The notes beneath the pieces are model-generated. The model was not told the DNA's origin. It saw only the letters and a list, made by a program, of their open reading frames with translations, and did not search any database. The position numbers and the translations under genes are program-made. Source: a virus. From it: a DNA stretch of 29,073 bases. Below are positions 1 to 29,073 of this stretch, piece after piece. Within the stretch, counting starts at the first letter, position 1. The number at the start of each line of letters is the position of its first letter. The DNA is taken from positions 1-29,073 of the IMG/VR virus record IMGVR_UViG_3300032213_002860; one strand, given 5' to 3'.

Positions 1-54
1 AACGCAGCTGACTATGTTGGCGATATCGCAGTTCAGAAATTTTCAATCTCCTAA
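1..54 (+). CDS. C-terminal end of a gene cut by the left edge
   Basis: Frame 1 is open from the first base and reads NAADYVGDIAVQKFSIS before a TAA at 52-54. A strong hairpin terminator follows 42 bp later, as expected at the end of a plus-strand transcript. Only 17 residues are visible, so no function can be given. The next plus-strand gene belongs to the late virion region, so a structural protein is a reasonable guess but no more. The short open frame could also be chance. Confidence 0.45.
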   Translation, partial: NAADYVGDIAVQKFSIS

Positions 55-96
55 ACAGAGAACACAGTTTATTTTCTCAGGGATGGGAAGATACAG

Positions 97-120
97 AAAA
101 GCCCCGAAAGGGGCTTTTTT
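97..120. terminator. Bidirectional rho-independent terminator
   Basis: A perfect GC-rich stem (AAAAGCCCC / GGGGCTTTT) closes on a GAAA tetraloop at 106-109 and continues into a T run on the plus strand. On the minus strand the same hairpin also ends in a T run. It lies between the stop of the plus-strand fragment at 54 and the stop of the minus-strand TPR/glycosyltransferase gene at 126, so it can end both converging transcripts. Confidence 0.9.
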
Positions 121-125
121 GTTGG

Positions 126-1274
126 CTATACTTTGAACCAGGAAAGGTATTGATGTATTTTGTCGGTGACCGATTGCCAGTCACCCAGGCGCGGCTGACG
201 GAACAAGCGTGCCGATGGATACCAAGGACTGTCATCTCGTTTGAGCAACCAACGCCAGTCAGTGCCGTACCAGTTGAGCGGTATCCAAGTGGGTCTTCCC
301 AAGGCTCCACTCAAATGAGCCACAGCAGTGTCCACGCTGATAACAACATCCATGTGATGTATCAAGGCCGCAGTATCGGCAAAATTTCGTATCTGTCCTT
401 GAAAATTTTTGACCCCGTTGTCCTCCAAGATCTTGCTGTGTTCGGCAGAGCATTCTACCTGTAAATTGATCCATTCTATAGCAGGGTTACGTTTGATAAG
501 ATCAAGAATGACTTCAAAAGGCATGCCTTTGTGACGATTGATCCAGGAGTCTGGACGGCCGGACCAGCACACACCCACTCTCAGACGTTTTTTAGGACCC
601 AACAAGGTTTGCCATTGCTGTGCCAAATCTTGTCTGGCAGACAAGTACTGCAACTGGTGAGGAAGATTCTGCAAGGTGACTCCCAGTATGCCTGGTATGC
701 TCATGATTGGAGTCCAGTAATCAAAATTTTCTGGAGTGTCGTTGGCATCAATGATTTGATGTATCACAGGACTGCCCGCAAACAAGGGCGCCAGATTGTC
801 GTTGACTTGTAGGATCACACGACCACCGGCATTGTGCAGACCAAACACAAATCTTACAAACTGTATGGTATCGCCTAGACCTTGCTCTTGCACAACCAAG
901 ATAGTTTTGTCTCGGAGATCTTGCCCGGCCCATCTTGGTTGACTAAATTTGGGCAAGGTTCCGGCCAAGTGCTCGAAGTTCCAGCGATGTTCGTATTGCG
1001 GCCAACCACGTGCATAATCACCGGCCAAAAGATAGGCCACGCTGAGGTTGAAGTTCGGAGTCACGGCATTGGGTACTAGCTGTATGCTTCTTTGCAGGAA
1101 CGGTATAGCCGCCTCGGGCTCACCAATTTCTCTCAGCACGTTGCCATAGTTGTTGAAGGCCGATGCTGAATTTCTATCCTGCGTAAGGGCTTGGGCATAT
1201 TGTTGCAAGGCACCTTCAGGGTCATTGTTTTCTCGGCAGTCGTTGCCGGAAGCTATAAGTTCTTCTGCGTTCAT
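126..1274 (-). CDS. TPR-repeat protein with glycosyltransferase-9-like domain
   Basis: A 382-residue protein with two architectures in series. Residues 1-95 are tetratricopeptide-like helical repeats (FNNYGNVLREIGEPEAAI and neighbours). Residues 115-375 resemble the GT9 (heptosyltransferase-like) module often fused to TPRs in bacteria: GLGDTIQFVRF at 132-142, GVCWSGRP at 234-241, and the nucleotide-sugar end VDTAVAHLSGALGRP at 314-328 followed by DWRWLL and DSPWYPSARLFRQ. Known members transfer sugars; the acceptor here is unknown. I chose the start at 1274 because the TPR begins there. An ATG 51 bp upstream would add a Cys/Leu-rich segment unlike the family. A TTAAATA late-type element ends 5 nt before this ATG and no Shine-Dalgarno is visible. 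The gene is divergent from the 1421 gene and close to the fibre locus, so fibre or capsid glycosylation is an inference. Confidence 0.8.
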   Translation of the reverse strand: MNAEELIASGNDCRENNDPEGALQQYAQALTQDRNSASAFNNYGNVLREIGEPEAAIPFLQRSIQLVPNAVTPNFNLSVAYLLAGDYARGWPQYEHRWNFEHLAGTLPKFSQPRWAGQDLRDKTILVVQEQGLGDTIQFVRFVFGLHNAGGRVILQVNDNLAPLFAGSPVIHQIIDANDTPENFDYWTPIMSIPGILGVTLQNLPHQLQYLSARQDLAQQWQTLLGPKKRLRVGVCWSGRPDSWINRHKGMPFEVILDLIKRNPAIEWINLQVECSAEHSKILEDNGVKNFQGQIRNFADTAALIHHMDVVISVDTAVAHLSGALGRPTWIPLNWYGTDWRWLLKRDDSPWYPSARLFRQPRLGDWQSVTDKIHQYLSWFKV

Positions 1275-1279
1275 GGTAA

Positions 1280-1286
1280 TATTTAA
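1280..1286 (-). promoter_or_regulatory. Late-type promoter core for the TPR/GT gene
   Basis: The minus strand reads TTAAATA, matching the TAAATA core seen before other late genes here, and ends 5 nt before the ATG at 1274. With T4-like geometry transcription would start at or inside the start codon, so either the mRNA is leaderless or the element is not used. It is weaker than the ATAAATA copies. Confidence 0.4.
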
Positions 1287-1323
1287 GAAACACAGTGGAC
1301 TACACAATATTTCATGCCATGCC

Positions 1324-1330
1324 ATAAATA
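1324..1330 (+). promoter_or_regulatory. T4-type late promoter (ATAAATA)
   Basis: ATAAATA followed by C matches the T4 late consensus TATAAATA, which is read by the phage late sigma factor. It sits about 90 bp before the 1421 gene. The predicted leader contains two small hairpins (AACGC/GCGTT at 1337-1352 and GCAGG/CCTGC at 1357-1375) before the ribosome-binding site at 1409-1413. Confidence 0.65.
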
Positions 1331-1420
1331 CTTGTCAACGCAATAAGGCGTTTTATGCAGGCTTTAACCCCCTGCGTAGTGGCTAGAACCCACATTGGGC
1401 TTCTTTAAGGAGAAAACAAA

Positions 1421-2200
1421 ATGGGACGTCCTCTCAAAATTAAAAAAGTAATTGAAACCGGCGGTAACACCGGTGTTGATATTGGCTTCAATGCCCTGTC
1501 TAGTTTGACCAATCCTGTGCCACCATCTGGTGTCAGTGACTGGACAAGTGCAACAGATTATCTTGGTGTTGTTGGTGGTACACAGCCTCCTACAATCGCT
1601 ACAGCCAACTATCCTATCGTCAAATGCCGCGTGTTTGTCACCGGATTTGCTGAAGCCGACGGCTACATCATCCGCCAAAAAGGCGCACACAAGTTTTTGG
1701 TAGCTGACAGCACAGCCAGAACAGCATTGGTATCGGGTCGTGCTTATCGCATCACTGTGGTAGGTGACACAGACTGGGCCAGCTACGGTGCCCCCAACGC
1801 ACAGATTGGCACAATCTTCACAGCCACAGCTGCCTTGGGCAACACAGGCACAGGTCGTGTGAATGCTGTGGGTATCTGTGTATTGGCTAATGATCTTAGC
1901 CCCACAGCTGGCAACATGAGCATCAGTTACTTTGATAACTCATCCACAGAAACAGCTGTCAGCAAACTGACCAACAAGTTCTTGCAGAACTTTGCTGGCG
2001 GTGCCACCGGCGGCAATGCTGACACCGGCGATGTCTGGGATGCTGCTCAGCAAATCAACAACGTGGTATTCGCTGACAACTTCTTCAGCGATGAAGGAAC
2101 CACAGCCAAATCGGGTGCAGAAGTTGATACCTGGGCTACTGGTAGCCAACTCAGCACAGGCGACCTTGATCTTGCTATCGTAGAAAACTACACATCGTAA
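1421..2200 (+). CDS. Putative virion structural protein, unknown role
   Basis: 259 residues with a good ribosome-binding site (AAGGAG, 8 nt before the ATG). The start MGRPLKIKKV and the segment AEADGYIIRQKGAHKFLVAD at 77-96 resemble a small structural protein recurring in marine T4-like phages; I recall the pattern but not a function. Residues 104-148 look like an inserted module of the type ITVVGDTDWASYGAPNAQIG, which occurs in many phage virion proteins. The C-terminal third (INNVVFADNFFSDEG) is acidic and unrecognised. No signal peptide or membrane segment is seen. A late promoter lies at 1324 and a strong terminator directly follows, so it forms a single-gene late unit consistent with an abundant virion component. 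A head decoration or tail accessory protein is possible. Confidence 0.75.
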   Translation: MGRPLKIKKVIETGGNTGVDIGFNALSSLTNPVPPSGVSDWTSATDYLGVVGGTQPPTIATANYPIVKCRVFVTGFAEADGYIIRQKGAHKFLVADSTARTALVSGRAYRITVVGDTDWASYGAPNAQIGTIFTATAALGNTGTGRVNAVGICVLANDLSPTAGNMSISYFDNSSTETAVSKLTNKFLQNFAGGATGGNADTGDVWDAAQQINNVVFADNFFSDEGTTAKSGAEVDTWATGSQLSTGDLDLAIVENYTS

Positions 2201-2216
2201 TTTTTATTAGCGACCC

Positions 2217-2252
2217 AAAAATCCCCACAATAAGTACTGTGGGGATTTTTTT
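2217..2252 (+). terminator. Strong terminator with a ribosome-binding site inside it
   Basis: A perfect 13-bp stem (AAAAATCCCCACA at 2217-2229 with TGTGGGGATTTTT at 2238-2250), an 8-nt loop and a T run ending at 2252. It ends the 1421 transcript. The next gene starts at 2253, and the only Shine-Dalgarno-like sequence (GGGGA, 2241-2245) lies inside the 3' arm of the stem. Confidence 0.9.
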
Positions 2253-2840
2253 ATGAGCATAGCATTTGTATTGGGCAACGGTACCAGCCGACAGAACGTT
2301 GATTTAAACCAATTGCATCAGCATGGAAAAATTTATGGATGCAACGCTCTATATAGAGAATTTACACCCGATGTGTTGATAGCCACTGACCGCCCCATAT
2401 CCACGGCCATCCAGGAAAGCGGATACAGTACCCGACACAAATTTTACACCCGGCGTCCTTTGCCAAATCTGGGAGCTCAGGCCATACCCAAACCCTATTT
2501 TGGCTACAGCTCGGGTCCAGTAGCCGCGGGTATAGCAGCCATGGACGGTCATCGTCGAATCTACATGTTGGGATTTGATCTAGGCCCCAGTCCTGGAAAT
2601 CTCATAAACAACTTGTATGCCGGCACTGAATTTTATAGGCCCACAAACTCAACTCCTACTTTCACAGGAAACTGGATCAAACAACTGTGTCACATTGCGC
2701 AAGATCATAAATTAACCCAGTTTGTGAGAATTTTTGGGCCCACTACAGCCGAAATTGAGCAGTTTGATCAGCTGTCCAATTTTGATCGACTGGATTTGCG
2801 CACCTTGCTAGACCGCATAAATAACAAAAAGGATCTGTAA
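2253..2840 (+). CDS. Rossmann-like protein, glycosyltransferase-associated (DUF115/MptE-like)
   Basis: 195 residues. The N terminus IAFVLGNGTSR (3-13) is a glycine-rich nucleotide-binding loop, followed by GCNALYREFTPDVLIATD (29-46) and SGPVAAGIAAMDGHRRIYML (87-106). This pattern resembles the DUF115/MptE-like Rossmann family associated with sialic-acid or pseudaminic-acid glycosylation and common as an unassigned gene in marine phages. The reaction is not known. The ATG follows the T run of a terminator directly, so expression probably depends on read-through and on unfolding of that hairpin. The last codons contain the late promoter of the next gene. A shared motif links it to the product of the 13621 gene on the far side of the fibre locus. 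No membrane segment is seen. Confidence 0.75.
   Translation: MSIAFVLGNGTSRQNVDLNQLHQHGKIYGCNALYREFTPDVLIATDRPISTAIQESGYSTRHKFYTRRPLPNLGAQAIPKPYFGYSSGPVAAGIAAMDGHRRIYMLGFDLGPSPGNLINNLYAGTEFYRPTNSTPTFTGNWIKQLCHIAQDHKLTQFVRIFGPTTAEIEQFDQLSNFDRLDLRTLLDRINNKKDL
2817..2823 (+). promoter_or_regulatory. T4-type late promoter (ATAAATA)
   Basis: ATAAATA lies inside the 3' end of the 2253 gene, 17 nt before the ATG at 2841. This is the same spacing as the late promoter before the 12068 gene. It would let the fibre genes be transcribed independently of the attenuated 2253 gene. Confidence 0.6.
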
Positions 2841-3455
2841 ATGTCAACCTATAAGAATATCAGCGGCAATTGGTACATTACCGTGGACAGCGGAGTGGGC
2901 ACAATCTATGTTGACGGCAACTTGGACGTCACTGGAAACATTACCTACGTCAGTGAAATCGCTGTAAACGATGCTTTTATTGTGGTGGCAGCCAACAACA
3001 CCCCGGTTGCCAATGTCACTGATTCGGGTTTGATAGCAACCAAACCCACCAACCCGCAGACTTTTGCCGGACTGAGATTTGACACCACAGTAAATGCTTG
3101 GCAGATCAGCCCCAGCGTGACCATATCGGGTGCAGCAATAACTCCCTACAGTAATATTGCTGCCAGCGGTGCAGTGGTAGCAGCTGGCGCCAACACACAA
3201 ATTCAATTCAACTCGGGCGGCGTACTTGGGGCCAATTCCAATTTTACCTTCGACTCGGCCAACAGCAAGATGACTGTGCAAGGTCAACAAGTTTTGGGCA
3301 ACATTGGATCTACACCAACGGCCACATCCAACAGTGTGGCAATTTATAACAAGGCAGTAGGCATCGGTGCCACTGGTCTGTATGTGGTGTCCTCCTCGGT
3401 TGATGACGAGTTGATCAGCGCCACACGTGCCAGACTTTACAGCATTATATTTTAA
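2841..3455 (+). CDS. Fibre-like structural protein (204 aa)
   Basis: The product begins with a module also found in the larger fibres: VDGNLDVTGNITYVSEIAVN at 24-43, then DSGLIAT and FAGLRFDTTVNAWQIS. A second module, NTQIQFNSGGVLGANSNFTF near residue 118-137, matches the QFND..L.GSPGFTF segments of the 1751-aa fibre. The low-charge, Asn/Thr/Ala-rich composition is typical of beta-structured phage fibres. The ATG follows the upstream TAA directly, with an AAGGA ribosome-binding site 8-9 nt before it. It probably makes a short fibre or fibre connector; the exact position in the virion is unknown. Confidence 0.75.
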   Translation: MSTYKNISGNWYITVDSGVGTIYVDGNLDVTGNITYVSEIAVNDAFIVVAANNTPVANVTDSGLIATKPTNPQTFAGLRFDTTVNAWQISPSVTISGAAITPYSNIAASGAVVAAGANTQIQFNSGGVLGANSNFTFDSANSKMTVQGQQVLGNIGSTPTATSNSVAIYNKAVGIGATGLYVVSSSVDDELISATRARLYSIIF

Positions 3456-3464
3456 GGATTTACT

Positions 3465-3779
3465 ATGACAATTTCAACAGCTAACGTGACAACAGCAACT
3501 GCCAATGTGTATGCCAGCACTGGCAACACTGTGGTCACTTTTTTAAGTTTGTGTAACTACACAGCCTCTAATGTGCAGGCCAATGTTTTTGTGGTACCTA
3601 GTGGCGGATCTGCGGGTAACCTTACAGCAGTTATTGCCAACATTGAAATCGCAGCACAGGATACCTATCAGTTCTATGTGGGCAACGAAAAACTAATTCT
3701 CAGCAACAATGACAGTATCCGGGTCAATGCCAGTGCCAACAACAGTATATCTGTGCTGACCTCTTATACATCGGCCTAA
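3465..3779 (+). CDS. Small virion-associated protein (104 aa)
   Basis: A 104-residue protein rich in Ala, Asn, Val and Thr, with no charged cluster and no membrane segment. The stretch TGNTVVTFLSLCNYTASNVQ and the ending SVLTSYTSA are of a kind that recurs as an unassigned small gene beside fibre genes in marine phages. It looks like a single beta-sandwich domain. The ribosome-binding site is AAGGA before the ATG, and the stop TAA overlaps the next ATG by one base (TAATG), so the two genes are translationally coupled. A fibre cap or connector role is inferred only from position. Confidence 0.65.
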   Translation: MTISTANVTTATANVYASTGNTVVTFLSLCNYTASNVQANVFVVPSGGSAGNLTAVIANIEIAAQDTYQFYVGNEKLILSNNDSIRVNASANNSISVLTSYTSA

Positions 3780-4174
3780 TGGGATATTTTGTAAAAAACC
3801 GCCAACTTCAGAGCGGCAGCAGCGGTGTGCGACTGCCCACTGGCAGTGCAGCCAATCGTCCTGACTATCCCTTGTTTGGCATGATCCGATACAATACGGA
3901 TTCTGGCTTTTGCGAATTTTACAACGGCACTATATGGCAGAGTTTTGGCACCGGTGGAGTGGTTGCCTACACTGTGGACAGCTTTGTTGGCGACGGCAGC
4001 ACTGTGGATTACACTATCACTGTAGCACCGGCTGATGCCGAACAGATACAAGTTTTTGTTGGCAGCATATATCAAGAACCCACTGTGGCCTACACAGTCA
4101 GCGGCTTGGTCGTTACATTTACATCGGCACCGCCCAACGGCGTTCCAATCAACGTCGTTCAAACCCAAAACTAA
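3779..4174 (+). CDS. Fibre-like protein with NTAQRP-type and GDGST modules (131 aa)
   Basis: Two modules fill the protein. Residues 18-58 (LPTGSAANRPDYP, then GMIRYNTDSG and FYNGTIW) are the 'G.AAQRP..G.IRYNT..LE.Y.G..W' unit. Residues 63-131 (FVGDGSTVDYTI, VFVGSIYQEPTVAY, ending VVQTQN) are the 'GDGST..F.L...NGV.Q.P..Y' unit. The same pair, in the same order, ends the 250-aa product of the next gene and lies near residues 1145-1245 of the 1751-aa fibre. The start codon overlaps the previous stop by one base. It is probably a structural piece of the fibre or collar apparatus. No enzymatic motif is seen. Confidence 0.75.
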   Translation: MGYFVKNRQLQSGSSGVRLPTGSAANRPDYPLFGMIRYNTDSGFCEFYNGTIWQSFGTGGVVAYTVDSFVGDGSTVDYTITVAPADAEQIQVFVGSIYQEPTVAYTVSGLVVTFTSAPPNGVPINVVQTQN

Positions 4175-4178
4175 CCAG

Positions 4179-4185
4179 CTAAATA
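4179..4185 (+). promoter_or_regulatory. Late promoter (CTAAATA)
   Basis: CTAAATA followed by CCC lies 18 nt before the ATG at 4204, just after the stop of the previous gene. It has the TAAATAC core shared by six promoters in this window. Confidence 0.6.
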
Positions 4186-4203
4186 CCCTTACTAGGGAAT
4201 ATC

Positions 4204-4956
4204 ATGGCAATCAACTACGTCAAAGGACAAATTCTATCCAGCAATCTTGAAAGAGATGGCATTGATCTGGCCTTTGACACAGACTTGGTGTATCTAGATG
4301 TTGGTGCCAACAGCGTCGGAATCAATACCACCACTCCAACATCAACACTTGAAGTGGTTGGCAATATCACAGTTGGTAATATTGTGATTGCCAATGTGGG
4401 CAATATCAGCGCAGGCAATATCAACATCAACAACTTGGCCAATCCCTATGCCAATGCCGATGCTGCTACTAAATTTTATGTAGATTCACAGTTGGGCAAT
4501 GTCAGCAACATTGGCAATCTGTCTGTGTCCAATACGACCATAACCACCACCTTGGCCAATGGAAACATAACCTTGGCTGCCACAGGAACTGGACTGGTCA
4601 CTATTAGTGGCACACTGGGGTTGATTATTCCTGCTGGAAATACAGCTCAGCGTCCCAGTCCGGCTGTGCAAGGAACCATAAGATTCAACACAGATAATCT
4701 AAGATTAGAAGTTTACGATGGCTCTGAATGGGATCAGGTGGTCGGCGGAGTCACCAACGAAACCTTCAACGGCGACGGCAGTACCACAAATTTCCCCCTC
4801 AATCGCAACACTACCACGGCTGGTACCTTGATCATGCTCAACGGTGTGGTGCAATTGCCAGTGACCGCTTATAACATAAGTCCCAATCCAGGCAACACCT
4901 TGATCTTCACAGAAGCGCCGGTGAGCACAGACGTGATTGACGTGCGATATCTCTAG
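4204..4956 (+). CDS. Fibre-like protein (250 aa)
   Basis: Residues 37-50 (VGINTTTPTSTLEV) and the ADAATKFYVDSQL segment near 83-95 are standard motifs of phage fibre proteins. Short GNI repeats (VGNITVGNIVIANVGNISAG) fill the region between them. The C-terminal 110 residues carry the paired modules seen in the 3779 gene: GNTAQRPSPAVQGTIRFNT, then NGDGSTTNFPL and LNGVVQLP, ending VIDVRYL. The same ending (VIDVREI) occurs inside the 1751-aa fibre. The start has an AGGGAA ribosome-binding site and its own late promoter. It is probably a short tail fibre or an adaptor that matches the large fibre. Confidence 0.8.
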   Translation: MAINYVKGQILSSNLERDGIDLAFDTDLVYLDVGANSVGINTTTPTSTLEVVGNITVGNIVIANVGNISAGNININNLANPYANADAATKFYVDSQLGNVSNIGNLSVSNTTITTTLANGNITLAATGTGLVTISGTLGLIIPAGNTAQRPSPAVQGTIRFNTDNLRLEVYDGSEWDQVVGGVTNETFNGDGSTTNFPLNRNTTTAGTLIMLNGVVQLPVTAYNISPNPGNTLIFTEAPVSTDVIDVRYL

Positions 4957-5051
4957 TCTAGCAACATCTAAAACACAGTTTTTTCCTAAAACTAGCTGGT
5001 GAGCAAATGTCTTGTTTTTACAAGGCACACAATACTTTTTGACCGGACACG

Positions 5052-5058
5052 GTAAATA
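5052..5058 (+). promoter_or_regulatory. Late promoter (GTAAATA)
   Basis: GTAAATA followed by C lies 22 nt before the ATG at 5081. A second near-match (ATAAATT, 5063-5069) lies closer to the ATG. The preceding 4957-5051 stretch shows no gene, only a weak CTTGT/ACAAG hairpin. Confidence 0.55.
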
Positions 5059-5080
5059 CTTCATAAATTGGAGAGTTGAC

Positions 5081-8000
5081 ATGGCCGTCACACGTATAAA
5101 AAATAATCAAATCACGGATGCTACATCCGGCAATACCTTCTTGGGGGTAAATGCTACCAGCAAACTGCAAGATTTCACCATCACATCTGGTAAAATAGCC
5201 AACAACTTAACTTATAATTCTAACTTGACTGTTACAGGAAATTTAACAGTCCAAGGCAACACAACCACTATTGATACCACGATCACCACCATTGAAGATC
5301 CAGTGATTCTTTTGGCATCAGGACAAACTTCAGGAACGCCTGTGGTTGACATTGGTTTTGTAGGAGCTCGAGGCGATCAAAGCAACATAGCATTTGTGTG
5401 GGACGAAAGTGCTGACGAATTTGTCACAGCTTTCACCAGCACTGGTGAAACAAATACCACAATCACTATCTCCAGCTATGCAGACTTCCATACCAGCAAT
5501 GCCAACATTGGTGGCAACATTGTAATCAACGGTACCACAAGCCTGGTAGGCAACATTGTTGGCGCTGCCAGTTTCACAGGCAACGTCACTGCCGGCAATC
5601 TCCTAACTCCGGGTTTGGTCAGTGCCGCAGGCAATGTCACAGGCGGAAACATCCGCACAGCTGGGTCGATCACAGCCACGGGAAATATTGACTCCAATGC
5701 AGTAATAACCGGCGGCGTGATACACGCAAGCAGTGGTAACATTGGTGTGCCATTTGGTGTAACTACCTTGTATCTGGGCAATAATAATCCAACAACAGTT
5801 TACATAGGTGGCGACGCCAGCAACGTTTATATTGCCAACACAAATAGTACCACCAGAATAGCTGGCAACGCAACGGTTGGAGGATTTATTAGCGCAGTTG
5901 GCAATGTCATCGGTGGCAACGTTACCACAGCAGGCCTAGTATCGGCCACAGGCAACGTCACCGGTGGAAATCTTCTATACGGAGCAGGCATCGTGTCTGG
6001 CACAGGTAATGTGTATGCTGCCAACTTTATTGGTAACATCAGTGGTAATATTGATGCTGGCGGATCCAATACCGAAGTCCAATTCAACGACAGCGATGTT
6101 TTAAATGGCAGTCCGGGATTCACATTCAACAAGGTTGGCAATGTATTGACTGCCAACGGCAACATCAACGGTGCCAATCTGTTCACAGGCGGACAGGTCA
6201 GTGCCGCAGGCAACATCATAGCCAATGCCAGCAGTTTCTTTATTGGTAACGGTAGCCAGCTTACTGGTGTAGCTGCTAGTTCAGCTGGATTTCCAATCAG
6301 CAACGGTACTTCAAATCTTAATGCCTCGGCCAATTCCAACATCACTGTTGGCGTTGCTGGTACCAGCAACGTGGCAGTTTTTGCTACTACAGGCGTATTT
6401 GTTACTGGTGTGGTCAGTGCCACTGCCAACGTAACTGGCGGTAATATCCTCACAGGTGGATTGATCAGTGCTACTGCCAACATCACCGGTGGCAATTTAT
6501 TAACTCCGGGCTTGATTTCAGCCACAGGTCTAGCCACCAGCGGCAACATTGAAACTGCAGGCTATGTCAGTGCCACAGGCAATGTGATAGCACTTGCAGT
6601 CAACACAGCAACCTTGGCCAGCTCGGGCGGGATCACTCTTGCTACAACTGGCGCCAACGGTAATATCAGTATTACACCCAACGGCACTGGCAACATCATC
6701 TTGGGTGGCAATACCTATATCAATGGTGTCAGCTTGCAACCAGTTCAAGACAACGATGTGGCCAGCAAATACTATGTTGACATCCTGGCCTCAACTGGAT
6801 TGACTGTTCATACTGCCGTGGTTGCGGCCACCACAGGCAATCTGGCCACTGCCACAGGTGGAACAATTACCTACACCCAACCCAACGGTGCCAGCAACGG
6901 TGTTGGTGCTTTGTTGACCACCACAGGTTCGTTCAATCTCATTGACACAGCCAACGTGCAGACCCTGGGCACAAGAATCCTGGTCAAGAACGAAGCCAAT
7001 GCGGTATTCAACGGTGTTTACACCTGGGCCAATGCCACAAACCTTGTTCGTTCCACAGACGCAGACCAATGGGGCACTAACAGTTCCGAGGCACTGAGCC
7101 TTAACAGCTACTTCTTTGTCACTGGTGGTAACGTCAACCTGGGTTCAGCCTATGTGGTTGATGCACCGTCGGGCATCATCACATTTGGTACCAGCAACAT
7201 TACCTTTGCTCAGTTCAGTCAAGCACAGATTTACTCAGCCAACACCTCAGCTGGTTTGATCCTGGTGGGTCAGACCTTCAGCGCCAAGGTTGACAACAAC
7301 ACCACAGCATTTGATGGCACTGGCAACATCAGCGTCAAAGCTGGCGCCAATTTAACAACGCCAAACATTGGTGCTGCCACAGGCACAAGTTTGAGTGCCA
7401 CAGGCAATATTGCTTCAGGTGGAAATCTTATTGCCACTGGCTTTGTCACTGCCACAGGCAATGTGGCTGGTGGTAACGTCACAACAGGTGGTTTAGTAAC
7501 TGCCACAGGCAACGTCACAGGTGGCAATATTCTAACCGGTGGTTTTGTAACTGCCACAGGCAATCTAGCAGGTGGCAATGTGACCACAGGCGGATTGGTT
7601 AGTTCTACAGGCAACATCACTGGTGGTAATTTGATCACTGCTGGCCTAGTAACTGCCACTGGCAATGTCACAGGTGGCAACGTCTTGACAGCAGGATTAA
7701 TTTCAGCAACTAGCACAATCACCAGTGCTGCTAATATCACAGGTGGTAATGTACTCACAGGTGGATTGATATCTGCAACCAGCAACGTCACAGGCGGTAA
7801 CTTGTTGTTTGGCAGTGGCATAGTTAGTGGTACTGGTAACATTTATGCCAACAACATATTTGCCAACATCAGCGGTAACATTGATGCAGGTGGAGCCAAC
7901 ACAAACATTCAATTCAATGACAACGACCTTTTGGCAGGCAGTCCTGGATTTACCTTTGACAAAACCAGCAACGCTGTAGTGGCCAACGGCAACATCACAG

Positions 8001-10336
8001 GCAGTAATTTCACAACCGCTGGAGTAGTTACAGCTACCGGTAACGTCACAGGTGGTAATGTACTCACAGGTGGGGCAGTCAGTGCCACAGCCAACATTAC
8101 TGGTGGTAATGTACTCACTGGTGGCTTGATTTCGGCCACTAGCACAATCACTAGTGCGGCCAACATCACAGGTGGCAACTTGCTCACTGGTGGTCTGATC
8201 AGTGCAACTAGCACAATTACCAGTGCGGCCAACATCACAGGTGGTAATGTATTAACCGGCGGTCTGATCACAGCCACAGGTAACATCACTGGTGCTAATT
8301 TGATTCTGACCACGGGCATTATTGATGGTCCTGCCAGCGGTCGTATCACCATCAATGGTTCAGACCTTGACACAGACTTTGCAGTGGATGGCGATACCTT
8401 GGCCAATGTGTTTTATGTAGATGCTGGTACAGGCACAGCCAGCTTTGGTAGCTCTACACAGGTTACCAACGCTGTTGTAAACTTTAGTACAACCACGTCA
8501 ATCAAGGTTCCAACAGGTAACACAGCACAACGTCCAGGCACCGGTGTCACAGGTATGGTGCGTTTCAATACCACCAACAACAACTTGGAATTGTATGACA
8601 ACACTGAATGGACCGCGGTGGGTGTGCCAGTGTTCACAGTCATTGCCGATGAACAGTTTGCCGGCGATGGCAGCACAGTGCAGTTCACCTTGACCAATGG
8701 TAGCCAAACAACCAATAGCTGTATCGTAAGCATTAACGGTGTGGTCCAGATCCCAACCCTGGCCTATGCAGTCTCTGGTGCAGGCGGAAACATCTTGACA
8801 TTCACAGAAGCTCCGGCAACCACAGACGTGATTGATGTGCGTGAAATCACCACAACTACCACAGTCAACTCAATTGCTAACGGACCTGGTAATGCTATCA
8901 TAGCAGTCAGCGATACCACAGCTGACGTAGTCATGACCGGCAATGTAAGTCCATCGGCCAACTTGACCTACAGTTTGGGCAATACCACAAATCGTTGGAG
9001 CAACTTATGGGTTGGTGGAAACACCATTTACCTAGGTAACTTACAACTCAAAGAAGCTTCACCTAACACATTTGCTGTGTTCACAGCAGACGGTATCACA
9101 CAGGCCAACGTGGACGTGGGCAACGTGGACGTCAGTGCTATCACTACTGGTACCAGCGTCATTGGTATCTACGGCACAGGTCAGGCCTATATCAACGTAA
9201 ACAGCAATGCCAACGTTTTATTGGCATCCAACACCAGCGTGTTGGTCAACGGTGCATTCAGTGCCACTGGCAACGTAGTAGCCACAGGTAATGTAACGGG
9301 TGGAAATATCACCACAGCTGGACTTGCGACTGTCACAGGTAATGTGATAGGTGGAAATATCACTACAGCTGGACTTGCGACTGTCACAGGTAATGTGATA
9401 GGTGGAAACATCCGTACCGCAGGTCTAATCACAGCCACCGGCAACATCACAGGTGGAAACTTGGTCACAGCCGGCAATCTAACAGCTAACGGTCTTACTG
9501 TGAACTCCGATGCTGTTATAACAGGTAACTTGACAGTCAATGGTACAACAACTACTATCAATTCTAACACAATTACCACAAACGACTTGCAAATCAGCGT
9601 TGCTAACAATGCAGCCAGCGCCGCGCAAGCCAACAATGGTGGTCTTGAAGTTGGCCCATTAAGTGGTCCTTACATCACTTGGCTGTACAACAACTCGGCC
9701 AACAGCTGGGTATCAAGTGCTGGAATTAGTGCTGTAGGTAACATTTCTACTGGTGGCAATTTGAGCATTGTTGGAAACATTGTTGACACAGGCCCACTGA
9801 CTATCAGTACTTCAAGCAATGGCAATATCACACTAGCGCCAAATGGCACAGGAGTGATTGTGGTCAACGCTGACATACGCAATGGTCAGGCCAATGCCAC
9901 GGGCAACATTGGTGCCACTGCAGCACGTTTCAACACTGTGTTTGCTCTAGCAACATCAGCACAATACGCTGACTTGGCAGAGAAATATGCCGCAGACGCA
10001 GACTATGCTCCGGGTACAGTGGTCATGTTTGGCGGCTCAGCTGAAGTTACCTTGTGTGTGAACGATGGTTGTTCCAGAGTGGCAGGTGTGATTTCAACCA
10101 ACCCCAGCTACAGGATGAACGATGGCTTGCAAAGTGAATACACTGCCATGGTAGCATTAACTGGACGTGTGCCCACAAGCGTAACAGGTACAGTTCGCAA
10201 AGGCGACATGATGGTCAGTGCCGGCAATGGTGTAGCACGGGCCGAAGCCAATCCAGCGGTAGGCACAGTGATCGGCAAAGCCTTGGCTGACAGCGAAGGC
10301 GACGCAGTGATAGAAGTGGTAGTTGGTCGCGTTTAA
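5081..10336 (+). CDS. Giant repeat-rich tail fibre protein (1751 aa)
   Basis: The largest gene of the window. I chose the ATG at 5081 (MAVTRIKNNQITDATSG) because it has GGAGAG upstream and a typical fibre N terminus; the frame is open 69 bp further upstream without support. Modules in order: GNLTVQGNTTTI near 54-65; VYIANTNSTTRIAG near 248-261; QFNDSDVLNGSPGFTF near 333-350; DNDVASKYYVD near 557; RILVKNEANAVFNGVY near 632; a 17-residue repeat (ATGNVTGGNILTGGL type) over about 770-920 and 970-1080; a second QFND module near 944; NTAQRPG and GDGST modules at 1145-1245; YSLGNTTNRWSNLWV near 1297; another GNLTVNGTTTTI near 1482; and a C-terminal domain from ADLAEKY (1631) to the end. It is probably an extended trimeric host-recognition fibre. 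The N-to-C virion orientation is inferred. Confidence 0.88.
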   Translation: MAVTRIKNNQITDATSGNTFLGVNATSKLQDFTITSGKIANNLTYNSNLTVTGNLTVQGNTTTIDTTITTIEDPVILLASGQTSGTPVVDIGFVGARGDQSNIAFVWDESADEFVTAFTSTGETNTTITISSYADFHTSNANIGGNIVINGTTSLVGNIVGAASFTGNVTAGNLLTPGLVSAAGNVTGGNIRTAGSITATGNIDSNAVITGGVIHASSGNIGVPFGVTTLYLGNNNPTTVYIGGDASNVYIANTNSTTRIAGNATVGGFISAVGNVIGGNVTTAGLVSATGNVTGGNLLYGAGIVSGTGNVYAANFIGNISGNIDAGGSNTEVQFNDSDVLNGSPGFTFNKVGNVLTANGNINGANLFTGGQVSAAGNIIANASSFFIGNGSQLTGVAASSAGFPISNGTSNLNASANSNITVGVAGTSNVAVFATTGVFVTGVVSATANVTGGNILTGGLISATANITGGNLLTPGLISATGLATSGNIETAGYVSATGNVIALAVNTATLASSGGITLATTGANGNISITPNGTGNIILGGNTYINGVSLQPVQDNDVASKYYVDILASTGLTVHTAVVAATTGNLATATGGTITYTQPNGASNGVGALLTTTGSFNLIDTANVQTLGTRILVKNEANAVFNGVYTWANATNLVRSTDADQWGTNSSEALSLNSYFFVTGGNVNLGSAYVVDAPSGIITFGTSNITFAQFSQAQIYSANTSAGLILVGQTFSAKVDNNTTAFDGTGNISVKAGANLTTPNIGAATGTSLSATGNIASGGNLIATGFVTATGNVAGGNVTTGGLVTATGNVTGGNILTGGFVTATGNLAGGNVTTGGLVSSTGNITGGNLITAGLVTATGNVTGGNVLTAGLISATSTITSAANITGGNVLTGGLISATSNVTGGNLLFGSGIVSGTGNIYANNIFANISGNIDAGGANTNIQFNDNDLLAGSPGFTFDKTSNAVVANGNITGSNFTTAGVVTATGNVTGGNVLTGGAVSATANITGGNVLTGGLISATSTITSAANITGGNLLTGGLISATSTITSAANITGGNVLTGGLITATGNITGANLILTTGIIDGPASGRITINGSDLDTDFAVDGDTLANVFYVDAGTGTASFGSSTQVTNAVVNFSTTTSIKVPTGNTAQRPGTGVTGMVRFNTTNNNLELYDNTEWTAVGVPVFTVIADEQFAGDGSTVQFTLTNGSQTTNSCIVSINGVVQIPTLAYAVSGAGGNILTFTEAPATTDVIDVREITTTTTVNSIANGPGNAIIAVSDTTADVVMTGNVSPSANLTYSLGNTTNRWSNLWVGGNTIYLGNLQLKEASPNTFAVFTADGITQANVDVGNVDVSAITTGTSVIGIYGTGQAYINVNSNANVLLASNTSVLVNGAFSATGNVVATGNVTGGNITTAGLATVTGNVIGGNITTAGLATVTGNVIGGNIRTAGLITATGNITGGNLVTAGNLTANGLTVNSDAVITGNLTVNGTTTTINSNTITTNDLQISVANNAASAAQANNGGLEVGPLSGPYITWLYNNSANSWVSSAGISAVGNISTGGNLSIVGNIVDTGPLTISTSSNGNITLAPNGTGVIVVNADIRNGQANATGNIGATAARFNTVFALATSAQYADLAEKYAADADYAPGTVVMFGGSAEVTLCVNDGCSRVAGVISTNPSYRMNDGLQSEYTAMVALTGRVPTSVTGTVRKGDMMVSAGNGVARAEANPAVGTVIGKALADSEGDAVIEVVVGRV
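7390..8320 (+). repeat. In-frame 51-bp / 69-bp coding repeat array
   Basis: About a dozen tandem units encode a 17-residue consensus such as VTATGNVTGGNILTGGL. A 23-residue form (LISATSTITSAANITGGNLL plus TGG) occurs at 7697-7765, 8126-8194 and 8195-8263. The array is interrupted at about 7850-7990 by a QFND module. Units differ mostly at third codon positions, which suggests selection on the protein plus gene conversion. One repeat may equal one turn of a beta-helix; that is inference. Confidence 0.85.
9299..9400 (+). repeat. Near-perfect 51-bp tandem duplication
   Basis: Units 9299-9349 and 9350-9400 each encode GGNITTAGLATVTGNVI and differ by one synonymous base (ACC versus ACT). A third, diverged unit (GGNIRTAGLITATGNIT) follows. 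This looks like a recent slippage or recombination event that keeps the frame. Confidence 0.9.
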
Positions 10337-10350
10337 CAGTTTAAAACTGT

Positions 10351-10383
10351 AAAAAATAGGACTGGCAACAGTTCTATTTTTTT
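10351..10383 (+). terminator. Terminator after the giant fibre gene
   Basis: A 14-bp stem (AAAAAATAGGACTG with CAGTTCTATTTTTT, one G-U pair) closes on a GCAA tetraloop at 10365-10368 and ends in a T run. An imperfect palindrome (ACAGTTTAAAACTGT, 10336-10350) precedes it. It separates the 1751-aa fibre from the 10413 gene, which has its own late promoter. Confidence 0.85.
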
Positions 10384-10385
10384 GG

Positions 10386-10392
10386 CTAAATA
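10386..10392 (+). promoter_or_regulatory. Late promoter (CTAAATA)
   Basis: CTAAATA directly follows the terminator and lies 20 nt before the ATG at 10413, which has an AGGTGA ribosome-binding site. It restarts late transcription for the 10413 gene. Confidence 0.55.
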
Positions 10393-10412
10393 TGTGATCA
10401 ACAGGTGAATGC

Positions 10413-12047
10413 ATGGGATTAACAAGACTTAGAGCCGAACAAATATCAGACATTGACTACAAACAGGCAGTCCGTGCGATCTCAACTACCAATGTTACCT
10501 TGTCTGGCGGAGCACCCAGCCAAGTAGATGGTGTAAATCTCAGCGTAGATGACCGAGTCTTGGTTAACGGCCAAAACACAGGCAACCAAAACGGTATCTA
10601 TCAAGTTGAAACTGTGGGCACAGGATCAAACGGTACCTGGATCCGTAGTGTGGATACCAATGCCACCGGTGAACTACAAGCCGGTACCATTGTCATGGTC
10701 ACAGAAGGCACAGTATACAAAGACACGCAGTGGAAACTGACCACCAACAATCCCATCATAATTGGCACCACGGCGCTGACCTTTGAGCAGAATTCGGCTT
10801 TTGCGTTCGGCAACATCTACGCCAACGGCACAGCAGTGTTGGCCAACACAGTTGGCGATGTACTCACACTCACCGCTGGCAACAACATCCAGATCACCGG
10901 CAACAACTCTGCCAAATCTGTGACCATAGCAGTCACAGGCATCAGTCTTAACTCAATTTCCAACGGAACCAGCAACGTCAACGTGGTTTCATCAGGCGGC
11001 AATATCACAGTGGGTGTAGCTGGCACCAACAACGTGGCAGTGTTGTCTTCTGACACAGCGACCTTTGCAGCCAACTTGTTGCCTAGTGCCAATGTGACCT
11101 ACAGTCTAGGTTCAAACACAGCCAGATGGAAAGATTTATGGGTTGCCAATAGTTCAATTTACATTGGCGATGTCACCCTGGCCACAACCGGTAATTCTTT
11201 GACCATAAACGGTGCCAATGTTCTCACAGGCAATGCAGGTTCAAATCTCAGCACCACCGGCAATGTTGTTGGTGGCAACATACTAACCAGCGGCGTTGTT
11301 TCATCAACCGGCACAATAACAGGCGCCAATATTACCGGAAGCAACTTGTTGACCGGTGGACTAATTACAGCCACTGGCAACATCACAGGCGGAAACATAT
11401 TAACAACCGGCACCGTGAGTGCCACGGGCACGATTACCGGTGCGGCCAACATCACAGGTGGAAATTTATTAACTTCAGGATTGATCACTGCCACAGGAAA
11501 CGTCATTGCTGGAAATGTTTCAACTGCTGGATTGATCAGTGCCACCGGTAATATTACCGGCGGTAATATTTTAGGTAACGGTGCAGGCTTATCTGGTATA
11601 ACCTCATTCAGTAACATCACAGTCACCGGTGGCAACAGTGCCGTGGCAGATAGCATAGCCGATACCCTGACTTTGACAGCCGGCACTGGTATCAGTATTG
11701 TGATCGATCCGGCCACAGACACCATAACCATTGGCGCCCAGGGCGGCAGCGAACTCTTTGTGGATGGAGCAGATTTTGGAACAGTAACCGAACCAGTTAC
11801 AGTATCGGAGGATCTGGGCCTGATAACCGGCACTGTGGATAGTGAAGCAGATCTTGGAGAACTGGTCATTTCGGGTTTGATCTATCCAGATCAGTTTGTG
11901 TTACCCGGCTACACCACCAGCACATTGCCCAGTGCTGCAATAGCTGGCGCTATGATATACGTGACCAACGAAACCGGAGGACCAGTGCCGGCCTTTGCCG
12001 ACGGCACCAATTGGCGCAGAGTTACAGACCGTGCAATAGTGACATAA
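10413..12047 (+). CDS. Tail fibre protein (544 aa)
   Basis: The N terminus MGLTRLRAEQISDIDYKQAV leads into a common fibre module, DRVLVNGQNTGNQNGIY at about 47-63 with WIRSVDTNATGEL after it. Residues near 230-244 (YSLGSNTARWKDLWV) match the 1751-aa fibre. A short stretch of the 17-residue TGNITGGN repeat follows (about 270-390). The C terminus, AGAMIYVTNETGGPVPAFAD then GTNWRRVTDRAIVT, is a typical end domain of phage structural proteins. No chaperone or peptidase domain is evident. The stop codon lies inside the late promoter of the next gene. It is probably another subunit of the fibre apparatus or an alternative receptor-binding fibre. Confidence 0.85.
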   Translation: MGLTRLRAEQISDIDYKQAVRAISTTNVTLSGGAPSQVDGVNLSVDDRVLVNGQNTGNQNGIYQVETVGTGSNGTWIRSVDTNATGELQAGTIVMVTEGTVYKDTQWKLTTNNPIIIGTTALTFEQNSAFAFGNIYANGTAVLANTVGDVLTLTAGNNIQITGNNSAKSVTIAVTGISLNSISNGTSNVNVVSSGGNITVGVAGTNNVAVLSSDTATFAANLLPSANVTYSLGSNTARWKDLWVANSSIYIGDVTLATTGNSLTINGANVLTGNAGSNLSTTGNVVGGNILTSGVVSSTGTITGANITGSNLLTGGLITATGNITGGNILTTGTVSATGTITGAANITGGNLLTSGLITATGNVIAGNVSTAGLISATGNITGGNILGNGAGLSGITSFSNITVTGGNSAVADSIADTLTLTAGTGISIVIDPATDTITIGAQGGSELFVDGADFGTVTEPVTVSEDLGLITGTVDSEADLGELVISGLIYPDQFVLPGYTTSTLPSAAIAGAMIYVTNETGGPVPAFADGTNWRRVTDRAIVT

Positions 12048-12050
12048 ATA
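12044..12050 (+). promoter_or_regulatory. Late promoter overlapping a stop codon
   Basis: ATAAATA followed by C; its TAA (12045-12047) is also the stop codon of the 10413 gene. It lies 17 nt before the ATG at 12068, which has an AGGA ribosome-binding site. Confidence 0.65.
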
Positions 12051-12067
12051 CGATATAGGAACTTAAA

Positions 12068-13624
12068 ATGGCCTCACAAGTACAATACAGACGCGGAACC
12101 AACGCACAAAATGCGGCTTTTACCGGAGCCCTGGGCGAAATCACCGTGGACACCACCGCCGGAACCCTACGGGTACATGATGCTATCACACCAGGCGGCA
12201 GTAACATTGCCACTGTGGCTTATGTTGCAGCACAAATTGGTGCCCTGAGTTCTAATAGTATCAGTTCTGGAACCAGTAACGTCAGCGTTACCAGTTCAGG
12301 AGGTAACGTTACAACCAGTGTGGGTGGAACAGCCAACGTGCTTAATGTTACATCTACCGGCGCTATCATTACCGGTGTGGCCAGTGCCACTGGCAACGTA
12401 CAGGGTGGCAACTTGAGAACAGCAGGATTGATCACAGCCACAGGAAACATTGACTCCGCTGCAGTAATAACTGGCGCTACGATACACGCAAGCGGTGGCA
12501 ACATTGGTGTGCCATTTGGAGTAACTACCTTGTTGTTGGGCAATGTTAATCCAACAACAATTTACATAGGTGGCGATGCCAGCAATGTTTATATTGCCAA
12601 CACAAATAGTACTACCAGGATAGCTGGCAATGCAACAGTTGGAGGATTTATATCTGCTACTGGCAACGTTGTTGGTGGTAACATAAGAACCGCTGGATTG
12701 ATATCAGCCACAGGCAACATTGTCGGCGGCAACATCACAATCAATGGCAGTGCGGTGATTACAGGTAACCTGAGTGTATCAGGAACAGAAACCATATTCA
12801 ATGTGGCCAATCTCACAGTCAACGACAAAGACATCATTGTGGCCAACAACGTCACAGGTGGAGCCAATGTTGATGGGTCTGGCATACAGGCAGGAAACCC
12901 TGCCACAGCCACCTGGTTTTTCAACAATGCCACAACGTCGTGGCAGAGCAATATTGGTATCACACCCACAACCAACGGAACATTATCTCTGGGCGGCGCC
13001 AGCAATTATTGGGGCACAGCATTTGTAACCAATGTAAGTCTAACAGGCAACATTGTTGATTCGAATGCGCTAACTATTAGCACTGGGTCCAATGGCAACA
13101 TCACGTTGGCACCTAACGGAACCGGTGTAATCGTGGTCAACACTGACATACGTAATGGTCAAGCAAATGGTACAGGTAACATTGGCAGTTCAACTGCATA
13201 TTTTAACACTGTGTTTGCCAAAGCCACAAGTGCCCAATATGCTGACTTGGCAGAGATGTATCTGGCCGATGCTGAGTATGCTCCTGGCACTGTGCTAGAA
13301 TTTGGTGGCAACAAAGAAATCACCATTTCAAATTCCAGTCATAGTACTCGTGTGGCTGGAATAGTTTCTACCAATCCAAGTTATCTCATGAACGCCGCTC
13401 AATCTGGCGACACAGCGACTCCGGTGGCACTGACCGGTCGTGTGCCTTGCAGTGTAGTTGGTACCATAGCCAAAGGTGATCGCTTGGTTGCCAGTCATAT
13501 TCCAGGTGTGGCATGTGTGCTTGATTTGGCACAGTATCAACCGGCCTGTATCATTGGCAAAGCCCTGGAAAACTACAATTCAGACCAACCCGGAGTGATC
13601 GAAGTAGCTGTAGGTCGTACATGA
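12068..13624 (+). CDS. Tail fibre / receptor-binding protein with Mtd-like N terminus (518 aa)
   Basis: The start QVQYRRGTNAQNAAFTGALG, then EITVDTTAGTLRVHD, matches the N-terminal domain pattern of the phage major tropism determinant family, a virion-attachment domain. Residues about 125-198 repeat a segment of the 1751-aa fibre, with high similarity also at DNA level (12434-12680 versus 5676-5920). GNLSVSGTETIF near 234 is the common GNLTV module. The C-terminal 125 residues (ADLAEMYLADAEYAPGTVLE onward, VAGIVSTNPSYLMN, VALTGRVP, ending VIEVAVGRT) are paralogous to the end of the 1751-aa fibre. There is no C-type lectin fold, so the receptor-binding part is not Mtd-like. The stop overlaps the next start (ATGA). 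Confidence 0.85.
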   Translation: MASQVQYRRGTNAQNAAFTGALGEITVDTTAGTLRVHDAITPGGSNIATVAYVAAQIGALSSNSISSGTSNVSVTSSGGNVTTSVGGTANVLNVTSTGAIITGVASATGNVQGGNLRTAGLITATGNIDSAAVITGATIHASGGNIGVPFGVTTLLLGNVNPTTIYIGGDASNVYIANTNSTTRIAGNATVGGFISATGNVVGGNIRTAGLISATGNIVGGNITINGSAVITGNLSVSGTETIFNVANLTVNDKDIIVANNVTGGANVDGSGIQAGNPATATWFFNNATTSWQSNIGITPTTNGTLSLGGASNYWGTAFVTNVSLTGNIVDSNALTISTGSNGNITLAPNGTGVIVVNTDIRNGQANGTGNIGSSTAYFNTVFAKATSAQYADLAEMYLADAEYAPGTVLEFGGNKEITISNSSHSTRVAGIVSTNPSYLMNAAQSGDTATPVALTGRVPCSVVGTIAKGDRLVASHIPGVACVLDLAQYQPACIIGKALENYNSDQPGVIEVAVGRT

Positions 13625-14286
13625 TCCAGGCTCACTACAGAGAAGATTATCCTGGCGAATTTATTGTAATTGAAACTCGCTGGTCTGGCGGCAAAAAACA
13701 TCAAAGCCGAGAATGGGTGCCCAATCCCATCGAAAATCAACATATCTCAGGACGTGCAGCCTGCATTGGCAGCGATGTAGATCAAGAAAAATTTGATTAT
13801 ACAAAACTACAGCGACACCGCGGTGGACTGCTCAGCAGTAAAAAATTACAGACTTATGGTGCGGGTCATGTGGCCAAGCAAATGCGATTGGATTTTGCTG
13901 TGGAATCTGATGTCACGAATCTTGAAGAACTGATGAATTTGAATTATCATGACAAAAACATCATCTATACCACAACAAAAAACTGTTTGAAATATCCAGA
14001 AAATTTTTATATTGTGCCACACCGGCCCAGATCCATAGATCCGGTGCTGGCAGTGTATCTTGCCGCATTTGATCAACACAAAGAAATTTTTTTGCTAGGA
14101 TACAACAAGGAAGTATTTGTTGACTCGCCCGACTGGCAACAACAGCTTGATCAAATATTTTCTGCCTATAGTGGAGTATCGTTTTTTATTGTTGGCGAAC
14201 GAACCAATATGTTTCCACAGTGGTTTGAGCATGCCAACGTCAACCACTTGGATCACAGGCAGTTTGTGATCTATTGTGACGTGTGA
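13621..14286 (+). CDS. Conserved phage protein, possible glycosyltransferase-associated fold
   Basis: 221 residues, starting in a 4-bp ATGA overlap with the fibre gene, so the two are translationally coupled. The segments REDYPGEFIVIETRW (7-21), EWVPNPIENQHISGRAACIG (31-50) and FDYTKLQRHRGGLLSSKKLQ (58-77) have a pattern I recognise from unassigned marine phage genes. The C-terminal half has DPVLAVYLAAFDQHKEIFLL (140-159) followed by GYN, which parallels SGPVAAGIAAMDGHRRIYML of the 2253 gene. A Rossmann-like fold related to the DUF115/MptE group is therefore likely, but catalytic residues cannot be named. The 3' end overlaps the convergent NUDIX gene by 16 bp. Confidence 0.7.
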   Translation: MIQAHYREDYPGEFIVIETRWSGGKKHQSREWVPNPIENQHISGRAACIGSDVDQEKFDYTKLQRHRGGLLSSKKLQTYGAGHVAKQMRLDFAVESDVTNLEELMNLNYHDKNIIYTTTKNCLKYPENFYIVPHRPRSIDPVLAVYLAAFDQHKEIFLLGYNKEVFVDSPDWQQQLDQIFSAYSGVSFFIVGERTNMFPQWFEHANVNHLDHRQFVIYCDV

Positions 14287-14711
14287 ACTGCCAGTTCCAA
14301 AGTAGAAATTTTTTCACGCACCGCTTCAAAATTCACAGTAGACCACAATCCTGGGTGCATGGGTCTTGGCCAGGTGCCCGAATCAATCCAGGCATATCCA
14401 GAGTGTTCATCGTTGAGCTCTGGAACAAATTCTTGTTCTACTGAACAATAAAAAGTATGATAGGCAAATGCCCCATCAACCGTGGTAAATTTTTCAATAG
14501 GAACCAAGCGCATGAAATCTGGAACAAATCCCAGTTCTTCCTGACATTCTCTAAACATGGCATCGCGCAAAGACTCGCCGGGCTCAATACGACCACCGGG
14601 CAAGCCCCATGATCCTGGGTGTTTGGGATCGTTGCGCATGAGATACAGATAGCGACCCGTGCTCACGGAATAAAACCACACTCCTACAGCGTTTACAATA
14701 CTAGACTCCAT
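14271..14711 (-). CDS. NUDIX hydrolase
   Basis: 146 residues. A complete NUDIX box lies at about residues 41-63 (GRIEPGESLRDAMFRE, then CQEELGF), matching GX5EX7REUXEEXGU with both metal-binding glutamates present. It is preceded by the strand YLYLMRNDPKHPGSWGLPGG. NUDIX enzymes hydrolyse nucleoside diphosphates linked to another group, such as oxidised dNTPs, NDP-sugars or dinucleoside polyphosphates. The substrate cannot be told from the box alone. I chose the ATG at 14711 because it has a strong GGGAGGAC ribosome-binding site; an in-frame upstream ATG at 14765 lies deep inside gp15. It overlaps the end of gp15 by 19 bp and is the last gene of the gp14-gp15-NUDIX operon, an unusual setting for this enzyme. 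Confidence 0.92.
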   Translation of the reverse strand: MESSIVNAVGVWFYSVSTGRYLYLMRNDPKHPGSWGLPGGRIEPGESLRDAMFRECQEELGFVPDFMRLVPIEKFTTVDGAFAYHTFYCSVEQEFVPELNDEHSGYAWIDSGTWPRPMHPGLWSTVNFEAVREKISTLELAVHTSQ

Positions 14712-16084
14712 CGTCCTCCCGGATATAGACCTTGGTAACTTTTGACCCAAGTTGACCCGGTCCATTCGTATTGTATTTCAGTTGTGATATTGGTAACATA
14801 CTGTGTGTTCTCTGGGCTACTGGTGCTGTCAAAACTAATTATCCATCTAGTACCATCATACTCAACAATATCATTGGCATGTGCCACCAAAGGTTGATTG
14901 TCAACTCCGGCCCAGGCACTGGCATAACCCTCGTTCCAGGTTCCGGTATCATCGGTAAACAGGTATCGTTGTCCAAGAGCGGCCGGAGTCAAGCCCGCGC
15001 CAGGCCCACTTTTTAGCGGATCAATAACTGCGTCAACTGGTGACAATGTGTTGCTGGGCACTGTATCGGGGTCGATACTAAACAACAAGAATCTGTCATC
15101 GGTAGGATCAAACGCAATAGTTCCTACCACTTCGGTTCCGTCATCCTGTTCCAGTTTGATCAAACTTATTCCTGGTCTTATTACTCCGTAAACACCGATC
15201 ACTGAGTGCCACAGCAAATTGCTTTCTGGGCTGGTAGGAGGCTCGAGGCTTGAATTAAGTTGATCAACCACCTGCGGCTCTCGCAAGGCCTGTAATTTAT
15301 TGCCTATCAACAAGACCTGGTAAGCATAAGGTGTAAACACTTGCCTGGTGCCCAACAAAAGATCACTGTCTAAAATTGCATTTGAAGCATCACCCTTGGC
15401 ATCAAATACCGACGCCACTATGCGTTCAACCACACCCAGTTTCTTGACCTTGGCTGGACTGCTGATCCAGATTGGTATATTGAAAGTAAGAGTAGCGATA
15501 TCTATGGGATTTTCTGTGCCCTGGGGTATGCTCCTACTGCTCCAATTTACCCGTTCAAGATCACAGGTGGTCAGGCTAGTCCAGTCTATGTAGTTGTCGG
15601 TGCTTTGTATTTCCAAAGCAGGATTGAACAGCACCAGGATCTGTTCCAGCAACTGCATTTTTTGATTGGTATTTGATGTCCAAATATCAAGATTCACAGT
15701 CAACTTGTAAGGCACAGGCATGAGACGCTCGATGGTAAAAGCATTGCCCTGTGTGGTCTCATAACTGTCAGTGGCCTCATCGTAGGTGCGCTGGCGCACT
15801 TGGATGTTGCTGACAAAATTGGGTTCTTGTATGCGTGGTCTATCATAGTCCAAGGCTGTGATATAAAAAGTCATCAACGGTGTGCTTGGCATGTCGTTGG
15901 CACTGTTTTGTTGCATTATGGTCTGTGCCTGACGGCTGGCATCGCCGTAACGCACTGGTACACGAACCAAGGTGTCCTCTTTGCCTGAGGAGTTTATACC
16001 ATAGGCCACTTGGAAGTTTGAAAAGATTCTAGCAAACTGCAACAAGAATCTACGTATCTGTTCGTCATAAAAAAATTGTGCCAT
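14693..16084 (-). CDS. gp15: Tail sheath stabiliser / tail terminator (T4 gp15-like)
   Basis: 463 residues; T4 gp15 has 272. The N-terminal 230 residues follow the T4 protein: FFYDEQIRRFLLQFARIFSN at 4-23 (T4 YFYNSSFRRYATLMGDLFSN), VRVPVRYGD, MTFYITALDYDR, the PVPYKLTVNLDIWTSNTNQK region with LLEQILVLFNPALEIQ, and IPIWISSPAKV where T4 has FEVNGWMYPPV. In T4 gp15 forms a hexamer that caps the sheath and tube and joins the tail to the neck. The extra C-terminal 200 residues include ALGQRYLFTDDTGTWNEGYA, a glycine-rich W/Y extension I associate with marine T4-like gp15. The start overlaps the gp14 stop by one base (TAATG). Virion location: top of the tail. Confidence 0.9.
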   Translation of the reverse strand: MAQFFYDEQIRRFLLQFARIFSNFQVAYGINSSGKEDTLVRVPVRYGDASRQAQTIMQQNSANDMPSTPLMTFYITALDYDRPRIQEPNFVSNIQVRQRTYDEATDSYETTQGNAFTIERLMPVPYKLTVNLDIWTSNTNQKMQLLEQILVLFNPALEIQSTDNYIDWTSLTTCDLERVNWSSRSIPQGTENPIDIATLTFNIPIWISSPAKVKKLGVVERIVASVFDAKGDASNAILDSDLLLGTRQVFTPYAYQVLLIGNKLQALREPQVVDQLNSSLEPPTSPESNLLWHSVIGVYGVIRPGISLIKLEQDDGTEVVGTIAFDPTDDRFLLFSIDPDTVPSNTLSPVDAVIDPLKSGPGAGLTPAALGQRYLFTDDTGTWNEGYASAWAGVDNQPLVAHANDIVEYDGTRWIISFDSTSSPENTQYVTNITTEIQYEWTGSTWVKSYQGLYPGGRWSLVL

Positions 16085-17469
16085 TATCGTCCTGGAGGTC
16101 TTGGATTGGGTGGTAGATTTCCACCTTGATCACCATTGTCAGCCTGTGGTTTGAGTATCTGGCTGAGACTCTGGCGGCTGGGTATGTTGCCCAGGTCAGT
16201 GGTTGGTACTGTATAGGTATTGTTGACAAAACCTGCACGTTGAGTCAATGCATCTTGAGCTAGATCTAGATCTGTTCGTACTGCATCTTCAATCTTGACC
16301 CAGCGACTTCCATCATAACGGAACAAGCGATTTGGGAAATAGTCCAAGCGCAAGGCATAATCACCGGCCACTGGGTTTGGAGGAAAGCTCACACCCGGAA
16401 CCACAGGCAATCCATTGGGCGGAATCAAGTATCCGGTGTCTGGGTCTACACTGTTGCTGAGATAGCCCAGAGTGTATCCCAAAGCCTTGGGAGTGATTCC
16501 TTCTCCGGTTTCGGTGCCGTCCGCTGTGACGTTGGTGTTGTCCACAGTCAATCCGGCCGAAGCAGGCTGTCCATCTTGTGTGGGCAAAATGTAAAATTTG
16601 GTTATGTCATAGCCCGACAATGGAACATCCGCATAGGCCTGGGTCAATATGGCATCGTTGATCTCCAGATCCTTGGGTCTGGTACTCATCTTGTCGCCCA
16701 CTGTGGTAGGAGTGGTTGGTGTCCAATAAGGCAGTCCTGTATTGGGGTTTACAGAGTCGATGGGCGTGCCCGCTGGCACATTGCCATTGGCAGTGTAATA
16801 TGTTCCGCCATTGTTGACCACAGTGCCATTGGGATAGTAGTTGCCAGGATCCCAAATGTTTTCTGGCATGAACGGCTGATCAATGATCTGTTTGTATTCT
16901 TGAGCGTTAACCATGGGTGTGGCCTTGATGCGCCACAGGTGTGGTTGCCAGGTTTGGCTAAATCCTTCACTGGCAAAATTGCCATCTTGTATCACATAGT
17001 ATCTAGGCAAGGCCTTGGGAATAGAGCGATCCAAGGGATGGTAGTCTGTTAAGTTTGGCACTTCAATCACATCACCACTCATGAGCTTGCGACCCAAGGT
17101 ATCAATCATGTTGTTGTAATGGAATGTGATAAACAAGGTATCGCCATTCAAGAACAGTCCAAACTGTGTGAGATCAAAATCTATGTCTTGTGTTCTGTAC
17201 ACACCACGCATGACAAACACGTCTGGATCGTAGGCACGATCGCGATTTTCCAACAGCAACAAATCTTCAATAAACAAGGGATTGGTACTGTCGTAAATGG
17301 GCAATGTGGCATTGCCCGGAGTGTTGGCCTGATCTGGATCCACAATAGGCCCTAGATATTTGTGTATATAAATGTCAATTCCGCCCACAGTGAACATTTC
17401 ACTGATGTTGCGATCAAGATACTGGTAATCATTGGTGCGATTGGGACGATATAAGCTCAGGCGTGGCAT
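16084..17469 (-). CDS. gp14: Neck protein (T4 gp14-like)
   Basis: 461 residues; T4 gp14 has 256. The N-terminal core (MFTVGGIDIYIHKYLGP at 25-41, LLENRDRAYDPDVFVMRGVY at 72-91, then GDVIEVPNLTDYHPLD and PRYYVIQDGNFASEGFS) and the C-terminal part (DYALRLDYFPNRLFRYDGSR, WVKIEDAVR, RQSLSQILK) fit the neck protein of marine T4-like phages. In T4 gp14 sits on gp13 and closes the connector after packaging. Residues 204-250 (WDPGNYYPNGTVVNNGGTYY, then YW at 248-249) resemble a small carbohydrate-binding module 5/12. A late promoter ends 7 nt before the ATG and no Shine-Dalgarno is visible. It is the first gene of a minus-strand operon with gp15 and the NUDIX enzyme. Confidence 0.85.
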   Translation of the reverse strand: MPRLSLYRPNRTNDYQYLDRNISEMFTVGGIDIYIHKYLGPIVDPDQANTPGNATLPIYDSTNPLFIEDLLLLENRDRAYDPDVFVMRGVYRTQDIDFDLTQFGLFLNGDTLFITFHYNNMIDTLGRKLMSGDVIEVPNLTDYHPLDRSIPKALPRYYVIQDGNFASEGFSQTWQPHLWRIKATPMVNAQEYKQIIDQPFMPENIWDPGNYYPNGTVVNNGGTYYTANGNVPAGTPIDSVNPNTGLPYWTPTTPTTVGDKMSTRPKDLEINDAILTQAYADVPLSGYDITKFYILPTQDGQPASAGLTVDNTNVTADGTETGEGITPKALGYTLGYLSNSVDPDTGYLIPPNGLPVVPGVSFPPNPVAGDYALRLDYFPNRLFRYDGSRWVKIEDAVRTDLDLAQDALTQRAGFVNNTYTVPTTDLGNIPSRQSLSQILKPQADNGDQGGNLPPNPRPPGR

Positions 17470-17476
17470 AGTCGAG

Positions 17477-17483
17477 TATTTAT
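17477..17483 (-). promoter_or_regulatory. Late promoter for gp14 (ATAAATA)
   Basis: The minus strand reads ATAAATA followed by CTCGACT and then the gp14 ATG. With the T4 geometry (start about 6-7 nt after the element) transcription would begin at or one base before the start codon, giving a leaderless mRNA. It lies back-to-back with the sigma70 promoter of the 17528 gene in a 58-bp intergenic space. Confidence 0.65.
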
Positions 17484-17491
17484 GGGTAGAA

Positions 17492-17520
17492 TTGACTGAG
17501 AACTCAAAAGCCGGTATAAT
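17492..17520 (+). promoter_or_regulatory. Near-consensus sigma70 promoter
   Basis: TTGACT (17492-17497), a 17-bp spacer, and TATAAT (17515-17520). The expected transcription start is about 7 nt further on, at the ATG at 17528, so the transcript would be leaderless. It is recognisable by the host RNA polymerase and therefore probably an early phage promoter. Confidence 0.85.
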
Positions 17521-17527
17521 TATCTAC

Positions 17528-17782
17528 ATGGAACAATTATTGGATCGCCTGGACAAAATTGAACGTGCTATCCCCACTATCAAAAACAAAGTAGCTCGCC
17601 GTGACCTGCTCAAAATGCTACGCAACATCGATACTGCTATCAATGCAATCAGCAAAGAAAGTGTAGAATGTCGCAGATTACATCGCGAAACTGGACACTA
17701 CAGAGAATTGATCAAAAAAGCCGAAGATCTCATAACTAACCTGGAGCAACACCTTACTTTTGCGGCACTTTTAAGCGGTTGA
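17528..17782 (+). CDS. Small helical protein of unknown function (84 aa)
   Basis: Begins MEQLLDRLDKIERAIPTIKN and is charged and helical throughout, with heptad-like spacing of Leu/Ile (LLDRLDKIERAI, LLKMLRNIDTAI, LIKKAEDLITNLEQHL), so a coiled coil is likely. Two Cys/His pairs are not arranged as a zinc site. I do not recognise the family. I chose the ATG at 17528 because the frame upstream of it runs through the promoter. A near-consensus sigma70 promoter with the ATG near +1 suggests early leaderless expression. Its stop codon TGA is part of the -35 hexamer of the next promoter. An early regulatory or host-interaction protein is possible. Confidence 0.7.
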   Translation: MEQLLDRLDKIERAIPTIKNKVARRDLLKMLRNIDTAINAISKESVECRRLHRETGHYRELIKKAEDLITNLEQHLTFAALLSG

Positions 17783-17807
17783 CTAAAAAAGACCAAAGTG
17801 CTATAAT
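17779..17807 (+). promoter_or_regulatory. Sigma70 promoter with extended -10
   Basis: TTGACT (17779-17784), a 17-bp spacer, and TATAAT (17802-17807) preceded by TGC, which gives an extended -10. The -35 contains the stop codon of the 84-aa gene. It lies 25 bp before the 17832 gene, which has an AGGAG ribosome-binding site. Confidence 0.9.
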
Positions 17808-17831
17808 ATATTTTTACAATCAGGAGAGCCC

Positions 17832-18977
17832 ATGAACGCACGAGCCGCCACTGTGATCAAACCCTTGAATCCCAAAGGTGCAGAAACCAAATATGTTGGG
17901 CACGAGCCTGACTGGAAATTTCAACCCACAGAAGAAAACCGCATCAGTGCTTTCAGCAAGGCCTTTGCCTGGTATAACTATCACTATGGCAAACGAGATG
18001 CCAAAGACATGCTGTGCCAGTACCTGGACGTCAATCATCGAGCCAAAGATGCCAAACTCATGCGAGGCATTCCAGACAGCCAAATTCGTTTGACTCCGGC
18101 CTGGGTATGTAGGATGACCTTGATGGGCCTGCAACTCAACGAGCATGAACAGTGCATCATTGACGAACAGATTGCCACGATGCTAAAAATCAAACAAGAA
18201 GTCAAAAAGGTCATCAACGAAGCCGAAGTGGCCGTGGCAAAACTGACCATACAAGATCACCTGCGTGAGAAAGTTTCGGAATGTGCTGGCGAACTAGAAG
18301 GCATGTTCGATGAGTTCGTCAAGGCCGGAGCCAAGATGACCGCAGACTGGAAACCCATAGCACAGATTCGTGGCATGAACATCAGTCCCAACATGGTAGG
18401 CACCATTGCTGATGTGTGGAAAAAGAAGTTGGTCGAATTTGAGGCAGTGTTAGAAGGCACCGATGCAGACCTAGTGGAAGGCTACAGCCACTTGAACAAA
18501 AATCAAATCAAACAGTGCATCAAGTTCATTGAACAGGTAATCGCCGACTGTGGCAATTATGTACAGATCAAAAAAGTGGAACGCAAACCAAGAGCCAAGA
18601 AAGCAGTCAGCCCAGAAAAACTTTCAGCCAAGTTCAAGTATCTCAAAGACTTTGCTGAACTCAAGCTGACCAGTATAGCACCTGCACAGTTGGTCAATGC
18701 TGGCGAAGCCTGGTTGTATGATACCAAAAAACGCAAGTTGATCCATGTCATGGCTGATGCCCATCTTGGCACATTCAGTGTCAAAGGATCAGCTGTTGTG
18801 GGATTTGATACCATGCAAACTGTACAAAAAACTCTACGCCGTCCAGCAGAACAGCTCAAAGAGCTATTAGCAGGTGGTAAACCCGCGGCTCGCAAATTGT
18901 TTAAGGACATAAAAGCCACAGAAACCAAGTTCAACGGGCGCGGCAACGAGAATCTGATCATACTGAAAGCCTGGTAA
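17832..18977 (+). CDS. Conserved hypothetical protein, probably early (381 aa)
   Basis: The start has an AGGAG site 6 nt upstream. The N-terminal 130 residues are a compact mixed domain (YVGHEPDWKF at 21-30, then AFAWYNYHYGKRDAKDML, PDSQIRLTPAWVCRM). Residues 130-260 are helical and charged, followed by a Lys/Arg-rich linker (KKVERKPRAKKAVSPEKL) and a C-terminal domain with GEAWLYDTKKRKLIHVMADA and KGSAVVGFDTMQT. I recall similar unassigned proteins in marine T4-like phages, but no function. The basic linker suggests nucleic-acid contact; this is inference. It has its own strong sigma70 promoter, and its stop codon forms part of the late promoter of gp13. No signal peptide or membrane segment is seen. 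Confidence 0.75.
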   Translation: MNARAATVIKPLNPKGAETKYVGHEPDWKFQPTEENRISAFSKAFAWYNYHYGKRDAKDMLCQYLDVNHRAKDAKLMRGIPDSQIRLTPAWVCRMTLMGLQLNEHEQCIIDEQIATMLKIKQEVKKVINEAEVAVAKLTIQDHLREKVSECAGELEGMFDEFVKAGAKMTADWKPIAQIRGMNISPNMVGTIADVWKKKLVEFEAVLEGTDADLVEGYSHLNKNQIKQCIKFIEQVIADCGNYVQIKKVERKPRAKKAVSPEKLSAKFKYLKDFAELKLTSIAPAQLVNAGEAWLYDTKKRKLIHVMADAHLGTFSVKGSAVVGFDTMQTVQKTLRRPAEQLKELLAGGKPAARKLFKDIKATETKFNGRGNENLIILKAW

Positions 18978-18980
18978 ATA
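18974..18980 (+). promoter_or_regulatory. Late promoter overlapping a stop codon (GTAAATA)
   Basis: GTAAATA followed by C; its TAA (18975-18977) is the stop codon of the 381-aa gene. It lies 21 nt before the gp13 ATG. A hairpin (AGGGAAC/GTTCCCT, 18982-19000) lies between promoter and start codon. Confidence 0.55.
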
Positions 18981-18981
18981 C

Positions 18982-19000
18982 AGGGAACACGGAGTTCCCT
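18982..19000 (+). promoter_or_regulatory. Hairpin presenting the gp13 ribosome-binding site
   Basis: A perfect 7-bp stem AGGGAAC/GTTCCCT with loop ACGGA ends one base before the gp13 ATG (19002). The GGAG ribosome-binding core lies at the loop/stem junction (18991-18994). Such a structure could tune gp13 translation or bind a regulatory protein. Confidence 0.55.
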
Positions 19001-19001
19001 A

Positions 19002-19781
19002 ATGACAGCACAAAGCACCCAAGCCCAAAACAGCCTAGAAACACTCAAACAACAACTGTTTGATTATGTGCGCCTGACCCTGGGTGATCAGATTGTGGAT
19101 CTTGAACTGGATGCCGAACACTACGAAGCAGCTTATCAAAGGACCATTGGTGTGTATCGTCAACGAGCACAAAATGCCTATGAAGAAAGCTATACCTTCA
19201 TGGAACTTGTGACCAATGTCAATATCTATACCTTGCCTCAAGAAGTTATCAGTGTGCGACAGATCTTTCGTAGAACTTTTGGTGACTCGACCGGTCCATT
19301 TGCCAGTAACTTTGATCCGTTTAGTCAAGCCAGCATGAATGTGTATCTCATGAACTTCAACGTGGCCGGAGGTCTTGCCACTTATGATTTTTATAGCCAG
19401 TACGTGGAACTGGCTGGGCGCATGTTTGGTGCCTACATGAACTATACTTGGAATCCTGTGACCAAGAAACTGCAACTGATTCGTGATCCCAAAGGCACCG
19501 GTGAAAACGTTCTACTTTGGACCTACAACTTGAAACCCGAGTTCAATCTCCTGCAAGATTTCCAGATACAACAATGGCTCCGCGACTACATGGTAGCCGC
19601 CTGCAAAATGATCATCGGCGAAGCCCGAGAAAAATTTGGAATGTATGCTGGCCCACAAGGCGGTAGCCAACTCAACGGCACACAACTCAAAACCGAAGCA
19701 CAGACACAAATGGACAGCCTGATCGAGCAACTCAAAAACTATGTAGACGGCAGCCAACCCATCACGTTCGTCATAGGTTAA
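19002..19781 (+). CDS. gp13: Neck protein (T4 gp13-like)
   Basis: 259 residues; T4 gp13 has 309. The start LKQQLFDYVRLTLGDQIVDL (15-34), then AEHYEAAYQRTIGVYRQRAQ and EESYTFMELVTNVNIYTLPQ, follows the gp13 pattern of a short helical N terminus that introduces the connector-binding fold. The later segment YVELAGRMFGAYMNYTWNPV with LQLIRDPKGTGENVLLWTYN, and the C-terminal LRDYMVAACKMIIGEAREKF, also fit the family. In T4 gp13 binds the portal ring after DNA packaging and recruits gp14. Here it is separated from gp14/gp15, which lie on the other strand. The start has a GGAG site in a hairpin loop and a late promoter upstream. Confidence 0.82.
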   Translation: MTAQSTQAQNSLETLKQQLFDYVRLTLGDQIVDLELDAEHYEAAYQRTIGVYRQRAQNAYEESYTFMELVTNVNIYTLPQEVISVRQIFRRTFGDSTGPFASNFDPFSQASMNVYLMNFNVAGGLATYDFYSQYVELAGRMFGAYMNYTWNPVTKKLQLIRDPKGTGENVLLWTYNLKPEFNLLQDFQIQQWLRDYMVAACKMIIGEAREKFGMYAGPQGGSQLNGTQLKTEAQTQMDSLIEQLKNYVDGSQPITFVIG

Positions 19782-19806
19782 ACATCCGTAGATTTCTACC
19801 AAAATT

Positions 19807-19826
19807 CATGCTATACTCTTAGCATG
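19807..19826 (+). promoter_or_regulatory. Extended -10 promoter inside an inverted repeat
   Basis: TGC-TATACT (19809-19817) is an extended -10 with only a weak -35 (TAGATT at 17-bp spacing). The ATG at 19824 falls about where transcription should start. The element lies inside a perfect inverted repeat: CATGCTA (19807-19813) and TAGCATG (19820-19826), whose right arm includes the start codon. A repressor operator is possible. Confidence 0.6.
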
Positions 19827-20345
19827 AGCTCATTGATGATTGACATAGAAGGACTGGCCACTGGTCCAGATGCTACCATACTGACCATAGCCGCACAGAG
19901 CTTTGATCCTTTTGGTTCCGGTTATTATGACCGCCAATACTATGCTAGGATCACTCTAGAAAGCCAAGAAAACCGCGCAATAGAACAAGGCACACTGGAT
20001 TGGTGGTCAACCCAGAAAGAAGCACAGACCGAAGCCTTCATGGAAGAAGGTCGTGTGGATCTGGACCAAGCACTTGATAGCTTGTACAAGTTGGCCTGGC
20101 AACACAAATTTATCTGGGCAAATGGGCCCACCTATGACATGAACATTCTTGAGCATGCCTACAAATCATATGGCAAAAGTTTGCCTTGGCAGTTTTACAA
20201 TGTGCGTGATGCTAGAACCATCTACAGTTTATGGCCCGCCTTGCCCAGGCCACCTACCAGTCATCATGCCTTGGAAGACTGCCGCAGACAGATAGACATG
20301 TTGCAGGCCACACTGCGACATTTAAACGTAAAGGAACTAAAATGA
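19824..20345 (+). CDS. dexA: DEDDh 3'-5' exonuclease (DexA-like)
   Basis: 173 residues; T4 DexA has 227. The exonuclease motifs are complete: D7 and E9 in MIDIEGLATGPDATILTIAA, D105 in WANGPTYDMNIL, and H147...D152 in SHHALEDC. The T4 signature TLDWWSTQKEAQTEA (57-71) and VRDARTIYSLW (127-137) also parallel T4 DexA. T4 DexA is a 3'-5' single-strand-preferring DNA exonuclease that helps degrade host DNA; this short form could also act on RNA. The stop overlaps the next start (ATGA), so it is translationally coupled to the kinase gene. The promoter lies directly before the ATG, which predicts a leaderless mRNA. Confidence 0.85.
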   Translation: MSSLMIDIEGLATGPDATILTIAAQSFDPFGSGYYDRQYYARITLESQENRAIEQGTLDWWSTQKEAQTEAFMEEGRVDLDQALDSLYKLAWQHKFIWANGPTYDMNILEHAYKSYGKSLPWQFYNVRDARTIYSLWPALPRPPTSHHALEDCRRQIDMLQATLRHLNVKELK

Positions 20346-21004
20346 TCATTGGAGTATGCGGACTCATAGGCGCCGGCAAAGATACCATAGCAGACTATCT
20401 AGTAAACATACATCAATTCCGCAGAGAAAGTTTTGCCAACACGCTAAAAGATGCTGTGGCCAGTGTGTTTGGTTGGGATCGAGAACTGTTAGAGGGTCGT
20501 ACACGGCAAAGCCGGGCTTGGCGTGAACAAGTGGATCCATGGTGGGCTGGACGCTTGAACATGCCAGATCTTACTCCTCGTTGGGTTTTACAATACTGGG
20601 GCACCGAAGTAGTACGCAAAGGTTTTCACGATGATACCTGGATCGCTAGTTTGGAAAACAAACTACGCACAACCACCGACGATGTTGTGATTTCAGATTG
20701 CAGATTTCCCAACGAAATTGCCGCTATCAAACGAGCCGGCGGAATAGTGATCAGAGTTCATAGAGGACCCGACCCTGCGTGGTATCATTTGGCAGAAATA
20801 GCGAATTCTGGCCCGCATAATTTAAAGTGGACTACCAGCAAAATTGAGTTGGAAAAATATACTATACATGCCAGTGAAACTGCCTGGATTGGCACGCAAT
20901 TTGATGCTGTGTTGGACAACAACTCAAGCATGGACAATTTGTATGCCCAGATCACACGTCTGGTTCAAGATCTCCCCAGGCCCAGGGCCGATCTAGTCGT
21001 TTAA
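20342..21004 (+). CDS. gp1: Deoxynucleoside monophosphate kinase (T4 gp1-like)
   Basis: 220 residues; T4 gp1 has 241. The P-loop GLIGAGKDT (7-15) is followed by RRESFANTLKDAVASVFGWD and the acceptor/lid region TPRWVLQYWGTEVVRKGFHD (78-97), with SDCRFPNEI at 118-126. These are family hallmarks. The enzyme phosphorylates dNMPs, in T4 including hydroxymethyl-dCMP, to feed phage DNA synthesis. The ATG at 20342 is in the 4-bp overlap with dexA; upstream in-frame ATGs lie inside dexA and are not supported. The 3' end overlaps the convergent HNH-like gene by 53 bp. Pairing with a host-DNA exonuclease fits nucleotide salvage. Confidence 0.9.
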   Translation: MIIGVCGLIGAGKDTIADYLVNIHQFRRESFANTLKDAVASVFGWDRELLEGRTRQSRAWREQVDPWWAGRLNMPDLTPRWVLQYWGTEVVRKGFHDDTWIASLENKLRTTTDDVVISDCRFPNEIAAIKRAGGIVIRVHRGPDPAWYHLAEIANSGPHNLKWTTSKIELEKYTIHASETAWIGTQFDAVLDNNSSMDNLYAQITRLVQDLPRPRADLVV

Positions 21005-21296
21005 CGTCCTCCACGCAGTTCAAACATATTGTTTTCAAATTCCTTGGGCCGGTATTGTGTAGATTACCGTCCACGTGATAAACCAGCAACTGGCCAGCAT
21101 ATTTGCTTCTGAAACCACACTTGTCGCAGGCCAATTTCTTTTTGTAGCCGGAACTTTTCCATCGGCTTTCGGGTGGTTTCTGCTTGCGTTCTCTCTTGAT
21201 GCAGTATTCGCACAGTCGTCGATACTGCGTGGAATTTTTCCTATGATAAGCTATGGCTCTGGGCCTTTGCCTGCAGTTTTGGCATATGGGTCGCAT
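20952..21296 (-). CDS. Zinc-binding HNH-like protein (114 aa)
   Basis: Two zinc sites are visible: C5/C8 with C29/C32, and C57/C60 with C91/C94. The second pair flanks LLVYHVDGNLHNTGPRNLKT with H74, D76, N78 and N86, the pattern of an HNH (beta-beta-metal) nuclease. Similar small zinc proteins occur as unassigned genes in marine phages. It could be a homing-type endonuclease or a structural zinc protein. It lies antisense between gp1 and gp18, overlaps the end of gp1 by 53 bp, and has a TTAAATA element 4 nt before its ATG with no ribosome-binding site. Opposite orientation to both neighbours fits an insertion, but no repeats at the borders were seen. Confidence 0.75.
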   Translation of the reverse strand: MRPICQNCRQRPRAIAYHRKNSTQYRRLCEYCIKRERKQKPPESRWKSSGYKKKLACDKCGFRSKYAGQLLVYHVDGNLHNTGPRNLKTICLNCVEDVKRLDRPWAWGDLEPDV

Positions 21297-21300
21297 GTGT

Positions 21301-21307
21301 TATTTAA
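21301..21307 (-). promoter_or_regulatory. Late-type promoter core before the HNH-like gene
   Basis: The minus strand reads TTAAATA, ending 4 nt before the ATG at 21296. It is too close for a normal leader, so either the mRNA starts within or at the start codon or the match is chance. Confidence 0.35.
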
Positions 21308-21358
21308 ACAAAAACCTACTAGTAGGGATATGAATTGGCCAGATTTTTCTCTTTGGCA

Positions 21359-21365
21359 ATAAATA
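21359..21365 (+). promoter_or_regulatory. Late promoter for the tail operon (ATAAATA)
   Basis: ATAAATA lies 26 nt before the gp18 ATG, followed by an AAGGA ribosome-binding site at 21381-21385. It should drive high late expression of the sheath gene. Confidence 0.65.
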
Positions 21366-21391
21366 TAAACAACTAGAAAAAAGGATTTACC

Positions 21392-24300
21392 ATGGCACTA
21401 TTATCACCTGGCGTAGAAGTTACCGTAATTGACGAAAGTCAATATCTTCCTGCTGCGACAAACTCAGTCCCGTACATTCTGATTGCCACAGCACAGAACA
21501 AGATCAGTGGCACCGGAGCTGGAGTAGCCGCAGGAACGTTGCAGGCTAATGCTAACAAGATATACACCATTACCAGTCAGCGAGATCTTTCAGCGACTTT
21601 TGGTGTGCCGTTCTTTTACAAGACCACAGCTGGCACTCCGATCAATGGGTATGAACTCAACGAATACGGACTTTTGGCCGCTTATAGTGCCCTAGGTACC
21701 ACCAACAGAGCTTTTGTGCAACGTGTGGACATTGACCTTGCAGAATTAACAGCCAGCTTGGTACGCCCAACTGGTGCTCCTGACAATGGAACCTATTGGT
21801 TAGACACAGCCAACACTCAGTGGGGAATTTTCCAATGGAATCTGACCACAGCATCGTTTACCAATCAGATACCTTTGGTCATAACCAGCACCGATGATCT
21901 TGAGTCTAATTCTTCAGTGCCTTTGCAAAGTCTCGGCGCAATTGGTGACTATGCCATTGTAACTACCAACATCAACAATCCGGGCTATTTCAAGCGTGGC
22001 GGTCCTTTCGCAGGACAGTCGTCCTCGAGCTATCTAACAGCGTTGTATAATACCTGGGTACAGATAGGATCAGATGACTGGAAAACAGCTTGGCCAACCA
22101 TACAAGGCAACAACACCATAGACGGCCTTGCAGCTGGTTCTATTTCCATCAACGGAACCATCGTGTCGGTGCCAGCCAGTCCAAACAACACTGCAGAGGG
22201 ATTAAGCAATGCTATCAACTCGGCCGCTATCACCGGAGTTTATTCGGGTCATCTCAATGACAAAGTGGCCATATATGCCACCAGCGAAGCCACTGCCGAC
22301 GGCAGCACAGCCGGCGAAGGAGCCGTTGATATTAGCAACTACAGTGGTGATGTGTTGTCAGAATTGGGCATCACAGCCAACACCTACTATGCTCCTGCAT
22401 TCCTGGCAGATTACAGCTACAACGTGCCTAGATGGAGGTCCACGGATACCCAACCAGAACCTACTGGTTCGGTCTGGCAGAAGATCAACAATGTGAATCT
22501 TGGTGCCAATTTGGTGACCAAGAAATACAATTCAGCCCTTGGCAGATTCGTGCAACAAAATTGCCCAATTTATACCAATACCAATGAAGCCATATATGAG
22601 CTGGATCCATCGGGTGGCGGCAAAAATATTCCAGCTGGTACCTTGATGGCCCGTATCGATTCTGAATATGACGGCACCTTGACCCAGGATATCTTTGAAA
22701 GATATGCCACCGGACCGGCAGTATACACAGGCAGTGACACTTCACCTGGTCCGTTTGTGATTGGAAATTCGTACACCATATCGGCCAGCATTCCAGGAAA
22801 CCCAATTGAAGATGATATCGCCACAGTGACCTTGACCAGCACAACCTTGGACAGTTTCTTGATCAGAACACAAGGTGCCATTGGAGCTTCACCATTTGCC
22901 AGTTATGTGACTGTGACTGTCAATTCAGCTGGTTCTGTTGTGTTCACACACCTTGCTGGTGGAAACATCACACTGACCAACGTCACAGGTCAACCGCTGA
23001 CAGCAGCTGGTTTCACAGTCAGCACAGAATTTGCAAGACCTGCTCCTGACAATGGCATATTCCTGAGCTATTTTGTCAGCACTCCAACTTTCACCTACAC
23101 ACCCAGCGCAACAGAGCCTGATCAAGATCCAGATTCCGGAACCTATTGGTACTATTCTACTACCACCCAGGCCGATATCATGATCCAGAACAACGGTGCC
23201 TGGTTTGCATATCAAAACGTCAGCAATGATGTGCGCGGTGACAATTTGACCTTGACCAATGCCAGTGGTCCAATCTTCAGTGCCACAGCGCCTGTGACTC
23301 AGAACAACACAGCGCAAAGTCCATTGGTCTACGGTGATCTATGGATCGACACTGGTGATCTTGAAAATTATCCCATGCTGTATCGCTGGAGCAACATACA
23401 AGGAACGGATCAATGGGTATTGATCGACAACACTGATCAGACCACAGAAAATGGTATCTTGTTTGCAGATGCACGCTGGTCTTCTAACGGCACTACCAAT
23501 CCGATCACAGATCCTATTCCGTCGATCTCCAGTTTGCTGACCAGCAACTATCTGGACATTGATGCACCAAATCCTGGACTGTATCCGCAAGGAACCTTGT
23601 TGTTCAACACACGCCGTAGTGGATTCAACGTCAAGAGTTTCCAGGTTGACTATTTCAACACAGCAGACTTCACAGTTGATGCCTGGGACAACACAACAAC
23701 CTATGCATTCAATGACTTTGTGAACTACAACGGTACAATTTATGTTTGCATACTGGCACCCACGGCCAATCAGAATCCCACAAACAACACCTACTGGGCT
23801 GAAATTGAAACCAACTCCTGGGTCACTGCCAGCGCCAACAAAGACGACGGTAGCCCCAACATGGGTCGCCTGGCACAGCGTTACTTGATTGTACAGGCAC
23901 TGAAATCTGGCATAGACAGCAGCGTAGAAATACGTGAAGAGCAACGCCAGTTCAATCTGATAGCCTGCACAGGATATCCAGAATTGATCCCCAACATGGC
24001 CTTGCTCAACAATGATCGCAAGAACACAGCTTTTGTGGTAGGTGATACTCCAATGCGCTTGCCGCCCACAGGAACCACTATCATTGATTGGAAGAACAAT
24101 GCTCAGCAAACAGATGAAGGATTGACTTCATACGATGCCTACATTGGTGTGTTCTACCCAAGTTGCCAAACCACAGATCTATCAGGCACAGCAGTAGTGA
24201 CTGCACCTAGCCACATGATGGTCAGAACCATAATCCGCAACGACGAAGTGGCGTTTCCATGGTTGGCTCCAGCAGGAACACGTCGTGGTGTTATTGACAA

Positions 24301-24817
24301 CGCGGCCAGACTTGGTTACATCAATGCTGTGACCGGTGAATTTGAAACCATTGGTGTTAATCAAAGCCTGAGAGACGTGTTGTATCAGAACGATATCAAC
24401 CCAATCACTTTTGTACCTGGCATTGGTATCACCAACTTTGGTAACAAGACCACATTGGGAGCCGACACTGCCCTGGATCGTATCAACGTGGCACGTTTGG
24501 TTGCATTTATCCGTGCAAGATTACAACAAATTGGTGACAACTTCTTGTTCGAACCCAACGATCAGATCACCCGCAATGAAATCAGGAATGCTGTGGACAG
24601 TCTCATGATTGACTTGGTCAACAAGCGCGGTATCTATGATTATCTAGTTGTTTGTGACTTGACCAACAATACACCTGCACGTATTGATGCCAATGAATTA
24701 TGGTTGGATATTGCTATCGAGCCTGTCAAGGCCGTTGAATTTATCTACATACCGATGCGTATCAAGAACACCGGTGAAATTGCCACAAGCCTGGCAGTGA
24801 CAGCACAGTCGGCTTAA
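21392..24817 (+). CDS. gp18: Tail sheath protein (T4 gp18-like), enlarged
   Basis: 1141 residues; T4 gp18 has 659. The N-terminal domain (LLSPGVEVTVIDESQYLPAA at 3-22, then SVPYILIATAQNK) and the C-terminal domain are sheath-like: residues from about 815 include AQRYLIVQALKSGIDSSVEI, CTGYPELIPNMALLNNDRK, WLAPAGTRRG, INPITFVPGIGITNFGNKTT, RINVARLVAFIRARLQQIGD and EPVKAVEFIYIPMRI. Sheath subunits form the contractile tube around gp19. About 700 residues (125-815) are inserted between these ends. They contain DNGTYWLDTANTQWGIFQWN and DPDSGTYWYYSTTTQADIMI modules and, near 763-806, a carbohydrate-binding-5/12-like unit (AWDNTTTYAFNDFVNYNGTI with YW after it). Such insertions would project from the sheath surface. 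Confidence 0.93.
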   Translation: MALLSPGVEVTVIDESQYLPAATNSVPYILIATAQNKISGTGAGVAAGTLQANANKIYTITSQRDLSATFGVPFFYKTTAGTPINGYELNEYGLLAAYSALGTTNRAFVQRVDIDLAELTASLVRPTGAPDNGTYWLDTANTQWGIFQWNLTTASFTNQIPLVITSTDDLESNSSVPLQSLGAIGDYAIVTTNINNPGYFKRGGPFAGQSSSSYLTALYNTWVQIGSDDWKTAWPTIQGNNTIDGLAAGSISINGTIVSVPASPNNTAEGLSNAINSAAITGVYSGHLNDKVAIYATSEATADGSTAGEGAVDISNYSGDVLSELGITANTYYAPAFLADYSYNVPRWRSTDTQPEPTGSVWQKINNVNLGANLVTKKYNSALGRFVQQNCPIYTNTNEAIYELDPSGGGKNIPAGTLMARIDSEYDGTLTQDIFERYATGPAVYTGSDTSPGPFVIGNSYTISASIPGNPIEDDIATVTLTSTTLDSFLIRTQGAIGASPFASYVTVTVNSAGSVVFTHLAGGNITLTNVTGQPLTAAGFTVSTEFARPAPDNGIFLSYFVSTPTFTYTPSATEPDQDPDSGTYWYYSTTTQADIMIQNNGAWFAYQNVSNDVRGDNLTLTNASGPIFSATAPVTQNNTAQSPLVYGDLWIDTGDLENYPMLYRWSNIQGTDQWVLIDNTDQTTENGILFADARWSSNGTTNPITDPIPSISSLLTSNYLDIDAPNPGLYPQGTLLFNTRRSGFNVKSFQVDYFNTADFTVDAWDNTTTYAFNDFVNYNGTIYVCILAPTANQNPTNNTYWAEIETNSWVTASANKDDGSPNMGRLAQRYLIVQALKSGIDSSVEIREEQRQFNLIACTGYPELIPNMALLNNDRKNTAFVVGDTPMRLPPTGTTIIDWKNNAQQTDEGLTSYDAYIGVFYPSCQTTDLSGTAVVTAPSHMMVRTIIRNDEVAFPWLAPAGTRRGVIDNAARLGYINAVTGEFETIGVNQSLRDVLYQNDINPITFVPGIGITNFGNKTTLGADTALDRINVARLVAFIRARLQQIGDNFLFEPNDQITRNEIRNAVDSLMIDLVNKRGIYDYLVVCDLTNNTPARIDANELWLDIAIEPVKAVEFIYIPMRIKNTGEIATSLAVTAQSA

Positions 24818-24847
24818 CACATGGATTTTAGAACAAATTCCAAAGCC

Positions 24848-24854
24848 ATAAATA
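24848..24854 (+). promoter_or_regulatory. Late promoter for gp19 (ATAAATA)
   Basis: ATAAATA lies 20 nt before the gp19 ATG, with a TAGGAGAT ribosome-binding site in between. It gives the tube gene its own late start, as suits a protein made in many copies. Confidence 0.65.
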
Positions 24855-24874
24855 AAGCATATAGGAGATAACAA

Positions 24875-25498
24875 ATGGCCGTTTCATCGTTGACTAGAAT
24901 GACAGTGCCTTTGGCCAGTGACCAAAGCAACCCAAATCAGGGCTTGTTGATGCCCAAATTAAAATATCGCTTCCGAGTGGTATTTGAAAACTTTGGAGTA
25001 TCAACACCTCGCACAGAGTTAACCAAGCAGGTCATTGACTTCACACGTCCCACAGTTAGTTTTGCTGACATTGATGTGCCGATCTACAACAGCACAATCA
25101 AATTGGCTGGCAAATACAGTTGGGAAAATGTCACTTGCAATCTACGTGATGATGCAGGCGGCCAAGTATCTAACTTGGTTGGCGAACAATTGCAGAAACA
25201 ATTGGACTTCATGGAAATGGCTTCAGCTGCTTCAGGCATCGACTACAAGTTCCTCACACGTTTTGAAGTGTTAGACGGTGGCAATGGAGCCAGCGAGCCA
25301 GTGGTTCTTGAAACTTGGGAACTGTATGGTTGCTACCTGCAGAACGTCAATTACAACAACATGGATTACAGTCTCAGCGAAGTGGCCACAATCTCCATGG
25401 CCATTAGGTTTGACAATGCCAATCAGGTTCCAACAGGCAGTGGAGTTGGTGCTTTTGTTGGCAGAACATTGGGTGACGTTGCTACTGGCGCAGGCTAA
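24875..25498 (+). CDS. gp19: Tail tube protein (T4 gp19-like)
   Basis: 207 residues; T4 gp19 has 163. The tube-fold pattern is visible: KLKYRFRVVFENFG near 29-42, VIDFTRPTVSFADIDVPIYN near 53-72, STIKLAGKYSWENVTCNLRD with a following DDAGGQV, and a C-terminal LETWELYGCYLQNVNYNN with EVATISMAIRFDNA. These parallel T4 SYLGQNFTFQCKATALP, GDRTFDDWTVTVMNDE and the final EIQTFEVTLALDYWE strands. gp19 hexamers stack inside the gp18 sheath and conduct DNA. The extra 24 N-terminal residues and a Gly-rich tail are additions. It lies directly after gp18, as in T4. Confidence 0.9.
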   Translation: MAVSSLTRMTVPLASDQSNPNQGLLMPKLKYRFRVVFENFGVSTPRTELTKQVIDFTRPTVSFADIDVPIYNSTIKLAGKYSWENVTCNLRDDAGGQVSNLVGEQLQKQLDFMEMASAASGIDYKFLTRFEVLDGGNGASEPVVLETWELYGCYLQNVNYNNMDYSLSEVATISMAIRFDNANQVPTGSGVGAFVGRTLGDVATGAG

Positions 25499-25503
25499 AC
25501 GCC

Positions 25504-26709
25504 ATGGCATTTGGTCAAGACTTCCTTAAAGGATTTTTTGGTGCCGACGGTCTAAAAGACTACAGTCACGCAGCTAAAACTTTCAGGACCAACGGATACG
25601 AGTTTGCTCCACGCAACAAGTTTCTGTTCCATGTGTTTTTCACAATAAACACACAGCAGATACCCAGTCTTAGAACTGCGCTATTCGCAGGCAATCAAGA
25701 TCAAGCTACCATTGGTCTCATGGTCAAGTCGGCACAGTTGCCCACTTACTCCATGACAGTGGAAACACTCAATCAGTACAATCGCAAACGTCTGGCGCAA
25801 ACCAAGATTGATTACAATCCAGTGGTCATTGAATTCCACGATGACGGCGGCGACCTAACTCGCAACATGTGGTACAACTACTACAGTTATTACTACAAAG
25901 ATCCCAGCCAGGCCTATGATAGCCCCAACAATCAAAATGGGCAACTGGCATCAACTCAAAGTCCAGCAGGATTCAGTTACAACAGCCGAGACATCTATGA
26001 TCCATCTAGGCCAGTCAATGACTGGGGTTACATAGGAGAGAGTTATGATTCTGGGTCAACTAGCCTGCTCACAGGAACTCCGTCAGGCAAACCGCCATTT
26101 TTCCGTGACATACGCATATATGGCCTGTATCAGAAAAAATGGGCCGAATACATATTAATTAATCCCATGATCACAGACTGGGCACATGATACCTATGATT
26201 ATGCCCAAGGTGCTGGCACCATGACCAATCGCATGACCATACGTTATGAAACTGTCAAATACTATTCAGGAGCCATTGGCGGAGTCAGGCCTGATACCAA
26301 CGTGGTGGGCTTTGCAGATCCTGCCTACTACGACACAGTGCCCAGTGCATTGAATCGTCCTGGCTCCACACAGACTGTGTTGGGACAAGGTGGCTTGTTA
26401 GATGCCGGCATTGGTATCATAGAAGATCTACAAAGTGGCGGAGTGGCAGGACTAGTAGGCGCGGTACAAAAAGCAGGTACGGCCTATTTTACTTTCAAAG
26501 ACAAAAACATCCGCAGTACTGTGAACCAGGAAGTGATTGACAGTGCCAAAACCATTGCCAGAACACAATTGCCAGGAGCAGTACGAGCTGCTATCGGAAC
26601 CACCAATCCCACGCCCAGTGGTCCAAATCGTGGGACCTTGGATGGAATATTTTTTCCAACTGCACCTAGAAATCCAAATACGCCTCCGTTCAATCCAAGT
26701 AGATTCTGA
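25504..26709 (+). CDS. gp19-like tube or baseplate tube-initiator protein (401 aa)
   Basis: The N-terminal part carries the tube fold: NKFLFHVFFTINTQQIP near 38-54, VKSAQLPTYSMTVETLNQYN near 74-93, then TKIDYNPVVIEFHDDGGDLT and MWYNYYSYYYKD. A strand pair near 208-255 (IYGLYQKKWAEYILINPMIT, then MTNRMTIRYETVKYYSG) closes the fold. The order of elements (tube strand, LP.Y..., .NRK, F.DD) matches gp19 and its paralogues gp48 and gp54. The long insertion and the Gly/Pro-rich C-terminal 100 residues suggest a baseplate-tube initiator (gp54-like) rather than a repeated tube subunit. It starts 6 bp after gp19. The exact T4 counterpart is uncertain. Confidence 0.7.
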   Translation: MAFGQDFLKGFFGADGLKDYSHAAKTFRTNGYEFAPRNKFLFHVFFTINTQQIPSLRTALFAGNQDQATIGLMVKSAQLPTYSMTVETLNQYNRKRLAQTKIDYNPVVIEFHDDGGDLTRNMWYNYYSYYYKDPSQAYDSPNNQNGQLASTQSPAGFSYNSRDIYDPSRPVNDWGYIGESYDSGSTSLLTGTPSGKPPFFRDIRIYGLYQKKWAEYILINPMITDWAHDTYDYAQGAGTMTNRMTIRYETVKYYSGAIGGVRPDTNVVGFADPAYYDTVPSALNRPGSTQTVLGQGGLLDAGIGIIEDLQSGGVAGLVGAVQKAGTAYFTFKDKNIRSTVNQEVIDSAKTIARTQLPGAVRAAIGTTNPTPSGPNRGTLDGIFFPTAPRNPNTPPFNPSRF

Positions 26710-26711
26710 TC

Positions 26712-27077
26712 ATGTCCACTGTAAATCAAATCAATCTGCAAACTGATCAAACTGTCAGGATCTACGATACTTTTTACAACTACAGTGCCAATGTGCCTGT
26801 GTTGGAATACGAAGCAGTGCTGAGTTATTTCCAAAGTGTGTTCAGAACAGATTTGGCAGCAGAAAATTTTACAGGTGCTCTTTTCAGAGTGGCAGAAGAA
26901 ACAAACACTTCGGCCATGACCTTGTTGCAGAGTTTTCAGCAAGGAGGCCAAACTGCTCCAGAAATAACTTCCTTGATGGCCTATTATCTCAACAGTGTTA
27001 GAAGCAGTGCAACTCTGTTGGGCGTGCTGACTCCAACCACTCCCAACTACTACACGGCCAGAAACGTAAGGGCCTGA
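26712..27077 (+). CDS. Conserved hypothetical protein (121 aa)
   Basis: 121 residues, mostly helical after a short polar N terminus. The core VRIYDTFYNYSANVPVLEYE (15-34), AVLSYFQSVFRTDLAAENFT and LFRVAEETNTSAMTLLQSFQ looks like a compact helical domain that recurs between tail and head genes of marine T4-like phages. The function is unknown. The gene lies between the gp19-like protein and gp4 with 2-bp gaps on both sides. Both junctions share TGATCATG (stop then start), without a clear ribosome-binding site, so translational coupling is likely. No membrane segment is seen. Confidence 0.65.
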   Translation: MSTVNQINLQTDQTVRIYDTFYNYSANVPVLEYEAVLSYFQSVFRTDLAAENFTGALFRVAEETNTSAMTLLQSFQQGGQTAPEITSLMAYYLNSVRSSATLLGVLTPTTPNYYTARNVRA

Positions 27078-27079
27078 TC

Positions 27080-27523
27080 ATGCCCAATTTCCGTCAAGGC
27101 ATCTACACAGTAAAAAATCAGCAGAAATATGTGGGCAGGAACAGTCCGCGATATCGCAGCGGTTGGGAAATGACTTTCATGATGTTTCTTGACAACAACG
27201 ACAACATCGTAAACTGGGCCAGTGAAAGTATCAGCATACCCTATCGTAATCCCATCACCGGAAAGTCCAGCAACTATGTGCCGGATTTTTTTGTGACCTA
27301 TAGAGATCGCAACAACAAAACTCGTGCTGAGCTGATAGAAATCAAGCCCAAAAAACAAAGCCTGATCGAAAGCAAAATGTCTGATCGTGATCGTGCTGTG
27401 GTAGCAGTAAACTATGCCAAATGGGATGCTGCCACCAAATGGGCCCGGCGCAACGGACTCACATTCAGAGTCATCAACGAAGATCAAATATTCCATCAGG
27501 GCAGCAAAAAAACCGGTAAATAG
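27080..27523 (+). CDS. gp4: Head completion protein, nuclease fold (T4 gp4-like)
   Basis: 147 residues; T4 gp4 has 150. GIYTVKNQQKYVGRNSPRYR at 7-26 with SGWEMTFMMFLDNNDNIVNW matches T4 NIKNKKKYVGTVFPQYRSLW and ERRFMMWCDTNPDVIQW. A PD-(D/E)XK-type active site is visible as P68-D69 and E87-x-K89 (YVPDFF...ELIEIKPKK). T4 gp4 is needed to finish heads before tail joining, probably acting with gp50 and gp65. Its nuclease role in T4 is inferred from fold. The stop TAG overlaps a TAAATA element that lies too close to the next ATG to serve as its promoter. Confidence 0.9.
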   Translation: MPNFRQGIYTVKNQQKYVGRNSPRYRSGWEMTFMMFLDNNDNIVNWASESISIPYRNPITGKSSNYVPDFFVTYRDRNNKTRAELIEIKPKKQSLIESKMSDRDRAVVAVNYAKWDAATKWARRNGLTFRVINEDQIFHQGSKKTGK

Positions 27524-27526
27524 GGT

Positions 27527-28015
27527 ATGATCCGACGTTTAGAAGAGCTGTTTGATTTACCGCCCTCAGGTTGCGAAAGCGAAACCACAGAACCTGCCAC
27601 GGTTCCTGCCACCCAAATCCAGCTTCAAGAAATTGACGCTACCATAGACAAGATTGATCAAGCACTGCCAGCAGTGCGTGGTCTAGATGCGTCGGATGCA
27701 GAAATGGATGAGTTGGCCAACAAAGCTCAAGAAACCTTTGATAACTTGATGGATTTAGGCTTCAATGTAGACAGCAGATATGCTAGTGAAATATTTGCAG
27801 TAGCTGGGACCATGCTAGGCCATGCACTCACAGCCAAGACTGCCAAGCTGAACAAAAAGCTCAAAATGGTCGAACTACAAATGAAAAAAGTCAAATTGGA
27901 TCGTGATGCACAAGGTGACGAACCCACACAAACAGCTCATGGCCAGGTGCTGAGTCGTAACGACCTGCTGGAAATGATAAAAGGGTCCAAGGACCAAAAC
28001 AATACAAAAGCATAA
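27527..28015 (+). CDS. gp16: Terminase small subunit (T4 gp16-like)
   Basis: 162 residues; T4 gp16 has 164. The order of elements fits gp16: a polar N terminus, a helical centre (ANKAQETFDNLMDLGFNVDS near 64-83, YASEIFAVAGTMLGHAL, then KLNKKLKMVELQMKKVKLD as a coiled coil), and the Gln/His-rich tail HGQVLSRNDLLEMIKG. T4 gp16 oligomerises and regulates the large terminase gp17 during DNA packaging. Unlike in T4, the large terminase does not follow directly; two unrelated genes come next. The ATG lies 3 nt after the gp4 stop. The stop TAA is part of the late promoter of the next gene. Confidence 0.82.
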   Translation: MIRRLEELFDLPPSGCESETTEPATVPATQIQLQEIDATIDKIDQALPAVRGLDASDAEMDELANKAQETFDNLMDLGFNVDSRYASEIFAVAGTMLGHALTAKTAKLNKKLKMVELQMKKVKLDRDAQGDEPTQTAHGQVLSRNDLLEMIKGSKDQNNTKA

Positions 28016-28018
28016 ATA
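28012..28018 (+). promoter_or_regulatory. Late promoter overlapping a stop codon (ATAAATA)
   Basis: ATAAATA contains the TAA stop of gp16 (28013-28015) and lies 18 nt before the ATG at 28037, with an AGGGAT ribosome-binding site in between. Confidence 0.65.
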
Positions 28019-28036
28019 GGATATAGGGATACAAAT

Positions 28037-28645
28037 ATGAAAAATTTTCAAGAATACCTGGCCGAAAGCCAAAGAACTTACAACTACAGGATCAAAATTG
28101 TAGGTGATGTTGAGCCCGCCTTGGTCAAAATGCTAGAAGAAAAGCTCAAGCAGTTTGATCCGGTCAAAGTGTCAGCTGTGAAAAAGACACCCATACAGCT
28201 CAAGCCAGCAGACTTTCCTGCACACGCCAACGAAAGCGTCAGTGCCATGGATTGCGAATTCCGCTATCCGGCCATCGAGCCACAGATCCAACAAATTGCT
28301 CAACTCTTAGGACTTGATCCAAACCGTATCCGTTTGTTGACCACGGCCTATGAAGACAGCATGATGGATGAAAAAGAAAAGATTGAAGATCAAAACAAAG
28401 ACCTGTTGACCGACACAGACTATCCTGCTCCTGACGCAGAACAAAAGGCACTCAGCAAAGATTACTCAGCACCTTATGACCAGCATGCTGTGTTGAAGAA
28501 TGCCTATCGCAGTGAGTTTACTGTGGCTGGTGGCAAAACACCGCCTGCCAAAACCACAAATGATTTGCCAATGGGCACTTCAAGTCCCATGACAAAAGTA
28601 AAACGCCCACCACGTCCAGCCACCGGCGCCAACCCAAGAGGATAA
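28037..28645 (+). CDS. Possible head-targeted protein with capsid-targeting N terminus (202 aa)
   Basis: The N terminus MKNFQEYLAES closely parallels the capsid-targeting sequence of T4 internal proteins (MKTYQEFIAEA). LAE followed by Ser fits the T4 prohead protease rule (L/I-x-E, cut after Glu). The rest (residues 15-202) has an alpha/beta half (YRIKIVGDVEPALVKMLEEK, DCEFRYPAIEPQIQQIAQLL) and a disordered Pro/Lys-rich tail. I do not recognise the domain. It follows gp16 under its own late promoter, a head-gene context. It may be an internal head, core or injected protein. No catalytic motif is visible. Confidence 0.6.
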   Translation: MKNFQEYLAESQRTYNYRIKIVGDVEPALVKMLEEKLKQFDPVKVSAVKKTPIQLKPADFPAHANESVSAMDCEFRYPAIEPQIQQIAQLLGLDPNRIRLLTTAYEDSMMDEKEKIEDQNKDLLTDTDYPAPDAEQKALSKDYSAPYDQHAVLKNAYRSEFTVAGGKTPPAKTTNDLPMGTSSPMTKVKRPPRPATGANPRG

Positions 28646-28649
28646 CAGC

Positions 28650-29073
28650 ATGACATTTTTTTACGACCTAAACAAGAAATTGGCCACACTGTCGGCCAAG
28701 CAACAGCTTGCAGAAAGTGCTCAGCCAGTGGCTGAACGTAGCACTGGAGACTACTCAGCCAAGAAGGCACGTGCTGGCAAAGACATTGGCAAGCCAGGAA
28801 AAATGTTTTCTAAGATTGCCAAGAGTGCAGGCGAGCGTTATGGCTCCAAAGAAGCCGGTGAACGTGTAGCCGGTGCTGTGTTGAACAAGCTACGTAGCAA
28901 AAATGAATCAACCGATCAAGATGGCGACGTAATGGATTATCTTAACGACAAATTAAAAGATTTTGATGCACAACAATCCAAGACTGACGAATCTGCATTG
29001 CAAGCATATTTGGGCAAGAAAAAATACGGCGAGACCGGCATGAAGGCCCTGCAAAAGGCCGGACGTGAGGGCG
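28650..29073 (+). CDS. Partial gene, probably head/core-associated
   Basis: Starts with ATG at 28650 (MTFFYDLNKKLATLSAKQQL), 4 nt after the previous stop, and stays open to the window edge for 141 residues. The sequence is Lys/Ala/Glu/Ser-rich and helical, with GERYGSKEAGERVAGAVLNK near 63-82, then LRSK, and QAYLGKKKYGETGMKALQKA near the edge. LAES at 20-23 again fits the T4 prohead-protease site rule. The composition is that of scaffold/core or internal proteins, but the C-terminal part is missing, so no product can be assigned. A weak GAT-rich leader precedes the start. Confidence 0.6.
   Translation, partial: MTFFYDLNKKLATLSAKQQLAESAQPVAERSTGDYSAKKARAGKDIGKPGKMFSKIAKSAGERYGSKEAGERVAGAVLNKLRSKNESTDQDGDVMDYLNDKLKDFDAQQSKTDESALQAYLGKKKYGETGMKALQKAGREG

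What the first reader, a model, noticed from the sequence alone, without database searches (positions are those of the whole stretch)
28037..28072. T4-like capsid-targeting sequence on an unassigned protein
MKNFQEYLAES aligns position by position with T4 internal-protein targeting peptides (MKTYQEFIAEA) and has an L-x-E prohead-protease site. It predicts packaging of this protein inside the head and cleavage after residue 10. The next gene also has LAES (residues 20-23). Internal proteins of T4 are injected to counter host defence, so this may be an undescribed injected effector.
Basis: partly seen in the sequence, partly recalled or inferred. Interest (0 to 1): 0.65.

Follow-up and report, generated by a model that had tools for sequence, protein, structure and literature searches.

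The report
Capsid-targeting tag on jumbo-phage head protein
A conserved virion protein of uncultured giant phages starts with a short peptide that looks like the address label phage T4 uses to load proteins into its head before a phage protease cuts it off, so the protein is probably head cargo, but it looks like a standard part of the particle rather than a newly discovered weapon against the host.

Summary
ORF 28037-28645 starts MKNFQEYLAES. Against T4 IPII/IPIII (MKTYQEFIAEA) 6 of 11 residues are identical and the rest are mostly conservative. In 81 clade members M1, K2, F4, Y7, L8, E10 and S11 never change. Positions 4 and 7 are the T4 targeting positions, and 8 and 10 the processing positions. 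Chance is excluded: 5 hits among 999 gene starts in three relatives against 0.13 expected, and none at 4170 internal Met codons. Both longest relatives (337 and 320 kb) encode a gp21-type protease beside portal, scaffold and capsid genes; the scaffold is rich in LxE sites. A second, unrelated protein two genes downstream carries the same leader.

Syntenic orthologs occur in RaK2-, GAP32-, CBB- and PA5oct-type jumbo phages, and two were detected in virions (CBB_210; PA5oct EST35_0202). So this is a conserved late virion protein (phrog_14802), not an undescribed injected effector. The hydrophobic leader is deeply conserved, but the P1 glutamate is not (E, D, S or A in orthologs), so cleavage is probably lineage-specific. 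Targeting, cleavage and injection remain untested for this protein.

The parts
28037..28645 (+). Virion protein gene (202 aa), phrog_14802-like, ortholog of PA5oct EST35_0202 and CBB_210
   Evidence: 174 relatives in IMG/VR
28037..28066 (+). Capsid-targeting-like leader MKNFQEYLAE (residues 1-10); predicted cut after Glu10, mature start Ser11
   Evidence: T4 mutagenesis summarised in PMC9026906
28079..28342 (+). Predicted ferredoxin-like (beta-alpha-beta-beta-alpha-beta) domain, residues 15-102
   Evidence: AlphaFold2 model of residues 1-140, mean pLDDT 71, block means 72-87 for residues 11-100; leader residues 4-9 below 50; Foldseek
28454..28642 (+). C-terminal low-complexity basic/proline tail (residues 140-202), conserved within the clade, not in RaK2-type orthologs
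   Evidence: low pLDDT
28011..28018 (+). CATAAATA, T4-late-promoter-like element 26 nt before the ATG; CATAAATA in 76/81 and ATAAATA in 81/81 relatives
27080..27523 (+). gp4-like head completion/closure protein (context)
   Evidence: phrog_218 E=6e-40, PF08722 E=2e-21
27527..28015 (+). Terminase-small-subunit-like protein (context)
   Evidence: phrog_445 E=8e-6, phrog_16202 E=5e-14
28650..29073 (+). Next gene (open at window end; ~630-640 aa in relatives) with LAES at residues 20-23 (28707-28718); LxE-type sites enriched in its full-length relative
   Evidence: 7 sites observed vs 2.3 expected, 6 of 1000 shuffles reach 7

Best explanation
The ORF encodes a late, conserved virion protein of T4-superfamily jumbo phages. 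Its first 10 residues act as a T4-type capsid-targeting leader: the hydrophobic face (F4, Y7, L8) docks the precursor onto the prohead core, it is enclosed, and in this clade the gp21-type protease cuts after L-A-E10. This frees the mature protein (Ser11 onward: a ferredoxin-like domain plus a basic proline-rich tail) inside the head. Shown by sequence: the leader, its constraint, the protease genes and the LxE-rich substrates. Shown experimentally by others: virion presence of two orthologs. Inferred: core docking, cleavage, and location inside the head rather than at the neck.
For: Leader matches T4 ipII/ipIII. M1, K2, F4, Y7, L8, E10 and S11 are invariant in 81 members while positions 3, 5, 6, 9 and 12 vary, with synonymous change at L8, S11 and Y7. 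T4 work: residues 4 and 7 govern targeting, 8 and 10 processing, and Asp10 blocks cutting but not targeting (PMC9026906). PF03420 protease in 6 of 14 relatives' contigs, including the 337, 320 and 228 kb ones; in the 337 kb record it stands beside portal, gp67-like, scaffold and MCP genes, and the scaffold has 12 LxE[ASGT] sites vs 2.7 expected. The same leader M-K-x-L-x-[DE]-Y-[ILM]-x-E-[STA] is found on an unrelated protein two genes downstream in 30 of 31 matched ORFs. Virion detection of orthologs: PA5oct EST35_0202, noted ESI-MS/MS; CBB_210, 13 peptides, 60.5% coverage (PMC5259590). The leader is the least confident part of the domain model, as expected of a detachable tag.
Against: No proteomics exists for this uncultured clade. 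The P1 Glu is not conserved in orthologs (Asp, Ser, Ala), although those phages also have gp21 and LxE-rich substrates, so the leader has a role that does not need cutting there. Virion detection does not separate head from neck or tail. The gene sits beside gp4 and TerS-like genes, which would also suit a connector role.
Confidence: 0.7

Rival explanations
1. The N-terminal helix is a permanent docking element of a neck/head-completion or tail protein, not a capsid-targeting leader; the L-x-E-S of this clade is part of that interface and is not cut.
For: Helix residues 4, 7 and 8 are hydrophobic in the orthologs while Glu10 is not kept; the gene is usually next to gp4 and TerS-like genes.
Against: In the clade E10 and S11 are invariant in 81 of 81; an unrelated neighbour carries the same leader with E10 kept, which a protein-specific interface would not explain; the T4-tuned pattern is very rare at gene starts.
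Confidence: 0.2
2. A T4 IPI-like injected effector that counters host defence.
For: T4 internal proteins share the leader and at least IPI is an injected anti-restriction protein (PMC9026906; PMC3012670).
Against: The ORF is a syntenic gene conserved between phages of very different hosts, whereas T4 internal proteins are highly diverse (PMC3012670); no similarity to a defence inhibitor was found in Pfam or PHROGs, and the fold is generic.
Confidence: 0.06
3. A prohead core (scaffold) protein of the gp67/gp68 kind that is chopped up and expelled during maturation.
For: Leader plus head-gene context; gp22- and gp67-like genes lie in the same genomes.
Against: The CBB ortholog is recovered from virions at 60.5% coverage; gp22- and gp67-like genes are already present elsewhere in the relative's genome; a folded domain is predicted.
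Confidence: 0.04

Closest known systems
T4 internal proteins IPII/IPIII (capsid-targeting sequence plus gp21 cleavage)
   Same: 10-residue N-terminal leader with K2, aromatic 4 and 7, hydrophobic 8, A9, E10; gp21-type protease in related genomes
   Different: Mature part is a conserved, syntenic structural protein, not a variable one; P1' is Ser; targeting and cleavage not shown
phrog_14802 / PA5oct EST35_0202 / CBB_210 / GAP32_204 / RaK2 ORF047 / XaC1_279 virion structural protein
   Same: Ortholog by sequence and by gene order (tube - gp4 - TerS-like - this gene); gap-free alignment over the leader from residue 1
   Different: Window clade has invariant L-x-E-S and a basic proline-rich C-terminal tail; several of these have Asp, Ser or Ala at position 10
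T4 gp24 and gp23 propeptides
   Same: L-x-E sites in the N-terminal region, for example gp24 MAKINELLRES
   Different: These are capsid shell proteins; no relation to this ORF was found

Membership tests
T4-type capsid-targeting sequence (IPIII class) | About 10 N-terminal residues with hydrophobic residues at 4 and 7 (targeting) | tested here: met
   F4 and Y7 in 81 of 81; hydrophobic at 4 and 7 in the distant orthologs aligned
T4-type capsid-targeting sequence (IPIII class) | [L/I]-x-E processing site ending at residue 10 | tested here: met
   L8 and E10 in 81 of 81 of the clade; not kept in all outside orthologs
T4-type capsid-targeting sequence (IPIII class) | Cognate gp21-type (S77) prohead protease in the genome | tested here: met
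   PF03420 in 6 of 14 relatives' contigs, including the 337, 320 and 228 kb ones; the window itself is a 29 kb fragment and does not reach that gene
T4-type capsid-targeting sequence (IPIII class) | Leader directs a protein into the prohead and is removed | not testable with these tools
   Needs fusion assay or N-terminal proteomics
T4-type capsid-targeting sequence (IPIII class) | Same leader on otherwise unrelated proteins of the genome | tested here: met
   Protein two genes downstream in relatives, 30 of 31 matched ORFs
T4 internal protein (injected, host-specific effector) | Variable mature domain, patchy presence | tested here: not met
   Whole protein 72-98% identical in the best 80 clade members and orthologous across jumbo phage genera
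phrog_14802 virion structural protein | Profile match and gene order | tested here: met
   E=8e-6 over residues 1-131; synteny
phrog_14802 virion structural protein | Present in virions | tested here: inconclusive
   Only for orthologs: PA5oct and CBB_210; none for this clade

The most novel reading that the evidence does not exclude
T4-type capsid-targeting leaders are a general, exchangeable cargo code in uncultured T4-superfamily jumbo phages: they sit on a conserved head protein as well as on variable cargo proteins (the MKxLxDYxxES and MRAREFxxE types), and cleavage can be gained or lost at one residue (E10 to D, S or A) while targeting is kept.
Probability: 0.35. Interest if true: 0.65.

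Novelty: new variant of a known kind. Interest (0 to 1): 0.42.

Why it matters
If right, the leader gives a sequence handle on which proteins uncultured giant phages carry inside their heads, a set that is otherwise found only by virion proteomics. It also offers a natural test of a T4 mutagenesis result: Asp at position 10, which in T4 allows targeting but blocks processing, is the natural state in several RaK2-type orthologs.

Tried and rejected
Genome-contig search for prophage or cellular relatives: none. Sequence search of solved structures: no relative. First AlphaFold2 model with clade sequences only was poor (pLDDT 55); a wider alignment gave 71. Foldseek hits to ribosomal S6 and PII-like proteins reflect a common fold and were not read as function. 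A whole-record DNA pattern search for the leader was too restrictive to be useful. The idea that the phrog_7595 domain is always leader-tagged was rejected: only 5 of 80 match the pattern and some copies have no leader at all. CATAAATA is not over-represented genome-wide (16 observed, about 16 expected in the 337 kb record); only its placement before genes supports a late promoter.

Full report
What is there. The ORF at 28037-28645 (+) is a 202-residue protein with a conserved ATG and a GGG-containing ribosome-binding region. It lies in a T4-like structural module: tail sheath (21392), tail tube (24875), a second tube-like protein (25504), a small protein (26712), gp4-like head completion protein (27080), a terminase-small-like protein (27527), then this ORF and a long gene cut by the window end. 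The window is a 29 kb virus fragment. 174 relatives were found in IMG/VR, the best 80 at 72-98% identity, some on contigs of 228-337 kb, so it comes from a jumbo phage group.

The leader. MKNFQEYLAES aligns without gaps with MKTYQEFIAEA of T4 IPII and IPIII, read here from the T4 record. In 81 clade members residues 1, 2, 4, 7, 8, 10 and 11 never vary, while 3, 5, 6, 9 and 12 do. Codon usage at L8, Y7 and S11 varies while the residue does not. Review of T4 work (PMC9026906): positions 4 and 7 carry targeting, 8 and 10 processing, and Asp at 10 blocks processing but not targeting. The fixed positions of the family therefore include the functional positions of the T4 signal.

Chance. A T4-tuned pattern finds only ipII, ipIII and gene 61.1 in T4, and 5 gene starts of 999 in three relatives against 0.13 expected; no internal Met codon of 4170 matches. 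All five are this ORF or the protein two genes downstream.

Machinery. A gp21-type protease (PF03420, E about 1e-24 to 1e-28) is present in 6 of 14 relatives' contigs, including the three longest. In the 337 kb record it stands between a gp67-like acidic protein and an LxE-rich scaffold, followed by the major capsid protein (these names rest on gene order and sequence character). The scaffold has 12 LxE[ASGT] sites against 2.7 expected (0 of 1000 shuffles). The contigs without a hit are fragments, and the window does not reach this region.

A second carrier. The protein two genes downstream (off the window; for example L016 12539-13282) begins M-K-[TSA]-L-[KRQ]-[DE]-Y-[ILM]-x-E-[STA] in 30 of 31 matched ORFs (some of them overlapping records of one contig), with mature parts of variable length and no visible relation to this ORF. 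The same kind of leader on unrelated proteins is what T4 IPII and IPIII show.

Orthologs in isolates. tblastn walks from the ORF to PA5oct and Phosso, then to RaK2, GAP32, CBB, Munch, XaC1, Vibrio phage 2.275, Atu_ph07 and others. In most the gene follows the gp4-like and TerS-like genes. The PA5oct protein is marked ESI-MS/MS, and CBB_210 was detected with 13 peptides and 60.5% coverage (PMC5259590). So the family is a known virion component. The leader aligns from residue 1 in all, with hydrophobic residues at 4 and 7 and hydrophobic or aromatic at 8, but position 10 is E (CBB, GAP32, Vibrio, Atu_ph07), D (RaK2, Hallingskeid, fEgEco12, SNUABM12), S (Munch, Phosso) or A (PA5oct, XaC1). All 12 isolates have the protease. 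In 11 of them the genes next to it include a scaffold with 10-19 LxE-type sites against about 3-4 expected and an MCP with LTES/LTEG-like propeptide sites; for Atu_ph07 the fetched stretch did not show them. So the non-E orthologs are probably not cut there.

Fold. With a wider alignment AlphaFold2 gives mean pLDDT 71 for residues 1-140, with block means of 72-87 for residues 11-100 and the leader residues 4-9 below 50. The topology is ferredoxin-like, with S6/PII-type structures as nearest solved folds; this says little about function.

Reading. The best-supported account is a late head protein with a T4-type targeting leader that is cut in this clade. The injected-effector reading is weak, because the gene is a conserved syntenic structural gene. 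A docking helix without targeting function is the main rival.

Noticed in passing
L016:12539-13282 (two genes downstream of the ORF, off the window): Unrelated protein with the same leader (MKSLKDYITES), variable length in relatives, C-terminal phrog_7595 domain; a better candidate for variable head cargo than the ORF itself.
   Followed up: partly
L016:14259-14630, L023:14826-15221, L025:15207-15596, L011:13471-13839: Small ORFs starting MRAREF[ILV]xE downstream of the structural module, 58 distinct copies in the loci, no Pfam or PHROG match for those tested; a possible shorter form of the leader.
   Followed up: partly
L201, L212, L213, L218 (phrog_7595 domain loci): The same small domain (EYQGRxVxLxKxM...) occurs bare (MAEYQGRK) or behind leader-like peptides such as MKTFKEYMISEA or MKTYREFVTEA, as if leaders were added to a mobile cargo domain.
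   Followed up: partly
T4 NC_000866, gene 61.1 (minus strand, start at 19130): Uncharacterised 54-aa T4 protein begins MKTFKEFIKED, matching the capsid-targeting pattern.
   Followed up: no
21392-24817: Tail sheath of 1141 aa with a weak carbohydrate-binding module match (PF02839, residues 764-798, just below cut-off).
   Followed up: no
L142 (Atu_ph07 FDI40_gp113) and L144 (RaK2 ORF047): Annotated starts look wrong: Atu_ph07 should start about 30 codons earlier (MKTLQDYLTES), RaK2 later (MINLQKILTDN).
   Followed up: yes
28650-29073 and L016:10590-12539: Next gene (about 640 aa in relatives, DUF3008 domain) usually has an LxES-like site near residue 20 and more LxE-type sites than expected; possibly a processed prohead-core or head protein.
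   Followed up: partly
5012-10336: Very long ORF (1774 aa) of repeated ATGNVTGGN-like units, probably a tail-fibre-type protein.
   Followed up: no
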